From positions 1 through 64,000 of the forward strand of contig JACRFB010000060.1 of assembly GCA_016218045.1 (NCBI GenBank): a stretch of DNA of 64,000 nucleotides. The letters are read 5' to 3'. The DNA comes from Ignavibacteriota bacterium. GTDB lineage: Bacteria > Bacteroidota > Ignavibacteria > SZUA-365. The notes beneath the pieces were generated by a model, which was not told the origin of the DNA, searched no databases, and saw nothing but the letters and a program-made list of their open reading frames with translations. Shown here in pieces: positions 1 to 64,000 of this stretch (positions are counted from its first letter, which is position 1; each line of letters starts with the position of its first letter). Made by a program: the position numbers and the translations under genes.

Positions 1-144
1 AAGCGGTATGGAATCGAGAAAGGTCTGCATCGGCGTCTTGCCAAAACAGTACTTTCCTGAGTGCGGCCGAACGGTGTTGTACTCGGTGAGCCAGGCGTCG
101 ACATCCTCTTGGATCTCCTCGATACTGCTGTAGATTTTACGTCG
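1..144 (-). pseudogene. C-terminal fragment of an integrase-core (IS3/IS481-type) transposase
   Basis: The minus strand is open from 144 to the window edge and reads as the end of an rve/DDE integrase domain. It shows a WLTEYN segment, then TVRPHSGKYC and GKTPMQTF, the usual tail of IS481/IS3-family transposases (W-x3-YN-x2-RPH-x-x-x-G-x-TP). The in-frame codon upstream, at 145-147, is a stop lying in a tandem repeat, so the catalytic N-terminal part is absent on this side. The C-terminus continues beyond the left edge. I read it as a decayed insertion-sequence remnant. No terminal inverted repeat is visible in the window. Confidence 0.75.
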
Positions 145-256
145 TTACCTCTTTACGCCTTCACGCCTTTACCTCTTTACGCCTTCACGCCTTTACCCCT
201 TTACGCCTTCACGCCTTTACCCCTTTACGCCTTCACGCCTTTACCCCTTTACGTCC
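145..256. repeat. 24-bp tandem repeat built of three octamers
   Basis: About four and a half copies of a 24-bp unit made of three related octamers, CTTTACGC, CTTCACGC and CTTTACCC (one early copy has CTTTACCT). It abuts the truncated transposase exactly where its reading frame stops. After the array the spacing degenerates into imperfect CTCCCGTCTTACGC-like words up to about 300. No gene is visible between 145 and the end of the DUF72 gene at 319. Confidence 0.9.
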
Positions 257-318
257 ACCGTCTCCCGTCTTACGCCTCCCGTCTTTCGTTTCCCGTTTAC
301 CGCCTCCGCCGCGAGCGA

Positions 319-1182
319 TCAAAGCGCAGCCAGCGCAGGCGTACTTTCAAGCGCGTCAGCAATGGCAATGGTCGTATCGATGGCCTGGGCGCGGGGATGA
401 TTGTTGCCGAATACGTAGACGTGTTCGGAGTACTGGGCGAGAGCGAGAATGTTGCGTACAATTTCTTCTATCTCCTGTTCTGTGTACGTGTAGTCGTACC
501 GTGTGGTGTTGTCGCCCTCGAACCAGTTGAAGGCGTTGCGGCCGTGCAGCCGGTAGTAGGCGATGCGGCGGGACGGGTAGAGCACATTGCTCGTGAGGCC
601 GGGCAGATGCGGCGCGTCGACCGAACTGAGCGCGATGCGGCGGTGCCGCGCGTATTCGACGGTGCTCTCCGTGTGCCAGCCGGCATGCCGCAGCTCGAAC
701 ACGATGGGCAGCGCCTCGAAATACTCGCAGAGGGTGTCGAGGTAGACGAAGTTTTCGGGCGTGCAGCGGAAACTGGACGGAAACTGGAACAACACCGCGG
801 CAAGCTGGCCGGTGTCGGAAAAAACCTGCAGCGAATCGGCGAACATGCGCCAGTCCTCGCGGATCGCCCGACGCTCGTGTGTGATGGATTGATGCGCCTT
901 CACGCTGAATCGCGCGTGCGGCGCCTTGTTGCGGATCTGGAACAGCGTGCTCGGACGCGGCATCGAGTAGTACGTGTAGTTCAACTCGATGGCGGGGTAG
1001 AACTGCTGATGGAAATCCAGCATCTGCGGACGCTTCGTCCCGAGAGGGTAATAGGGCCCGACCCAGTCGTCGTACGAATATCCGCTTGTGCCGATGAAAA
1101 TGCCCCTCTTCGCAAGCTTCCACAAACTCCGCGGCGGGCGAAGACGGGTGTCCTGATCTATGAACAGTGATGGCTGATACAT
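319..1182 (-). CDS. DUF72 (YecE-like) family protein
   Basis: 287-residue soluble TIM-barrel protein of the DUF72 family. The N-terminus has the family signature GTSGYSYDDWVGPYYP at about residues 31-46, followed by ELNYTYYSMP and a FSVKAHQSITHERR segment; later come PIVFELRHAGWHTE and YYRLHGRNA near the end, all typical. The biochemical function of DUF72 is unsettled. The ATG at 1180-1182 is preceded by a strong promoter and a palindrome (see 1194-1244), leaving a leader of about 27 nt. It is monocistronic: repeats lie on both sides. In other bacteria DUF72 genes often sit in light- or stress-responsive regulons next to photolyases; nothing here shows such partners. Confidence 0.9.
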   Translation of the reverse strand: MYQPSLFIDQDTRLRPPRSLWKLAKRGIFIGTSGYSYDDWVGPYYPLGTKRPQMLDFHQQFYPAIELNYTYYSMPRPSTLFQIRNKAPHARFSVKAHQSITHERRAIREDWRMFADSLQVFSDTGQLAAVLFQFPSSFRCTPENFVYLDTLCEYFEALPIVFELRHAGWHTESTVEYARHRRIALSSVDAPHLPGLTSNVLYPSRRIAYYRLHGRNAFNWFEGDNTTRYDYTYTEQEIEEIVRNILALAQYSEHVYVFGNNHPRAQAIDTTIAIADALESTPALAAL

Positions 1183-1193
1183 GGGAATCGCGT

Positions 1194-1213
1194 AGTTAGA
1201 TGTTTGTCTAACT
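1194..1213. promoter_or_regulatory. Palindromic operator candidate at the DUF72 start site
   Basis: Perfect inverted repeat with 7-bp arms AGTTAGA / TCTAACT and a 6-bp spacer, 20 bp in all. It covers the expected transcription start of the promoter at 1216-1244 and ends 11 bp before the ATG. This geometry fits a dimeric repressor site. The regulator is not identifiable from the sequence. Confidence 0.6.
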
Positions 1214-1215
1214 GC

Positions 1216-1244
1216 AATGTATCAGGCGGATTTGTCTTTGTCAA
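1216..1244 (-). promoter_or_regulatory. Sigma-70-type promoter of the DUF72 gene
   Basis: Read on the minus strand: -35 TTGACA (1239-1244), exactly 17 bp spacer, -10 TACATT (1216-1221) with an extended TG one base upstream (TGATACATT). This is the closest match to consensus I found in the window. The predicted start is near 1209, inside the palindrome. Confidence 0.75.
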
Positions 1245-1253
1245 GTACTTTTT

Positions 1254-1582
1254 TTGGTAGATGGATGGAGGGTAGATGGGTAGATGGTAGTTGGTAGATG
1301 GTAGAGGGGGTGGGGTGTGCTGGGTGCGTGTGAGGAGACAGGAGGAAGGAGGCAGGAGTGGTAGGTGGTAGATAGTAGATGGTAGTTGGTAGATGGTAGA
1401 GGGTAGAGGGGTGGGATCTGCTGGGTACGTGTGAGGAGACAGGAGGAAGGAGGCAGGAGTGGTAAGTGGTAGATAGTAGATGGGTAGATGGTAGCTTGGA
1501 GAGGCTCGGGCAGCCCCTCTTCTTTTACCTTGCTACCTTGCTGCTTGGCTACGTGGATACGTGTCACGTGGATACGTGGAAC
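1254..1582. repeat. GTAGATG-type heptamer array with a ~101-bp higher-order duplication, plus octamer block
   Basis: From 1254 to about 1497 the DNA is made of TAGATGG/GTAGTTG-like heptamers. A longer unit including GAGGAGACAGGAGGAAGGAG occurs twice, starting at 1332 and 1433 (spacing 101 bp). At 1527-1550 follow three ACCTTGCT-type octamers, the reverse complement of the octamer block at 37651, then two copies of ACGTGGATACGTG. The array begins about 10 bp upstream of the DUF72 -35 box and runs almost to the stop of the next minus-strand gene at 1590. No gene is visible in this 407-bp gap. Confidence 0.85.
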
Positions 1583-1589
1583 GCAGCCG

Positions 1590-4499
1590 TCACATCTTCA
1601 GGCACGCGCCGGTGTGAACGAATCCGCGGCTTCCGCGGATGTGATACCGGTACACGCCCGCGGGGAGATGTCGCAGGTCGATGGGGATGGTGTGGACGCC
1701 GGCGCCGAGGGCACGCCCCGCGTCCGAAACAACCACGCGGCCGAGCGCGTCGGTGAGGAAAATGTCGATGGAGGCCGGTTGCCGCAGGGCGACGCGGAAG
1801 GTGGCGATACCGCGCGCTGGCTGCGGCCATGGAGCGGAGATGTCGAAGTCACGTCGGAATACGGGAGTTTCGGATGCGGAATTCGGCTGCTCGTAGGGAC
1901 GCAGGGCGATCTGATCGAACCAGACGCGGCCGGTATGGCGGCGGAACAGGGCGTACAACGACACACGACGTATGGGTTTGGCGGGTCGTATGACTTTTGT
2001 CGCGTATTCCCAGTCGTGACTGCCGGGCGAAAACTGCGCGCACTGGCCGTAGAGGGGTGTCCCGTCGGTGTACTGCACGTCCACATACAACGCGTAATCG
2101 TTGTCCTTCGCGCCCGAGACGTCCTCGGCTTTGGACCAGCCCGACAACTCGAGATCGGCCGGCACCGCCTGATTCACGTCGATCGAGCAGTACACGCCGC
2201 GGGATTCGGTGAGACTGTCGTTGCGGACCGACACGGACCGCCGCCCGGTGCGCGCATGCGCGCCCGTGGTGTCGTACACGAATCCCTTCATATAACTGCG
2301 CCAGGCGTCGGGCATGCCGTCGTCGTTGTCGTCGATTTCAAAACTGAAATTGAGCACCAGGTTTGTGGAATCGGCGGTGACAACATTCAGCGGCGCAAGT
2401 GCGACGGCGAAAAGTCCCGTGCTCGCGTACGCCGTCACAGGCACATCGGCGCCGTGCGGCGGAGCCCCCATCGGTATCGTGGCCGTGCCCTCGTACCACG
2501 AGGGTTCGGGTCCGGCGGGGGAGCCGTCGTTGCGCAACCGCAGTTCGCGCGGACCACCGAGCGCACCGAGTGACGCGGTGACATGCAGGGGCAATCCTGT
2601 GCCGCTGCGGAACACGGTCGTCGACGAGTCGCGCGCGAGCACGCGCACGGTCACGGGAGTGCTGCCGTCGGCCGGAACCTGCGGCGGATCGAAGACGATG
2701 CTGTCGATGCGCGGCGAGGCGAGTCTGGCCGCGGGATTCGCGAGCAGAATGCATGCGCTTTTTGCGGGAATGGTGTCGCGGGCGGGTCCCGTGCCTAGTA
2801 CACCTCCCGCCACGGTGGTGCCGGGCGATACCGTCACCATGCGGCGCGAGGAGGCACCGGGGAAAACACCGGACTTTGCCGGATCGGCGTTCACGATGAC
2901 GGTCGCGTGCTCGAACTCGCGCACAAACAGCGAGGAGGCACCGGCGGATCCCGGACGCTGCAGTTCGTCCACATGCGCGATTGCGCGTGACAGTGGACGT
3001 CCGAGCGGGATGTCGAATTCCGGGAAGTGTGAAAACTCCTGATAGTCGGTCGCGTTGGCGTACAGCGACAGCGAATCGGCCACCAGCAGGTAGCTCGCCA
3101 ACGTGTACAGGCGCGCGGCGGGATCGTCGTGCGGCGCGCCCCCCAGGGCGAGCCAGGTGCGACGGAACTGGTGCTGGCAGCGCAGACCCACGTCGCAGAG
3201 TTCCTTCCAGTACGCGCCCGTGACGTATGCCGACCAGTGTGTGTACGCAAATCCCTCCGTCATTCCTCCGTCGGCGTGCAGCAGCAGGCTGTCGCTGCGC
3301 GCGGCGTACAGACCATTGAAATACGCGGGCCGCGGCGCCACGGCGGCCTTGATGGAATCGAGAAACGTGTACATGTTCGCGCCCCATGTGGCGTCGTTGT
3401 ACGCGGCGGGCGGGTAGGCATCGCAGCCCCAACGCTCGACGCGGTACCAGGTGTCGTCCTCGAAGAGTCCGTTGTATCCGTCGCGCGCGAAGCTGCGCTG
3501 TATCGATGCAACGGATGCGCGCAGCCAGGTGCTCCGCCCCACATCCATCACAAAGAATCCGTAGTAGTCGTTCATCAGGCGGTTGTTCACGTTGGTGTTG
3601 AACGATCCCGCAGCAGGGAAACGTGTGGAGCTTGCCCCGTGATACGCGCGGATCAGGCACTCGTAGCCGCCGAGGTTCCGATCACCTTCGCTCACGGTGA
3701 GAACCACCCCGTAGCTTCCCCCGCTGTCGGCCATACGGAATCGTTCGCGTCTCTCGTCGATGGTATTGTCGCGGTTGATGTCGCAGAACAGCAGCACCGA
3801 ATCGGGCGCGATGTCGCCGATGGCAATGGCCGTCACGGCGATGCGGGCCTCGCGCGGGGCGCCGGATCCGCGCGTGAAATCCACGGCTCCCAGGGCGACA
3901 GCCGCCTCGTCGCGGCGCGGACTCCGCACCGCCACGGGCCTGCCGTACGACACGGCGCCGCCGTCCGCCTCCGCATCCACACGCAGCCATGTCGCGGATT
4001 TGGGAAGCCGGACGCGCAGCGTCGTACCTTTCACGAGACTGTCGACCAGCGGCCTGAAGGTCCCGAGAGAATCAAGGGAGAAAAGAATCCGATATCCCTG
4101 AATAGGAATGGGTCGTCTGTCGCGCACCCACACAATGGATGCCGTGTCGCCGCGGAGGAACAACGCAAGTCCCGCCGGATCGCCGCAGTGCAGGAAGGCG
4201 TGTTCGTCGCGCGACACCGAATCGTACTCCGGAAACGAGGCGTGCAGCGCCACCATGTCGCGGTAGAGCAGCACGGGCAGCGCGGGATTCGTCGCATGAA
4301 GCAGCGTGATGTCGCTGCGCGATCCCTCGTCGATGAGCACGAATCGTCGCGCGGCAAGCGTGGCGAGAAAGCGGTCGCCTCCGATCGCGCCGTAATTCAC
4401 CAGGTAGGCCGCGGAACCGCGCGGTGCGTACTCCGCGGGTTGTGCGCCCGCGCGCAGGCAACAGAGGAAGAGAATCGGCAGCACTCTCCGGACGGTCAT
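1590..4499 (-). CDS. Secreted glycoside-hydrolase-like protein with T9SS sorting domain
   Basis: 969 residues from the ATG at 4497-4499, chosen because it begins a signal peptide (MTVRRVLPILFLCCLRAGA). The frame stays open 21 codons further upstream. The middle third (roughly 310-530) has NDYYGFFVMDVG, ARDGYNGLFEDDTW and a DGGMTEGFAYTHW segment, resembling the TIM-barrel of GHL15-type putative glycoside hydrolases; that assignment is by motif impression only. Around residues 720-880 a jelly-roll carbohydrate-binding-like domain (NLVLNFSFEIDDNDDG) is visible. The last ~85 residues are a type A T9SS sorting domain, with ALGRVV and PAGVYRYHIRG near the end. Substrate unknown. It is divergent from the lipoprotein gene at 4689. 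Confidence 0.7.
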   Translation of the reverse strand: MTVRRVLPILFLCCLRAGAQPAEYAPRGSAAYLVNYGAIGGDRFLATLAARRFVLIDEGSRSDITLLHATNPALPVLLYRDMVALHASFPEYDSVSRDEHAFLHCGDPAGLALFLRGDTASIVWVRDRRPIPIQGYRILFSLDSLGTFRPLVDSLVKGTTLRVRLPKSATWLRVDAEADGGAVSYGRPVAVRSPRRDEAAVALGAVDFTRGSGAPREARIAVTAIAIGDIAPDSVLLFCDINRDNTIDERRERFRMADSGGSYGVVLTVSEGDRNLGGYECLIRAYHGASSTRFPAAGSFNTNVNNRLMNDYYGFFVMDVGRSTWLRASVASIQRSFARDGYNGLFEDDTWYRVERWGCDAYPPAAYNDATWGANMYTFLDSIKAAVAPRPAYFNGLYAARSDSLLLHADGGMTEGFAYTHWSAYVTGAYWKELCDVGLRCQHQFRRTWLALGGAPHDDPAARLYTLASYLLVADSLSLYANATDYQEFSHFPEFDIPLGRPLSRAIAHVDELQRPGSAGASSLFVREFEHATVIVNADPAKSGVFPGASSRRMVTVSPGTTVAGGVLGTGPARDTIPAKSACILLANPAARLASPRIDSIVFDPPQVPADGSTPVTVRVLARDSSTTVFRSGTGLPLHVTASLGALGGPRELRLRNDGSPAGPEPSWYEGTATIPMGAPPHGADVPVTAYASTGLFAVALAPLNVVTADSTNLVLNFSFEIDDNDDGMPDAWRSYMKGFVYDTTGAHARTGRRSVSVRNDSLTESRGVYCSIDVNQAVPADLELSGWSKAEDVSGAKDNDYALYVDVQYTDGTPLYGQCAQFSPGSHDWEYATKVIRPAKPIRRVSLYALFRRHTGRVWFDQIALRPYEQPNSASETPVFRRDFDISAPWPQPARGIATFRVALRQPASIDIFLTDALGRVVVSDAGRALGAGVHTIPIDLRHLPAGVYRYHIRGSRGFVHTGACLKM

Positions 4500-4630
4500 C
4501 GGCGGATCTCGCGACTGTGATGGAGGCAAAATAGGCAGAATGTCCCGAAGCGGGAATACCACACACGAATCCGGCGCGGGCCGTTTCCGATGCAGATATC
4601 CGCATCCGCACTACCGCACCGCGGTTGCGG

Positions 4631-4659
4631 TTGCCTTTCCGTGCAGCACATTCTATATT
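4631..4659 (+). promoter_or_regulatory. Promoter of the lipoprotein-subtilase pair
   Basis: -35 TTGCCT (4631-4636), 17 bp, -10 TATATT (4654-4659). The -10 extends to TATATTTC, one base from the Bacteroidota TAnnTTTG element. The expected start lies about 25 nt upstream of the ATG at 4689. Confidence 0.55.
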
Positions 4660-4688
4660 TCTTCATTCCTCTGACATCGGGGGTTCCC

Positions 4689-5267
4689 ATGATCCTGCGT
4701 CTGATCGGTGTTGTTCTGACCGCTCTTACCCTGTGCGCCTGTTCGCAGCCGCCGGGAGAGCCCGCGGCAAAATTCACGTCGTCGCTGAAGAAGTCCGTCG
4801 AGGCCCACTCCGACACGCAGACGCTGTTCAGCGTGCTCTGCATCCCGACGCGCCCGATCACCGCCGACATGCGCGGCGAGGCGCTTGTCCACGCCCGCGA
4901 GGCCGACGCGCTCGGCGATCATCTTCTCCGCGCGTCGGTGACAGGCGGGCAGCTCCGCGCGCTCGCGGCACTCGACTGGATCGAACGCGTGGATCTCGAT
5001 CCCGAAAACAAATTCGACCTGCCGCTCCGCACGGCGGTGCAACGGGCGCGGCGCGGTGGCGGACAGGCGCGCCTCGACGTGCTCGGCAAATGCGGCCGCG
5101 CGATTTCCCCCGAAATAAAAAAAGGACTGCAGGAGACGGGCGCGCGCATCGGCAGCGTGATCGGAGACATGTTCACGGCCGATGCCGATCTCGCGGCGCT
5201 GTACGCGCTTGCCGCGCTCGACGATGTCACCCTGCTGCAGTTGTCGCAGACCCGCGACACGCGTTGA
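4689..5267 (+). CDS. Lipoprotein with two subtilase-prodomain-like repeats
   Basis: 192-residue predicted lipoprotein. The signal sequence MILRLIGVVLTALTLCAC ends in a lipobox (LCAC). The mature part appears to contain two copies of one motif: a stretch ending ALGDHLLRASVTGGQLRALAAL (about 73-95) and a second ending GSVIGDMFTADADLAALYALAAL (about 153-176). Both resemble the prodomain of the downstream subtilase (RAGDVLLARVPADALRAVAS). It lies 31 bp upstream of that gene and is probably cotranscribed. I infer an inhibitor, chaperone or membrane tether for the protease; no direct evidence. I do not recognise a named family. The start at 4689 is set by the signal peptide; an in-frame upstream start at 4590 would spoil it. 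Confidence 0.75.
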   Translation: MILRLIGVVLTALTLCACSQPPGEPAAKFTSSLKKSVEAHSDTQTLFSVLCIPTRPITADMRGEALVHAREADALGDHLLRASVTGGQLRALAALDWIERVDLDPENKFDLPLRTAVQRARRGGGQARLDVLGKCGRAISPEIKKGLQETGARIGSVIGDMFTADADLAALYALAALDDVTLLQLSQTRDTR

Positions 5268-5298
5268 CGACTTCCTCAAAAGCAAAACCGGAACTGTC

Positions 5299-7584
5299 AT
5301 GAAATATCTGCGTCTTCTCACCCTCGCCCTTCTGTGCCTCTCCTCCACTGCCGCGCAGACCTTCCCCGACGCGTCCTCGCTGCTCAAACCCTCGTTTCCC
5401 GCGGTCCCGGGAGCGGCGCAGGTCGTGCACATCGATGCGACCGCGGCCAAACTCGACACGCGCCTTTTACATTTCGGAGTAACGGATGCGGGACTCCGAA
5501 AATCCGCGGCACCGCTGCTTTCGTCCGGACTGCTGCCCGTGGAATGGATCGGCGGCAGGATGCTCCTGCCGGTGTTTGTTCTCTGCAACGGCAATCCCGA
5601 CGAGGCCGCCGCGGCCATACGCGCGGCGGGAGGCGACGCCGGCACGCGGGCGGGCGATGTGCTTCTGGCTCGTGTACCGGCGGACGCACTGCGCGCCGTT
5701 GCCTCATCCCGCGCGGTGCGGGCGATCCAGGCATCGTCGTTCCTGAACCCGCTGCTGAACGAGAGCCGTCGCGAGATCCGCGCCGATGCGGTCCATGCGG
5801 GGACGAATCTGCCGCAGGCCTACTCGGGACAGGGTGTCGTGGTCGGTGTCGTCGACTCGGGCATCGACTGGGCGCACCCGGATTTTTCGACACGAAACGG
5901 ATCGCGCATTCAATACTTGTGGGACATGTCGGATTCGGTCAGCACCGTCGCGTCACCTCCCGTGGAATACGGATATGGACGCGAGTACACACGCGCCGCG
6001 CTCGAGGCGGGCATCGCGCTTGAACGCGACCTCCCGGATGGTTTTGGACACGGCACACATGTCACGGGCACGGCCGCCGGAAACGGTAACGCCAATGCCG
6101 AATACACCGGCATTGCGCCCAAGGCCGATATCATATTCGTCAAAGGATTCAGGAGCGGCCCGGGTTTCAAGGATACCGACGTCATCAACGGCTGCGACTG
6201 GATATTCAAACGCGCGGCCGCTCTCGGAATGCCGGCGGTGATCAACCTCAGTCTCGGAGGGCATGCGGGCCCGCACGACGGATCCACATTGTACGAGCGC
6301 AGTCTCGACGCGCTGACGGGCCCAGGCCGCATCATTGTTGCGGCTGCGGGAAATGAGGGCGACAGGCGCATGCACGTGCGGTACACGACGGGCGGCAGTG
6401 ACGACGAGCCGCGTGTCACGTTCTTCCGTGTGCAGCAGGGCGCGCCGCTTGCGGCCATCGACATCTGGTACAGCGGCGGTCCGGTGAATGTGGGCCTCGC
6501 GTGGTACGATCCGTATCCCACGCTGCTCGGACATACGGCCGCCGTGCCCGCTGGCGGAGCGATGAATCTGTCGCCCGTGACGATCGGCGGACCCGTCCCC
6601 GGCTTCTATTCACTCGCAAATATCGCGTCGGATCCCGTAAACGGACTTGGGCATGCGGAAATTATACTGCTCAACAACACGCAGTCACCCATCATGCTGG
6701 AAGACGTCGTGTTTGCCCTGTATACACATGGATCCGGCACTCTCGACGCCTGGTTCGTGCGCGGGGGCGAGTTCGGTCCGACACGCCATGACGACTATCA
6801 CATCATACCGGGGGATTACCGGTCCAGTGTCGGCACGCCCGGCACCGCGAAGCGTCTGATCACGGTCGGTTCCTACGTTACAAAAAACACCTGGACCGAT
6901 GTGAACGGCACAACACAGACACAGGACGGCAATCCCACGGTCGGCGACCTTTCCTCATTCAGCAGCAGCGGACCCACCCGCGACGGACGCCTGAAGCCCG
7001 AGATCTCCGCGCCCGGCGAGGCGATACTGTCCGCGCTGTCCGCCGACTGCGGCGCACCTGATGCGAGCGTGCTCTTCGGTGGACGTTATCAGAAGATGCA
7101 GGGCACGAGCATGGCGTCGCCGCATGTGACGGGTACCGTTGCGTTGATGCTCGAGAAAAATTCCGCACTCGACGTCGACGACGTGCGCAATACCCTCATC
7201 ACCACCGCGCGCACCGATGCCTTCACCGGCGCCGTGCCCAATGTGCAGTTCGGTCACGGCAAACTCGACGCCTTCGCCGCCGTGCAGCGCACCACGCCGC
7301 GAAAGAGCCGCACCGCGCCGCCCGCGTCGTTCTCGGTGACGGTGTATCCGAATCCAACTGCGGGCAACACTGTCCTCTCGTACACGTTGCCTCATGCTGC
7401 CGATCTGCGCCTGCGCATCACCGACGCACTCGGCCGCACCGTGGCGCAGCGGGAACTGCTGTCACAGACCGAGGGCACGTATCGGCTTCCGCTCACAATC
7501 GACGCCGTGCCCGCGGGTGTCTACTTTTACACCCTGCAGGCGGGCGAGTCCGTGCAGAGCGGCCGGATTGTCCGGACACCGTAA
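5299..7584 (+). CDS. S8 family serine peptidase with T9SS sorting domain
   Basis: 761-residue secreted subtilase. A signal peptide (MKYLRLLTLALLCLSSTAAQ) is followed by a prodomain to about residue 150. The catalytic domain has D186 (VVDSGIDWAHPDF), H251 (GFGHGTHVTG) and S604 (GTSMASPHVTG), with a long insertion, probably a PA-like or beta-rich domain, between His and Ser. The C-terminus (about 680-761) is a T9SS type A domain: VYPNPTAGN, then ALGRTV and PAGVYFYTLQAG. Expected to be exported through the outer membrane and processed there. The ATG at 5299 is chosen over the upstream frame because it opens the signal peptide. It pairs with the prodomain-like lipoprotein just upstream. Confidence 0.92.
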   Translation: MKYLRLLTLALLCLSSTAAQTFPDASSLLKPSFPAVPGAAQVVHIDATAAKLDTRLLHFGVTDAGLRKSAAPLLSSGLLPVEWIGGRMLLPVFVLCNGNPDEAAAAIRAAGGDAGTRAGDVLLARVPADALRAVASSRAVRAIQASSFLNPLLNESRREIRADAVHAGTNLPQAYSGQGVVVGVVDSGIDWAHPDFSTRNGSRIQYLWDMSDSVSTVASPPVEYGYGREYTRAALEAGIALERDLPDGFGHGTHVTGTAAGNGNANAEYTGIAPKADIIFVKGFRSGPGFKDTDVINGCDWIFKRAAALGMPAVINLSLGGHAGPHDGSTLYERSLDALTGPGRIIVAAAGNEGDRRMHVRYTTGGSDDEPRVTFFRVQQGAPLAAIDIWYSGGPVNVGLAWYDPYPTLLGHTAAVPAGGAMNLSPVTIGGPVPGFYSLANIASDPVNGLGHAEIILLNNTQSPIMLEDVVFALYTHGSGTLDAWFVRGGEFGPTRHDDYHIIPGDYRSSVGTPGTAKRLITVGSYVTKNTWTDVNGTTQTQDGNPTVGDLSSFSSSGPTRDGRLKPEISAPGEAILSALSADCGAPDASVLFGGRYQKMQGTSMASPHVTGTVALMLEKNSALDVDDVRNTLITTARTDAFTGAVPNVQFGHGKLDAFAAVQRTTPRKSRTAPPASFSVTVYPNPTAGNTVLSYTLPHAADLRLRITDALGRTVAQRELLSQTEGTYRLPLTIDAVPAGVYFYTLQAGESVQSGRIVRTP

Positions 7585-7861
7585 TGGTGTGAGAACTGGG
7601 ACGTTGGGAGTAGGGAGTTGGGAGTACGGGGTAGCTGGGCCGTCGCGGTAGCGAGAGCAACACTTTAATCGCCCATGAGATTGTAGTAGGCGGTTGATCT
7701 GCCTCGCGTCTTCCGTCTCCCTACTCCCTACTCCCCCGTCCCCCGTCACCCGTCACCCGTCCCCCGTCACGACTCCCCAGTCACGTCTCCGGGAGGTCGT
7801 CGGTCGTTTTCAATTCTCCCCGCCGCGGCGTATTTTTTGATTCTTTCACAGAAAGCAACCC
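7585..7861. repeat. Intergenic heptamer repeats in opposed orientation
   Basis: 277-bp gap without a credible gene. At about 7598-7635 run GGAGTAG/GGAGTTG heptamers; at about 7718-7790 run the complementary CTCCCTA and CCCCGTCAC words. The two blocks could fold into an imperfect long hairpin about 80 bp apart. The PHP gene start follows without an obvious Shine-Dalgarno; a T-rich TATTTTTTG at 7831-7839 could serve as its -10 region. Confidence 0.6.
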
Positions 7862-8926
7862 ATGTACGAATACGTCGGCGCTATCCATATACATTCCGTG
7901 TATTCCGACGGCACGGGACGCATCCCCGATATCGCGCGGGCGGCATCGGAGGTGGGCTTGGATTTTATCATGATGAGCGACCACAACACTCTCAAGGCCA
8001 AGAAAGACGGCCTGGAGGGGTGGCGCGACAATGTGATGGTGCTCATTGGCTATGAAATAAACGACCGCCACGATCGGAACCACTATCTGGCCTTCGGGCT
8101 CGACAGCACGGTGGGCGTGCGCATCACTGCGCAGGAGTATGTGCGGCGCGTAAAAGAGCGCGGGGGCGTTGGATTTCTGGCGCATCCCGACGAAAAACGC
8201 GGCCATATGCCGGAACATCCGCCCTATCCTTGGACGGCGTGGGACAGCGAGGATTTCGACGGCATCGAAATCTGGAATCACATGAGCGAGTGGATGGAAG
8301 GGCTGACACCCGACAACAAGCTGCAGCGTTTTCTGCATCCCTTGAAGTCGATCGTCTCGCCCTCGACGGAGACACTCGCGCGCTGGGACGCGCTGAATCG
8401 GATCCGGCCTGTAAGCGGCATCGGGGGAGTGGACGCCCATGCGCACAAGGCCGATGTGCTCGGATTCTTCGACGTCGAAGTCTTTCCCTACAAGGTCATG
8501 TTCCGCTCCATCCACACACATGTGCTGCTGGACGAGGAACTGCGCCGCAACGACGCCGGTTTTTTCGAGGAAGACAAATGGCGGATCTACGAGGCCCTGC
8601 GCGCGGGGCGTTCGTTCATCGCCAATTCGTATCACGCGGATCCGCGCGGTTTCGATTTTCACGCGACGGCGCATCGCAGAAAGGTGTACCCCGGCGCAAC
8701 CCTGCAGCATAGGCCCGGCGAGAGCATCAAGATCACGGCGCGCGCCTCCGAACGCGCGGAGCTGCGGCTGTACTGCAACGGCACCCTTGTGCACACCGTG
8801 AACGGGAAGGAAATGCAGTACCGCGCCGACGTCCCCGGCGCTTACCGGGCCGAGGCCTGGCTCGACGGCAAGGGATGGATCTTTTCCAATCACCTGCGCT
8901 GCGGAAACTCCCGCGGCCGCTGCTGA
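7862..8926 (+). CDS. PHP-domain phosphoesterase
   Basis: 354 residues. The PHP metal-binding motifs are present: HIHSVYSDGTG at residues 9-19, MSDHNTL around 38-44, and a later HPDEK (about 112). PHP proteins hydrolyse phosphoesters with a di- or trinuclear metal site; substrates include histidinol phosphate, nucleotides and oligoribonucleotides. The C-terminal ~100 residues (from about 265) form a beta-rich extension (GESIKITARASERAELRLYCNG) unlike the nuclease members, so the substrate cannot be named. No signal peptide, so probably cytoplasmic. It ends 46 bp before purF. Confidence 0.85.
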   Translation: MYEYVGAIHIHSVYSDGTGRIPDIARAASEVGLDFIMMSDHNTLKAKKDGLEGWRDNVMVLIGYEINDRHDRNHYLAFGLDSTVGVRITAQEYVRRVKERGGVGFLAHPDEKRGHMPEHPPYPWTAWDSEDFDGIEIWNHMSEWMEGLTPDNKLQRFLHPLKSIVSPSTETLARWDALNRIRPVSGIGGVDAHAHKADVLGFFDVEVFPYKVMFRSIHTHVLLDEELRRNDAGFFEEDKWRIYEALRAGRSFIANSYHADPRGFDFHATAHRRKVYPGATLQHRPGESIKITARASERAELRLYCNGTLVHTVNGKEMQYRADVPGAYRAEAWLDGKGWIFSNHLRCGNSRGRC

Positions 8927-8972
8927 CACAAGTCCAACGGCTTATTCCCCACACGCACACAGCACGGACCCC

Positions 8973-10472
8973 ATGAACACAGTGATCCCCGACACCGATC
9001 CCGACATAGACAAACCGCGTTCCAATTGCGGCATCGTGGGTGTCTTCGGCGACCCCGACGCGTCGACGCTCGCCTACTACGGCCTGCACGCGCTGCAACA
9101 CCGCGGACAGGAGGCAAGCGGCATCGTCTCGTGCCTGCGCGACGTCAGCGCGTCGCCCCGCCTGCGCATGCACAAGGGACCCGGCCTCGTCACCGAAGTA
9201 TTTTCGGACCGCGATGTCCTGAAATCTTTGCTCACGGGCGACATGGCCATCGGGCACAACCGGTATTCGACGACGGGGTCCGACAATCTCGAGAATGTGC
9301 AGCCCTTCATGGTGAATTACCGCGACGGGCAGCTCGCGATCGCGCACAACGGCAACTTCACCAACACGCGCGCACTGCGCTCGCGGCTGCAGCGCGAGGG
9401 CACCATCTTCCAATCGTCCACCGACACCGAGGTGGTGCTGCACCTGACCGCGCGCAGCGCGGCCTCCACGCCCGAGGACCGGATCATGGACGCGCTCAAC
9501 ACCGTCGAGGGCGCGTATTCGATCGTGATGCTGCATGGCGACACGCTCATCGCCGCGCGTGATCCGCACGGCTTCCGGCCGCTCGCGCTCGGGCGACGCG
9601 GCAAGGCGTGGATCGTCGCGTCCGAAACCTGCGCGCTCGACACGATGAAGGCCGAGTACGTGCGCGACGTCGAGCCGGGCGAAGTGCTGTTCTTCGACAG
9701 GCGCATGGGCGCGGACGGCGAACCCCTGCGCCGCATGCTCGATCTGCGTCCGGAGAGACACCGCCACTGCATTTTCGAGTTTATCTATTTCTCGCGGCCA
9801 GATTCGAACATTTTCGAGGACCGGGTGGACCGCGTGCGGCGCAAGCTCGGCAAAGTGCTTGCCGAGATGAGTCCCGTGGGCGCGGGAGACGACGAACCCG
9901 TGGTGATCATGTCGGTGCCCGATTCCAGCAACACCGCGGTGATCGGTTTTGTGCGCAGCAGCCAGAAAGCGGGCATCGACGCGCGCTACGAGATCGGCCT
10001 GATCCGGAACCACTACATCGGCCGCACCTTCATCGAGCCGGGGCAGGAGAAGCGCGAGATGAAGGTGCGCATGAAGTTCAACACCGTGCGCGGCGTCATC
10101 GAGGGCAAACGTGTGGTGGTGATCGACGACTCGATCGTGCGCGGCACCACGAGCCGTCTGCTCATCAACCTGATCCGCGAGGCGCATCCGAAGGAAATCC
10201 ATGTGCGCATCAGCTCGCCGATGATCATGAACCCCTGCCCCTACGGGATGGATTTCCCGAGCACCGACCAGCTTCTCGCCGTACAATGCGACGGCGATCT
10301 CGAGAAAATCCGGCAGGAAATCGGGGCCGATTCGCTCGCGTATCTCTCGATGGATGCCATGCTCACTGCCGTGAGCCACGAGGGCAAGCGCGGCTACTGT
10401 ACCGCCTGTTTCAACGGCGACTATCCCATCGCGCCCGAGGCCAATCTCTCGAAGGAGGCGCACGAGTCGTGA
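8973..10472 (+). CDS. purF: Amidophosphoribosyltransferase
   Basis: 499 residues. It catalyses the first committed step of de novo purine synthesis, PRPP plus glutamine to 5-phosphoribosylamine. The glutaminase nucleophile is Cys19 (SNCGIVGVFG), so a short propeptide must be removed, as in the Bacillus-type enzyme. The PRPP loop VVVIDDSIVRGTTSR lies near residue 385. Four cysteines sit at the positions of the [4Fe-4S] cluster of that type: HCIFEFIYF, NPCPYG and the YCTACF pair near the C-terminus. No other purine gene is nearby. Its TGA overlaps the next ATG by 1 bp (TGATG), so the downstream subtilase is translationally coupled to it. Confidence 0.97.
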   Translation: MNTVIPDTDPDIDKPRSNCGIVGVFGDPDASTLAYYGLHALQHRGQEASGIVSCLRDVSASPRLRMHKGPGLVTEVFSDRDVLKSLLTGDMAIGHNRYSTTGSDNLENVQPFMVNYRDGQLAIAHNGNFTNTRALRSRLQREGTIFQSSTDTEVVLHLTARSAASTPEDRIMDALNTVEGAYSIVMLHGDTLIAARDPHGFRPLALGRRGKAWIVASETCALDTMKAEYVRDVEPGEVLFFDRRMGADGEPLRRMLDLRPERHRHCIFEFIYFSRPDSNIFEDRVDRVRRKLGKVLAEMSPVGAGDDEPVVIMSVPDSSNTAVIGFVRSSQKAGIDARYEIGLIRNHYIGRTFIEPGQEKREMKVRMKFNTVRGVIEGKRVVVIDDSIVRGTTSRLLINLIREAHPKEIHVRISSPMIMNPCPYGMDFPSTDQLLAVQCDGDLEKIRQEIGADSLAYLSMDAMLTAVSHEGKRGYCTACFNGDYPIAPEANLSKEAHES

Positions 10473-13400
10473 TGCGCCGATATGCGGCCGTGCTCTGCGG
10501 CCTCGGAATGCTCGCCGCACTGCCCCTCGCGGCGCAGGAACGCGTCTCGACGCGCGTCCTTCTCAAGACCGTCGAAACGCGCGCGTATGAGGTTGTCGGC
10601 GGCGGACTCGCCCGCGGTTTCGCCTCGCCCGACCTGCGCGCGCTGCTCGCGCAGTATCCCGGCGCGCGGCTCGAGGCCCTGGCGCCTCCCGCGCCCGCGC
10701 TGCAGAAGGGGACGCGCGACATCGACCGCATCGCGGTCGCGGTGTTCCTCACCCCCGCCGATGCGCGCGACGCGGCGCGCCGTCTGGCACAGGCGCCGGG
10801 CATTGAATACGCTGAAACGGAGCATCTTATCCAGATCGATGCGGCGCCGAACGACAGCGCCTGGTCGTCGCAGTGGGGCACGCAGCGTATACGGACGGAA
10901 CAGGCCTGGGCGAAGACACGCGGCGCGGGAGTCGTGGTGGGTGTCATCGACACGGGCATCGATCCGACACATCCCGATCTCCGTCCCCGCATGTGGATCA
11001 ATCAGCGCGAGGACGTCAACGGCTCGGGCCGCTATGAGCCCTGGCCCTCGACGGAAACGCGCGGCGGAATGACGGGCGATTTCGACGGCATTGACAACGA
11101 CGGGAACGGCGTGGCGGACGATGTGACCGGGTATGATTTCACCGATCAGCAGGGTTTCGGCAACGCGGCGGGCGGCGATTACGGCACGCCCGATCCCGAC
11201 GTCGAGGACGAGATGGGCCACGGCACCAGCGTTAGCGGCATCATCGCCGCCGAAGCCGGGAACGGCATCGGCATCGCGGGTGTCGCGCCCGAGTCGCGGC
11301 TGATGACCCTGCGCGCCTTCGATGCGCGCGGCGTGGGGGCCGAGGGCGACGTCGCCCGCGCGCTGACCTACGCGGTGGACAACGGCGCGTCGGTCGTCAA
11401 CATGAGTTTCGGCGATGTGCAGTACTCGCTGGTGCTGCGCGACATCGTGCGCTACGCGCACGGACGCGGCGTGGTGCTGGTCGCCTCGGCGGGCAACGCG
11501 CAGAGTTCGGCGCTGCACTATCCGAGCGCGTACGGCGAGACCGTCTCGGTCGGCGCCACCGCCTCCAACGACGTGCTCGCCGGATTTTCGAACTACGGAT
11601 CGACTGTGGATCTCGTGGCGCCGGGGCAGGACATTGTGACCACGGAACGCGGCGGGCGCTACGCGTCCTTCAACGGCACGTCCGCTTCCGCGCCCTTTGT
11701 GAGCGGCGTTGCGGCGCTGATACGCGCGCTGCACCCGGCGTTCACACCCGACGATGTGCGCGGCGTGCTTGTCGCATCGGCGCGCGATCTCGGCACACCG
11801 GGCTGGGACGAACGTTATGGCGCCGGACTGCTCGACGCCGAACGCGCGACGGGCATGGACAATCCCACCATCGTCCGTCTCACCGAACCGCGCACGGGTT
11901 TCGGAACCTCGTCCGATACCATCGTGGTGATCGGCACCGCCGCATCGCCGTACATGACCGGCTACACACTCGAGTACGGCATGGGTGTCAATCCCACACG
12001 CTGGACCGCCGTCATACCCGAACGCGCGGGACAGGTGATCGGCGACACACTCGCGCGCTGGGATGTCTCGCGGCTCGCCGACACCACCTACACCCTGCGG
12101 CTCTCCACACGCGGCAGCACGTCGGCCACGCTCGAAGATCGCGTCGTCGTGCGCCTCGATAAATCCCCGCCGCTCTTTCTCGGACTCGGCTTTGTGCCTG
12201 CGATCGACAACCGGCACGGCGGCGTCGCCGCGGGGTTCATCACCGACGAACCGACGCTCGGCCGCATCTGGTATCGCGAAAAAAACAGCGGCCAGGAGTG
12301 GCAGTGGATATCCGCCGAAGGCGGCACAACAAACAATCTGTTTGTCGGGCACACCCACTACGCCTTCCTCGGCGAAAACGTGCTCGCGCCGGGGCGCACT
12401 TACGAGTTCTACTTCTCGGCGCGGAACGAGACGGGACTCGAACGCATCGCCCGCGACGGTGTGCGGAATTTCGAGGCAGTGATCGATCCGCCCGTCTCCG
12501 GCACCGATCTGCGGACAAAATCCTTCGGATTGCCACCCGGCCGCGTCTGCGCGGAAACCACCGACTTCGATGTCGACGGCAAACCCGAGGCGCTGATCAA
12601 CGATTATTCGGATAACGGGATCCTGAAAGTCTTCGAATGGAACAACGGATCTTTCAGTCCGCTGCCTTCCGCGTTCGGCAACCGCATTCCTCGCGGGGCG
12701 GGTTCGCTGACAGGCGACGGCCGCGTGCATCTGCTCGCATCGTACGTGCGCAGCGGATTCGTGTACGAGGCCGCCGCGGCCGGCACGGTTCCATCGACGC
12801 TTGTGTGGGCCGATTCGAGCGGTGCATTCTGGCCCGTGACCATGGCCGACGTCACCGACGACGGCCGCGACGAGGTGATCGCCGTGGTGAACGATTCCAC
12901 CATCGGCATCTTCTCATTCTCCGCGGCGCATGTGATGACGCGCATCGCCGCGATCACGAATCCCTCCAAACCCGATCCCTACACCCGCCGCAACACGTTC
13001 GGAAGCCCTACCGTCGCCATCGGCGATTTTAACGGCAACGGACGCCGCGACATGCTCTTCGGCGACGACGACGGCGACTTCTTCATCGCCGAGCACCGCG
13101 GAGGCGGCCAGTACCAGGTCATTTGGATTCTCGAGAGCGATTACATCGACGGCGGCAATTACGTAAGCGCCGGCGATTTCGACGGTGACGGCCACGACGA
13201 TTTTGCTCTCGGACTGCGCACGTCTTCTGACGACGTCATCCCGTTCTGGTACGCCGGAATATATTCCCTCGACACACAGAACCGTTCTGTGAAGAAGTGG
13301 TCGCAGCAGTTCTACGGCATCGAGGAGGCGGGGCAGTACGGCGCATTCACACGCATACAGAACAGCACCGCGGCCGCCAACGTCGATGCCGACGCCGAGA

Positions 13401-14761
13401 GCGAGCTGTTGCTGACCTTCTTTCCGGAGCTGTATATCGTGGACTACGACCGGGCGTCGCGGCAGTTCCGGACCGCCTACATGCAGCCGCTCGTGAACAC
13501 CAACGCCGCGGTCTGCGCCGACTTCGACGGCAACGGCGTCGCGGAAATCGGCGTGATGACACGCGACAGCATCACCTTCCTCGAACGCGAACTGCCGTAC
13601 GCGGGTCCACCGCGTCCGGTATCGCTCGATGTCGAGTACATCTCCGCGACACGCGCACGCATCGGCTGGAGCGTCTCCTCGGCCTCGCCGCGCTATCGTC
13701 TGTATAAAAAGACGAACGGATCCGAAATGTCCCCCTTCGGGGAATTCACCTCCGGCCCCGTCAGCGATTTTTCCCTCGAACTCGACAGCGTGTACCAGTA
13801 CGGGATTTCCGCGGTCGATTCGTCGCGCGTTCCCGTCGAGAGTCCATTGCTGCTCTCACGCGTGCTGCGCCCGCATGAGCAGCCGCGCATGGACTCCGCC
13901 ACGTACGTGCAGAACGGGCAGGTACGTCTTGCGGTCTCGCAGGACGTCGGTCCCACGATCCCGCCGGTGTCGGCATTCCGGCTGGACGATACGCGCGAGG
14001 CCGAGAGTGTGAGTCTGCTCTCGCCGCGGCTCCTGCTCCTCAGTTACGGCGCTGTGCCTGATGGTGACCATGGCCTGCGTGTCAAAGGACTGCGCGACGC
14101 CGAGGGTATACCCTTCGACGAGGAAACCTTCGTCACCTTCAGCGTCGCCAACACCACGGCGCCCGCGTGTTACATCGAGAAAGTCGACTTCCTTCCACCC
14201 GACGGCTTCGCCGTGTGGTTCAGCGGTCCCGTGGACAGTAGCTCGGCAGTTGACGCCGCGTCGTACAGCATACGGCCCTCGGGCACCGTGCATAGCGCGC
14301 GTTTCGACCGCGCCGCGCCCTCGCGCGTGGAACTGCGTGTCACATCCGCGCAGCCCCTCGGTGCGCTCGGCAGGGAGTACCTCCTCAGCGTGCGCGACGT
14401 GCGATGCGCTTCGGGTCAGTCGATAACGTCCGGTGCCGGATCCACCTACGCTCTCATCCTGAACCGCGCCACACTCGACGAGATGTTTGTGTATCCGAAT
14501 CCGCTCAGGCCCGGCGACGCGCAGGAATTCGTCACCTTCGCCAATCTTACGCCGCGCGCGACCATCAGGATTTACACCGTCTCGGGTCACTTCGTGCGCG
14601 AGGTGCAGGAGGTGGACGGCAACGGCGGCACCGAATGGGATCTGCGCGACGACACGGGCTCGCGCATGCCCGGCGGAGTGTACGTGTATCACGCGACGGG
14701 CTTCGACGCGCGAGGCGTGGAGGTCGGAACAAAAACCGGAAAATTCGTGATAGCCCGATGA
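10472..14761 (+). CDS. Large S8 family peptidase with FG-GAP-like repeats and T9SS domain
   Basis: 1429 residues. Signal peptide (MRRYAAVLCGLGMLAALPLAAQ), an I9-like prodomain to about 125, and a subtilase domain with D160 (VIDTGIDPTHPDL), H250 (GHGTSVSG) and S404 (NGTSASAPFVSG). A beta-rich region follows; around 685-1020 are several FG-GAP/VCBS-type repeats (DFDVDGKPEALIND, DFNGNGRRDMLFGDDDGD, DFDGDGHDDFALG), which are often calcium-binding. Fibronectin-like segments come next, then a T9SS type A domain (VYPNPLRPGD, PGGVYVYHATG). Start chosen by the signal peptide and the 1-bp overlap with purF. Its stop overlaps the next start by 4 bp. A secreted protease locked into a housekeeping operon is unusual. 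Confidence 0.93.
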   Translation: MRRYAAVLCGLGMLAALPLAAQERVSTRVLLKTVETRAYEVVGGGLARGFASPDLRALLAQYPGARLEALAPPAPALQKGTRDIDRIAVAVFLTPADARDAARRLAQAPGIEYAETEHLIQIDAAPNDSAWSSQWGTQRIRTEQAWAKTRGAGVVVGVIDTGIDPTHPDLRPRMWINQREDVNGSGRYEPWPSTETRGGMTGDFDGIDNDGNGVADDVTGYDFTDQQGFGNAAGGDYGTPDPDVEDEMGHGTSVSGIIAAEAGNGIGIAGVAPESRLMTLRAFDARGVGAEGDVARALTYAVDNGASVVNMSFGDVQYSLVLRDIVRYAHGRGVVLVASAGNAQSSALHYPSAYGETVSVGATASNDVLAGFSNYGSTVDLVAPGQDIVTTERGGRYASFNGTSASAPFVSGVAALIRALHPAFTPDDVRGVLVASARDLGTPGWDERYGAGLLDAERATGMDNPTIVRLTEPRTGFGTSSDTIVVIGTAASPYMTGYTLEYGMGVNPTRWTAVIPERAGQVIGDTLARWDVSRLADTTYTLRLSTRGSTSATLEDRVVVRLDKSPPLFLGLGFVPAIDNRHGGVAAGFITDEPTLGRIWYREKNSGQEWQWISAEGGTTNNLFVGHTHYAFLGENVLAPGRTYEFYFSARNETGLERIARDGVRNFEAVIDPPVSGTDLRTKSFGLPPGRVCAETTDFDVDGKPEALINDYSDNGILKVFEWNNGSFSPLPSAFGNRIPRGAGSLTGDGRVHLLASYVRSGFVYEAAAAGTVPSTLVWADSSGAFWPVTMADVTDDGRDEVIAVVNDSTIGIFSFSAAHVMTRIAAITNPSKPDPYTRRNTFGSPTVAIGDFNGNGRRDMLFGDDDGDFFIAEHRGGGQYQVIWILESDYIDGGNYVSAGDFDGDGHDDFALGLRTSSDDVIPFWYAGIYSLDTQNRSVKKWSQQFYGIEEAGQYGAFTRIQNSTAAANVDADAESELLLTFFPELYIVDYDRASRQFRTAYMQPLVNTNAAVCADFDGNGVAEIGVMTRDSITFLERELPYAGPPRPVSLDVEYISATRARIGWSVSSASPRYRLYKKTNGSEMSPFGEFTSGPVSDFSLELDSVYQYGISAVDSSRVPVESPLLLSRVLRPHEQPRMDSATYVQNGQVRLAVSQDVGPTIPPVSAFRLDDTREAESVSLLSPRLLLLSYGAVPDGDHGLRVKGLRDAEGIPFDEETFVTFSVANTTAPACYIEKVDFLPPDGFAVWFSGPVDSSSAVDAASYSIRPSGTVHSARFDRAAPSRVELRVTSAQPLGALGREYLLSVRDVRCASGQSITSGAGSTYALILNRATLDEMFVYPNPLRPGDAQEFVTFANLTPRATIRIYTVSGHFVREVQEVDGNGGTEWDLRDDTGSRMPGGVYVYHATGFDARGVEVGTKTGKFVIAR

Positions 14762-15333
14762 GTACAGAACAGAAGCAGCCCGGATCCCGCGACCGCATCT
14801 GGACGCTCAGCAACGCGATCAGCGCGGTGCGCCTCGTTCTCGTGGTGCCGCTCTATCTCGTGATGCAGGCGCCCGAGATCGATCGTGTCCTCGTGGCGGT
14901 GATACTTCTCGCCGCCTACATTTCCGACCTGTCCGACGGCTTCATCGCGCGGCATTTTCATCAGGAAAGTGACGCCGGATTGATCATCGATCCTTTGGCC
15001 GACAAAGTGTTTGTGCTCGGCGCGATGGCGGCGTTCCTCGGCGCGGGCCTGATTCCGCTCTGGTACGTCGTCGTGGTAATTCTCCGCGACGTGTGTATCT
15101 TTTTCGCGGGCATCCTGCTGAAGAAAAAAACCGGCGTGCTCGCGCAGAGCAATTACATGGGGAAGGCGGCCGTGCTCTCGATCGCACTCGTCATCCTGCT
15201 CTCGCTGTTCCGCGACGATCTCGCGGGCCCGGTGCTCGACGGAGCCGTGTACCTCAGTCTGATTCTCATGGCGGGTTCGCTGTGGTCGTACGGCGCGCGC
15301 GCGATCCCGCTTTTACGTTCCCATTCACGATGA
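14758..15333 (+). CDS. CDP-alcohol phosphatidyltransferase family protein (PgsA-like)
   Basis: 191-residue integral membrane enzyme with about five to six hydrophobic segments. The full CDP-alcohol phosphotransferase motif is present: D-x2-D-G-x2-A-R, then eight residues, then G-x3-D-x3-D (from DLSDGFIAR to IIDPLADK, about 62-88). Length and motif fit phosphatidylglycerophosphate synthase, which joins CDP-diacylglycerol and glycerol-3-phosphate in the cytoplasmic membrane; another alcohol acceptor is possible. Its ATG overlaps the subtilase stop by 4 bp, and ftsY follows 12 bp after the stop. Confidence 0.88.
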   Translation: MSTEQKQPGSRDRIWTLSNAISAVRLVLVVPLYLVMQAPEIDRVLVAVILLAAYISDLSDGFIARHFHQESDAGLIIDPLADKVFVLGAMAAFLGAGLIPLWYVVVVILRDVCIFFAGILLKKKTGVLAQSNYMGKAAVLSIALVILLSLFRDDLAGPVLDGAVYLSLILMAGSLWSYGARAIPLLRSHSR

Positions 15334-15345
15334 TTCCGGAGTTCC

Positions 15346-16323
15346 ATGGGTTTTCTTGACGCACTCAAACTCACCCGTCTCAAAGAAGGGCTGATGAAGA
15401 CGCGCGACGATGTCGTGCGCAAGGTGACGCGCGTGCTGCGCGCAAAACGGAAGATCGACGAAAGCCTGCTCGACGAGATCGAGGAGATCCTCATACTCGG
15501 CGACGTGGGCGTGGGCGCGACATCGCGCATCGTCGACAATCTGCGCGACCGCGTGAAGAAGGAGCGGTACGAGGACGCGTCCGAACTGCTCGCGCTTCTG
15601 AAAGAGGAAGTGGCCGCGCTGTTCGGTGTCAACGACGTGCGCAGCGACGGTACCTCGATCGAAATCCCGGCCGGTGCGCGGCCCTATGTGATCATGATCG
15701 TGGGTGTAAACGGTGTTGGAAAGACAACGACCATCGGCAAACTCGCGCACAATTACCGCTCGTCGGGGAAAAGAGTTGTGATCGGCGCGGCCGACACGTT
15801 CCGTGCCGCGGCCAACGAGCAGCTCGAAGTATGGGCAACACGCGCGGGCGTCGATATCATCCAGCAGCAGCACGGCTCCGATCCCGCGGCCGTGGCCTTC
15901 GACACGCTGCAAGCCGCGATGGCGCGTGATGCCGACGTGGTGATTATCGACACCGCGGGCCGTCTGCACACCAAGACGAACCTCATGGAGGAACTCAAGA
16001 AGATCAAACGCGTGCTCGCCAAACTCATGCCCGAGGCGCCGCACGACGTGCTGCTCGTTCTCGACGCCACAACCGGACAGAACGCGATACAGCAGGCGCA
16101 GCAGTTCGCGCAGGCGGTGGATGTGACCGGACTCGTGGTGACCAAACTCGACGGCACCGCGAAAGGCGGCGTTGTGATCGGCGTGAGCGGCGAACTTGCC
16201 ATCCCCGTCAAATACATCGGCGTGGGTGAGCAGATCGACGACCTGCAGGTGTTCGACCGCGAGAGTTTTGTGGACGCCCTCTTCGAAGGATTCAGCACGG
16301 AAACGGAGGCGGAAAACCCGTGA
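15346..16323 (+). CDS. ftsY: Signal recognition particle receptor FtsY
   Basis: 325 residues, a short FtsY without the long acidic A domain. The N domain (about 1-100) leads into the SRP-type GTPase: G1 GVNGVGKTTTIGKL (about 117-130), AADTFRAAA, IDTAGRLHTK, and TKLDGTAKGG. It works with Ffh/4.5S RNA to dock ribosomes at the membrane. Cotranscribed with the phospholipid gene upstream; its TGA overlaps the GTG of mutL (GTGA, 4 bp). Confidence 0.97.
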   Translation: MGFLDALKLTRLKEGLMKTRDDVVRKVTRVLRAKRKIDESLLDEIEEILILGDVGVGATSRIVDNLRDRVKKERYEDASELLALLKEEVAALFGVNDVRSDGTSIEIPAGARPYVIMIVGVNGVGKTTTIGKLAHNYRSSGKRVVIGAADTFRAAANEQLEVWATRAGVDIIQQQHGSDPAAVAFDTLQAAMARDADVVIIDTAGRLHTKTNLMEELKKIKRVLAKLMPEAPHDVLLVLDATTGQNAIQQAQQFAQAVDVTGLVVTKLDGTAKGGVVIGVSGELAIPVKYIGVGEQIDDLQVFDRESFVDALFEGFSTETEAENP

Positions 16324-18185
16324 CCACAGGCGCCTCGCCCGATCGCATACACCGGCTTCCGCAGCACATCGCGAATCAGATCGCGGCGGGCGAGGTCGTG
16401 CAGCGGCCCGAGTCGCTGGTGAAGGAGCTTGTCGAAAACGCGCTCGACGCGGGCGCGACACGCGTCACAGTCGTGATCGCGGGCGCGGGCAAACAGCTTG
16501 TGCAGGTGATCGACGACGGCAGGGGCATGAGCGAGGACGATGCGCTGCTCGCCTTCGAACGGCACGCGACGAGCAAAATCTCCTCGGCCGACGATCTCGA
16601 GACCATCAGCACGTTCGGTTTCCGCGGCGAGGCGCTGCCCTCCATCGCCTCGGTCGCGAAAGTGGAATTACGCACCCGCCCCGCGGACAGCGACGTGGCC
16701 TTCCTCGTGCGCATCGAGGGAGGGACACTCGAGGAGCGCACGCGTGTGCAGGGCGAGCCCGGTACATCGATCGCCGTGAAGAATCTGTTCTTCAACACGC
16801 CCGCGCGCCGGCAGTTCCTCAAGGCCGATTCGACGGAATACCGGCACATCGCCGACACCGTGCAGCGCGCCATCATCTCGAATCCCGACGTGCACTTCAC
16901 GCTCATCAACGACGGCGAACGCGTGTACGACGTGCCTCCCATGGCGCTGCGCGGACGCATCGCGGCCGTGTTCGGCGAGCGTGCCGCGGCCTCGCTGGTG
17001 GAGGTCCGCGAGGAGACCGACCTGCTCACCATCACGGGTTTTGTCGGCCGTCCCGATTTCGCACGGAAGACGCGCGGCGAGCAGTTGCTTTTTGTGAACA
17101 GCCGGAGCATCGTGAGCCGCCTGCTGAACCACGCGGTGGTGAGCGCGTACGAGCACATGCTGCAGCAGGGCGAGTATCCGATGTACGTGCTGTTCCTCAA
17201 TCTCAATCCGCGCGAGATCGACGTGAACGTACATCCCTCGAAACTCGAGGTGAAGTTCAGCAATGAACGGCATGTGTATTCGCTGGTGAACGCGGTTGTG
17301 CGGCGCTCGCTGTACGGTGCGGATCTGTCGCCCGCGCTGACGTTCCGCGATCCTATACCGGGAGGAGACGAGACCGCCCGCACTCGGCTTGCGGTACCCG
17401 GCACGGGTCCTGCCGACGGCGGCGACCGCTTCCGCGGCATCGGGTACGAGCATCCGAGTTACGCCGACCGCTCGTCCGCGGGCGGGCGTATGGATCCGGC
17501 CGCCATCGACTCGCTGTTCCAATCCCTCGGCCTGCCCTCGCAGCATCCGAGCGAAACACAGGGCGACGGCGGAGGTCAGGTGATACTTCTCCCCAGTGAA
17601 AGGCCCGTGTCCGACACGTCCTTTCTCTGGCAGCTCCACAACAAATACATCTTCACGCCCATTAAAAGCGGGCTGATGATCATCGACCAGCACGTGGCGC
17701 ACGAGCGCATCCTGTACGAACGCGCGCTTGCCGCGCTGGATCATGCCGCGCCTTTTTCGCAGCAGCTCCTCTTCCCGCATACCTTCCGTGTCGTGCCCGG
17801 CGATTATGCGCTGCTGGTCGACATCCTCGCCGAGCTGCGCCGCCTCGGATTTGTCCTGCGTGTCGCGCCGCCCGATTCCGTCACCGTCGAGGCCGTGCCG
17901 CAGGATGTGCGCGTGGGCATGGAGGAACGCATCCTCGAGGAGATGATCGAGCAGTACAAGGAATACAGCGGCACGGGCACCACCGACGTGCGGCACAATG
18001 TCGCCGCGTCGTACTCGTGCAGAGCCGCGATCAAGACCGGCGAGAAGCTCAGTCCTCCCGAGATGCAGATACTCATCGATCAGCTTTTTGCGACGTCGAA
18101 TCCCTACGTGTGTCCGCACGGGCGCCCCGTTGTGATTCGCCTGCCGCTCGACGAACTCGATCGCCGTTTCGGACGCACAAGCTGA
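16320..18185 (+). CDS. mutL: DNA mismatch repair protein MutL (endonuclease type)
   Basis: 621 residues from a GTG that overlaps ftsY by 4 bp. The GHKL ATPase domain (1-330) shows IANQIAAGEVVQRP, ENALDAGAT, DDGRGM and TFGFRGEALPSI. A poorly conserved linker (about 335-430) leads to the C-terminal dimerisation domain. There the metal-dependent nicking motif is present as DQHVAHERILYE, with Val instead of the usual Ala, together with SCRAAIKTGEKL and CPHGRP. This marks the Bacillus/human PMS2-like class that nicks DNA itself, so no MutH is expected. Confidence 0.97.
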   Translation: MTTGASPDRIHRLPQHIANQIAAGEVVQRPESLVKELVENALDAGATRVTVVIAGAGKQLVQVIDDGRGMSEDDALLAFERHATSKISSADDLETISTFGFRGEALPSIASVAKVELRTRPADSDVAFLVRIEGGTLEERTRVQGEPGTSIAVKNLFFNTPARRQFLKADSTEYRHIADTVQRAIISNPDVHFTLINDGERVYDVPPMALRGRIAAVFGERAAASLVEVREETDLLTITGFVGRPDFARKTRGEQLLFVNSRSIVSRLLNHAVVSAYEHMLQQGEYPMYVLFLNLNPREIDVNVHPSKLEVKFSNERHVYSLVNAVVRRSLYGADLSPALTFRDPIPGGDETARTRLAVPGTGPADGGDRFRGIGYEHPSYADRSSAGGRMDPAAIDSLFQSLGLPSQHPSETQGDGGGQVILLPSERPVSDTSFLWQLHNKYIFTPIKSGLMIIDQHVAHERILYERALAALDHAAPFSQQLLFPHTFRVVPGDYALLVDILAELRRLGFVLRVAPPDSVTVEAVPQDVRVGMEERILEEMIEQYKEYSGTGTTDVRHNVAASYSCRAAIKTGEKLSPPEMQILIDQLFATSNPYVCPHGRPVVIRLPLDELDRRFGRTS

Positions 18186-18622
18186 AGGCGGACGGGATGG
18201 GACGAGCGAATACAAAACGGGGAACGGGAAACGTTGAACGGGGAACGCGTGAACGGGGAACGGCGAACGGAGAACACGTGGTAGGGGAAGGGGGAAGGGG
18301 GAAGAGGGAAGAAGGCAGTGCCGCGCATGACTGCGACTGCACACGGCTCGCCTCGCATGTACAGGATGCGGGTGATGGGACGGATGCGGATGCCGCAGCG
18401 CGAAAAATTCTGATGGCACGTATCGAGGCCGATCCGTTTATGGCGGCGCTCCTCGCTGCCGCGCGGGCGGGCGAGGACTCGTCCGATGATGGGTCTCTCA
18501 AGGAGTAGAGAACGGCATGGCGACATCCGGATGCATCCGATACTTGCGATCGCGTGTGTGCATCGGGATATCAATCGATTGCAGCGTTGTGAACTACATT
18601 AATTGAATCATTCGGAGGACAC
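18186..18622. repeat. Intergenic gap with GAACGGG-type heptamers
   Basis: 437-bp gap. From about 18215 to 18275 it consists of AACGGGG/AACGGGA/AACGTTG heptamers, then GGAAGGGG-type purine runs to about 18325. The rest shows no recognisable gene; open frames here run through repeats and have no family features. A good Shine-Dalgarno (GGAGG, 18614-18618) precedes the ATG at 18623. No clear promoter was found. Confidence 0.6.
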
Positions 18623-19405
18623 ATGACATACGAAACGCTCTTGTGTGCGGTAGAAGACGGGGTGATGACGATCACGCTCAACCGTCCGGATGTGTTGAAT
18701 GCCTTCAACGAACAACTTTCCGCGGATCTGCTCGATGCGTTCCGCGTTGCGGGTGAGGATGCCACCGTGCGTGCCGTGGTGCTGACCGGTACCGGCCGCG
18801 CGTTCTGTTCCGGACAGGATCTGAAGGATATTTCCGACGATCCGACGCGCTCGTTGGCCGACAGTCTGCGACGCCGCTACAATCCGTTGATACGCGCCAT
18901 GCGCGCCCTGCCGAAGCCGATACTTGCGGCGATCAACGGGGCCTGCGCGGGTGCGGGGCTGAGCCTGGCCCTCGCCTGCGATATGCGTTTTGCTTCAGAA
19001 CGCGCGAAGCTCATCCAGGTGTTCATCCGTATCGGACTTGTGCCCGACTCCGGTTCGTCATGGTTCATGCCGCATCTCGTCGGCTACGCGCGCGCCTTCG
19101 AGCTGTGCGCAACCGGCCGCGATGTCACGGCGCAGGAGGCCGCGGAGATCGGTCTCGTGAACAAGGTGATCTCGCCCGAGTTACTCATGGACTACACCAT
19201 GACCGTCGCGAAACGTCTTGCCACCGCGCCGACACAAGCGATCGGCCAGATCAAGGAGATGCTGAACCGCGCCGTGGCAAGCGACCTCGAAACGGCGTTG
19301 CTCTTCGAAGAGGACATGCAGGAGAAGGCCGGCTACAGCCACGACTATCAGGAAGGCAAACGCGCCTTCCTCGAAAAACGTCCGCCGAAATTCGAGGGAC
19401 GATAA
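18623..19405 (+). CDS. Enoyl-CoA hydratase/isomerase family protein (PaaG-like)
   Basis: 260 residues, crotonase fold. Oxyanion-hole segments are GRAFCSGQDLKDI (about 55-67) and NGACAGAGLSLALACD (about 106-121). At the position of the hydratase's second Glu it has GLVPDSGSSWFMPHLVG, the Asp-containing signature of PaaG-type 1,2-epoxyphenylacetyl-CoA or 2,3-dehydroadipyl-CoA isomerases, so isomerisation is more likely than plain hydration. No other phenylacetate genes are in view. It probably serves fatty or aromatic acyl-CoA breakdown together with the mutase and dehydrogenases up to 27.5 kb. Confidence 0.85.
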   Translation: MTYETLLCAVEDGVMTITLNRPDVLNAFNEQLSADLLDAFRVAGEDATVRAVVLTGTGRAFCSGQDLKDISDDPTRSLADSLRRRYNPLIRAMRALPKPILAAINGACAGAGLSLALACDMRFASERAKLIQVFIRIGLVPDSGSSWFMPHLVGYARAFELCATGRDVTAQEAAEIGLVNKVISPELLMDYTMTVAKRLATAPTQAIGQIKEMLNRAVASDLETALLFEEDMQEKAGYSHDYQEGKRAFLEKRPPKFEGR

Positions 19406-19419
19406 ATCTATCCCTCCAC

Positions 19420-19488
19420 GGACGTGCCTCCGGCACGTCCGGGTGCGGGGAGGCGAACGAAATCCACGGACGTGCCTCCGGCACGTCC
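19420..19488. repeat. Two 21-bp stem-loops left of the minisatellite
   Basis: Two identical hairpins at 19420-19440 and 19468-19488. Each has perfect 9-bp arms GGACGTGCC/GGCACGTCC and loop TCC, preceded by CCAC. Read on the minus strand they show loop GGA followed by GTGG, so they face opposite to the four copies at 19897-20066. Confidence 0.85.
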
Positions 19489-19496
19489 GGGCGCGA

Positions 19497-19877
19497 GGCA
19501 TGGCGCATGGCCCGCATGGCGCATGGCCCGCATGGCGCATGGCCCGCATGGCGCATGGCCCGCGTGGCGCATGGCACATGGCACGCACGGCGCATGGCCC
19601 GCATGGCGCATGGCCTGCATGGCGCATGACCCGCATGGCGCATGGCCCGCATGGCGCATGGCCCGCATGGCGCATGGCCCGCAAGGCCCATGGCCAGCAT
19701 GGCGCATGGCCCGCAAGGCGCATGGCCCGCACGGCGCATGGCCCGCATGGCGCATGGCCCGCATGGCGCATGGCCCGCATGGCGCATGGCCCGCATGGCG
19801 CATGGCCCGCATGACGCATGGCACATGGCACGCACGGCGCATGGCACGCATGGCGCATGGCCCGCATGGCGCATCGC
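19497..19877. repeat. 16-bp minisatellite array
   Basis: About 24 copies of the 16-bp unit GCATGGCGCATGGCCC (a heptamer GCATGGC plus a 9-mer) with scattered single-base variants, for example around 19560-19585 and 19815-19845, where CACATGGCACGCACGG units occur. Because 16 is not a multiple of 3, all six frames stay largely open and give long spurious reading frames of 16-residue periodicity. It is not a CRISPR: there are no spacers. Confidence 0.95.
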
Positions 19878-19896
19878 GGCGCTGATGGAAACGCCC

Positions 19897-20066
19897 GGAC
19901 GCGCCGGAGGCGCGTCCGTGGAGGGGTGCCGCGCCGAGGGGGATGGGACGCGCCGGAGGCGCGTCCGTGGAGGGGCGGATTGCCGCGAGGGATTGGACGC
20001 GCCGGAGGCGCGTCCGTGGAGCTTTGCGCGGCCCGCGAGGGAAGCGGGCGGCCGGGACGGCCGCCC
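19897..20066. repeat. Four 21-bp stem-loops right of the minisatellite
   Basis: Hairpins at 19897-19917, 19946-19966, 19995-20015 (arms GGACGCGCC/GGCGCGTCC, loop GGA) and 20046-20066 (arms GGGCGGCCG/CGGCCGCCC, loop GGA). Each is followed by GTGGA. Arm sequences differ from the left copies and from each other but always pair perfectly. Spacing is 49-51 bp. Nothing resembling a gene is present in the whole 19406-20119 gap. Confidence 0.85.
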
Positions 20067-20119
20067 GTGGATGCAAAGCGCAGAATTTCGCATATTTGTG
20101 ATCCACATTTGCGTGTATT

Positions 20120-23100
20120 ATGGAACAGCCCGCCTACTCCCCGGTTCACAAAATCCGCTTCGTCACCGCCGCGTCGCTTTTCGACGGACACGACGTCAGC
20201 ATCAATATCATGCGCCGCATACTCCAGGCCGGCGGCGCCGAGGTCATTCACCTCGGTCATAATCGCTCCGTGTCCGAAATTGTCGACGCGGCTATCCATG
20301 AGGATGCGCAGGGCATCGCCATCTCGTCCTATCAGGGCGGACATATGGAGTACCTGCGCTTCATGAAGGACTTGCTGCGCGAACGCGGCGCGGATCATGT
20401 CAAAATCTTCGCCGGCGGCGGCGGTGTGATCGTGCCCGAAGAGATCGCGGAATTACACGCCTATGGCATCGATCGTGTGTTCTCGCCGCAGGACGGACGC
20501 GACCTCGGCTTGCAGGGCATGATCAATCTCATGCTCGAGGCCTGCGACTATCCCGCGGGACGCGCGCGCGACATCGCGGTGAAAAACGATACGCTGCTCG
20601 TCCATGGCACTCCGGTCGCCGAACTCAACAACGGACTCGCACACGACCGCCTCCTCCTCGCGCAGGCCCTCAGTGTGGTCGAAGAAAATACTTCTGTCAG
20701 CATACCCGTTCCGGAAGGACACCGTGTACCCGTCCTCGGAATCACCGGCACGGGCGGCGCGGGCAAGTCGTCGCTCACGGACGAGATCGTCCGCCGCTTC
20801 CTGCTCGCGTTTCCCGACATGACCATGGCCGTGCTCTCTGTTGATCCGTCGAAACGCCGCACGGGCGGAGCCCTGCTCGGCGACCGCATCCGCATGAACG
20901 CGATCGCCACCAGCGATCCGCAGGGGAGCACGCGCGTCTTCATGCGCTCGTTTGCGACGCGGGCCGCCAACACCGCGACATCCGCCGCGCTGCACCGCTC
21001 CATCGACCTGTGCAAGACCGCGGGCTTCGATCTCGTCATCGTCGAAACCGCGGGAATAGGGCAGTCGGATTCGGCCATCGTCGATCTTGTCGATGTGTCG
21101 ATGTATGTAATGACCCCGGAATACGGGGCGCAGACGCAGCTCGAAAAAATCGACATGCTCGATCTGGCCGATCTGGTCGTGCTGAACAAGTTCGAGAAAC
21201 GTGGCGCCGAGGACGCGCTCCGCGACGTGCGCAAACAGTACCGCCGCAATCACGGGCTGTGGGACGCGCGCGACGAGGATCTGCCCGTCTATGCCACCAT
21301 CGCCAGCCAGTTCAACGACCGAGGCACCAACTACCTCTTCGCCTCGCTGCTCCGTCTCATCGACACAAAAACCGGCACCGCGTGGAGCACCGACGTCGCC
21401 GTCGACGCGACACTTCCCGACAAGGCCGCCGTGATCCCGCCCGAACGCTCGCGCTACCTGTCGGAAATCGCCGATAGCGTGCGCGACTACAAGACGTGGG
21501 CCGCCGAGCAGTGTTCGCACGCGCGCAAGTGGTATCAGCTCGAGGGCGCAGCGCGTGTGCTCGCCGAAGGCGCGTCACGCCGCGAACTGCGCATCTCCGG
21601 CGCCGAAGGCACCGTCGAAATAGGCGAAGGCGCGCTGCGCGCGGACCTGCTCGAGGCGCTCGAAGCCCAGATCGGCCACTTCCGCTCGCTGGTTACTCCC
21701 GAGAATCGCGACCTGCTCGCGCAGTGGAACGACGCGAAACAGGCCTACCGCCAGGACAAACTTGTCACACGCGTGCGCGACCGCGAAATCGTCACCGACC
21801 TGTACACGACCACACTCTCGGGCACACGCGTCCCCAAGGTGGCGCTGCCGCAGTTCGAGGACTGGGGCGACGTGCTGCGATGGATACTGCTTGAAAATGT
21901 ACCGGGTTCCTTCCCGTACGCCGCGGGTGTGTTTCCCTTCAAGCGCGAGAACGAGGATCCGACACGCATGTTTGCGGGCGAGGGCGCACCCGAGCGCACC
22001 AACCGCCGTTTCCACTACGTGTCGCAGGGCATGCCCGCCGCGCGCCTGTCCACGGCTTTCGACTCCGTGACGCTGTACGGCGAGGATCCGCACGAGCGTC
22101 CCGACATCTACGGCAAGATCGGCAACTCGGGCGTGTCGATATGCACGCTCGACGATATGAAGAAGCTCTATTGCGGCTTCGATCTCTGCGCGCCGACTAC
22201 CTCGGTGTCCATGACCATCAACGGTCCGGCGCCCATGATTCTCGCGATGTTCATGAACACGGCCATCGACCAACAGGTCGAGAAATGGCTGGTATTGAAC
22301 GGCAGGTACACCGAGGCACGCGCGGCCATCGACGGACACTTCGCCGCGCTCGGCATGACACGCCCGGTGTATGCGGGCGTCGACAACTTCACGGAGGTGC
22401 TCGACGAACTCGGCGATTCCGCGCACTTCGCGAAGGGCGCGCGTGTGCACCGCTATTTCGGACTCGGCACGCTGGGGGTTCACGGACCCTGGCTCGTGGA
22501 GCGCGGACTCGTGCCGGCCGACGTGTACGCGTCCATCGCGGCGGAAACCATGGCCAATGTGCGCGGCACGGTACAGGCCGACATCCTCAAGGAGGATCAG
22601 GCCCAGAACACCTGCATCTTCTCGACGGAGTTTGCGCTCAAGATGATGGGTGACATTCAGGATAACTTTGTCCGGAATTCCGTCCGCAACTACTACTCGG
22701 TGTCGATATCGGGATATCACATCGCCGAGGCCGGGGCGAATCCGATCACGCAGCTCGCCTTCACGCTCGCCAACGGTTTCACCTACGTCGAGTATTACCT
22801 CTCGCGGGGCATGCACATCGACGACTTCGCGCCGAACCTCTCGTTTTTCTTCTCGAACGGCATCGACGCCGAGTACTCGGTGATCGGCCGTGTGGCGCGG
22901 CGCATCTGGTCCGTCGCGATGAAGAATCTGTACGGCGCGAACGACCGCTCGCAGAAGCTGAAGTACCACATCCAGACCAGCGGCCGTTCGCTGCACGCGA
23001 TGGAGATCGACTTCAACGACATCCGCACCACGCTGCAGGCCCTCTACGCGATTTACGACAACTGCAATTCGCTGCACACCAACGCCTACGACGAGGCGAT

Positions 23101-23668
23101 TACCACGCCCACCGAGGAGAGCGTGCGCCGCGCCCTCGCCATACAGCTCATCATCAATCGCGAGCTGGGTCTGGCGAAGAACGAGAATCCCCTGCAGGGC
23201 GCCTTTATCATCGAGGAACTCACCGACCTGGTCGAGGAGGCGGTGCTGGCGGAATTCCGTCGCATCTCCGACCGCGGCGGGGTGCTGGGCGCGATGGAGA
23301 CGATGTACCAGCGCGGCAAAATACAGGAGGAGTCGCTCCTCTATGAACATCTCAAACACAGCGGCGAGCTGCCGATCATCGGCGTCAACACGTTCCTCCG
23401 CCCCGAACATCTGGCCTCGCACGAATCACAGCCGACCGAATTGATCCGTTCGACCGAGGACGAGAAGGTCCGGCAGATCGAGAACGTGCGCGCCTTCCAA
23501 CAACGGAACGCCTCGGCCGCGAATGCCGCGCTCGCCGCCGTGCAACAGGCGGCACAGGAGCACGCGAACGTGTTCGACCGCCTGCTCGAAGCCGTGCGCG
23601 TGGCCTCGCTCGGACAGATTTCGGCCGCCCTCTACGCCGTGGGCGGGCAATACCGCAGGAACATGTAA
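20120..23668 (+). CDS. icmF: Fused isobutyryl-CoA mutase (IcmF)
   Basis: 1182 residues, the IcmF architecture in one chain. An N-terminal adenosylcobalamin domain (about 10-140, [14 protein letters not shown]) is followed by a MeaB-like G-protein chaperone domain (about 205-440; Walker [12 protein letters not shown] near 209-219; base loop LNKFE) and the large substrate-binding mutase barrel to the end. IcmF interconverts isobutyryl-CoA and n-butyryl-CoA; some relatives act on isovaleryl/pivalyl-CoA, which I cannot exclude. The domain order rules out ordinary two-subunit methylmalonyl-CoA mutase. The start is 15 bp after a TATTTG-rich stretch, with no clear Shine-Dalgarno. Transcribed alone; it converges with the next gene, with 40 bp between stops. 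Confidence 0.93.
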
Positions 23669-23708
23669 GCGGGTTTTCCCCGCGGTCCGGCACTCGTCGC
23701 AGCCTGGC

Positions 23709-25487
23709 CTAGCAGATGCCGCCGTCGATCGATGCGGCCAGCCGTACGATGTGCAGCGCGCGCTGCAGCGACGGGTGCAGATCCCCCGTCGTGCGGCTTT
23801 CGTTCACGAGCGTTGCGATGCGTTGCACATTGAATTGTGCCGGCAGTGCTCCTGAGACAAGCGTCGCAAGGGAGCCGTTGTGTACACACGGCATGGATGG
23901 TTTGCGCATCGAGAGGAGGCGATGGAGGCGCGGACTGCGTTCGCGCAGGCCGACGTCCAACGCGCGCTGATACGCGACAGGCAAGCGCTGCAGAAGCTGA
24001 TTCGAGAAGGGCAGGGTTCGTACGTCGGAATACGAGCGCGCGGCCCGCGTCAACGCCGGGCAGCACAACTCCATGACGCGCCGCTGCGGACCCTGCAACC
24101 AGCGTACGCGTGGCGGAATGCGAAGCAACGGCGCCACGTACGTGTGATCGAAATACGGCGACACATAGCGGATGAAGTTATTCTGCAGCAGCGCAAGGTC
24201 GGTGCCGTGTTGAGGAAGGACAAGCTCGGCGTAGATTCGATCCGCCCGGTTGCTCGGATTCGAATCTGGGTGCCTTCGCTCGAATTGCTCGGTCGCTATT
24301 TCGTGTGCCCGCCGACGGATACTTGTTGCTGCTTCCGGTCCCAGAAGGTCAAGAATGCCTGTCGATTCAAACACGGCGATCGTTCGAGCCCTGAATTTAT
24401 CGTCGTCGGACAACTGGTGTGCTTCGTTGCGAAGGAACCAGCGTCCTTCAATCGATGTGTGGTTCCCGTCCAATAAAATACTCGCCTGATGCGGCAGACG
24501 CCGGTACACGAACGGTGCGTGTGTGTTGAGCACGCCGCATTGGTGATTCGACATGTCGAACAGTGCCTGCGCGTAGCTCACCTCGTCATCAAAAAATTCG
24601 TTGTCGAGTTTGATCAGTGTGTGAGGCACCCTGTAGCGAGCGGCAATCGAGCGGGCAATACGCAGATCGTGGCCCTCGGCGATATAATGTGTGACGGACG
24701 GCAGTCGATGTCCACAGCGGAGCGTCGCCGCCAAAATGGTTCGACTGTCGAAGCCGCCCGTGAGGCCCGCTATTGCCTCGGGATATTTCCGCAGCAGCCG
24801 CGCGTGTGCCGTGATAAAGGCCTCGGCTGTCTCATCCAGCAGTCGCGGGGAGTAGTCCTCCTGTGAAAAATGAATTGACCAATAGCGCCGCTCGACGATA
24901 TCTGCACCGGAAAATCGGGGGACAATCTCCGTGCCCGCTTTCATTCTGCGAATGCCGCGCACCATGGTCGAGCCGTCGAGTGTCTGGCCGAAACACGCTA
25001 TCTGCGCGAAGGCATCCTCGTCGAGTGTGCCTCCTCCGGGCAGCAGCGATCTGAGGAACGCGATACTCGTGGATGCGGCAAAAAAGGTTCGTGAAGCGGT
25101 GTAGTAGAGCGGGAGTGATCCCCAGCAATCGTTGAGCACACGGATCCGCCCATCGTGATATGCGGCGGCGACAAACATGCCGTTGGCTTGCGGGAAGAGG
25201 CCTTCGTGAGGAAGATCGATCAGTGTGTGTGGTGTGTATTCGAGTACGGAATCGGTGAAGAATACTCCGTCGACGATTCCCAGCGCTCCGGTATCGGGAT
25301 CGGCGGAGAAGCGCGAGAAGTCACTGTTGTCTCGCAATGCGATCGAGGCCATGAGGCAGCACCCGTCGTCTGAATCACGCATGCGCACAGCGTAGTCCGG
25401 CATGGCGGTCCTGAAATGCGCCCGCACGCTCTCGATACGAGAGGGTTCACGCGAGTATATCAGACTGATCCCCGATGGATGGTCCAT
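23709..25487 (-). CDS. Asparagine-synthetase-like amidotransferase without glutaminase Cys
   Basis: 592 residues with an N-terminal Ntn-type region (about 1-190; LNDCWGSLPLYY, AASTSIAFL) and a C-terminal ATP-dependent synthetase domain with PP-loop LTGGFDSRT (242-250). Asparagine synthetase B needs Cys at position 2 for glutamine hydrolysis; here residues 2-4 are DHP, so the glutaminase is expected to be dead. The arrangement resembles beta-lactam synthetases, lasso-peptide cyclases or surface-polysaccharide amidation enzymes, but no precursor peptide or biosynthetic partner is adjacent. Monocistronic. Function not assignable. Confidence 0.75.
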   Translation of the reverse strand: MDHPSGISLIYSREPSRIESVRAHFRTAMPDYAVRMRDSDDGCCLMASIALRDNSDFSRFSADPDTGALGIVDGVFFTDSVLEYTPHTLIDLPHEGLFPQANGMFVAAAYHDGRIRVLNDCWGSLPLYYTASRTFFAASTSIAFLRSLLPGGGTLDEDAFAQIACFGQTLDGSTMVRGIRRMKAGTEIVPRFSGADIVERRYWSIHFSQEDYSPRLLDETAEAFITAHARLLRKYPEAIAGLTGGFDSRTILAATLRCGHRLPSVTHYIAEGHDLRIARSIAARYRVPHTLIKLDNEFFDDEVSYAQALFDMSNHQCGVLNTHAPFVYRRLPHQASILLDGNHTSIEGRWFLRNEAHQLSDDDKFRARTIAVFESTGILDLLGPEAATSIRRRAHEIATEQFERRHPDSNPSNRADRIYAELVLPQHGTDLALLQNNFIRYVSPYFDHTYVAPLLRIPPRVRWLQGPQRRVMELCCPALTRAARSYSDVRTLPFSNQLLQRLPVAYQRALDVGLRERSPRLHRLLSMRKPSMPCVHNGSLATLVSGALPAQFNVQRIATLVNESRTTGDLHPSLQRALHIVRLAASIDGGIC

Positions 25488-25646
25488 GATCGCAGTCTAC
25501 TTTTTCCTCCCAAAAAACACAAATCGACGAGACCGAATCATCAGGGAATTGTGCCGTATTCTTTTCGAATGAAAAGTGCTATCATACGTGTTTATGACAC
25601 AGCCGGAAAGCGGCGCTGCACGGATGAAATTCTCACGGAGAGAGAG

Positions 25647-26522
25647 ATGAATCAACACATGGCAATCGGCATACTCGGCGGTGGCGCGATGGGACGCGGT
25701 ATCGCCATCGCGGCGCTGCTGGCGGAGAAACGCGTGACGTTGTTCGACGCGTTTATCGAGAGCCGCGACGCGGCGTGGGACGGCATCAGCCGCACGCTTT
25801 CGGGTCTCGTGGACAAGGGGAAGATTCCCGCGGAACAGCGCGACAGGGCTCTTTCCGCCCTGCGCATCACGGGCGGCTTCGACGAACTCGTTTCGTCGAG
25901 CATTGTCATCGAGGCGGTGCCGGAATCGCTCGAACTCAAGAAGCGGCTCTTTGCCGACCTCTCCGCGCTCTGCGACGAGCGGACCATCTTCGCTTCCAAC
26001 ACGTCTTCTCTTTCCATCACCGTTCTGTCGACGGGTGTGAAGAATCCATCGCGCGTGGCGGGCATGCACTTCTTCAATCCCGCCCATCTGATGAAACTTG
26101 TCGAAGTCGTGGCGGGCCGTTTTACATCCGACGACACCATCGACAGCGTAATGCAGCTCGCGCGTGAACTCGGGAAGACGCCCGTCGAAACGCGCGACAC
26201 CCCCGGCTTCATCGTGAACCGCGTGGCGCGGCCCTTCTACACCGAATCGCTGCGCATCGCCGAGGAGCGTGTGGCCGACATCGACACCATCGACCGCATC
26301 GTGCGCGGACACGGATTCCGTATGGGACCCTTCGAGCTGATGGACTTCATCGGCCACGATGTGAATTACGAAGTCACGCGCTCGCTCTACGAGGCATTTA
26401 ATGGCGAACCGCGGTACCGTCCCTCGTTTCTTCAGAAAGCCCTTGTCGAAGCCGGCCTCTTCGGACGCAAATCGGGCAGGGGATTTTATACATACGACAC
26501 GGAGCAAGGAACTAGGAAGTAG
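25647..26522 (+). CDS. 3-hydroxyacyl-CoA dehydrogenase (3-hydroxybutyryl-CoA dehydrogenase type)
   Basis: 291 residues. It oxidises 3-hydroxyacyl-CoA with NAD. Rossmann motif GILGGGAMGRGIA (8-20); IEAVPESLELKK; SNTSSLSIT; catalytic His segment GMHFFNPAHLMKLVEV (about 141-156); DTPGFIVNRVARPF; and the C-terminal helix domain ending SGRGFYTY. The ATG at 25647 has a GGAGAGAGAG purine tract upstream; earlier in-frame starts read through the leader. The last codons (GTRK) and the TAG stop are made by the first units of the following repeat array, so array slippage would change the tail. Confidence 0.93.
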   Translation: MNQHMAIGILGGGAMGRGIAIAALLAEKRVTLFDAFIESRDAAWDGISRTLSGLVDKGKIPAEQRDRALSALRITGGFDELVSSSIVIEAVPESLELKKRLFADLSALCDERTIFASNTSSLSITVLSTGVKNPSRVAGMHFFNPAHLMKLVEVVAGRFTSDDTIDSVMQLARELGKTPVETRDTPGFIVNRVARPFYTESLRIAEERVADIDTIDRIVRGHGFRMGPFELMDFIGHDVNYEVTRSLYEAFNGEPRYRPSFLQKALVEAGLFGRKSGRGFYTYDTEQGTRK

Positions 26523-26815
26523 GAACGAGGAGCTAGGAACTAGGAACTAGGAAGTAGGAAGTAGGAAGTAGGAACGAGGAGCTAGGATCTAGTAACGAGG
26601 CTCACATCAAATCAGTTCCCAGTTCCCAGTCCCCAGTTCCCAGTTCCCAGTCCCCAGTTCCCAGTCCCCAGTCCCCAGTTCCCAGTCCCCAGATCCTAGT
26701 TCCCAGTCCCCAGTCCCCAGTCCCCAGTCCCCAGTTCCCAGTCCCCAGTTCCCAGTCCCCAGTCCCCAGTTCCCAGTTCCCAGTTCCCACTCCCTACTCC
26801 CAACTCCCCAGTCCG
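26507..26815. repeat. Back-to-back heptamer arrays of opposite strand polarity
   Basis: 26507-26592 carries GGAACTA/GGAAGTA heptamers. After about 20 bp of unique DNA (near 26595-26613) the polarity flips, and 26614-26806 carries CCCAGTT/CCCAGTC/CCCCAGT heptamers, about 27 copies. In 26703-26736 five CCC(C) tracts are spaced by AGT, so the minus strand has GGGGACT tandem units with strong G-quadruplex potential. The array starts at the TAG stop of the gene before and ends 16 bp before the ATG of the gene after, replacing its whole leader. Confidence 0.93.
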
Positions 26816-26821
26816 AACACC

Positions 26822-27538
26822 ATGAACCTTCTCTTTACCGGCCCCGCGGCAATAATCAACGACTGGATCTCGGTCTGTGAGAGCCACACCTGCCATGTGT
26901 ACAGCAGGGATGCGAAGAAGACCCTGTCGAAACATGCGCATAAAATCGACGCGCTCGACGACGTGCGTGATCTCGACCTGGTGTTCAATTTTCATGTTGG
27001 ATCCACACCGAAGAGGCAGGCGCTCATCGACGAGATAGTGACCTACACCGGAGGCAAGGTGCCTGTGCTCTGCAACACTGTAGCGGTCAGTGCCACGGAG
27101 GTTGCGACATGGACGCGGAAGCCCGCCTGCATCATTGGCGTGGGCGCACTGCCTGGACTGCTTGCGGGAGAATGTGTCGAGGTGGCCTTCCCGCACGGAA
27201 ACACACGTGCGCACGAAGCAGTGCTGCGCGGCTTCATCGAAAGTGTGGGCAAGACGATGGAAGTGGTTGCCGACGAGGTGGGTCTCGTGTTTCCACGAGT
27301 GCTGTGTTCCATCCTGAACGAGGCGCTGTTTGCGCTGCAGCAGGGTGTGGCCACGGAAGAGGATATCGAGACGTCGATGAAGCTCGCCGTGAATTATCCG
27401 CGCGGACCCTTCGAATGGGGGGCGCTCATCGGGTGGCGCAATGTGTACACGATAGTGACAGCGTTGCACACCACGCTCGGCGACGACCGCTACCGCCCAG
27501 CGCCGCTGCTGCGCAAACTCGCGCTCTCGGCGGACTGA
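26822..27538 (+). CDS. Degenerate 3-hydroxyacyl-CoA dehydrogenase family protein
   Basis: 238 residues. The C-terminal half carries the dehydrogenase helix-domain signatures: [23 protein letters not shown] and NYPRGPFEW. The N-terminal half keeps the rough Rossmann layout ([19 protein letters not shown]) but has no GxGxxG, and the HFFNP catalytic-His motif is replaced by [12 protein letters not shown] infer it no longer binds NAD or oxidises substrate in the usual way. It may be a partner of the complete enzyme encoded just upstream, or use another activity. The ATG is 6 bp after the end of the heptamer-rich leader; no Shine-Dalgarno. Confidence 0.72.
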
Positions 27539-28567
27539 TCAGGGCGCCTCGCGCAGCTCCGTTCCCCGCGCGGGTTTGTCGATCGCCGCGCCCGCGCCCG
27601 CAACACGCGCGAACAATAATTGCGCGTGCGGCAGCAGAGCGGGATCCGCGAAGGTCCGCGCGTCGAGGACGACACCGCGCAACCACGGTGCTCCCGCGGC
27701 ATTACGCGCGCGGTCCAGCGCCCCTGGCGCGGGGGCCGCGAGCATGGACTCACGCGCGCCGGTGAACATCGTAAGCGCGCTGTGCAGCACAAAACGCACA
27801 GTGCCCGCAGCAAGGAGGACAGGGCGGTGTGCCGCCAGACTCAAGGCAGCGCATCGCAGGCTGTCGGCCCGGCCGTCCATGTCGGCATCGGGAGCAACCG
27901 CGAGGAATTCTATATGGGGCAGGTCCGCGGTGCGCGCCGCGTCGGCCGTGTCGGAAATATTCAGACCGAGTGGTCCGGAATAAATACGGTGCATGGATGC
28001 CACGCGTGAAGCGCTGATTGCGGGATCGTCCCCGGCCCCGGACGCGAGCACGTCCCGCGGAAGGATCATCGCCGATGCGCCTCCGTCACGCGCGGCGCGC
28101 GCGAGCGCGGCAAGCCATTCGTCGGTCGGTGCAACAGGCGCCGGAGCGCCGGCATCGCCGCGCGCGCGCGAAATTCCCGCCCATACCACCGGCTCCATGC
28201 CGTTTTCGCGCAGCAACAGCAGGGCTTCGCGCAGTTCGGCCGTCTCTCGCTCGAACCACTCGATACGCGGCGCGGCCGGACTCGTCCGCCACGCGCAGAC
28301 GGTGAGAGCAACGCCCTGCGCGCCCGCCTTGCGCCATGAAGCGATCAGCGATGCCGCCTCGCCGGCGTCCCGCGGGAACTCAGCGAGCGGCAGCACGAGC
28401 AGCAGCGCGGGGCGCGCGAGCGGACGCGGTGGCAGCTCGCCTTCGGGCCGGTCTCCGTCGCCGGGCAGCAGGACCGCACGGTAGTTCCAGGCAAGGGCCA
28501 GGAACAGCAGCGCGAGTATCGCGTAGGCGGCACGTTTCGATGTGCGCGGGGATAAACTGTCGGTCAT
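27539..28567 (-). CDS. Membrane-anchored TIM-barrel-like protein of unknown function
   Basis: 342 residues, rich in Ala and Arg. One transmembrane anchor (AAYAILALLFLALAW, about 13-28), then a periplasmic domain. Segments such as LIASWRKAGAQGVALTV, ELREALLLLRENGMEPVVWAGI and MHRIYSGPLGLNIS follow the rhythm of a GH113-like (beta/alpha)8 barrel, but the acidic catalytic residues expected there are not evident; this resemblance is weak inference. The ATG overlaps the mfd stop by 4 bp (ATGA), so it is coupled to mfd. Its stop falls right against the stop of the convergent gene at 27538. Confidence 0.6.
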   Translation of the reverse strand: MTDSLSPRTSKRAAYAILALLFLALAWNYRAVLLPGDGDRPEGELPPRPLARPALLLVLPLAEFPRDAGEAASLIASWRKAGAQGVALTVCAWRTSPAAPRIEWFERETAELREALLLLRENGMEPVVWAGISRARGDAGAPAPVAPTDEWLAALARAARDGGASAMILPRDVLASGAGDDPAISASRVASMHRIYSGPLGLNISDTADAARTADLPHIEFLAVAPDADMDGRADSLRCAALSLAAHRPVLLAAGTVRFVLHSALTMFTGARESMLAAPAPGALDRARNAAGAPWLRGVVLDARTFADPALLPHAQLLFARVAGAGAAIDKPARGTELREAP

Positions 28568-31500
28568 GCGACTCCTTCGGTCCCGTTCTTCGCATCCGCC
28601 GCGGCCGCGCGGATTTTTTCCGCCGCCGCGAGGCACAGGTCAAGCATCTCGGCCAGCAGCGCCGCCACATCGGCGCGTGTCTCCACGCCCGAAATCACGA
28701 GGCGCAGTTCGCGCGCGTCCTGCTCGAGCTTCATGCGATGTTTGTGTGCCATGATCCAATCCACCAGCGCCTGGAAATGTTTCTCGTAGAACACCGTGTC
28801 GTCTTCCGGCGGGAAGGCCAGCACAAGGCGCGTGGCCTGGTAGGTGACGCGCGCCAGGCGGATGCGCGCGGCCACGAGACGCTGCCGCACGACGGAGAGC
28901 AGGTTGATCGTCTCCTCGGGCGGACGGCCGAACCGGTCCGCGATTTCGTCGGCAATCGTGTCGATGGCCTCGTCGCTGTCGCTGTTGTAGAGCCGCTTGT
29001 ACAGGTCGAAACGTTCGGTGGAATTTCCGACGTAGGTCTGAGGCAGATACGCGTCGAGCCCCAGTTCCATCGTCACGTCGTCGCGCGGCCGTTCGGGTTC
29101 CTCGGGCCTGTCCGCGAACACCTCGGTGAATTCCTCCTGCTTCAGTTCCGACACGGCTTCCTCGATCGTGCGCAGATACAGCTCGAAGCCGATGTCGGCG
29201 ATGAAGCCGCTCTGCTCGGCGCCGAGCAGATTGCCCGCGCCGCGTATCTCGAGGTCGCGCATCGCGAGGTGGAAACCCGAACCCAGATCCGAAAACTCCT
29301 CGAGCGCCTGCAGGCGTTTGACGGCGTCGCGTGTCATGCGCGCCTCGGGCGGCACAAGGAAATACGCGTAGGCCTGGATGTTCGAGCGGCCGACGCGCCC
29401 GCGCAACTGGTACAGTTCGGCCAGGCCGAAGCGCTCGGCGCGGTGCACAAAAATCGTGTTCGCATTCGGGATATCCAGACCCGATTCGATGATTTTTGTG
29501 GTGACAAGCACGTCCACACGTTTTTCGAGGAAGCGGGTCATGACCCGTTCGAGTTCCGCGCCCGTCATCTGTCCGTGTGCGATGGCGATGCGCACGCCGG
29601 GCACGATCGCGCGGATTTTTCCGGCCAGCGTCTCGAGGTCGCCGATGCGGTCGTTGACAAAATACACCTGGCCGCCGCGCTTCATCTCGCGCGTGATGCC
29701 CTCCAGCACGGTGTCCTTCTCGAAAGGCAGGATGCTCGTGAGCACGGGGAGGCGGTTTTTCGGGGGTGTCTCGATGATCGAGAGGTCGCGCGCGCCGAGC
29801 AGCGAGAAGTTGAGCGTGCGCGGAATCGGCGTGGCGGTGAGCGCCAGCGTGTCGACGTGCTCGCGCAAACGGCGCAGTTTTTCCTTCGCGGCCACGCCGA
29901 AACGATGCTCCTCGTCGATGATCAGCAGGCCGAGATCCTTGAAGGCGACGTCGGCGCTGAGCATGCGGTGCGTCCCGATCACGATGTCGACGCCGCCGCG
30001 CTTGAGACGGTCGATCACCGCGGCCTGCTCGGCCTTGGTCTTGAAACGCGACAGCGATTCGACCACCACGGAGTAGCGGTGCAGGCGGTCGTGAAAGGTG
30101 TTGAAGTGCTGCTGTGCAAGGATGGTGGTGGGCACGAGCACGGCCGTCTGTTTGCCGTCGAGCGCGGCCTTGAACGCCGCGCGGATCGCCACCTCGGTTT
30201 TACCGTATCCGACGTCGCCGCACACGAGCCGGTCCATCGGCACGGCCGATTCCATGTCGCGCTTCACGTCGATGGTGGCGCGCTCCTGGTCGGGCGTGTC
30301 CTCGTAAATAAAGGATGCCTCCATCTCTTTCTGCCAGCCGCCGTCGGGCGAGAAGGCGTGGCCGCGCACGGCCTTGCGTTTTGCGTACAGCGCGATAAGG
30401 TCGCGCGCGATGTCCTTGAGCCGCTTCCGCGTGCGCTCCTTGAGGCGGTCCCACTCGCCGGAACCCAGCTTCGAGAGGGCGGGTGTCGCGCCCTCCTCCG
30501 ACGAGTAGCGCTGCAGCCGCGCGATGTACGCGAGGTTCACATACAGCACGTCGTCGCCCGCGTACAGCACCTTCGCGGTTTCCTGCACGCCGCCGTTCAC
30601 CGTGATGGTCTGCAGACCGACAAATTTGCCGATGCCCTTGTCCACGTGCACCACGTAGTCGCCCGGCTTCAATTGCCGCAGCTCGCGCAGCGAGAGGCCG
30701 CGCGCGCCTTTTTTGGCGGACTTCTGTATGCGCTGCCGGTTGAAGACCTGGTGTTCGGTGAGCACCACGAAACCCGCGGCGGGCAGGACAAAGCCGCGGC
30801 TGACGGGACAGAACAGCGCGGTGCGCGGGGCAGCGGGAGGCGGCTCGTCGTCGTCGTCGCCGTAGGCGCCTGGTCCGCGCAGCGGCGCGTGGAGCAGGTC
30901 GTCGAGCCGCAGGGCCTGCTGCTCGGAATCGGCCACGAGGTACACGTCGCGCGGCAGCAGGGCGCATTCGTCGAGGTACTCGCGCAGCAGCGTGATCGAG
31001 CCGTTGAAGGCGGGCTGCGTCTCCGCGCCGATGTCGAGCGCCTCGGCGCTGCCCGCAAGCGCGGGGATCTCGAAGGCCGCGAACAGCGCGAGCGCCATGC
31101 GCAGATCCTCGCCGCGGCCGCGCGTCTCAGCTTCGCGCGCGAGCAGGTCGGGATTGTCGATGAAAAACACGGCGTCGTTGGCCGCGTGGTCGAACAACGT
31201 CGCGGGACGGTCGGCCGCCTCGTCGGCGAGAAACAGCGACGTCACAAAACCCACGGTCTCGAGCGACCGGATCGAGCGCTGGTTCAGCGGATCGAATTCG
31301 CGGATCGACTCGACCATGTCGCCGAGAAATTCGATGCGCAGCGGATTGTCGAATCCGACCGGAAACACGTCGACGATGCCGCCGCGCACGGCATAATCGC
31401 CCGTCGCACCCACAAAGTCGTTCCGCTCGAAACCGCCGAAGGCGAGACGGCGGGTCAGTTCCTCCTGGCGCAGCGACGCGTACATCTCGACGGTCAGCGA

Positions 31501-31932
31501 ATGCTCGTTGAGCGCGCGGGCCGAGGGCGCCTCGCTCAAAGCGCTCTCGGCATCGGTCACGATGAGGCGCACCGGATTTTCGCGCACGGCGCGCAACACG
31601 TCGGCCTGCTCGGCCATGTGGTCGTCGAAGCTCGCGACCTGCCGGTTTGTCGCGGCGGAACGTGGCGCAAGAAACAGGAGTTCCTTGTCCGATAATACCA
31701 GCCCCGCGTCGTTCCATGCGTCGCGGGCCGAGGCGCCGTCGGCGCAGACCAGCACGACCTGCGTGGCATGCTCGCGGAAGTAGAGGGCGGCAAGAAGCCC
31801 GGGCAGGGAACCGGCGAGTCCGCGCAACCGCTGCGGCGCGCCCGGGGAGGGACGCGCGGCGAGCAGGCGCACGACGGGCTCGGCCCGGCGCAGGCGCTCG
31901 AGGAACGGGGGAGGGGGGATGGTGGTGCTCAC
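28564..31932 (-). CDS. mfd: Transcription-repair coupling factor
   Basis: 1122 residues from a GTG. Mfd removes RNA polymerase stalled at lesions and recruits UvrA. The UvrB-like N-terminal region includes VGATGDYAVRGGIVDVFP; the RNAP-interaction domain LKPGDYVVHVDKGIGKFVGL lies near 420; the RecG-like translocase has GDVGYGKTEVAIRAAFKAA (Walker A, about 570-588), IIDEEHRFGV (DEEH box) and TATPIPRTL; motif VI lies in LYQLRGRVGRS. The C-terminal TRCF domain has EIRGAGNLLGAEQSG. Length is normal. Second gene of a minus-strand operon after the DUF971 gene (31-bp gap). Confidence 0.97.
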   Translation of the reverse strand: MSTTIPPPPFLERLRRAEPVVRLLAARPSPGAPQRLRGLAGSLPGLLAALYFREHATQVVLVCADGASARDAWNDAGLVLSDKELLFLAPRSAATNRQVASFDDHMAEQADVLRAVRENPVRLIVTDAESALSEAPSARALNEHSLTVEMYASLRQEELTRRLAFGGFERNDFVGATGDYAVRGGIVDVFPVGFDNPLRIEFLGDMVESIREFDPLNQRSIRSLETVGFVTSLFLADEAADRPATLFDHAANDAVFFIDNPDLLAREAETRGRGEDLRMALALFAAFEIPALAGSAEALDIGAETQPAFNGSITLLREYLDECALLPRDVYLVADSEQQALRLDDLLHAPLRGPGAYGDDDDEPPPAAPRTALFCPVSRGFVLPAAGFVVLTEHQVFNRQRIQKSAKKGARGLSLRELRQLKPGDYVVHVDKGIGKFVGLQTITVNGGVQETAKVLYAGDDVLYVNLAYIARLQRYSSEEGATPALSKLGSGEWDRLKERTRKRLKDIARDLIALYAKRKAVRGHAFSPDGGWQKEMEASFIYEDTPDQERATIDVKRDMESAVPMDRLVCGDVGYGKTEVAIRAAFKAALDGKQTAVLVPTTILAQQHFNTFHDRLHRYSVVVESLSRFKTKAEQAAVIDRLKRGGVDIVIGTHRMLSADVAFKDLGLLIIDEEHRFGVAAKEKLRRLREHVDTLALTATPIPRTLNFSLLGARDLSIIETPPKNRLPVLTSILPFEKDTVLEGITREMKRGGQVYFVNDRIGDLETLAGKIRAIVPGVRIAIAHGQMTGAELERVMTRFLEKRVDVLVTTKIIESGLDIPNANTIFVHRAERFGLAELYQLRGRVGRSNIQAYAYFLVPPEARMTRDAVKRLQALEEFSDLGSGFHLAMRDLEIRGAGNLLGAEQSGFIADIGFELYLRTIEEAVSELKQEEFTEVFADRPEEPERPRDDVTMELGLDAYLPQTYVGNSTERFDLYKRLYNSDSDEAIDTIADEIADRFGRPPEETINLLSVVRQRLVAARIRLARVTYQATRLVLAFPPEDDTVFYEKHFQALVDWIMAHKHRMKLEQDARELRLVISGVETRADVAALLAEMLDLCLAAAEKIRAAAADAKNGTEGVA

Positions 31933-31963
31933 GGTGCGGGGATCATCGCCGCGGCTGCCGCCC

Positions 31964-32260
31964 TCAGGGCGCCGGCGCGATCTCCTTCAGGTAGTCGTAG
32001 GTGTAAATGCCCGTGCCGTGCCCGTCCTTCCACGAGAACTGTATCGCGTAGGTGCCGACGGGGGTCACTGATGCGAGTGTCAGCGCGTCGCGCGTGAAAA
32101 GAGGAATGAAGGACGGTCCGCGATCGCGCGCATCGGCGCCGCACTGCGCGCAGGGGCAGCGCTTGCGCAGCAGCGAGAGAGGGTAGACGTCGGTCGATCC
32201 GTCGTCCCAGGCGACGGAAAGCGCTCCCTCGGCTGTCATGGATATTTTGCTCGGTCGCAT
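31964..32260 (-). CDS. DUF971 domain protein
   Basis: 98 residues covering a complete DUF971 domain (the gamma-butyrobetaine-hydroxylase N-terminal-like fold). Sequence features are LRKRCPCAQCGAD, a CxxC-type zinc knuckle, and VGTYAIQFSWKDGHGTGIYTYDYL at the end. Stand-alone DUF971 proteins are linked to iron-sulfur handling in several bacteria; that link is not shown here. The ATG at 32260 starts at the conserved domain; the longer frame upstream crosses the divergent pyrF promoter. Likely first gene of the DUF971-mfd operon. Confidence 0.85.
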   Translation of the reverse strand: MRPSKISMTAEGALSVAWDDGSTDVYPLSLLRKRCPCAQCGADARDRGPSFIPLFTRDALTLASVTPVGTYAIQFSWKDGHGTGIYTYDYLKEIAPAP

Positions 32261-32266
32261 TGCGGA

Positions 32267-32295
32267 TTGCCTTTCAGTGGGGTCTCGTCTAACTT
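32267..32295 (+). promoter_or_regulatory. Promoter of pyrF
   Basis: -35 TTGCCT (32267-32272), 17 bp, -10 TAACTT (32290-32295), continuing as TAACTTGC. The same TAACTTGC word forms the proposed era -10. Expected start about 37 nt before the pyrF ATG. Confidence 0.5.
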
Positions 32296-32338
32296 GCATG
32301 GAATTGTTCGTTTTCGAACCACCTCCGAACATCCCGCC

Positions 32339-33160
32339 ATGCACTTCCTGGAAAAATTAGACGGCATCACGTCGAAAAACAAAAGTCTCGTCTGCGTGGG
32401 CCTCGATACCGACCCCGCGAAGATACCCGCGCAGCTCGGGGCGGACCCCGACGGCGTCATCGCCTTCAACCGCGCCATCATCGAGGCGACCGCCGACGTC
32501 GCCCAGTCCTACAAGCTCAATCTCGCCTTTTACGAGGCCCTCGGCGCGCGCGCGCACGAAGTGCTGCGGCGCACCCTCGACGCGATTCCGCCGGGTCTTG
32601 TGACCATAGGCGATGGCAAGCGCGGCGATATCGGCAACACCTCCGCCATGTACGCCTCGGCCCTCTTCGACGATCTGGGTTTCGATGCCGTCACCGTTGC
32701 GCCGTACATGGGGCGCGACTCGGTGCAGCCCTTCCTCGCGCACGCCGACAAGGGCGTGTTTATCCTCGCGCTCACGTCGAACGCGGGCTCGAAGGACTTC
32801 CAATACCTGCAGGTCGACGGAGCGCCGCTGTACCGCCGCGTCATCGACACGATCCTGACATGGAACGAACACGGCAACTGCGGACTCGTCGTCGGCGCGA
32901 CACATCCCTCCGAACTGGCCGACATCCGCGCTCACGTGGGCGAACTGCCCATCCTCGTGCCCGGACTCGGCGCGCAGGGCGGTGATGTGGAACTGTCGGT
33001 GAAGGCCGGTGTCACGCCCGCGGGCCTGCGCGCCGTCTTCAACTCCAGCCGTGGCATCCTCTACGCGAGCAAGGGCGACGATTTCGCCGCGCGCGCGCGC
33101 GAGGCCGCCATCGCGATGCGCGACGAAATCAACGGGCATCTGCCCGCCGCGTCCCGGTAA
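32339..33160 (+). CDS. pyrF: Orotidine 5'-phosphate decarboxylase (type 2)
   Basis: 273 residues. It converts OMP to UMP, the last step of de novo pyrimidine synthesis. Signature parts: VGLDTDPAKIP (about 19-29), KLNLAFYEALG, the catalytic GDGKRGDIGNTSAMYA (about 91-106), RDSVQPFL, LALTSNAGSKD and GVTPAGLRAVFNSSRGILYA. Length and motif spacing match the longer PyrF subfamily 2. The ATG at 32339 begins at the conserved N-terminus. larC starts 7 bp after its stop. Confidence 0.96.
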   Translation: MHFLEKLDGITSKNKSLVCVGLDTDPAKIPAQLGADPDGVIAFNRAIIEATADVAQSYKLNLAFYEALGARAHEVLRRTLDAIPPGLVTIGDGKRGDIGNTSAMYASALFDDLGFDAVTVAPYMGRDSVQPFLAHADKGVFILALTSNAGSKDFQYLQVDGAPLYRRVIDTILTWNEHGNCGLVVGATHPSELADIRAHVGELPILVPGLGAQGGDVELSVKAGVTPAGLRAVFNSSRGILYASKGDDFAARAREAAIAMRDEINGHLPAASR

Positions 33161-33167
33161 AGGCCGC

Positions 33168-34481
33168 ATGCGCGTCGCCTACTTCGACATCTTCGCGGGC
33201 ATCAGCGGCGACATGACCGTCGGCGCCTTCCTCGGCGCGGGTGTCACACTCGAAGCGCTCCGCGCCGAGCTGGCCAAACTGCCCCTCACGGGCTACCGGC
33301 TCTCGGAAAGACGGATATTCCGGAGCATGATATCCGCAACAAAATTCGACGTGATCCTCGGTGCCGAGGACGATGCTTCCGGCGCCGGCAAACACGCGCA
33401 TCCGGACGATCACGCGCATCCGGACGATCATGCCCATCAACACGATCACGCGCATGCACACGATCACGCGCATGCACACGACCATGGGCATACACACGGA
33501 GGGGCGCGGGAAAAGGACCGCTCATATGTCGAGATCATACGCATGATCGACGACAGCGCGCTGAACGATCGCGTGAAGGAGAAGGCAAAGGCGATGTTCC
33601 TCGCGATCGGCAAGGCCGAGGCGAAAATTCACGACACGACAATCGACAAAGTGCACTTCCACGAGGTGGGCGCGGTCGATTCGATCGTCGACATCGTGGG
33701 CATTGCGATTTGCATGGATATACTCGGCATCGATCGTGTATATTCGTCCCCTGTCCGCACCGGATCGGGCGGCTTCATCGAAACGCGGCACGGCACTATG
33801 CCGATCCCCGCGCCTGCGACACTCGAGATCCTGCGTGGCTATCCGATCGAGCTGACGGCGGTGCCGTACGAAATGACCACTCCCACGGGAGCCGCGGTGG
33901 TGGCTGCGCTGTCGAGCGGCGTGCTGCAGGGCACGCAGCACATGCGTGTCGAAGCGGTCGGATACGGCGCCGGCGGCCGCGACATTCCCGGCATGCCCAA
34001 TCTGCTGCGTCTCATCGTCGGAACGCTTCCCGACAATTGGTTGGAAGAACACCTGCTCGTGGTGGAAACAAACATCGACGACATGAATCCGGAAATCTAT
34101 CCCTATGTGATCGAGCGTCTGCTCGAATCGGGCGCGCACGACGCGTACATCGTGCCCGTGGTCATGAAGAAGGGCAGGCCGGGACACCTCCTGAACGTCA
34201 CCTGCTCGTCGGCCTCGCTCGACAGTGTGGTGCGTGTGCTCTACGCCGAGACCACCACCTCGGGCGTGCGCGTACGCGAGGTGTTGCGCATGAAGCTGCC
34301 GCGCGACGTGCGTATCGTTCAGACGCGCTACGGCAGCGTCACCGCGAAGGAAATACACCGGAGCGGACGCGCGGTTCTCGTTCCCGAATTCGAGGAGTGC
34401 CGCCGCATCGCGCGCGAGCACGGCATCCCGCTTCTCGACGTCTACAAACACATGGAGCACGACCTTGGCTCGATCGCGTAA
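33168..34481 (+). CDS. larC: LarC-type nickel-pincer cofactor protein with a His-rich loop
   Basis: 437 residues. LarC inserts nickel into the pincer nucleotide cofactor of lactate racemase-type enzymes. N-terminal MRVAYFDIFAGISGDMTVGA, mid HFHEVGAVDSIVDIVG, the glycine-rich DIPGMPNLLRL and the C-terminal ETNIDDMNPEIYPYVIERL are all family signatures. Residues about 74-112 form a loop of Asp/His repeats (HAHPDD, HAHAHD) that should bind nickel or another metal; at the DNA level it is a degenerate 12-bp repeat. The gene is one continuous frame, unlike lactobacilli, where larC is read by frameshifting. larB and larE are not in the window. Confidence 0.92.
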   Translation: MRVAYFDIFAGISGDMTVGAFLGAGVTLEALRAELAKLPLTGYRLSERRIFRSMISATKFDVILGAEDDASGAGKHAHPDDHAHPDDHAHQHDHAHAHDHAHAHDHGHTHGGAREKDRSYVEIIRMIDDSALNDRVKEKAKAMFLAIGKAEAKIHDTTIDKVHFHEVGAVDSIVDIVGIAICMDILGIDRVYSSPVRTGSGGFIETRHGTMPIPAPATLEILRGYPIELTAVPYEMTTPTGAAVVAALSSGVLQGTQHMRVEAVGYGAGGRDIPGMPNLLRLIVGTLPDNWLEEHLLVVETNIDDMNPEIYPYVIERLLESGAHDAYIVPVVMKKGRPGHLLNVTCSSASLDSVVRVLYAETTTSGVRVREVLRMKLPRDVRIVQTRYGSVTAKEIHRSGRAVLVPEFEECRRIAREHGIPLLDVYKHMEHDLGSIA

Positions 34482-35781
34482 CATTCCCGCGGCCCGCCTC
34501 GCACTCGCGGTCTTCCTCGTGCTCGCTCCCGCGCTGCTCGCGCAGGACGACACACAGACACTCACCACGCCCGAGGTGCCCGAACCCATCCGCAAGGAAA
34601 TCCTCGAGCAGTACTTCGACCAGTTCTCCTTTCTTTCGATACTCTGGGAGCGGTACCGCACGGAAACCGCCATCGTGGGCAGTCTGCTGCTGCTGTCGCT
34701 TGTCGGCATGCGCAATTACGCGAAGAATCTCGCGAAGCAGGAACAGCGCATCTACGACTGCATGCAGTCCAACGCCCTGATGATCTTCGACCGCTCGGGC
34801 CAGCTCCGGACCATGAACCGCGCGGCCAAACAACTGCTGGGCTTCGACGACTTCGTGTCGATGGACGAGGAGGCCTCTTTCTATCTGCGGAACGCTCCCA
34901 CGTCCGAAATCCCCGACATCTTCGCCGAAGTGCGCCGCACCAATCATGCGATCGAGCGCGAGATCATCTTCAACGCGGCCAAGATGATGAAGACCATCGT
35001 GGTGAAGGCCTATCCCGTGTTCAGCGAGAGCCGCCGACTCGACGGATACATTCTCATGATCGCCGACATCACCGAGGCGATCGAGAAGGACCGCCGCGTC
35101 AACTGGTCGGGCGTCGCGCAGCACGTGGCCCACAAGGCAAAGACGCCGCTCTCGACCATCACACTCACCGCGCAGCACCTCGAGATGCTGCTCAACGAGC
35201 AGGCCGTCAAGCCCGCTCCCGAGGTCACCCGCTTCCTCGACCGCATCGTGAGCGAGTCGCGCAAGCTGAATGAGATTGTGCACAATCTCACGCGTCTCGC
35301 GAACAAGGAACAGCTCAACCTGCTCCCCAACGACGTCAACGTCATCCTGCAGAATCTCGCGGACGAATACCGCGCAAAGGCGAGCAGCAACATCGAGATC
35401 CGCACCTCGCTGAACCGCATGTTGCCGCGCGTGGGTATCGACATCGCGCATTTCCCCGAGGCCATCGGAAACCTGCTCGACAACGCCATGCGCGCCATCG
35501 GGCCGCGCGAGGGACGTGTCATCATCGCCACCGCGATGGGGCAGTGGATCGACCGACCCGGCGAGTATGTCGAGATCACGATACAGGACACCGGCATGGG
35601 CATGGACGACGACGTGAAGAAGAGCATATTCCGGCCCTTCTCGACGCACAGCCAGGGAGGGACCGGCCTCGGACTCGTCATCGTGCAGAAAATCGTGCAG
35701 GAACATCACGGGGAAATTCTTTTCAACAGCACACCGGGCATCGGCACGACCTTCCAGATCCGCCTGCCCGCCATCATGTAA
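34465..35781 (+). CDS. Membrane sensor histidine kinase
   Basis: 438 residues. Signal-like helix (about 8-26), a short periplasmic part, a transmembrane helix (TAIVGSLLLLSLVGM, about 67-81), a PAS-like domain (about 90-205), then HisKA with H223 in VAHKAKTPLSTI and HATPase with GNLLDNAMRAI, DTGMGMDDD and GGTGLGLVIVQKI. The residue after the phospho-His is Lys where Glu/Asp is usual. It overlaps larC by 17 bp and is followed 4 bp later by its likely partner, the NtrC-type regulator at 35786. The signal sensed is unknown. Confidence 0.92.
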   Translation: MARSRNIPAARLALAVFLVLAPALLAQDDTQTLTTPEVPEPIRKEILEQYFDQFSFLSILWERYRTETAIVGSLLLLSLVGMRNYAKNLAKQEQRIYDCMQSNALMIFDRSGQLRTMNRAAKQLLGFDDFVSMDEEASFYLRNAPTSEIPDIFAEVRRTNHAIEREIIFNAAKMMKTIVVKAYPVFSESRRLDGYILMIADITEAIEKDRRVNWSGVAQHVAHKAKTPLSTITLTAQHLEMLLNEQAVKPAPEVTRFLDRIVSESRKLNEIVHNLTRLANKEQLNLLPNDVNVILQNLADEYRAKASSNIEIRTSLNRMLPRVGIDIAHFPEAIGNLLDNAMRAIGPREGRVIIATAMGQWIDRPGEYVEITIQDTGMGMDDDVKKSIFRPFSTHSQGGTGLGLVIVQKIVQEHHGEILFNSTPGIGTTFQIRLPAIM

Positions 35782-35785
35782 GACG

Positions 35786-37156
35786 ATGAACAGCGAAAAA
35801 CACACCATCCTGATCGTCGACGACGAAGAGGCCTTCTGCCAGACCGTCGCCGAGATCCTCCAGCACATGGGGCACAAGACCATCATCCGCACCAATCCGG
35901 TCGAAGCCCTGCAACTCCTGCATGTGCAGAGCGTGGACCTCATCCTGCTCGACATCATCATGGACGAGATGAACGGGCTCGAGGTGCTGACGCAGATCGT
36001 GCAGAACTGGCCCGAGATTCCCGTGATCATGATCACCGGCCAATCCTACTCCGTACCTGTGGCCCTCGAAGCCGCAAAGAAGGGGTCGTACAATTTCCTG
36101 CCCAAACCGATCGACCTCGCCATGCTGAAGGAAAGCGTGCGCCAGGTGCTCGAATCGCGCGAACCCGCCGTGAGCGCCGATCTGGTGGACAGAATCCGCA
36201 CGCTCGGATTTGTGTCGCAGAGTCCCGTCATTCACAAACTCTTCGCCATGGCCGAGAAGGTGGCCGCTACCAACGTGCCCGTGCTGATAACGGGCGAGAG
36301 CGGCGTGGGCAAGGAATTGCTCGCGCGGGCGATTCATCTCATGAGTCCGCGGCGCGACAAGGAATTTGTGAAAGTGGACTGCGGCACGCTCACCGAGACC
36401 CTGCTCGAATCCGAACTTTTCGGATACGTAAAGGGGGCCTTCACCGGCGCCTCGGGCGACAAGAAGGGATTGTTCGAAGTGGCCGACGGCAGCACCATCT
36501 TTCTCGACGAAATCACGAACACGACCGTCACGTTTCAGCAGAAACTTCTCTCGGTGTTGAACAGCGGCCGCGTGCGGCGCGTCGGCGATACGCGCGAGCG
36601 CGATGTAGACGTGCGTGTGATCAGTGCGACGAACCGGAGTCTGCCCTCCCTTATCGCGTCGAACGAATTCCGCGACGACCTCTACTACCGGCTCAACAAG
36701 TACGACATCCACGTGCCTCCTCTGCGCGAGCGTCGCGAGGACATTCCCGTCATCGCCCGGCACCTGCTCTCGAAGGCCTGTGCCGAGCATAAGCTCATGA
36801 AGCACTACTTCACGCCCGCCGCCCTGGAATTGTTGCAGAAGAACGAATGGCGCGGCAACGTGCGCGAGCTCGACAGCGTGGTCACAAAACTCGCCATCTT
36901 CGCCGAGGCCGAGGAGATCGACATCGCGACGGTGGGTCATGCCCTCAAGGCCGAAGGGCAGGGGAGCGCGACGTTCAAGGTGGATCTGCGTCCGCTCATG
37001 GACCAGGTAGAGGAGTTCGAAAAGCAACTCATCATGGAATCGCTGCGTGCCAACGGCGGCAATCAGACGCGCGCCGCGGAACAGCTCGGTGTCGAGCGCA
37101 CGAACTTCGTCAAAAAGATGCGGAAACACGGGCTGCAGAAGGATGACTTTGCGTAA
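35786..37156 (+). CDS. Sigma-54-dependent response regulator (NtrC family)
   Basis: 456 residues. Receiver domain with D56 (LILLDIIMDEMNG), an AAA+ domain with GESGVGKELLARAIH (about 170-184) and an intact GAFTGA sigma-54 contact loop (GYVKGAFTGA, about 213-222), TNRSLPSLI, the arginine-finger region, and a Fis-type helix-turn-helix (NQTRAAEQLGVERTNFVKKMRK) at the end. It should activate sigma-54 promoters when phosphorylated by the adjacent kinase. I found no convincing -24/-12 site in the window, so its targets probably lie elsewhere. Confidence 0.96.
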   Translation: MNSEKHTILIVDDEEAFCQTVAEILQHMGHKTIIRTNPVEALQLLHVQSVDLILLDIIMDEMNGLEVLTQIVQNWPEIPVIMITGQSYSVPVALEAAKKGSYNFLPKPIDLAMLKESVRQVLESREPAVSADLVDRIRTLGFVSQSPVIHKLFAMAEKVAATNVPVLITGESGVGKELLARAIHLMSPRRDKEFVKVDCGTLTETLLESELFGYVKGAFTGASGDKKGLFEVADGSTIFLDEITNTTVTFQQKLLSVLNSGRVRRVGDTRERDVDVRVISATNRSLPSLIASNEFRDDLYYRLNKYDIHVPPLRERREDIPVIARHLLSKACAEHKLMKHYFTPAALELLQKNEWRGNVRELDSVVTKLAIFAEAEEIDIATVGHALKAEGQGSATFKVDLRPLMDQVEEFEKQLIMESLRANGGNQTRAAEQLGVERTNFVKKMRKHGLQKDDFA

Positions 37157-37215
37157 TCAAACACATGGGAACCAGGAACTGGGTGGATGCGATGTTTCCG
37201 CAACAGGCTGATGGC

Positions 37216-37456
37216 TTGAATTTCAGAATCCAGAATCCAGAATTCAGAATCCAGAACATTTCCTAGTTCCTAGTTCCCAGTTCCTAGTTCCCAGTTCCTA
37301 GTTCCCAGTTCCTAGTTCCTAGTTCCTAGTTCCTAGTTCCCAGTTCCCAGTTCCCAGTTCCTAGTTCCTAGTTCCTAGTTCCCAGTTCCCAGTTCCCAGT
37401 TCCCAGTTCCCAGTTCCCAGTTCCCAGTTCCCAGTTCCCAGTTCCCAGTTCCCAGT
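37216..37456. repeat. CAGAATC and CCTAGTT/CCCAGTT heptamer arrays
   Basis: 37221-37258 holds CAGAATC/CAGAATT heptamers. 37262-37380 holds CTAGTTC/CCAGTTC heptamers, and 37381-37450 holds ten perfect CCCAGTT copies. The minus strand of the last block is GGGAACT tandem, a G3-N4 telomere-like pattern that could form a G-quadruplex. The block ends about 10 bp before the -35 box of the tRNA gene. The 60 bp after the regulator stop at 37156 show no clear terminator. Confidence 0.95.
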
Positions 37457-37465
37457 CCAGATCAC

Positions 37466-37494
37466 TTGCATTCGTCCAACGAGGATTTTATATT
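37466..37494 (+). promoter_or_regulatory. Bacteroidota-type promoter of tRNA-Gly
   Basis: -35 TTGCAT (37466-37471), 17 bp, -10 TATATT (37489-37494), read as TATATTTG, an exact TAnnTTTG element. The start should fall near 37501, about 6 nt before the mature tRNA. Confidence 0.75.
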
Positions 37495-37506
37495 TGTAAA
37501 CCCTCT

Positions 37507-37582
<76 letters not shown>

Positions 37583-37586
37583 CAGA

Positions 37587-37610
37587 CCCTCCAAACCGGA
37601 GGGTTTTTCT
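37587..37610 (+). terminator. Intrinsic terminator of tRNA-Gly
   Basis: Stem CCCTCC (37587-37592) with GGAGGG (37598-37603), 5-nt loop AAACC, then TTTTTCTTTTTT. It begins 4 nt after the CCA end. Confidence 0.9.
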
Positions 37611-37650
37611 TTTTTATTGCCAATTCGTTGCAGCACAGCCTGGTTCCTGT

Positions 37651-37805
37651 AGCAAGGTAGCAAGGTAGCAAGGTAGCAATGTGGCAACTCCCAACTCCCC
37701 CGTCCCTCGTCCCCTCTCCTAGATCCAAGTTCCTAGATCCAAGTTCCTAGTTCCAAGTTCCTAGTTCCTAGTTCCTAGTTCCTAGTTCCTTGATCCTAGA
37801 TCCTA
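37651..37805. repeat. AGCAAGGT octamers and CTAGTTC/CTAGATC heptamers
   Basis: Three perfect AGCAAGGT octamers plus a partial one (37651-37680) repeat, on the opposite strand, the ACCTTGCT octamers at 1527. After a short unique part, 37717-37805 is CTAGATCCAAGTTC-like heptamer pairs and CTAGTTC copies. The last unit contains the CTA that forms the TAG stop (37803-37805) of the minus-strand PAP2 gene. Together with the previous entries this explains the 646-bp gap apart from the tRNA. Confidence 0.9.
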
Positions 37806-38750
37806 GAAGCTCCTTCCTTCTCGAAGTCGCGCCAGCCACGCGCCCAGCCAGAGAGTGAGAAAGACAAACACCGCGCCGGCCAGCAGATCCACAACATAGT
37901 GGTAGCGCAGATACACCGTGGCGAAGATCAGGAGCGATCCTGTCACTGCGAGCGGCCAGCGCGATCGCGCGCGCGTGCGGAAGGCGAGGATGATGACGAG
38001 CAGTGTCATCTGCGTATGCCCGCTCGGGAAACAGTCGCGTTGCACCACCTTTTCGGGATCAGGTGTGCCGGGTGGAATCGATTCGCCTGTGTTCGTCATC
38101 TCGCGTAGATACGAAGTGACAAACAGGCCGGGCAGTTCTGCCTCCGTTCTTTCAAAATCGTGCAGGGTGAAACGCGGGCCTATGGCAGGCAGGCCCACGT
38201 ATCCAAAATAGGAGAGGAAAAATCCAAGAATGGTGATGAAGATCACGTTGCGCGAAGCGTCGAAGCGTCCCGAGCGGTGCAGGTCTGCCGCAAGCACGAC
38301 GGGCAGGAAGTAGAAAGTGCCGTAGGCGATCTGCAGGATTTCCGTCAGCAGTGGATGTGCAAGTGCGGCGAGCACGTGTGTCGGATCAGTGCCAAAAAGC
38401 CAGCGGTCGGCGGCGATGAGCAGGTAATCGTAGTCGTGCGGATGCAGGGCGGGGCCGATGAAATACACTTCCTTGAACGCCAGAGGTATCAGCAGCATAC
38501 GCGCGTACCCGTGCGCGAGCTTCCAGCCCGCGTGGCGTTTTTCCACGAGGCGTGCTGCGGCGAAAACGGCGATGATCACGGCAATGTTGACGGCCGTGTA
38601 CAGGCCCCACAGCGGGATCGATGCCGCGCCTGCAATCAGACCCGCGGTGAGGATCAGGAAAAAGACAACGATGACGGAGTCGAGTATGTCGAGACGGGCG
38701 AGATGGGCTTTCATGGGGAGGACGGGAAGGATGCGGACTCCGCCGTTCAC
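37803..38750 (-). CDS. PAP2-superfamily membrane phosphatase/transferase
   Basis: 315 residues with about seven hydrophobic helices. The PAP2 motifs are seen as RDCFPSGHT (about 236-244, the PSGH core) and YLRYHYVVDLLAG (about 279-291, with the catalytic His and Asp). The first motif of the classical lipid phosphatase is weak, so it may be of the inositol-phosphorylceramide-synthase-like branch. Likely substrates are lipid phosphates such as undecaprenyl pyrophosphate or phosphatidylglycerophosphate; not decidable. The GTG at 38750 gives a 4-bp overlap with rsmA; an ATG at 38714 is an alternative start. The TAG stop lies inside a heptamer array. Confidence 0.82.
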   Translation of the reverse strand: MNGGVRILPVLPMKAHLARLDILDSVIVVFFLILTAGLIAGAASIPLWGLYTAVNIAVIIAVFAAARLVEKRHAGWKLAHGYARMLLIPLAFKEVYFIGPALHPHDYDYLLIAADRWLFGTDPTHVLAALAHPLLTEILQIAYGTFYFLPVVLAADLHRSGRFDASRNVIFITILGFFLSYFGYVGLPAIGPRFTLHDFERTEAELPGLFVTSYLREMTNTGESIPPGTPDPEKVVQRDCFPSGHTQMTLLVIILAFRTRARSRWPLAVTGSLLIFATVYLRYHYVVDLLAGAVFVFLTLWLGAWLARLREGRSF

Positions 38751-39550
38751 AGGCGCAGTCCCGCGTCGTGAAGCGCGTTTGTCACTATGATGAAGTCGTC
38801 AAGGGCGAGCTGTTCGGCGCGCGCCTGCAGATACGGGATGACGGCCTTAGGCGCGGTGGCCGCCTCGAGACCGATATCCTTCAATGCGTTCGACAGGATT
38901 TTCCGGCGCTTCCCGAAGGCGGCCCGCACGACGCGACGCAGCAGCTCGGGATCGTGCACACGCGCGAGCTGTGTTTCGTGAAAGGTGAAATGCATCACGG
39001 CCGACCAGACCGCGGGCCGCGGTCGGAAAACATTGGGCGAGACGGGCATGGCGATGCGCGCGTCGGCGTGCAGCCGCGTCATGACGCTGAGTATCCCGTA
39101 TTCCTTGCTGTTCGGATTTGCCGCGATGCGCTGCGCCACCTCGCGCTGCATCATGAAGACGCAGTCGCGCACCGACGCGTGCGAGGCGAACATGTGAAAC
39201 AGGATCTGGCTCGTGATGTTGTAGGGCAGATTGCCGAGTACGCGCAAGGGCGCGCCGGCGGATGCCGCCAGCGGCGCAATATCGGTCTCGAGCACGTCGG
39301 CATGTATCACCTCGATGCGCGGCTCGCCCGCGTATCGTGCTCGCAGTTCCTCGACCGCGCGCCCGTCAATTTCGAGCGCAAGAATGCGGTGCGCAGGTGT
39401 GGCGAGCAGCAGATCCGTCAGTGCGCCCGGACCGGGCCCGATCTCGAGCACCGTGTCGGACTCACACACGTCGAGCAGCGCGACAATGTTGCGCGCGATG
39501 TTGGCATCGCGCAGGAAATGCTGTCCCAGCGACTTTTTCGGCGTGAACAT
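38747..39550 (-). CDS. rsmA: 16S rRNA (adenine1518/1519-N6)-dimethyltransferase
   Basis: 267 residues. RsmA/KsgA dimethylates two adenines in the 3' hairpin of 16S rRNA late in small-subunit assembly. MFTPKKSLGQHFLRD opens the protein; the SAM motif is VLEIGPGPGALTDLL (about 36-50), the catalytic NLPYNITSQILF (about 101-112), and RPAVWSAVMHF follows. The ATG at 39550 matches the family start; the longer frame lacks support. Divergent from era. Confidence 0.96.
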   Translation of the reverse strand: MFTPKKSLGQHFLRDANIARNIVALLDVCESDTVLEIGPGPGALTDLLLATPAHRILALEIDGRAVEELRARYAGEPRIEVIHADVLETDIAPLAASAGAPLRVLGNLPYNITSQILFHMFASHASVRDCVFMMQREVAQRIAANPNSKEYGILSVMTRLHADARIAMPVSPNVFRPRPAVWSAVMHFTFHETQLARVHDPELLRRVVRAAFGKRRKILSNALKDIGLEAATAPKAVIPYLQARAEQLALDDFIIVTNALHDAGLRL

Positions 39551-39588
39551 GGGGCAAGATACGCAAGTGCGCCGAATTGCCCGCGCCT

Positions 39589-39616
39589 TTGCTCGTCGCC
39601 CGATTCCGCGTAACTT
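39589..39616 (+). promoter_or_regulatory. Promoter of era
   Basis: -35 TTGCTC (39589-39594), 16 bp, -10 TAACTT (39611-39616) read as TAACTTGC, the same word as the pyrF promoter. Expected start about 40 nt before the era ATG. Confidence 0.45.
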
Positions 39617-39660
39617 GCGGAGACTGTACACTTCTCCATAATCCCGGACCCGGCGCGATA

Positions 39661-40575
39661 ATGACTGAGCTGAACGACACCCCCTTCCGCTGCGGCTATG
39701 CGGCCATCATCGGCGAACCGAACGCGGGCAAGTCCACGTTCATCAACGCCGTGCTCGGCACGCGCCTCTCGATCGTGACGTCGAAGCCGCAGACGACGCG
39801 CCGCCGCATCCTCGGTTTTCACAACGGCGACAATCATCAGGTGCTGTTTGTGGATACACCAGGCCTGGTGAATCCCGCGTACGCGCTGCAGCGTTCGATG
39901 CTCGAATCGGCCAAACGCGCGATGGAGGAGGCCGACGTGCTTCTCGTCATCATCGACGCGCCGCGCGCGATAGAACGCAACGAGGTTCTGCCCGAAATGC
40001 TGGCGCCACTGCTCGCCGCTTCGACTCTCCCCGCGGTGGCGGCCATCAACAAAGTGGACCGCATCACCGACAAGATGGAACTGCTCCCCCTGATGGAGAA
40101 ACTGCTCGCGGCGCATCCCTTCAAGGCGGTCGTGCCCATATCCGCGCTCGAGAACGACGGCGTCGACGCAGTGATCGCCGAACTGGTGCCGCTGCTGCCC
40201 GCGCATCCGGCCCTGTATCCCGACGATGTGCTCAGCGACCAGCCCGAACGCTTTTTTGTCAGCGAAATAATCCGCGAAAAAATCTTCGAGACCTTCCGTC
40301 AGGAGGTGCCGTACGCAACCGAGGTCTTCATCGCGGAATACACGGAAAAGAACGGCGTGGACGTGATCGCCGCCGACATACTTGTCGAGCGTGAGAGCCA
40401 GAAACGCATACTCATCGGCAAGGGCGGATCGGCGATCAAGGACATCGGCACGCGCGCGCGCGTCGACATCGAACAGTTTCTCGACCGCAAGGTGTACCTC
40501 GAACTGCACGTGAAGGTGCGCGAGGGCTGGCGCAACAACAGCGAGTGGGTGCGGCGTCTGGGCTACGACCTATAA
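39661..40575 (+). CDS. era: GTPase Era
   Basis: 304 residues. Era checks 16S rRNA 3'-end maturation, which fits its divergent neighbour rsmA. G1 GEPNAGKSTFINAV (16-29), switch SKPQTTRRRILG, G3 FVDTPGLV, G4 INKVDRI, then SALENDGVDAV. The C-terminal KH domain includes ILIGKGGSAIKDIGTRAR (about 258-275) and ends VRRLGYDL. Start ATG at 39661. Confidence 0.97.
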   Translation: MTELNDTPFRCGYAAIIGEPNAGKSTFINAVLGTRLSIVTSKPQTTRRRILGFHNGDNHQVLFVDTPGLVNPAYALQRSMLESAKRAMEEADVLLVIIDAPRAIERNEVLPEMLAPLLAASTLPAVAAINKVDRITDKMELLPLMEKLLAAHPFKAVVPISALENDGVDAVIAELVPLLPAHPALYPDDVLSDQPERFFVSEIIREKIFETFRQEVPYATEVFIAEYTEKNGVDVIAADILVERESQKRILIGKGGSAIKDIGTRARVDIEQFLDRKVYLELHVKVREGWRNNSEWVRRLGYDL

Positions 40576-40614
40576 ACGGATACACGGATCCGAAATTACG
40601 TACTGGAGGAAGTC

Positions 40615-41685
40615 ATGAAGGGGTCGGATCGGCGTCACTTTCTTGTTTCACTCGCCGCACTCGGCGCGGGTGCGGCACTGCGGCCGCGCGATGCAGCCGC
40701 GGCGTTGAATCGCGCGGCAGGTGGCGCGTCGATGATCGCGGTGGCGAGCGGCAACGGCCTTGGCGCCACGGCGAAAGCGATGGAACTGCTGCGCGGAGGA
40801 GCCGACGCTCTCGACGCCGTCATCGCGGGAGTGAATCTTGTGGAGGACGATCCCAAGGACGAGACGGTCGGACTCGGCGGTCTGCCGAACGAGGATGGCA
40901 TTGTGGAACTCGATGCCTGCGTCATGCACGGTCCGACGGGCCGCGGTGCGGGTGTGGCCGCACTCCGCAACATCCGCAATCCCTCCAAGGTCGCGCGCCT
41001 TGTCATGGAGCGCACCGACCACGTCCTGATCGTCGGAGAGGGCGCGCTGCGATTTGCCCGTGCGCACGGCTTCGCCGAGGAGAATCTGCTCACCGACTCC
41101 TCCCGCCGCAAGTGGCTCGCATGGAAGGAGCAGCTCAATCGCGAGGACGACTGGCTGCCTCCGCACGACGTCGATACGCAGGACATCGGCGGCGTGATGA
41201 AACGCATCGACCGACCGACCGGAACCATCAACTGCCTCGCGCTCGACGCGAAGGGGAACATCTCCGGGTGTACCACGACGAGCGGCCTGGCATTCAAGAT
41301 CCCGGGACGTGTGGGCGACAGTCCCATACTCGGCGCGGGCCTCTATGTCGACAATCAGGTGGGGGCCGCGGGATCAACGGGCCGCGGCGAGGCGAATCTG
41401 CTTGCCTGCTCGAGTGTGATCATCGTGGAGCACATGCGGCTCGGTGCCACGCCCGAGGAGGCCTGCCTGCGCGCATGCACACGTATTGCCGATATGACAC
41501 GTATGCGGCGGCTCAAGGATGCGTCGGGACGGCCGTCATTTAACGTGCGTTTCTACGCGATTGACATTCGCGGCCGCAGCGGCTCGGCCAGCATCTGGGG
41601 TCCGGGCCAATACGCCGTCAACACGGGCGAGGCGGTGTCGCGCCACGCCGAGTCGGCCTACCTCTACAAACGACCCGCGAAATAA
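40615..41685 (+). CDS. Tat-exported N4-(beta-N-acetylglucosaminyl)-L-asparaginase family Ntn hydrolase
   Basis: 356 residues. The N-terminus has a twin-arginine signal ([19 protein letters not shown]), so export folded through Tat is expected. The precursor should cleave itself before Thr204 in [10 protein letters not shown], making an alpha and a beta chain. Downstream features are [19 protein letters not shown] and [20 protein letters not shown], which shape the active site. The family cleaves glycosylated asparagine; relatives act on isoaspartyl peptides, and the two cannot be told apart here. Shine-Dalgarno GGAGG at 40604-40608. ruvB follows after 11 bp. Confidence 0.9.
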
Positions 41686-41696
41686 ACGGATACTCA

Positions 41697-42746
41697 ATGC
41701 CGAAATCCAGACATACCGACCTCTCCGCACCGGATCCGAACATCGAAGATCGCGAACTCGACCGCGCGTTGCGGCCCGCGCGTTTCGGTGACTTCGAAGG
41801 CCAGCGCAAAATCGTCGACAACCTGCGCGTCTTTATTCAGGCGGCGCGACAGCGCGGTGAAGCCCTCGATCACGTGCTCCTGACAGGTCCGCCGGGACTC
41901 GGCAAAACAACACTCGCGCACATCATCGCGAATGAAATGGGATCAACGTTGAAAATGACATCCGGACCCGTCCTCGAAAAACCCGGCGATCTGGCAGGGT
42001 TGTTGACCGGACTCGAGGCGGGCGACGCGTTGTTCATCGACGAGATACACCGCCTTTCACCTGTTGTCGAGGAGTACCTGTACTCGGCGATGGAGGACTA
42101 CATGCTCGACATCATGATCGAGAGTGGTCCGAGTGCGCGCAGTGTGCGCCTCGAGCTCCGGCCTTTCACACTCATCGGCGCGACGACACGCGCTGGTCTG
42201 CTCACCTCGCCATTACGCGCGCGTTTCGGCATCACGAATCGTCTTGACTATTACAACGCCGACCAACTGCGGCACATCGTCGTGCGTTCGGCGCGCATCC
42301 TGGGCATCGGCATCGACGAGGCGGCGGGCGCGGGCGAGATTGCGCGGCGTTCACGCGGCACGCCGCGTATCGCGAACCGACTGCTCAAACGGGCGCGTGA
42401 TTTTGCGCAGGTACAAGGCGACGGCGTGATCACGCGCGAGATCGCCGACATCGCGTTGAACGCGCTCGAAGTGGATGAGAAAGGACTCGACGACATGGAC
42501 AAGCGCATCCTCGCCTGCATCCTTGAAAAGTATCATGGCGGACCCGTTGGCCTCAACACGCTCGCCATCGCGGTCGGCGAAGAACCCGGCACCATCGAGG
42601 AAGTCTACGAACCCTATCTCATTCAGGAAGGATATCTGCAGCGCACCCCACGCGGCCGCGAATTGACCGGCCTCGGGTATGCTCTCTTTGGCAAGAAGCG
42701 CCGCAGAACCGGGCAGGAGGAACTTCCGCTTGAGGAGACGGAGTGA
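41697..42746 (+). CDS. ruvB: Holliday junction branch migration helicase RuvB
   Basis: 349 residues. The AAA+ motor of branch migration. [18 protein letters not shown] (about 25-42), Walker [19 protein letters not shown] (about 63-80), Walker [18 protein letters not shown], sensor [19 protein letters not shown], arginine-finger region, and winged-helix C-terminus [13 protein letters not shown]. Normal length. ruvA and ruvC are not adjacent. Confidence 0.98.
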
Positions 42747-42747
42747 C

Positions 42748-43296
42748 GTGAAACGAGAGACGAAAGTGCGCATCATCAGTTTCGTATTCATTGTATTGAC
42801 TCTGGCCGGCTGCGGCGAGAAGAACAAGCCGGCCGTCACGGCCATCCGGGAAGCAGGCGCAATACCGGATCAGGAGAGCTGGAAATCGCGTATCGTGTTT
42901 TCCGATTCCGGTATGACCCGCGCGATTGTCAACGCCGAACACATCCGCATGTTTGAAGCGCGACGTGAGACGCTGCTCGATTCCGGTCTCGTGGTACATT
43001 TCTATTCGATGAGCGGGGTGCATACATCGAAACTCACCGCCCTTCGCGGACGTGTCGACGATGCCACGAAGGACCTCGAGGCCTTCGGGAATGTCGTCTT
43101 CTCGTCCGACAGCGGCACCGTTGTGCGTACGGAATATCTGTTCTGGGATCACGACACGCGCCGTGTTCGCAGCGACCGCTTTGTCACGGTCACCTCACCG
43201 AAGGAACGCCTGCAGGGATACGGCTTCGAGGCGGATCAGGGACTCAAGAACTACGTGATCTATCGTGTCAGTCTCGAGGCGGAAGTGGACAAGTAG
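42748..43296 (+). CDS. lptC: LPS export periplasmic protein LptC
   Basis: 182 residues from a GTG 1 bp after the ruvB stop. The N-terminal hydrophobic segment ends in a lipobox-like LTLAGCG, so this LptC may be lipid-anchored rather than held by a transmembrane helix. The body is the LptC beta-jellyroll: TLLDSGLVVHFYSMSG, TALRGRVDDATKDLEAFGNVV and RTEYLFWDHDTRRVRSDRFVTV. It bridges LptBFG to LptA in LPS transport. No other lpt gene follows. The TAG stop touches the first unit of the next repeat array. Confidence 0.88.
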   Translation: MKRETKVRIISFVFIVLTLAGCGEKNKPAVTAIREAGAIPDQESWKSRIVFSDSGMTRAIVNAEHIRMFEARRETLLDSGLVVHFYSMSGVHTSKLTALRGRVDDATKDLEAFGNVVFSSDSGTVVRTEYLFWDHDTRRVRSDRFVTVTSPKERLQGYGFEADQGLKNYVIYRVSLEAEVDK

Positions 43297-43390
43297 ATCG
43301 GAGTAGGGAGTGGGGAGTGAGGAGTAGGGAGCTAGGAATAAGGAGTAGGGAGTAGGGAGTCGGGGCGGTGGAGTGGTGAGTCGGGGCACG
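43297..43390. repeat. GGAGTAG heptamer array after lptC
   Basis: GGAGTAG, GGAGTGG, GGAGTGA, GGAGCTA and related heptamers on the plus strand, decaying by about 43390. The array begins at the lptC TAG stop. The remaining bases to the next gene show no clear promoter. Confidence 0.85.
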
Positions 43391-43525
43391 TCTCTGACAG
43401 TTGTTTGGGAATAAGGCCGATTCCTTCTTGCGCAGTTGATAAATGGGGCTGCACGGTTATCGGGTGAACTGCGCAGTTACGCAATCGAGGGTGCGGCCGT
43501 GTCGATGACGGGATATGTTGTCGTC

Positions 43526-43951
43526 ATGGAGACTCGTGAGAAGGCAGACAGACCATTGGCAGCAGTGATAGTGGACGACGACATCCTCTCCTGCGCCGCG
43601 TTGGCGCGGCTGCTGACGGCGTATTGCAGCGATGTCCGGTATGTGGCGTCATTCACTGATGCAAGCCGTGCGGTGGATTTCGCCGCCTCGGGGGAGGCGG
43701 ATGTTTTTTTTGTGTCCTTGGAACTGCCGGATAACGGTGCCTTGTATTTGGCGGAGAGTTTGCGCGAATCCACAATGACGATGGTGTTCATATCGACATC
43801 AGGTGGAATGTCGCCGACGCTGCAACACATGGGACGTACACTGCATCTCTCAAAACCTGTCGATATTGAGCAACTGCGCAGTGCAATCGTCGATGTTGTC
43901 AAACTGCTGCGCAATCATGCTGAAGGGAACACACACTCGGAGGCACCATGA
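43526..43951 (+). CDS. Pseudo-receiver (response-regulator-like) protein lacking the phospho-acceptor Asp
   Basis: 141 residues from the ATG at 43526; the ATG at 43505 or TTG at 43436 in the same frame are alternatives, and none has a good ribosome site. It is a single CheY-like domain: acidic pocket VDDD (16-19), switch residue in FISTSGG, conserved Lys in HLSKPVD (about 114). At the phosphorylation site the expected Asp is Ser64 (DVFFVSLELPD), so it should not be phosphorylated normally. No output domain. Its TGA overlaps the next ATG by 4 bp, tying it to the surface-protein cluster. Confidence 0.72.
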   Translation: METREKADRPLAAVIVDDDILSCAALARLLTAYCSDVRYVASFTDASRAVDFAASGEADVFFVSLELPDNGALYLAESLRESTMTMVFISTSGGMSPTLQHMGRTLHLSKPVDIEQLRSAIVDVVKLLRNHAEGNTHSEAP

Positions 43952-45726
43952 GCAACCGGAACCGATACTGGCAACGGGCAGCCGAACGCACTTACCTGAA
44001 GACAGGATGTCGCCGGAAGGCACAAATAGGTCCCTGCATCTGCCTGGCGATCTTCTTGCTGTCGGTGAAAGAGGGCGCCGCACAGTCGGAGCCAGAGAGT
44101 CCTCTGTTTCGCTTTAGCGGCAACCTGACGATCACCGGGGATGTGTACACTTTCTCCACGTCACCTGATGGATCGGAATCCCCTCGAAGGCCCGCAAATC
44201 TCTGGCGCTTGATATTTTCTCCTGTCATTTCCATAGGCGACGTGGTCACATTGCCATTTTCCATCATGGTGAATTCTAGGGAGACAAACACCGTCACGGG
44301 CTCCGTGGCCACGCCCACTTTTATTCAGTTCCTGCAGAATCCGGCGAACAACCTTGGCATGCTCAGTTTTACGCCGCGTGTCGGGTGGGCGCAGGCGGCG
44401 CTCGGCAGCCACGTGCCCGCGTATTCGGAACTCTCGACCGGGGACGAACAAATCTTCGGGCTTGGTCTCGACCTTACACCGGGATCGTTCCGTTTCGCGG
44501 TGAATGGGGGAACCGCGCAGCGCGCCATCGAACCGGATTCCGTCAGGGGAGTGCGGGGTGCATATGCACGTCGGCTCTACGCCGCGAAGATCGCCTATGG
44601 CGAGGACGACGAGACACACGTCGATCTCAATGTTGTGCGGGCAAAAGACGAAATCGGTTCCGTGAAAAGGAGGCCGGATGGCATAACGCCGCAGGAGGGA
44701 CTGGTCTTGAGCACAAATTTTCGGATCATCTTGTCCGATGTCTCAAGCCTTTCCGGAGAGATCGGCGGTTCCGCCCACACGCGTGACATGGACGCCGACC
44801 GTGCAAATGTCGACAGCCCCGTGCCCGAGGGCGTGTTCAAGCACCGCATCTCCACAGGAACGGATATGGCGGGGACGCTTGCGTACGATTATCGAGAGAA
44901 GGTCTGGGGAGTCAAGATCGCGTCGAAGTACATAGGGGCGGGATACTTCTCGCTTGCATTTCCTTTCATGCAGCCCGACCGGCTCGATGTGCTTCTCGCC
45001 CCGTACCTCAAGCTTTTTGAAAATCGTCTGAATATGAACGGCTCTGTCGGATACCGCCGGAACAATCTCTCCGACACCAAGGCGAGCACGTCGCAGCAGC
45101 TCATCGGTTCCTTTAATGCCTTCGCAATGGTGAGCAGCAATGTGTCGGTCAACGCGCGGTACGCGAATTACGGTATCCGGAACCGCATGCAGGTCGACAC
45201 GCTGAAGATCGACATGGTGACGAATTCGTTCAGCATCTCCCCGACCGTCACCATCCCGACGGACGTGATGATGCATACCGTCACACTCAGCTTGTCGCTC
45301 GACGCCTTCAACGAAGTCAACACGCTGACACGACGGGAGGCCACGAACAACACGCGGAGCATCATGGGCATGTACATGGCAGCTCTCACGCGCATTCCGC
45401 TCTCTGGCACACTGACGGTGACATCGATGACCAACGATGTTCCGCAGGCGGAGTTGAAGCTGCTGAGCGTGTCTGCAGCAGCGAGTTACCGTCTTTTCGA
45501 GGATGCAGTGCGTCCATCGCTGACATGCACCTGGTCCCGCAATTCGATGGCTGCGTTCACTCCGGACGAGCAGCTCCTCGTCCGTCTCGGCGCGGAATGG
45601 AGCATCATGCCGTCGGTGACGCTGACACTCGCGGCGACATCGAACAGTTACCGCTATGGATCGTCCCGCCCGAGCGTCTCTTTCCGTGAGACCTTTTTCG
45701 AAACAACGCTTGGCACCACATTCTAA
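43948..45726 (+). CDS. Predicted outer-membrane beta-barrel protein, cluster gene 1
   Basis: 592 residues. A basic N-terminus leads to a hydrophobic signal segment (CICLAIFLLSVKEGAAQ, about 31-47). The rest is dense in alternating beta strands (FRFAVNGGTAQRA, YAAKIAYGEDDE, WGVKIASKYIGAGYFSLAFPF), as in large outer-membrane barrels, and it ends in Phe (LGTTF), the usual last residue of barrel proteins. No named family recognised. It is coupled to the pseudo-receiver by a 4-bp overlap and followed 30 bp later by the first of two related surface proteins. I infer the membrane pore or anchor of the cluster. Confidence 0.65.
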   Translation: MSNRNRYWQRAAERTYLKTGCRRKAQIGPCICLAIFLLSVKEGAAQSEPESPLFRFSGNLTITGDVYTFSTSPDGSESPRRPANLWRLIFSPVISIGDVVTLPFSIMVNSRETNTVTGSVATPTFIQFLQNPANNLGMLSFTPRVGWAQAALGSHVPAYSELSTGDEQIFGLGLDLTPGSFRFAVNGGTAQRAIEPDSVRGVRGAYARRLYAAKIAYGEDDETHVDLNVVRAKDEIGSVKRRPDGITPQEGLVLSTNFRIILSDVSSLSGEIGGSAHTRDMDADRANVDSPVPEGVFKHRISTGTDMAGTLAYDYREKVWGVKIASKYIGAGYFSLAFPFMQPDRLDVLLAPYLKLFENRLNMNGSVGYRRNNLSDTKASTSQQLIGSFNAFAMVSSNVSVNARYANYGIRNRMQVDTLKIDMVTNSFSISPTVTIPTDVMMHTVTLSLSLDAFNEVNTLTRREATNNTRSIMGMYMAALTRIPLSGTLTVTSMTNDVPQAELKLLSVSAAASYRLFEDAVRPSLTCTWSRNSMAAFTPDEQLLVRLGAEWSIMPSVTLTLAATSNSYRYGSSRPSVSFRETFFETTLGTTF

Positions 45727-45756
45727 CAGAGCCGGTTTGCAGGAGTGATACACACC

Positions 45757-47547
45757 ATGACACGAACCAGACTGTACATCTTCCTCCTTTGCGCATTTCT
45801 GTGCACGGCTCTTGCTCCCTCGCAGGAGCTTGCCATCACCATCACCGTATCGCCACGTCCCGATCCCGCTTTGAGCACTTGGAAAACGAGGCAGGAGACA
45901 GTGATCATGACGGTGACGAATAAAGGAAGTGCATCCGTCTCGGCTCGAATCCGCTGCGCCGTTCTGAAGGACGGCGATCGTGTCGCACAGACAAATGATG
46001 CACGAATGCCGGTCATGAGCTTCCCTGCCGGTGTATCCATGTATCATGCGGACAAGGTTATCCCATTCGATGCAGTGGACTTCTACGGATCCGCGAAGAA
46101 TACCGCCGTGCGAACAGGAATGTTGCCGGAGGGAGCGTACGAGTTATGCGCCGTACTCATCGATGCGAAGGCCAACTGGATCGGCACTGAAGTTTGCACG
46201 GGATTCATGCTCACGGACTATCAACCCCCGGTGCTCCTTACACCGCCGGATGCGTCGGTGTTGCGACCGGACGAGCGGCCGGTATTCCGTTGGACCCCGG
46301 TCGCGCCGCAGCCGGCGTACATCGTCCGATATCAGGTGCTCGTGTTCGAAGTGCTGCAGGGGCAGCGCCCCACACAGGCACTGCGTGTGAATAGACCCAT
46401 CCTCGACAAGACATTGCAAGGCGCAACCGAACTCGTCTGGCCGCCGGAATATCAACTCCCGGGGCGTGTGGAAAAGTATGTGTGGACCGTTCGTGCGTTG
46501 GACGACAGGAATCAACCCGTCGGTATGGACAGGGGATACACAGCGGGATACGCGGAGCCGTTTGGATTTTCCGTTACACCTTCTACTGCCGTTACCGCCA
46601 CCTGGCCCAGCATGAATGTTTACGGGGTCAACGATGACGGGATAAAACGGAAAAACCAAGAAGCGATCTTGAGCAATTCCACCACTGATGTTACAGCAGC
46701 GCTCACGAATCTTCGGTGGCTGGAGGAGCAGGAGAAAAGGACCTACGATGCCACTGTACTCTCCTCCCCCCCTCACGATACGGTGCCCTCGGGAGAATGG
46801 CAACACGTCTCATCAATGAATGTGTATGGAGTCAATGACGACGGCATCAAACGTCAGACGGAAGGGAAAAAGGACCTTCTGCTCATCGATGCAACCGCTG
46901 ACGGGACAATGCAGGGTGGCGAACTGAAAAAGAAGCCAAAACCTGACGGAGGACCGAAATCGGAGGAGTTTGTTGTCATCACGGGTACAGCGGTTGCATG
47001 CACCAGCGGCGACGGAGTCACTTTGCACGCGACTTCAACTCCAGCGCACCCCGCGAACTGCACCGAGAGTCCAACGTGGTATGGCGCCGGGACGATGCTG
47101 CCCGTGCTTACCAACTCGTGGGATCTGGCGTTTTCTCCTACAACAGCGGGATCGTACAGTTTCACCGTCCAATGTCCCGCGCATCCGTCGATGTCGCAGG
47201 TTTTCACTGTGACAGTGACTCAGGGTCAGATCGCTCCGTATGTCACATGGTGGGGGCCAGAGATAATGAACCCTCCGTTTCAAGGCGATACGTACCTCAT
47301 TCCCTGTGGTCAAGCCATCAAAGTGCTGATGTTTTATCCCGGGGTGACAGGGCATCCACTCACGCATACCTGGAGCATCCTGAGTGGTGCGGAGTGCATG
47401 ACCGACGTGCTGGTGCACAACAACATGTTGAAGGCGAAATGCACAACAGGAGCGGGCTGTGGTTGTGCAATAGAGCTGTTATATACAGTGCGCGATGTCA
47501 ACGGGTGTATCGGAAAAAAGACCTTGAAACTTACATGCAAACCCTAG
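45757..47547 (+). CDS. Secreted surface protein with TANFOR-like N-terminus, cluster gene 2
   Basis: 596 residues. Signal peptide (LYIFLLCAFLCTALAPSQ), then an N-terminal module of about 250 residues that is clearly homologous to that of the next gene: LSTWKTRQE, TGMLPEGAYELC, FMLTDYQPPVLLTPPD, RPVFRWTPVAPQP, VEKYVWTVRALDD. It resembles TANFOR-type adhesin modules, a family assignment from memory only. The middle contains a duplicated 13-residue motif (MNVYGVNDDGIKR). The C-terminal ~200 residues look Ig-like with several Cys and end CKP. No T9SS sorting domain. An AGGAG precedes the ATG. Confidence 0.65.
   Translation: MTRTRLYIFLLCAFLCTALAPSQELAITITVSPRPDPALSTWKTRQETVIMTVTNKGSASVSARIRCAVLKDGDRVAQTNDARMPVMSFPAGVSMYHADKVIPFDAVDFYGSAKNTAVRTGMLPEGAYELCAVLIDAKANWIGTEVCTGFMLTDYQPPVLLTPPDASVLRPDERPVFRWTPVAPQPAYIVRYQVLVFEVLQGQRPTQALRVNRPILDKTLQGATELVWPPEYQLPGRVEKYVWTVRALDDRNQPVGMDRGYTAGYAEPFGFSVTPSTAVTATWPSMNVYGVNDDGIKRKNQEAILSNSTTDVTAALTNLRWLEEQEKRTYDATVLSSPPHDTVPSGEWQHVSSMNVYGVNDDGIKRQTEGKKDLLLIDATADGTMQGGELKKKPKPDGGPKSEEFVVITGTAVACTSGDGVTLHATSTPAHPANCTESPTWYGAGTMLPVLTNSWDLAFSPTTAGSYSFTVQCPAHPSMSQVFTVTVTQGQIAPYVTWWGPEIMNPPFQGDTYLIPCGQAIKVLMFYPGVTGHPLTHTWSILSGAECMTDVLVHNNMLKAKCTTGAGCGCAIELLYTVRDVNGCIGKKTLKLTCKP
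46612..46854 (+). repeat. Duplicated coding motif MNVYGVNDDGIKR
   Basis: Two identical 13-residue motifs are encoded at 46612-46650 and 46816-46854, 204 bp apart. Eight of the thirteen codons differ, all at synonymous third positions, and the peptide between and after is unrelated. The motif is therefore old and held by selection on the protein, not a recent DNA duplication. Confidence 0.9.
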
Positions 47548-47581
47548 TTCGTGATACCCAAGATCTGACTGAGGAAGTGTG

Positions 47582-50500
47582 ATGAACATACCATTCGTTT
47601 CACTGTGCGCGCTTCTTGTTGCGGTTGTCATCCCGTCCGGTCTCGGCGTACAGGCCCAAGGCCGCATCAGTATGACGTTGAACGTCGCCGCAAGGCCCAG
47701 CCCGTACGTGTCGGACTGGTCCTCTCGCAGGGAGTATGCCTCCATCAGCGTGATCACAGGACCCGGTACTCGCGCTCAACAGGCGCGATTTAAAGGCGAG
47801 CTGTACGCTGACGACAAATTGCTTGCGCGCACGAAGCAGAACGAGATGCCTGTCATAACACTGCCTTCCGGACCCGGCTCGCAGGTGTACTTCGCCGAGA
47901 GCATGTTCCCTCACCGTGCGATCGAGTTCATAGGTGGAATCGACGCAAACGTGGTGAAGACCGGCATGCTGCCCGCGGGTACCTACCGTTTATGCCTTGA
48001 ACTGGTGAGTGTGGACGGGCGCACGCAGCTTGCGGAAAACGCGCCGGTTTGTGCGCAGTTCGTACTCACGGATTACGAGTCGCCAATTCTGCTCATTCCT
48101 GAGAACAACGCGCAGGTGAATCCCGCGGAACGGCCCACGTTTCGATGGACCCCTGTGACGCCGCAACCACCCGGGGTGGTGCGGTACACAGTGTCTTTCT
48201 TCGAACGAATCGAAGGACAGTCGCTCTCGCAAGTCCTGAAGCAGAAGCCGCTCTATGAGAAGGACGTGGTAGGTATGACACAACTTCCATGGCCGCCTGA
48301 ATTCACGCTGCCGGCGCGTGTGAAACAGGTCGTGTGGACGGTCCGCGGTTTCGACGACAAACGCGCGCCGCTAGGCGCGCGGCAGGGGTATGCGGAGCCG
48401 TTCGCTTTCATGTGGAGTGAGACACAAGGTACTGCGACAACTCGGATCGCCGGTAACTGCGGATCGGGCGCGTACGTGTTGGCCACGCCCGCGGACAATA
48501 CACCGAAACTGACGAACGGTACGGCGACGCCAGCCGCGGAATTCGTCGGGCAGAAATTGACCATTGGTGATTTCTCCATGTTCGTCAAGACAGATGCTAC
48601 CGGTGCATCCAACGGCTTATCCGGATCTGGTATTATCGTTGTCCCGTGGCTGAAGGCACCCTTTGCAATGAAATTCAGCGGGATAAAAATCAACACACTG
48701 AACCAGGTTTACGAAGGCAGTGTGAAGGCCGAGATGTATGGGCTGGCCGTACTCCCTCCGTTGGTGACAACGATGTTCGGGATAACAGAGTCGAATACCG
48801 TCCCGACGCCTCCACAATCGCAGCAATGGCAGGTCGGTATGTTGCGCGATATGCATGATTGGTTGAAAGAACCAACAGGCGGAGTCGGAGATCAATTGGC
48901 GCTGCTCATGACAACCTTCGACGCGGAAGATCTCGAGAGCTGCAATACACATGTTCGGCATCTCCCGTTCGGTTTGGATACGGAAGCTGGCTGCACCATC
49001 GCTATATGCGCTCTCGAGTTCACGCCAACCGGAGCCACCGCGGCGGCAGCCATCTACTTCCCGCTGGCGGATTTCACCGATCAAGGACTTGGATGTCGCG
49101 CCACGAATATTCCCATAGATCGCAACGGACCGTCAACAGCATCCGGGACGCTCGGTCTCATCGGGGACATCGAATTCTCGAAAGGAATTTCCAACGCACT
49201 TTCAGATGATCCGAACGAGAACACTTTCACCTTTGCCTTCAAGGGAGCGGGAACTTCAATCAGTTGGGATTGCATGGGTTTTGCGAATCTGCATGTCGAA
49301 ATGGACATCCTGTTCCCACGCGCGTGGCTGATTCCGATCGATCAGACCCAGACGCGTGCACGCATGACTGCGAGCTTCGATGTGGAGGATTGGGATAACT
49401 GGATGGTCGACGGACTCTCTCTCTCCCGCGCGGCCATTGTGAACAGCGGAGGGCTCGAACTGGAGATTCAGAACGCGACGATTGACCACTCGACGACGGC
49501 GAATACAACAGTATTTGACTGGTCACAGTTTGTCCCTGGAAGCGTCCCTATCACGCCACAGTTCACAGGCTTCACTCTTGCTGAAGCGAGGCTTTACCTG
49601 CCGGATGCATTGCGAAAATACGACGCACCGGAGGAGGAACTCTCAATAAATGTGTCGAATGTCGTGATCTCCGAGACGCTCGGATTCACGGGGGAAATTG
49701 TGATCGGAAATATTCTTCCTCTCGACAAGGGGCATGTCGGGGGCTTCGCAGGCAGCATCGATGAAGGCGTCGTACAGTTCCTGAATGGGAGTCTGAGCAG
49801 CGCCGCGATCAGTGGCAAGATCGTTCTTCCTGTGTCCGACGTGCCATCGTCAAGCGATGATCCGACGGGAATAGCCTACCTAGCCACCTGGGATTCGCAG
49901 ACAGGAAATGCGACCGCCGTCCTGACACCATCGGGACAGATATCTGCACGCTTGTTCCACGGTGCAACGATGGCGCTTGACGAAACCAGTAATCTCGCGT
50001 TCAGTCTTTCCATGCCGGTAGCCCTGTCTATGAACATTGACGCGACAGTCGGGTACGGCTTCAGCATTGGATCCCAGAACAGGTGCCAGCTTGATATGTC
50101 TGCCCAGGTGCAGTCGATGCAATTGGTCGTAACTCCTGATGGTTCCGTGACGTTCAATCCGGGCGTCTGGACAGCCGTCGCAGGAGGACTCGATTGGTTC
50201 CCGTTTTCTCATGCTGAAGATCCGATATCCTATTCACCACCCGAGTCACAAGCGCCAACTCCTGGAGCTCTCGCTGAGGGCGACATTCTCATTCCCATGA
50301 AGCTGGCGCTCGACGCGTTATCTATCACTGCGGATCTTACATTGAAACTTGGGCTGCTTTTGAATCAGGAATCGTTTGGTCCGCTCCGTCGAATGGTCCC
50401 CGGATTTCGTGATATCACTATCCCGCAGATTGAAATATCACTCAATACGGCTGCAGTGTCTGCGCAGTTGACATTATCGCATTTTGAGGGCGAAGGAATG

Positions 50501-52444
50501 TGGGGCAGGGGATTCTCCGCTTTCGCGGGAGTGACCTTCCGTCCGCTCGACAATCTGCAGCTCGAAGCTACAGTGATGTTCGGAACTACATCCCATGCTC
50601 TATCCGGTGGTGAGTCCAACGCGTTGCCATATCGCTACTGGTATGTCGCGGCCTCTGCGGTGCACCCACCCGGTTATCCCTTTATGTCGGGTCTTGGTAT
50701 ATATGGCGTGGGCGCCGGTGCGTGGCGTCATCTGAAAATGCAGGCGTGCCCCGAACCTGCCTATCCAACTCCGTTTCCGCCACCTGACATCGGCGTTCAG
50801 GATCCCATTACCCTTGGGGCGGTCCCGGATCCAAACACGGATTTTGGATTCTTCGCAAAGGCCACAATCGGGACGTGGACAGGAATCAGCAGTTCAGAAT
50901 CACCGCAGGATCGTCCGTTCAACGCTGATGTGTGCATCGAGGGGCATTTTAATGATGGTTCGCTGAGTTATCTCAGTTTGGACGGCCAGTTCTGGGCAGG
51001 CCTCGAGATTGCCAGGAGGGTAACACAGCCGGATGATGCGCCTGTGCGGGGATTTGTTGATGCAGATGCGGAGTTTGCGGGTGGGCAATTGAAGAAATTG
51101 ACTATGGACGTCAGCCTTGCTGTGAACATCGCCGCAGCATCTGGCACTCTATCCTTGCACACCGGTGTTCCTCCGGCACAGCTCTCTTTTGAGATCAATC
51201 GCTACAATAATCCCGCAACCTGGTTCTTCAAGTTGGGAAGACCTCAGAACCCGAACACGTTGTATCTTGGGTCAGGGACCGCTGCAAGCATCTGGCAGTA
51301 CCTCGAATTCGGCAACGCTATCGATGTAGTGGATGCGTTCCAGCCACACACTGTCACGGGACTCATTATGGCTCAACGAGATCCGCAGACGATGATCATG
51401 AACATGCCGACACCGTTGCCATCCGTCTCAACTGGGCAGGGAATGCTGCTTGGAGTGGGCCTCTCGTTCAACTGCATTTCGGAGGCGAAACAGATAGTAG
51501 GCAATACCTACGTTCAAGGGATTTTATCAGGAGGATTCGAAGCAAATGCCTCCATGCTGAAGTATGCGGCGAATCCCTGCGGTACAGGACCTTTCGGCTG
51601 GCACGACTGGTACTGCCGAGCACGCTTTGCTGTCTGGCTCAATGCGACCATAGGTACGCTCGATGGAGCTGACGATAATACCATCGATCCTGATTTCATG
51701 ATCGCTTGCGCTGCATGGGCAAAGGGGGGATTCCCAAATCCATCTTGGGTGAAGGGAAAGCTCCTCGGGAAGATTAAGATTGGGCCGATCGAATACAGCT
51801 TCGAGCTGCCGTGGAAATGGGGGCATCCGTGTGAACCGCCCGGTCCGCCGGGAAGCGGCGGCACTGGATCGCTTGATGACGAAGCATTCGAAGGTCCGCA
51901 ATCTACTCTCGGTCAGGTGGGAGAACTCATCGGTGGCAGCTCCCCCGCGAATAACATGCAGAATGTGAGCACGAATTGCGGCATCGCTGTGGAATTTCCC
52001 TGGCAACTCGGCGAACCTTTCACGATCACGGGGCTGAACCCACGAACAATGTCAGAAAACATTACAATGCGTTATCGCTGTGTACTCCAATCTGCGACAC
52101 TTGAAAGATATACAGGTAATCAAATGCCCGGTTGTATGTCGATCCAGCCCGGCAATCCACCGACGTACACAGTGACACACGGTGCGGTGGATCAGTATGG
52201 TATGACGAGTTTTCTGTACACACCTGCTCCGCTCGCACAGGGAACATGTTACATGTTTACAGTAACGGTTGCATTGCAACAGGAAGTACCATTCGGGTCA
52301 GAACATTGGGCGCAGGTGAATCTCCCTGACGGAACACCTTGGCGGGAGATTAGAACGATACGGTTCAAGACGTCGGGACCTCGAGGAAGGGAATTAGACC
52401 TCAACCCTGTTCGTGACCTGCAACTCACACCGAGGCAGCCATGA
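47582..52444 (+). CDS. Giant secreted surface protein, cluster gene 3
   Basis: 1620 residues. Signal peptide (FVSLCALLVAVVIPSGLGVQAQ) and an N-terminal module (about 25-280) matching cluster gene 2 segment by segment: YVSDWSSRRE, TGMLPAGTYRLC, FVLTDYESPILLIPEN, RPTFRWTPVTPQP, VKQVVWTVRGFDD. A very long beta-rich body follows with no recognised domain. Near 1490-1600 an Ig-like segment (VEFPWQLGEPFTITGLNP) closes the protein. No T9SS sorting domain and no obvious catalytic motif; adhesin or structural role is inferred. Codon use looks visibly more A/T-rich than in flanking housekeeping genes. Its stop overlaps the next ATG by 4 bp. Confidence 0.68.
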   Translation: MNIPFVSLCALLVAVVIPSGLGVQAQGRISMTLNVAARPSPYVSDWSSRREYASISVITGPGTRAQQARFKGELYADDKLLARTKQNEMPVITLPSGPGSQVYFAESMFPHRAIEFIGGIDANVVKTGMLPAGTYRLCLELVSVDGRTQLAENAPVCAQFVLTDYESPILLIPENNAQVNPAERPTFRWTPVTPQPPGVVRYTVSFFERIEGQSLSQVLKQKPLYEKDVVGMTQLPWPPEFTLPARVKQVVWTVRGFDDKRAPLGARQGYAEPFAFMWSETQGTATTRIAGNCGSGAYVLATPADNTPKLTNGTATPAAEFVGQKLTIGDFSMFVKTDATGASNGLSGSGIIVVPWLKAPFAMKFSGIKINTLNQVYEGSVKAEMYGLAVLPPLVTTMFGITESNTVPTPPQSQQWQVGMLRDMHDWLKEPTGGVGDQLALLMTTFDAEDLESCNTHVRHLPFGLDTEAGCTIAICALEFTPTGATAAAAIYFPLADFTDQGLGCRATNIPIDRNGPSTASGTLGLIGDIEFSKGISNALSDDPNENTFTFAFKGAGTSISWDCMGFANLHVEMDILFPRAWLIPIDQTQTRARMTASFDVEDWDNWMVDGLSLSRAAIVNSGGLELEIQNATIDHSTTANTTVFDWSQFVPGSVPITPQFTGFTLAEARLYLPDALRKYDAPEEELSINVSNVVISETLGFTGEIVIGNILPLDKGHVGGFAGSIDEGVVQFLNGSLSSAAISGKIVLPVSDVPSSSDDPTGIAYLATWDSQTGNATAVLTPSGQISARLFHGATMALDETSNLAFSLSMPVALSMNIDATVGYGFSIGSQNRCQLDMSAQVQSMQLVVTPDGSVTFNPGVWTAVAGGLDWFPFSHAEDPISYSPPESQAPTPGALAEGDILIPMKLALDALSITADLTLKLGLLLNQESFGPLRRMVPGFRDITIPQIEISLNTAAVSAQLTLSHFEGEGMWGRGFSAFAGVTFRPLDNLQLEATVMFGTTSHALSGGESNALPYRYWYVAASAVHPPGYPFMSGLGIYGVGAGAWRHLKMQACPEPAYPTPFPPPDIGVQDPITLGAVPDPNTDFGFFAKATIGTWTGISSSESPQDRPFNADVCIEGHFNDGSLSYLSLDGQFWAGLEIARRVTQPDDAPVRGFVDADAEFAGGQLKKLTMDVSLAVNIAAASGTLSLHTGVPPAQLSFEINRYNNPATWFFKLGRPQNPNTLYLGSGTAASIWQYLEFGNAIDVVDAFQPHTVTGLIMAQRDPQTMIMNMPTPLPSVSTGQGMLLGVGLSFNCISEAKQIVGNTYVQGILSGGFEANASMLKYAANPCGTGPFGWHDWYCRARFAVWLNATIGTLDGADDNTIDPDFMIACAAWAKGGFPNPSWVKGKLLGKIKIGPIEYSFELPWKWGHPCEPPGPPGSGGTGSLDDEAFEGPQSTLGQVGELIGGSSPANNMQNVSTNCGIAVEFPWQLGEPFTITGLNPRTMSENITMRYRCVLQSATLERYTGNQMPGCMSIQPGNPPTYTVTHGAVDQYGMTSFLYTPAPLAQGTCYMFTVTVALQQEVPFGSEHWAQVNLPDGTPWREIRTIRFKTSGPRGRELDLNPVRDLQLTPRQP

Positions 52445-54660
52445 CACAGTTTAAAATGCCCACGGGCATGTGTGTTGTCTCATCGCATATGAGCGGTACG
52501 TTACGCACAGTGACCAGCATTTGTATCGTGACATTATTCGCCATCTGCAGCTCAACACACGGAATTCACGGCCAACGGCGTGTGTCCCGCCCTGCTTCCG
52601 ATACGACGTCCGGCATTGTGGTCGTCGCACGTGCATCAACAACACAGATATTTTTACGCTGGATGCCCTCCGGCGTGGAAACATTTCGATTGGGCGCCGC
52701 GCAGGGGTACATCGTGGAACGCGCAGAAGTCGTCCGGGGCAAGCCCGAGCCGTTTGTCATATTGACTGGTACACCCATCATGCCATGGAATGAGGCGGTG
52801 TGGGAGCGTGAACTAGATGCTGGAAGGCGCGACACGGCGAATTATTCCTACGCGAAACTCGCACACTCGTTGCTCGCAACTGAACGCAAGGGTGCTCCAC
52901 CGCAGCTTGACATCGCCGGAGTGGAAAAGGATGTGCGCACAATTGCAGAGTTGCGCAAGCAGATGAACAACCGTCTCGTATTTCTGCTAATGGCTGCGGA
53001 CCTGCGTCGCGAAGCGGCTTTTGGGGCGGGACTTGCCCATATCGATACAACTGTCAAGGAAGGAAGGGAGTACGTATACCGTGTCTCGATAAGCAAGCTC
53101 GCTTCCGCGTACCCCATGAAGGCGGGAACCGTTCGTGCTTCAGCCCGCCGCTTCTATCCCGCAATTAACACACGCACCATCACAGCACAAGAGAATGATG
53201 GCAGCATTCTTCTTGAGTGGCCGAAAGATACCGACCACAGCAGCTACCTGATCGAACGTGCGCGCGAGGGCATGCAAGATTTTAAACGGTTAACCTCTCT
53301 GCCATACCTCACTATGCGGAACGATGCTGGTCCTCTTGACGGGAATGGGTATCTCGATTCCTCCATTACGAATAATGTGAAGTACCGATACCGTATATTC
53401 GGCAACACGCATTTCGCCGATCACGTATTGTTGGGCGAGGTGGTTGCGATGGGCCGGGATCGCACACCACCTCATCCGCCACGCATGGTGAAGGCCCGGA
53501 CTTTTGGGACAAACCGAATTCGCGTGTCATGGGAGCACGAACAGTCGCAGCATCCAGATTTCGCCGGTTATGTCATCGGACGCGATACGGCGGTGAGAGG
53601 GAACTTCACCGCGGTACACGCCGGCATTCTTCCGCCATCAACAACTTCGTTCATCGATTCCACGTTCCGTAAAGCGAGGAAGCTCTATTACATGGTGAGA
53701 CCTGTCGATACAGCGGGCAATCTCGGAACTTGCATGCCCGTGTCCGCGCTAATCATCGACACCATCGCGCCGGCAATCCCTGTCCCAATCAGCGCCAACA
53801 TGGCCAAGGATGGGGTCGTCACCATTACCATTCGGCGCAACACCGAAGAGGACCTTCTTGGGTATCGTCTATTTATAGCGAGCGATCCCGCGCGTGAATT
53901 TGCGATAGTTAAGGAGACGTTCCGCGACAGCGCCGGACGCGTTCGCAGGGATACTGTGTTCATCGACAGCGTCACTCTTCGATCGCTGTCTCCGTTCGTA
54001 TATTATCGGATATCGGCACTTGACGTGAATTTCAATCAGTCCCCGCTATCCGCAGCCGTCGCCGTTCGCCGGCACGACATAATCGCCCCCGTGGCGCCGG
54101 TCGTGAAGTCCTTCCGTGTTACAGAACGAAGCATCGTAGTGACCTATGTGCCGAGTTCGAGTGTCGACACACGTAGACACAATGTGCTCCGCAGGCAGGG
54201 TAGGGACACAACGTGGAGGTGTATCGCTGCTCTCTCAGCTCGCGACAGCACCTTCATGGACACCACGGTGCAGCGAGGCGTTATGTACCAATATGCTTTA
54301 ACCGCATCCGACAGCGCAGGCAACGTCTCACTTCGCTCAAACAGCATCTCCGGTCGCCTGTTCGATGCAGGAGTGAGGCCGGCTGTCACACATGTCACAG
54401 CACGATTCGACTCCACGACACGGCGGGTGACGCTTGGTTGGGTTCGTCCGACTGAAGTCGATATGCATGAGCTGCTTATCTACAGATCAATCAATGGATC
54501 ACTGCCGAGAGTTTACGCGGTACTTACGGATATGAAGAAGGATGCGTATATCGACACTCGCGTCAGCTTCGCGAGAGCAGCAACATACCGGATTATTCTT
54601 CGCACAAAGGACGGCGGCACCTCGCCCTTTTCCGATTCGGTATCGGTACTCATTCGCTGA
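52441..54660 (+). CDS. Fibronectin type III-repeat surface protein, cluster gene 4
   Basis: 739 residues. A hydrophobic segment (TVTSICIVTLFAICSS, about 23-38) serves as signal peptide. About five FN3-type modules follow, recognisable by repeated W/Y-x-R and RV-SW-L/YRI patterns (TQIFLRWMP, GSILLEWPKD, NRIRVSWEHE, YYMVRPVDTAGNLG, YYRISALDVNFNQ, YQYALTASDSAGN, VTLGWVRPTEVDM). A helical insertion with DVRTIAELRKQMNNR lies near 160-180. No sorting domain. It overlaps the giant protein by 4 bp, so genes 3 and 4 should be made together. Confidence 0.72.
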   Translation: MTQFKMPTGMCVVSSHMSGTLRTVTSICIVTLFAICSSTHGIHGQRRVSRPASDTTSGIVVVARASTTQIFLRWMPSGVETFRLGAAQGYIVERAEVVRGKPEPFVILTGTPIMPWNEAVWERELDAGRRDTANYSYAKLAHSLLATERKGAPPQLDIAGVEKDVRTIAELRKQMNNRLVFLLMAADLRREAAFGAGLAHIDTTVKEGREYVYRVSISKLASAYPMKAGTVRASARRFYPAINTRTITAQENDGSILLEWPKDTDHSSYLIERAREGMQDFKRLTSLPYLTMRNDAGPLDGNGYLDSSITNNVKYRYRIFGNTHFADHVLLGEVVAMGRDRTPPHPPRMVKARTFGTNRIRVSWEHEQSQHPDFAGYVIGRDTAVRGNFTAVHAGILPPSTTSFIDSTFRKARKLYYMVRPVDTAGNLGTCMPVSALIIDTIAPAIPVPISANMAKDGVVTITIRRNTEEDLLGYRLFIASDPAREFAIVKETFRDSAGRVRRDTVFIDSVTLRSLSPFVYYRISALDVNFNQSPLSAAVAVRRHDIIAPVAPVVKSFRVTERSIVVTYVPSSSVDTRRHNVLRRQGRDTTWRCIAALSARDSTFMDTTVQRGVMYQYALTASDSAGNVSLRSNSISGRLFDAGVRPAVTHVTARFDSTTRRVTLGWVRPTEVDMHELLIYRSINGSLPRVYAVLTDMKKDAYIDTRVSFARAATYRIILRTKDGGTSPFSDSVSVLIR

Positions 54661-54735
54661 CCGCTGTCAGTTCCGCGCCTGGTGATCATTGGCCCGGCGT
54701 ATGGCATTTGCCTGCTGTGTGCACGATTCAGTGTT

Positions 54736-56136
54736 CTACCTCCCCGGCTTCTCCATCCGCAGCACCCACGCGTTCTCACACGGCGGCTTCGACCGTAGCG
54801 CCTCGGGTATGTACACCTTCATTCCCGGGCCATCGGCTTCCCAGCGCAGCGGAGCCGTGTGACCAAGTAAATACACGGCGCTTCCCGGTGCGGGCTGGAA
54901 TGCGCGGATGGTGATGGTGGCGGGAAGTGTGTGCTCGTTCTGTTCCGTCAGATATATGGCGTGAATGGTCCCATCCTTCGCGCGCGTGAAACAGATGTTG
55001 GATTCCTTGTACGGCGCGACAGGGCGTGTGCCATATATCGCCTCGCCGTTGATGCGCAGCCAGGCCCCGATATCGCGCATGCGGGCGTAGGCGTCCGGCG
55101 CCAGTTCGCCTTCGGGACTGGGCCCGATGTTGAGCAGGAAATTGCCGCCCTTTGCCACGATGTCAACCAGCAGATGGATGAGTTTACCCGCGGGCTTGTA
55201 GGTGTCGGTCGCGACATACGACCACGATGTTGCCATGGTCATGCAGGTCTCCCAGAGGTAGGGAAGGGGCTTCTCCGGCACTTCCTGCTCCGGGGTGCGG
55301 TAATTCTCGTAGCGGCCGGGAACGGCCCTGTCTACCACTATCAGACCGGGCTGATGTGATCGTGCCATCGCGGCGATGCGCGGTATCCCCACGTCCTGGT
55401 CGCGATTTTTCGGATCCACCCAGCCGCCGTCGAGCCAGAGGATGTCGATCGGGCCGTAGCCCGTCATCAATTCCTCTATCTGCTTGTAGGTGAAATCGCA
55501 GAAACGTTTCCACTTCTCCGGGTACTTTTTGATGTTGTAGTTCACGTTCCTGTCCGCATGCTGCCAGTACGGATCCCAGTAATACGGGATATTCCAGTCT
55601 GGTTTGGAGAAATATGTGCCGGTCGCGATGCCTTCCGCGCGGAACGCGTCGAAAAGGGACTTCGTGATGTCCGCCCGGGGAGATGTGTGGAACGGGCAGC
55701 GTGTCGAGGTGATCTTGTAGTCGGTCTGCTTCGTGTCGAACATGCAGAAGCCGTCGTGGTGTTTGGTGGTGAAAACGAGATAGCGGAAACCCGCATCCTT
55801 CGCGGCCGCTGCCCAACGCGCCGGATCGAAGCGCGTGGGATTGAAGGTGGTGATCAGATTTTCGTACGCCTTTTTGTACTCGTTATAGTCCCCCGCATAC
55901 GGACCCTTCCGCTCGCACCAGCCCTCATCCTCGTTGCACAGACTCCACGATTCCACGATGCCCCACTGCGAGTATGTCCCCCAGTGCATCAGCAGGCCGA
56001 ACTTCTGATCCTGGAACCATTCCAGCTTTTTAAGGACACGTGGATCCGATTCCTTCTCCTCCGTGCCCTGCGCATGGAGAAAACACACGATGAGGGGTAG
56101 GGCAAGGAACGGACGCAGCAGAGCGTGATAGGGCAT
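54736..56136 (-). CDS. Alpha-L-fucosidase, GH29 family
   Basis: 466 residues. Signal peptide (ALLRPFLALPLIVCFLHAQG), then the GH29 (beta/alpha)8 barrel: FGLLMHWGTYSQWG (46-59), FTTKHHDGFCMFDTKQTDY (about 122-140), and the nucleophile D236 in IDILWLDGGW. NFLLNIGPSPEGELAP is also typical. A C-terminal beta-sandwich follows. It removes terminal L-fucose from glycans in the periplasm or outside; GH29 members also include sulfatase-linked and alpha-1,3/4 specific forms, which cannot be distinguished here. Isolated, with no sulfatase or SusCD pair adjacent. It converges with the cluster at 54660. Confidence 0.93.
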   Translation of the reverse strand: MPYHALLRPFLALPLIVCFLHAQGTEEKESDPRVLKKLEWFQDQKFGLLMHWGTYSQWGIVESWSLCNEDEGWCERKGPYAGDYNEYKKAYENLITTFNPTRFDPARWAAAAKDAGFRYLVFTTKHHDGFCMFDTKQTDYKITSTRCPFHTSPRADITKSLFDAFRAEGIATGTYFSKPDWNIPYYWDPYWQHADRNVNYNIKKYPEKWKRFCDFTYKQIEELMTGYGPIDILWLDGGWVDPKNRDQDVGIPRIAAMARSHQPGLIVVDRAVPGRYENYRTPEQEVPEKPLPYLWETCMTMATSWSYVATDTYKPAGKLIHLLVDIVAKGGNFLLNIGPSPEGELAPDAYARMRDIGAWLRINGEAIYGTRPVAPYKESNICFTRAKDGTIHAIYLTEQNEHTLPATITIRAFQPAPGSAVYLLGHTAPLRWEADGPGMKVYIPEALRSKPPCENAWVLRMEKPGR

Positions 56137-56338
56137 GGCGGTGTGTGTATACGTGTGTGAAGAGAGGGGGCTGTGGAGGATGGTATAGAACGCCGACGTT
56201 CGGTACGAAACCTACCGACGAATACCCGATTCTGCAATGGCCGTGATGCGGTCGGCTGATCCGCCGGGAAATCGTGCCGTGTCCAACACCGGGGCGTGCA
56301 GGGTGGCCCGTCTGCCCCCACCCTGAATCGATGTGTAT

Positions 56339-56367
56339 TTGACCTATCGTTTTGTGTGCCGTACACT
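56339..56367 (+). promoter_or_regulatory. Promoter of the outer-membrane protein gene
   Basis: -35 TTGACC (56339-56344), 17 bp, -10 TACACT (56362-56367), read as TACACTTG, one base from TAnnTTTG. Expected start about 35 nt before the ATG at 56409. The remaining ~200 bp of the divergent gap with the fucosidase show nothing else. Confidence 0.6.
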
Positions 56368-56408
56368 TGTATCGGACCAACCACACACCCACGAAATCCG
56401 GCATCGAG

Positions 56409-57326
56409 ATGAGAGCACATGTTTCCAGTCCGCGAACCGCGGCCATCATGGTTGTTTGCGCCGTGTTCGGCACGCTGTGCCACTCACCCGCTGTTCGAGC
56501 GCAGACCAGCCCCTTCGACACGTTTTTTGGGGAGTTCAACGGCGTGGCGATCTGGACCTCGCTGGGCATGAGCGTCCCGCACATCAGCACGCGCCGCATC
56601 GACCTCCCGTATCTCGAGTCGTCGCCCGTCCGCTACGGTTTCGAACTGCTGCTGGGTCCGTATCCGTCCGCGCCCGACACGCCGGAGCTGGACAAAGCCG
56701 AACGTGTTGCCGACAGTCTGCGCGCGCGCATCGAGTACCTGCGGTACGAGGCCGAACAGGGCGCTGATACGGCAATGGTGAACGTTGCGGCGTCCGCTGC
56801 GCGAAAGGCTCTAGAGGGAGCCGAGCGCCGCGTCGAGATTCTTCAGAAAATTGCGGACGAGAACCTTCCGACGCTGCAAGTGGACCTCGGCGTGGGATTT
56901 GAATACACCGATTCATTCCGGCCGTTTTCTCCGGACTACTCCATCAAGATGCCCGTGACGGGTTTGTACGTTTCGGCATACGTCAGCACCGATTTTGCAA
57001 GCTGGGATGACGGGAGCGCCGGCATCTACATCGGGGGCAATGTCGGGCGCTTCGAGCTGAACGAAGCCGCGGCCTATGCCGCGAGCGGCGGCGCGGAATA
57101 CGAAGTCTCGGCCTCGACCTACGCCTTCGAACCCATTCTCGGCTGTTACCTCTATTACGCGAGCGGCCGCGTCTCGCCCTTTCTCGAGTTGTCGTACAAA
57201 TACCTCGCGTTTGATGCCGTGCACTACCGCGACATCGCGGGCGGCGGACCGGCCCTCGGCGCACCTCGCCGCCTCGATTTGAGCGGCGTGTATCTGACGC
57301 TGGGCCTTCAGATGGCAAAGAAATAG
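56409..57326 (+). CDS. Predicted outer-membrane protein of unknown family
   Basis: 305 residues. Signal peptide (TAAIMVVCAVFGTLCHSPAVRAQ). Residues about 95-150 form a helical coiled-coil-like stretch (LDKAERVADSLRARIEYLRYEAE, ARKALEGAERRVEILQKIADE). The second half is beta-rich (VDLGVGFEYTDSF, GLYVSAYVSTDF, LGCYLYYASGRVSPFLELSYKYLAF) and ends VYLTLGLQMAKK. I infer a small barrel with a helical insert. Monocistronic with its own promoter; no family name recognised. Confidence 0.65.
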   Translation: MRAHVSSPRTAAIMVVCAVFGTLCHSPAVRAQTSPFDTFFGEFNGVAIWTSLGMSVPHISTRRIDLPYLESSPVRYGFELLLGPYPSAPDTPELDKAERVADSLRARIEYLRYEAEQGADTAMVNVAASAARKALEGAERRVEILQKIADENLPTLQVDLGVGFEYTDSFRPFSPDYSIKMPVTGLYVSAYVSTDFASWDDGSAGIYIGGNVGRFELNEAAAYAASGGAEYEVSASTYAFEPILGCYLYYASGRVSPFLELSYKYLAFDAVHYRDIAGGGPALGAPRRLDLSGVYLTLGLQMAKK

Positions 57327-57369
57327 TCCCGGCCATGGGGATGTAAATGAAACAGCGAAGGTGTGCGGC

Positions 57370-58428
57370 ATGGCTGAAGTGATTCAGCAAGTAGGGGACG
57401 ACCTCCTGCGGCCATTGCCGCGCGAGGAGGTTGTCAAGGCGGTAGAGCGACGAAGCCCGGCCCGTATCCCGCTTGTGCAAGCCAAATGGTGGGGTGAGGG
57501 TTTTGTGGACGTGCATGGAGATGCACTCCGACGTTTCGAATCGTATCCCGATGACGCGGCGTTTCTGTGGGTTCAGCCTGTGGACGTCGCGCGAATGCAT
57601 CTGTCGTGGGAACCGGACACAGGCGGACCGCTGGACGCGCGCCGCGTGATCGACGACTGGTCGCGCCTCGATGAGTTCATTGACAAGCTCCCTGATCCCG
57701 CGCACGATGCGCAGTTCGAGGCCCTGGCGCGCGAAGCCGAACATTATCACGCTCAGAACCGGTATATCATCGTGTCGTGGTGGCGCCTGTTTTTTGAACG
57801 TCCCTGGGGCCTGCGCGGCATGGAGAACCTTCTGATGGATTACGCTCTTGATCCGGAACAGGTGCACCGCTTGCACGCGGCTCTCTGCGCGCAGTACGAA
57901 GCGTATCTGCATACCGCAGCCCGCCTGCTGGAGCCGGACGGTTTCTGGACAAGCGACGATCTCGGTCATCAAACCGATGCGATGATGAGTGGCGACACAT
58001 TTCGCGACATGATTCGGCCGTATTACGAACACATTGGCCGGGTGGCGCGTGCACACGGCATGCACTGGTGGCTGCACAGTTGCGGGAACAACACCTCGCT
58101 GCTTCCGCAGCTCATCGACGCGGGAGTGGACGTCTTTCATCCCGTGCAGAAGGGAACAATGGATCCGGTCGCGACTGCAGCAGCGTACTCCGACCGCATC
58201 GCGTTTTGTGCGGGCATCGATGTGCAGCACCTGCTCCCGCACGGAAGCGTCGACGACGTGCGCAGGGAGGTCCGCGCGCTCATCGACATCTTCGACGGTC
58301 CTTCTGGCGGCCTGTGCCTGGCCGCCGGGAACGGCATACTGCCCGGCACGCCGCTCGAGAACATACACGCCTTCCTCGAGGAAGCCCTGATCGCCGGAGC
58401 GGCGCACAGGGCGGGTTCCGACCGCTAA
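57370..58428 (+). CDS. Uroporphyrinogen-decarboxylase-fold protein (methyltransferase-like)
   Basis: 352 residues. The URO-D fold is seen in FLWVQPVDVAR, DYALDPEQVHRLHAAL, GFWTSDDLGHQTDAMMS and GMHWWLHSCGNNTSLLPQLIDAGVDVFHPVQ. The HSCGN (about residue 238) and the C-terminal glycine-rich LAAGNGILPGTP fit the zinc-dependent corrinoid/CoM methyltransferase branch rather than HemE, which has Arg/Asp residues missing here. No corrinoid protein or methyltransferase partner is adjacent. The ATG at 57370 is used; a GTG at 57361 is possible. The PadR regulator downstream has its own promoter. Confidence 0.78.
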   Translation: MAEVIQQVGDDLLRPLPREEVVKAVERRSPARIPLVQAKWWGEGFVDVHGDALRRFESYPDDAAFLWVQPVDVARMHLSWEPDTGGPLDARRVIDDWSRLDEFIDKLPDPAHDAQFEALAREAEHYHAQNRYIIVSWWRLFFERPWGLRGMENLLMDYALDPEQVHRLHAALCAQYEAYLHTAARLLEPDGFWTSDDLGHQTDAMMSGDTFRDMIRPYYEHIGRVARAHGMHWWLHSCGNNTSLLPQLIDAGVDVFHPVQKGTMDPVATAAAYSDRIAFCAGIDVQHLLPHGSVDDVRREVRALIDIFDGPSGGLCLAAGNGILPGTPLENIHAFLEEALIAGAAHRAGSDR

Positions 58429-58478
58429 CATCCGAATCCCGTATACCGTACAGGGAATGACGGGGGCGTATTACGTCC

Positions 58479-58507
58479 TTGCATCCATATATGTATAAGC
58501 ATATATT
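58479..58507 (+). promoter_or_regulatory. padR promoter with embedded palindromic operator
   Basis: -35 TTGCAT (58479-58484), 17 bp, -10 TATATT (58502-58507), the same boxes and spacing as the tRNA-Gly promoter. A perfect inverted repeat ATATATG / CATATAT with 6-bp spacer (58487-58506) fills the spacer and the -10. PadR-family repressors usually bind AT-rich palindromes over their own promoters, so autoregulation is likely. Confidence 0.7.
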
Positions 58508-58551
58508 AGAGCAAGCATGTAACTGTGAACGCCTATATACAAGGATTACGC

Positions 58552-59151
58552 ATGTCCCTTCCTCACGTGATTCTCGGATTCCTGCACTACGCTCCTGCGT
58601 CTGGATACGATCTCAAAAAAACTTTCGACGCCACGGTGCGGCACTTCTGGCCGGCGGACCAGAGTCAGATCTACCGCACGTTGACACAGTTGTCGGCGGA
58701 CGGGCTCATCGATGTCACAGAAGTGGTGCAGACGGGAAAACCGAACAAAAAAATCTACTCCATCACCAAAACGGGCGAAAAGGAATTGCGAACATGGCTG
58801 CGTGCACCCGACACTGGCGGACCGCTGCGCAACAGCGCCCTCGTGCGTGTGTTTTTTCTCGGCAATCTCGAGAACGAAACCATACTCGGCATGCTCGAGC
58901 ACGCTGAGAGTGGTCTGCTCGAGGAAATACGGCGGTATGAGGCGGTGCCTGCCGAAGTGGACCGAGATGCGGCATTTCCCGTGTCAAAACGTGAACGCTT
59001 TTTCTGGATGCTGACGCTCGAGTACGGGCTCGCGATGGCCCGCGCCGAGCATGAATGGCTCCAATCAATACAGAGGCGGATCACGAAGAAGTCGTATAAG
59101 AATGTGTTTGCGCCCCGGAGGAAGAGAGGGGGGAGGGAACCGGGTCGGTAG
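58552..59151 (+). CDS. PadR family transcriptional regulator
   Basis: 199 residues. N-terminal winged helix: LGFLHYAPASGYDLKKTFD, QSQIYRTLTQLSADGLID and KKIYSITKTGEKEL (about 7-80). The C-terminal half is the Vir-type helical dimerisation domain (FFLGNLENETILGMLEHAE, WMLTLEYGLAMARAEHEWL). Such proteins repress genes for efflux or phenolic-acid detoxification; targets here may be the UroD-like gene or the TonB receptor, both adjacent. The ATG at 58552 starts at the conserved domain. The TAG stop is made by the first GTAGATGG repeat unit. Confidence 0.92.
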   Translation: MSLPHVILGFLHYAPASGYDLKKTFDATVRHFWPADQSQIYRTLTQLSADGLIDVTEVVQTGKPNKKIYSITKTGEKELRTWLRAPDTGGPLRNSALVRVFFLGNLENETILGMLEHAESGLLEEIRRYEAVPAEVDRDAAFPVSKRERFFWMLTLEYGLAMARAEHEWLQSIQRRITKKSYKNVFAPRRKRGGREPGR

Positions 59152-59212
59152 ATGGGTAGATGGTAGATGGCAGATGGGTAGATGGTGGATGGGTCGTGGG
59201 TGTACAAGCGAT
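59149..59212. repeat. GTAGATG heptamer array before the TonB receptor
   Basis: GTAGATG, GCAGATG, GTGGATG heptamers (with GGTAGATG octamers), the same family as 1254-1497. It starts at the padR TAG stop and ends about 10 bp before the ATG of the TonB-dependent receptor, so it occupies its whole leader. Confidence 0.9.
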
Positions 59213-59221
59213 ATTTCAACA

Positions 59222-61564
59222 ATGAAGAAGGTGAGTGCTGTGAAAACGTGGATGCGGATGGTGCTTCTTGTTATGTGGGGATGCGGGATGCCGATGTATA
59301 TCGTGGATGCACAGAATGTGGATGCCGCGGTTGAGCCGCGCGGGAGTATATCCGGCGAGGTGTATGACGCGGAGACGCGCGCACCGCTCGCCGGCGCAAA
59401 TGTTGCCGTGACGGGACTCCCGCGCGGGGCGATGTGTGACGCGGCGGGCAGGTTCACCATCGCGGATATTCCCGTCGGAGTGTACACTGTGAAGATCAGC
59501 TATATCGGTTACCATACGCACGGTGTTCCCGATGTTGTCGTGCGTTCGGCACGCACGACGCAACTGCGCGCGGAACTCGTGCCGTCGGCTCTTCAGGCCG
59601 CCGAGGTGGTGGTGCAGGCGGGCTATTTCGAACGGGAGAACGACTTTGCCGTGTCGAGTCTCTCGCTTTCGGGGGAGGAGATCCGCCGCGAGGCAGGTAC
59701 GGGAGGTGATATCAGCCGCATCATCGCGTCCTTCCCGTCCGTCGCCAAGGGTAACGATACCCGCAACGACCTTGTGGTGCGTGGCGGCAGTCCTATCGAA
59801 AACGCCTTTTATGTGGACGGCATCGAGGTGCCCAATATCAACCACTACCCGCAGTTCGGCGCATCCGGCGGCGCCATAGGAATCCTCAACATCGACGCCA
59901 TCGCCGATGTCGATTTCTCGGCGGGCGGCTTCTCGCCGCGATATGGCGACCGGTTGAGTTCTGTGATGAACATCTCGCTGCGCGATGGCAGCAGCGAGGA
60001 TATTGATCTGCAGGCCGACCTGCATTTCATGGGCGCGGCTGTGCAGGCGGAGGGACCGCTGCCCGCGGGCGCGGGTTCGTGGTTCATCTCCGCGCGGCGG
60101 AGCTGGCTCGATTTTCTGCTCTCGACCTTTTCCGACGAAGTGCCAAGCGCCATTCCCGTCTATGGCGACGTGCATGCCAAAGTGGTGTGGAAACCGGCCG
60201 AGGGCCACACGTTCTCGCTGCTGAATATCTTCGCCGACGACGCGTCCTTCAACAATCGAGACGATGCGCGGGAAACGGGTGAAAACTCCTACGGGCGTCT
60301 CAACAGCACACAAAATACCGCGGGTGCCGGGTGGACCTGGATCTGGAGTGCGGGCGGGTATTCCCACACCACGCTCGCGCACTCCTCGATGCGTTTCAAT
60401 CAATGGTACAATGCGACAACCACCGACACAAACATCTTCCGCAATCGATCGGCGGAAGGACGCACAGCCCTGCGCAGCACAACAGTCCTTCGACTTTCCG
60501 ACAGGCATGGCATCGAGGCGGGATTCGATGTTGTGTACACACGCAGCGCGCTCGACGCCGTGTACGGGAGTACAGCGCCGCCGTCGGGAAACGGGGGCGG
60601 CCTCAGCGGGGAGTATACACAATGGCGCGGAGGCTTGCATGTACAGCATACGTGGAAGGTCTTCGAGGCGTTGACCTTGGCGACCGGGCTGCGGCTCGAT
60701 CACAGCGGCGCAAACGACGAGACGACACTCTCGCCGCGTCTTTCACTGCGGTGGGACGTCGACGCCGTGACATCGCTGACTGCCGCTGCGGGACTGTATA
60801 CACAGGCGCTGCCGGATATTCTGCGCGCGCAGGATGCGGCCAACGGCTCACTGCCGTCAGCCCGGGCGTTACATTGGATTCTCGGTTTATCGCGCCTGCT
60901 CGGAGACGACACGCGCCTTCTGCTCGAAATCTACCTCAAGGAATACCACAACATGCCGGTCGATCCTTCGGCGCCCGCGCGTTTTGTGCTTGATGATCTC
61001 GCGGTACACTCCGACTACTTCGGGGCGTCGGGAGCGCTGACGAACAACGGACGCGCGCGCTCGTACGGCATCGAGTGCAGTGTGCAGAAGAAACTGATCC
61101 ACGGGATCTACGGCACCGCCAGCGGTTCGTGGTCGCGCAGCACCGGACGCGCCGCCGACGGTATCTGGCGCCCGCGTGCGTACGACAATGTGTACGCACT
61201 CGCGCTGCTGGGCGGCTGGCGCCTCGCGCGCGACTGGGAGTTCAGCGCACGCTGGATACTGGCCGGCGGATCTCCCTACACGCCGTTCGACGCACAACAA
61301 TCGACCGCCGAAGGCCGGGGCATACCCGATGCGGATCGTATTCAGACCGAACGGCTTCCCGCGTATCATTCCATGAATCTGCGGGCCGATAAACGCTTCT
61401 TCTTCGAACGCTCGACGCTCACCACCTTCCTCGCCGTGTGGAATCTGTATGGGCGCAAAAACATTCCCTTCTACCGCTGGAATGAGAGCACCAATCAGGT
61501 GGAGGCGCCCTCGCTGTGGAGCAATTCGCCCTTGCCGGTGTTCGGCATAGAGTATGAGTTTTAA
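59222..61564 (+). CDS. TonB-dependent receptor with carboxypeptidase-regulatory-like domain
   Basis: 780 residues. Signal peptide (TWMRMVLLVMWGCGMPMYIVDAQ). Residues about 43-115 are the Ig-like carboxypeptidase-regulatory domain (GSISGEVYDAETRAPLAGANVAV, VGVYTVKISYIGY) typical of Bacteroidota receptors. The plug domain follows (GGDISRIIASFPSVAKGNDTRNDLVVRGGSP, YVDGIEVPN, about 155-210), then the 22-strand barrel ending with Phe (FGIEYEF). The ligand is unknown; no SusD-type partner is adjacent, so it is not a classical glycan-uptake pair. The start is set by the signal peptide; the frame upstream runs through padR and the repeats. Confidence 0.92.
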   Translation: MKKVSAVKTWMRMVLLVMWGCGMPMYIVDAQNVDAAVEPRGSISGEVYDAETRAPLAGANVAVTGLPRGAMCDAAGRFTIADIPVGVYTVKISYIGYHTHGVPDVVVRSARTTQLRAELVPSALQAAEVVVQAGYFERENDFAVSSLSLSGEEIRREAGTGGDISRIIASFPSVAKGNDTRNDLVVRGGSPIENAFYVDGIEVPNINHYPQFGASGGAIGILNIDAIADVDFSAGGFSPRYGDRLSSVMNISLRDGSSEDIDLQADLHFMGAAVQAEGPLPAGAGSWFISARRSWLDFLLSTFSDEVPSAIPVYGDVHAKVVWKPAEGHTFSLLNIFADDASFNNRDDARETGENSYGRLNSTQNTAGAGWTWIWSAGGYSHTTLAHSSMRFNQWYNATTTDTNIFRNRSAEGRTALRSTTVLRLSDRHGIEAGFDVVYTRSALDAVYGSTAPPSGNGGGLSGEYTQWRGGLHVQHTWKVFEALTLATGLRLDHSGANDETTLSPRLSLRWDVDAVTSLTAAAGLYTQALPDILRAQDAANGSLPSARALHWILGLSRLLGDDTRLLLEIYLKEYHNMPVDPSAPARFVLDDLAVHSDYFGASGALTNNGRARSYGIECSVQKKLIHGIYGTASGSWSRSTGRAADGIWRPRAYDNVYALALLGGWRLARDWEFSARWILAGGSPYTPFDAQQSTAEGRGIPDADRIQTERLPAYHSMNLRADKRFFFERSTLTTFLAVWNLYGRKNIPFYRWNESTNQVEAPSLWSNSPLPVFGIEYEF

Positions 61565-61752
61565 TCGCGAAACGGGGGACGTGGGAAGGGGATGGAAAGA
61601 TCCGTGTTGAGAAAGATATAGCAGTACATTATCTTAATCCGTTACAAAGTATGGTTGTGTGTCCAGGTCACAATCTGGCGTGACGGTATCATGGGAGCCG
61701 TTTCCGATGAGCACCGTCTGCCCGTTTCATACCAGATGACAGCTTTGGAAGT

Positions 61753-64000
61753 ATGCCCGCACCTCTCCGATGGTATCTTCTGTCCCAAATTCCGTTGCTC
61801 CGTACACTCGGCGGATCACTGGCCGTTTTCTGTACCTGTCTCGCGGCAGCGCAGGCACAGGAGTGGACCGTCCTGCGTTCATATACCACACGCGACGGTT
61901 TATCACAGAATGTAGTGAATTGCGGACTCCAGGACTCGAAGGGCTTTTTATGGATAGGCACACGCTACGGATTGAATCGTTTTGACGGCCGGGTATTTCG
62001 CGCCTATCACCGGCACATCGGTGACAGCACGTCGCTCGTGGATGAGGAGGTGTCTTGTCTCGTAGAGGATGCGAAAGGAGCCATCTGGGTGGGCACTCGT
62101 CGCGGACTGTGCGTGTACCAGCGTGGCAACGACCGCTTTCGGCGCATTGAATTCACCACGCACGTTGCGGAAAGGGAACCACGGCCGGCAGTGCTGGCTC
62201 TCAACATAACACAAGACGGTGTGGTGTGGGTCGGCACATCGCTTGGTGTCTTCCACGTGCTGCCTGGCAGCATCCGCGCGGTGGAGATGACCGGATTTCG
62301 CATACACGTCACTTCCAACTTTGCCATTCATGGAGTTACACCTCTTGATGAACGAAGGACGATTATTGCTTCCAATCGTGGTCTGTTCACTACGCTCGGT
62401 ATACGGCTGTCGCCAGATGCCCCCATCATCCGATCAGATGTCATGTCATCATCAGCACGATGCGGAGATTCATTGTTGCTGTTTGGCCACTATGGTGATA
62501 CTGCCCTTGTGGCTTTCGATGTGCGGACGTATGCCGTCGACCCTGTCGCCATAGTGGGTCAGGAACACAGAGTGAGGGTTTGGCCAAAATCCTTCATCAG
62601 CACCGGGGAGGAGAATATCATCGCGGTGACAAATCTCGGACTGTTCGAGTATACACGTTTGCTCCGTCGTCGGCATGGTTTGAGCTGCGAGGCGACGCAT
62701 TTCTTCACCGGTCAGGTGAACGGGGTATTTCTTGACGAGGAAGGGCGGTTGTATGCATGTACCACGCAGGGACTCGTTGTACTCACACACAGCAGACCAT
62801 CGTATACTAACTTCGCGCTGTTTCCGGACGTGATACGACGCAGGTTCGACAACACCGTGCGCACACTTCATGTGCGGCGCGACGGGACTGTTTGTGCCGG
62901 CAGCATTTACGGTCTGCACATCTTGAATTCCCGCAGGTCGTTTGTCTCGTTATGCGCGTCGCACCTCGGTCCGGAGTGGGGGCATGGTTACAACGATGTG
63001 GTCAATGGTATCGAAGATACGGGCGGCGACACACTCTTCCTCGCAGGCAGGGGCCTGCGTTCGTATGATGCCAGGACAGGCCACGTGCGGCAGGTCGCGA
63101 CGGGTTTGTCAAGCAAGGCGGCCACCTGGTGCTCCACGCAGACCGAGTTGGGTCATTTTCTCGGGTCGCTCCGTGGCGGGATATTCGTGCTCGACGGGCG
63201 GCATCGTGTCGTGCGTCAACTGGAATCAGAGCGAAACGATCCGCGCACACTCTCGAGCAATGAGATCCACGATTTCTATCGCGATACACGCGGACACATC
63301 TGGATTGCAACCAACGGGGGAGTCAATCGGTGGCGACCCGACGACAGTAGTTTTGTGCGCTACGAACATGATCCCCGCAACGCGCGGAGCATCGGTGACA
63401 ACCGTGTATGGGCAATCATCGAGGATACACGCGGGTGGTTATGGGTGGGGACCTACGGCGGCGGCATTGCACGCTACCGTCCGGCAACAGACGACTTCGA
63501 GCGCGTGACCGAGGAGGATGGATTGCCCAGCAATGCCGTCGTTGCCATGGTAAGTGATTTGCGAGGGCGGCTGTGGATCACCACCGAGACGGGACTTGTA
63601 TGCTACGATCCGTCCAGGAGGACTTGGCGCAGCTTCGAGGAACCGGAAGTGCCGCAGTTTCAGAATTTCGGATTCAAAGCGGCAGCGAGGACAGCATCGG
63701 GAGAGCTTGTCTTCGGCAGCGCCGCGGGAATAGTCCGTTTCCATCCCGATTCGCTCCGCTGGGACACACAACCGCCGCGCGTGTTGATCTCCGACGTGCG
63801 CCTGCGCGAGCGGAGCATATGTGCGGAGTTGCACGACGGCGACACACTCACGGTGACACACTCCGATAATATGCTCGCGTTCACCTTCGCCGCGCTCGAC
63901 TTTTCGCACCCGCAACGGAACTGCTACACGTACGCGCTCGACGGTTTCACGCGCGGATGGATCTCCCTCGGCCGACAGCGGGATGCCGTGTTCACGAATC
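61753..64000 (+). CDS. Two-component-regulator propeller sensor, C-terminus beyond window
   Basis: Partial, 749 codons visible, open to the right edge. Signal peptide (LGGSLAVFCTCLAAAQAQ). Fourteen or so propeller blades with the reg_prop signature follow: DSKGFLWIGTRYGLNRFDG, DAKGAIWVGTRRGLCVY, DTRGHIWIATNGGVNRW, DTRGWLWVGTYGGGIARY, DLRGRLWITTETGLVCYD. From about residue 675 a Y_Y_Y domain begins (MLAFTFAALDFSHPQRNCYTYALDGF). A transmembrane helix and a histidine-kinase (hybrid two-component) or DNA-binding part are expected beyond the edge. The ATG at 61753 is set by the signal peptide; a stop lies in frame at 61708. A weak TTGAGA-16-TTATCT promoter may lie at 61607-61634. Confidence 0.9.
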   Translation, partial: MPAPLRWYLLSQIPLLRTLGGSLAVFCTCLAAAQAQEWTVLRSYTTRDGLSQNVVNCGLQDSKGFLWIGTRYGLNRFDGRVFRAYHRHIGDSTSLVDEEVSCLVEDAKGAIWVGTRRGLCVYQRGNDRFRRIEFTTHVAEREPRPAVLALNITQDGVVWVGTSLGVFHVLPGSIRAVEMTGFRIHVTSNFAIHGVTPLDERRTIIASNRGLFTTLGIRLSPDAPIIRSDVMSSSARCGDSLLLFGHYGDTALVAFDVRTYAVDPVAIVGQEHRVRVWPKSFISTGEENIIAVTNLGLFEYTRLLRRRHGLSCEATHFFTGQVNGVFLDEEGRLYACTTQGLVVLTHSRPSYTNFALFPDVIRRRFDNTVRTLHVRRDGTVCAGSIYGLHILNSRRSFVSLCASHLGPEWGHGYNDVVNGIEDTGGDTLFLAGRGLRSYDARTGHVRQVATGLSSKAATWCSTQTELGHFLGSLRGGIFVLDGRHRVVRQLESERNDPRTLSSNEIHDFYRDTRGHIWIATNGGVNRWRPDDSSFVRYEHDPRNARSIGDNRVWAIIEDTRGWLWVGTYGGGIARYRPATDDFERVTEEDGLPSNAVVAMVSDLRGRLWITTETGLVCYDPSRRTWRSFEEPEVPQFQNFGFKAAARTASGELVFGSAAGIVRFHPDSLRWDTQPPRVLISDVRLRERSICAELHDGDTLTVTHSDNMLAFTFAALDFSHPQRNCYTYALDGFTRGWISLGRQRDAVFTN

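Follow-up and report, generated by a model that had tools for sequence, protein, structure and literature searches.

The six stem-loops that flank a minisatellite in the window, by which we mean the whole stretch of 64,000 nucleotides that was analysed, belong to a dispersed palindrome family of this Ignavibacteriota bacterium. Covariance models R1 and R2 revealed about 30 near-identical copies in at least seven places of the genome, and the family is most likely private to the lineage. On balance, we favour the view that the stem-loops represent a lineage-private REP-like palindrome, kept as folded single-stranded DNA and probably spread by a Y1-type transposase that is now unlinked or lost. 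The locus comprises the following features, with hairpins written on the strand that carries the GGA loop:

18623..19405, plus strand: enoyl-CoA hydratase/isomerase gene, the left neighbour (Pfam ECH_1, E 4.5e-70)
19406..20119, no strand: intergenic gap of 714 bp with hairpins and minisatellite, from the enoyl-CoA hydratase gene to the IcmF-type gene
19420..19440, minus strand: hairpin copy 1, GGACGTGCC-GGA-GGCACGTCC, then GTGGA (model R1, 52.4 bits)
19468..19488, minus strand: hairpin copy 2, GGACGTGCC-GGA-GGCACGTCC, then GTGGA (R1, 46.8 bits)
19498..19874, plus strand: 16-bp minisatellite GCATGGCGCATGGCCC, 22.7 copies, outside the dispersed family
19897..19917, plus strand: hairpin copy 3, GGACGCGCC-GGA-GGCGCGTCC, then GTGGAG (R1, 53.7 bits)
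19946..19966, plus strand: hairpin copy 4, GGACGCGCC-GGA-GGCGCGTCC, then GTGGAG (R1, 55.3 bits)
19995..20015, plus strand: hairpin copy 5, GGACGCGCC-GGA-GGCGCGTCC, then GTGGAG (R1, 49.5 bits)
20046..20066, plus strand: hairpin copy 6, GGGCGGCCG-GGA-CGGCCGCCC, then GTGGAT (R1, 44.3 bits)
20120..23668, plus strand: fused B12-binding/MeaB GTPase/mutase gene of the IcmF type, the right neighbour (Pfam B12-binding, MeaB, MM_CoA_mutase)

The initial annotation had described six 9-3-9 stem-loops in opposed orientation around the 16-bp array, and this arrangement is indeed present, with two minus-strand copies on the left and four plus-strand copies on the right. Its three arm types (GGACGTGCC twice, GGACGCGCC three times, GGGCGGCCG once) pair at nine of nine positions in each hairpin, and in four of the six the stem reaches 10 bp. 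The GTGG it had noted behind the right-hand four is correct, yet the tag is both longer and more general, since GTGGA follows all six hairpins when they are read on the GGA-loop strand. Copy 6 differs from copies 3-5 in four pairs, each of them changed on both sides. According to window shuffles, the chance expectation for the 26-mer pattern of hairpin plus tag is 0.00 in the window.

In the relative G012, a member of another family within the same taxonomic order, only 11 bp separate the two flanking genes, compared with 714 bp here; the stretch was therefore gained here or lost there. The two proteins of G012 share 79% and 69% identity with those encoded in the window. Within the window's own family, several genomes have the mutase gene directly behind a mutL-like gene. 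The window also contains many 7-8-bp minisatellites (136-307, 1255-1494, 18216-18303, 26507-26814, 37224-37806, 43300-43364 and 59147-59194), the like of which occur around other hairpin clusters as well, and the Pfam search matched the T9SS-type sorting domain Por_Secre_tail, which may point to the Bacteroidota/Chlorobi side.

The genome assembly consists of 72 contigs, denoted here by C-numbers. Members of the family were found at these sites:

C60 (the window): 6 copies
C72:157950-158239: 6 copies with a 51-bp period
C24:84665-85437: 8 copies, all in the same orientation
C6:1563-1648: 2 copies between convergent genes
C44:9945-10129: 4 copies
C57:32433-32640: 3 copies with looser spacing, upstream of a gene
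C40:129597: 1 copy, mismatched
C22:11946-12034 and C22:28795-28872: degenerate pairs, additional to the main list

All clusters examined are intergenic, and neighbouring copies are mostly 48-54 bp apart and mostly head to tail. Model R1 was built from the first copies found, and the model E-values are rough. According to the initial annotation, confinement of the pattern to this locus or arm mutations without matching changes would have spoken against an element under structural selection. The genome-wide copies dispose of the former, whereas the latter applies to a small extent: three of the 30 copies carry one uncompensated mismatch, and the pair at C22:11946-12034, located upstream of a gene, is weaker and more decayed than the main copies. 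The hairpins at C57:32433-32640 and this decayed pair precede, at short distance, two VWA-domain genes that are paralogues of each other, which is the only hint of a common gene context.

Among roughly 800 genomes sampled from the class and phylum, the family turned up in no other one. In 40 relatives, neither the exact pattern nor model R1 gave matches other than those in the genome itself. The same holds true for model R2 in 391 genomes of the class and 395 of the phylum, where scoring was limited to the 19 best first-look candidates of each genome, which means that weak copies, or copies present in small number, may have escaped. A pattern scan of viral contigs yielded three single matches.

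Evidence for a conserved fold comes from the arms. Seven perfectly paired types occur (GGACGCGCC, GGACGTGCC, GGGCGGCCG, GGACGGCCG, GGACGGCCC, GGTCGGCCG and GCGCGGCCG); the arms differ between clusters yet stay paired, with 9/9 pairing in 27 of 30 copies. In the covariation alignment, which was fitted to the model and includes three antisense readings among its rows, 98.6% of the cells are paired, compared with 79% in shuffles, and covariation amounts to 0.411 versus 0.094. Double-sided changes affect five of the nine stem pairs (45 cells), whereas one-sided changes to another standard pair were seen in no cell. Re-dealing whole arms gave a mean of 5.9 perfect copies versus the 27 observed. When the copies were reduced to one for each combination of locus and arm type, 9 of the remaining 12 were perfect as opposed to a mean of 1.5 after shuffling, and this value was never reached in 100,000 shuffles. 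As an outside control, 84,980 species genomes yielded 41 matches to the degenerate 26-mer pattern, none of them with a 9/9 stem.

It is important to note that one-sided G-U pairs are absent from all 279 cells. Pairing as DNA, or copying of one arm onto the other, thus appears to fit better than selection on RNA. This bears on the idea that the hairpins are RNA elements, which would be transcribed and stabilise or process an mRNA between the two genes. The predicted RNA folds are stable (-16 to -21 kcal/mol, z -3.4 to -4.4), and the two genes on either side of the hairpins point the same way and are almost contiguous in G012. Nevertheless, we give this idea only a slim chance: apart from the missing G-U pairs, both orientations occur within the window, the C6 cluster sits between convergent genes and those of C57 and C22 upstream of genes, and no Rfam match was obtained. 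An intrinsic terminator was ruled out, as there is no terminator-like site in 19200-20300. The earlier reading of the matched arm changes is supported in part: there is a dispersed, REP-like palindrome family with matched changes, in a genome with Y1/RAYT-type genes, one of them bracketed by inverted arrays. Selection on RNA is not supported, as G-U intermediates and a terminator-like site are lacking.

Arm-to-arm copying leads to another explanation, according to which the hairpins are a passive palindromic minisatellite. A 50-bp unit would have arisen once and spread by slippage and by recombination from one intergenic region to another. Template switching at quasi-palindromes, which copies one arm onto the other, would have kept the arms perfect without transposase or selection. 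The arrays are head to tail, minisatellites abound in this genome, and under template switching one would expect mainly double changes and few one-sided ones, as in our data. Furthermore, the C60 and C72 arrays can be aligned over about 131 bp, spacers included, and for C24 and C44 the alignment extends over 147 bp. In C72 and C24, the homology of some spacers is still plain to see; together with the C60/C72 alignment, this indicates that the unit spreads by tandem duplication, too. However, hairpin and tag share 93-100% identity within arrays whereas spacers share 59-90%, and in three arrays only 59-63%; the corresponding values for random GC-rich 24-mers are 0.50 (mean) and 0.61 (95th percentile). 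Template switching could not conserve an unpaired GTGGA tag, and the inverted placement on either side of the window array requires an extra step. We therefore regard the passive scenario as possible, but clearly less likely than a REP-like family. Conversely, plain tandem duplication and recombination could also spread the 50-bp unit, which counts against the need for a transposase.

A search for a RAYT/Y1 gene, as the initial annotation had proposed, was successful only in part. The genome has five matches to PF01797 (Y1_Tnp), four of them over the cut-off; the NCBIfam model REP_Tyr_transpos reached a mere 30.9 bits versus a cut-off of 80. A cognate RAYT of the window hairpins was not found: model R2, applied to 44 Y1 loci from this and related genomes, gave no convincing window-type hairpin, and the match with the lowest E-value resembles coding sequence.

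Other hairpin families do accompany Y1 genes. At C46:35724-36801, a Y1 gene (C46:35960-36499) lies inside inverted tandem two-hairpin units of 72-74 bp, with three minus and three plus hairpins of the type CCCACGCC-4-GGCGTGGG in opposite orientation to the left and right of the gene; their arms differ from those of the window family. The corresponding pattern has about 40 matches in the genome, several of them in brackets with minus on the left and plus on the right. Those at C46:30.5 kb, C53, C61, C63 and C55 keep both ends of the C46 element while most of the gene is gone, and the break points of the gene-deleted copies, at least five in number, differ. The C46 element and these loci look like an element with miniature derivatives. 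The window hairpins have the same bracket geometry as the C46 gene and its gene-deleted derivatives. Apparently, there is also a third family: CCCCGGGC hairpins followed by CTGG or CTAG lie beside further Y1 genes (L024:946 in C50; C18:77872 and 78303), surrounded at C50 and C18 by repeated GCCCGGAGCG-type motifs.

Tandem hairpins of a similar principle, albeit of unrelated sequence, flank Y1 genes in two relatives. In G002, hairpins spaced at 43-51 bp, some of them GTAG-tagged, stand beside a Y1 gene. In G016, hairpins with 9-bp stems, of which several compensated versions exist, alternate around a Y1 gene with GTGG or GTGC behind them at G016:C41:1588-2911; at least four arm types (GCGTCACCG, GCAACACCG, GCGCTACCG and GCGATACCC) with TTTA or TTCA loops were recognised there.

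How does the window family compare with known systems? The initial annotation knew of no described family with exactly this shape. As a general claim this would be too strong, since the literature records REPs that combine stems of 6-9 bp and loops of 2-4 nt with a tetranucleotide tag, also in GTGG versions, and with compensated variation of the stem (PMC3733652). GTAG-tagged REPs come closest: they share a stem of 6-9 bp, a loop of 2-4 nt, a terminal tag of four nucleotides, stem variants with compensated changes and intergenic clusters (PMC3733652). The nearest examples are GTAG-20 of Opitutus terrae, mostly GTGG-tagged, and GTAG-23 of T. roseum, which is clustered (Di Nocera 2013, PMC3733652); we found no closer match in the literature on the Bacteroidota/Chlorobi side. 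As expected of a REP in general, the window family is a repeated short intergenic palindrome (20-40 bp, short loop) in about 30 copies at no fewer than seven places, its stem kept by compensated changes. The copy number falls short of the usual >100 (PMC2817692), even if weak, decayed copies may add a few. In GTAG-tagged REPs, GT[AG]G stands 0-2 nt 5' of the foot, whereas here GTGG lies 3' of the hairpin and the 5' foot on the opposite strand is CCAC. Head-to-tail arrays of about 50 bp dominate, although the REPs described so far seldom form head-to-tail pairs (PMC3733652), and there is no linked transposase. A Y1 HUH transposase gene is present in the genome, as in REPtrons, but at the Y1 genes examined here and in relatives none is flanked by the window hairpins. 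Because of this and the CCAC foot, strict membership of the GTAG-REP/RAYT group does not apply.

The likeness to REPtrons, or TnpA-REP (RAYT) systems (PMC6006769, PMC2817692), lies in a genome with Y1 HUH transposases, one inside inverted hairpin arrays of the same geometry. The difference is that the bracketed gene has hairpins of another family and that no gene was found for those of the window. With their Y motif YIKNQKEHH, the Y1 proteins of this genome resemble those of subclass 1.2, a group without a listed REP (PMC6006769). The lack of a linked gene is not decisive, since many E. coli strains are described as having lost REPtrons, and no transposase is known for CGTC repeats (PMC3733652). 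Indeed, CGTC-tagged REPs, known from Chlorobi, Bacteroidetes and others (PMC3733652), are likewise dispersed palindromes without a dedicated transposase; in contrast to them, the window family lacks both the unpaired CGTC tag and the AT pairs at the foot of the stem, and its loop has three rather than 4-5 nt. Opposite orientations around a spacer, as in the window and C22, are reminiscent of REPINs or BIMEs, but most copies are head to tail and not inverted doublets. A CRISPR array was ruled out, as spacers are shared within clusters (C72, C24) and repeats invert within one locus.

It had also been suggested that array and hairpins form one composite element, the minisatellite moving together with its inverted flanks. 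The bracket geometry, identical to that of the gene-deleted Y1 elements, agrees with this suggestion, as does the C24:84665-85437 cluster, which brackets an array too, albeit a different one of 21 bp. In that case (CGCGGAATGATGTGACCATCA, about 16 copies, L056:2863-3196) the array lies between two same-facing clusters of the window family, and all C24 hairpins face the same way, which counts against the suggestion. The 16-bp array is found nowhere else in the genome (all 22 genome matches to the tested 29-mer fall inside the window array), and most clusters, namely C72, C6, C44, C57 and C22, bracket no such array. A composite element is thus not supported and seems very improbable. Since the array is unique to the locus and tandem arrays occur near most hairpin clusters, its place amid the hairpins is best regarded as accidental, even though C24 repeats the arrangement. 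The 16-bp minisatellite probably expanded on its own within the gap, in a genome full of such arrays.

Being dispersed, folded, tagged, covarying and lineage-private, the window family works like a REP family. Its unit is a 21-nt hairpin with a GTGGA tag on a block of about 50 bp. In the scenario we prefer, the palindrome would be maintained because it functions as folded single-stranded DNA. The hairpin would most likely be recognised by a single-strand transposase of the Y1 (IS200/RAYT) type, which inserted copies of hairpin blocks into intergenic gaps; that such an enzyme moved the family is what we infer from the comparison with other systems, and it may since have become unlinked or lost. 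A more specific version, in which a Y1 transposase of the subclass so far without listed REPs moves the CCAC-foot family in trans as head-to-tail 50-bp blocks and thereby forms inverted brackets where minisatellites grow, strikes us as rather doubtful.

With our analysis, a little-studied lineage gains a private REP-like family, unusual for its GTGG on the 3' side and its head-to-tail 50-bp blocks. The same genome also harbours a Y1 element that has hairpin arrays of its own, and several copies of this element have lost most of the gene. Together, the window family and the C46 element offer a good setting for learning how hairpin repeats get copied, and whether compensated arms originate from transposase recognition or from template switching.
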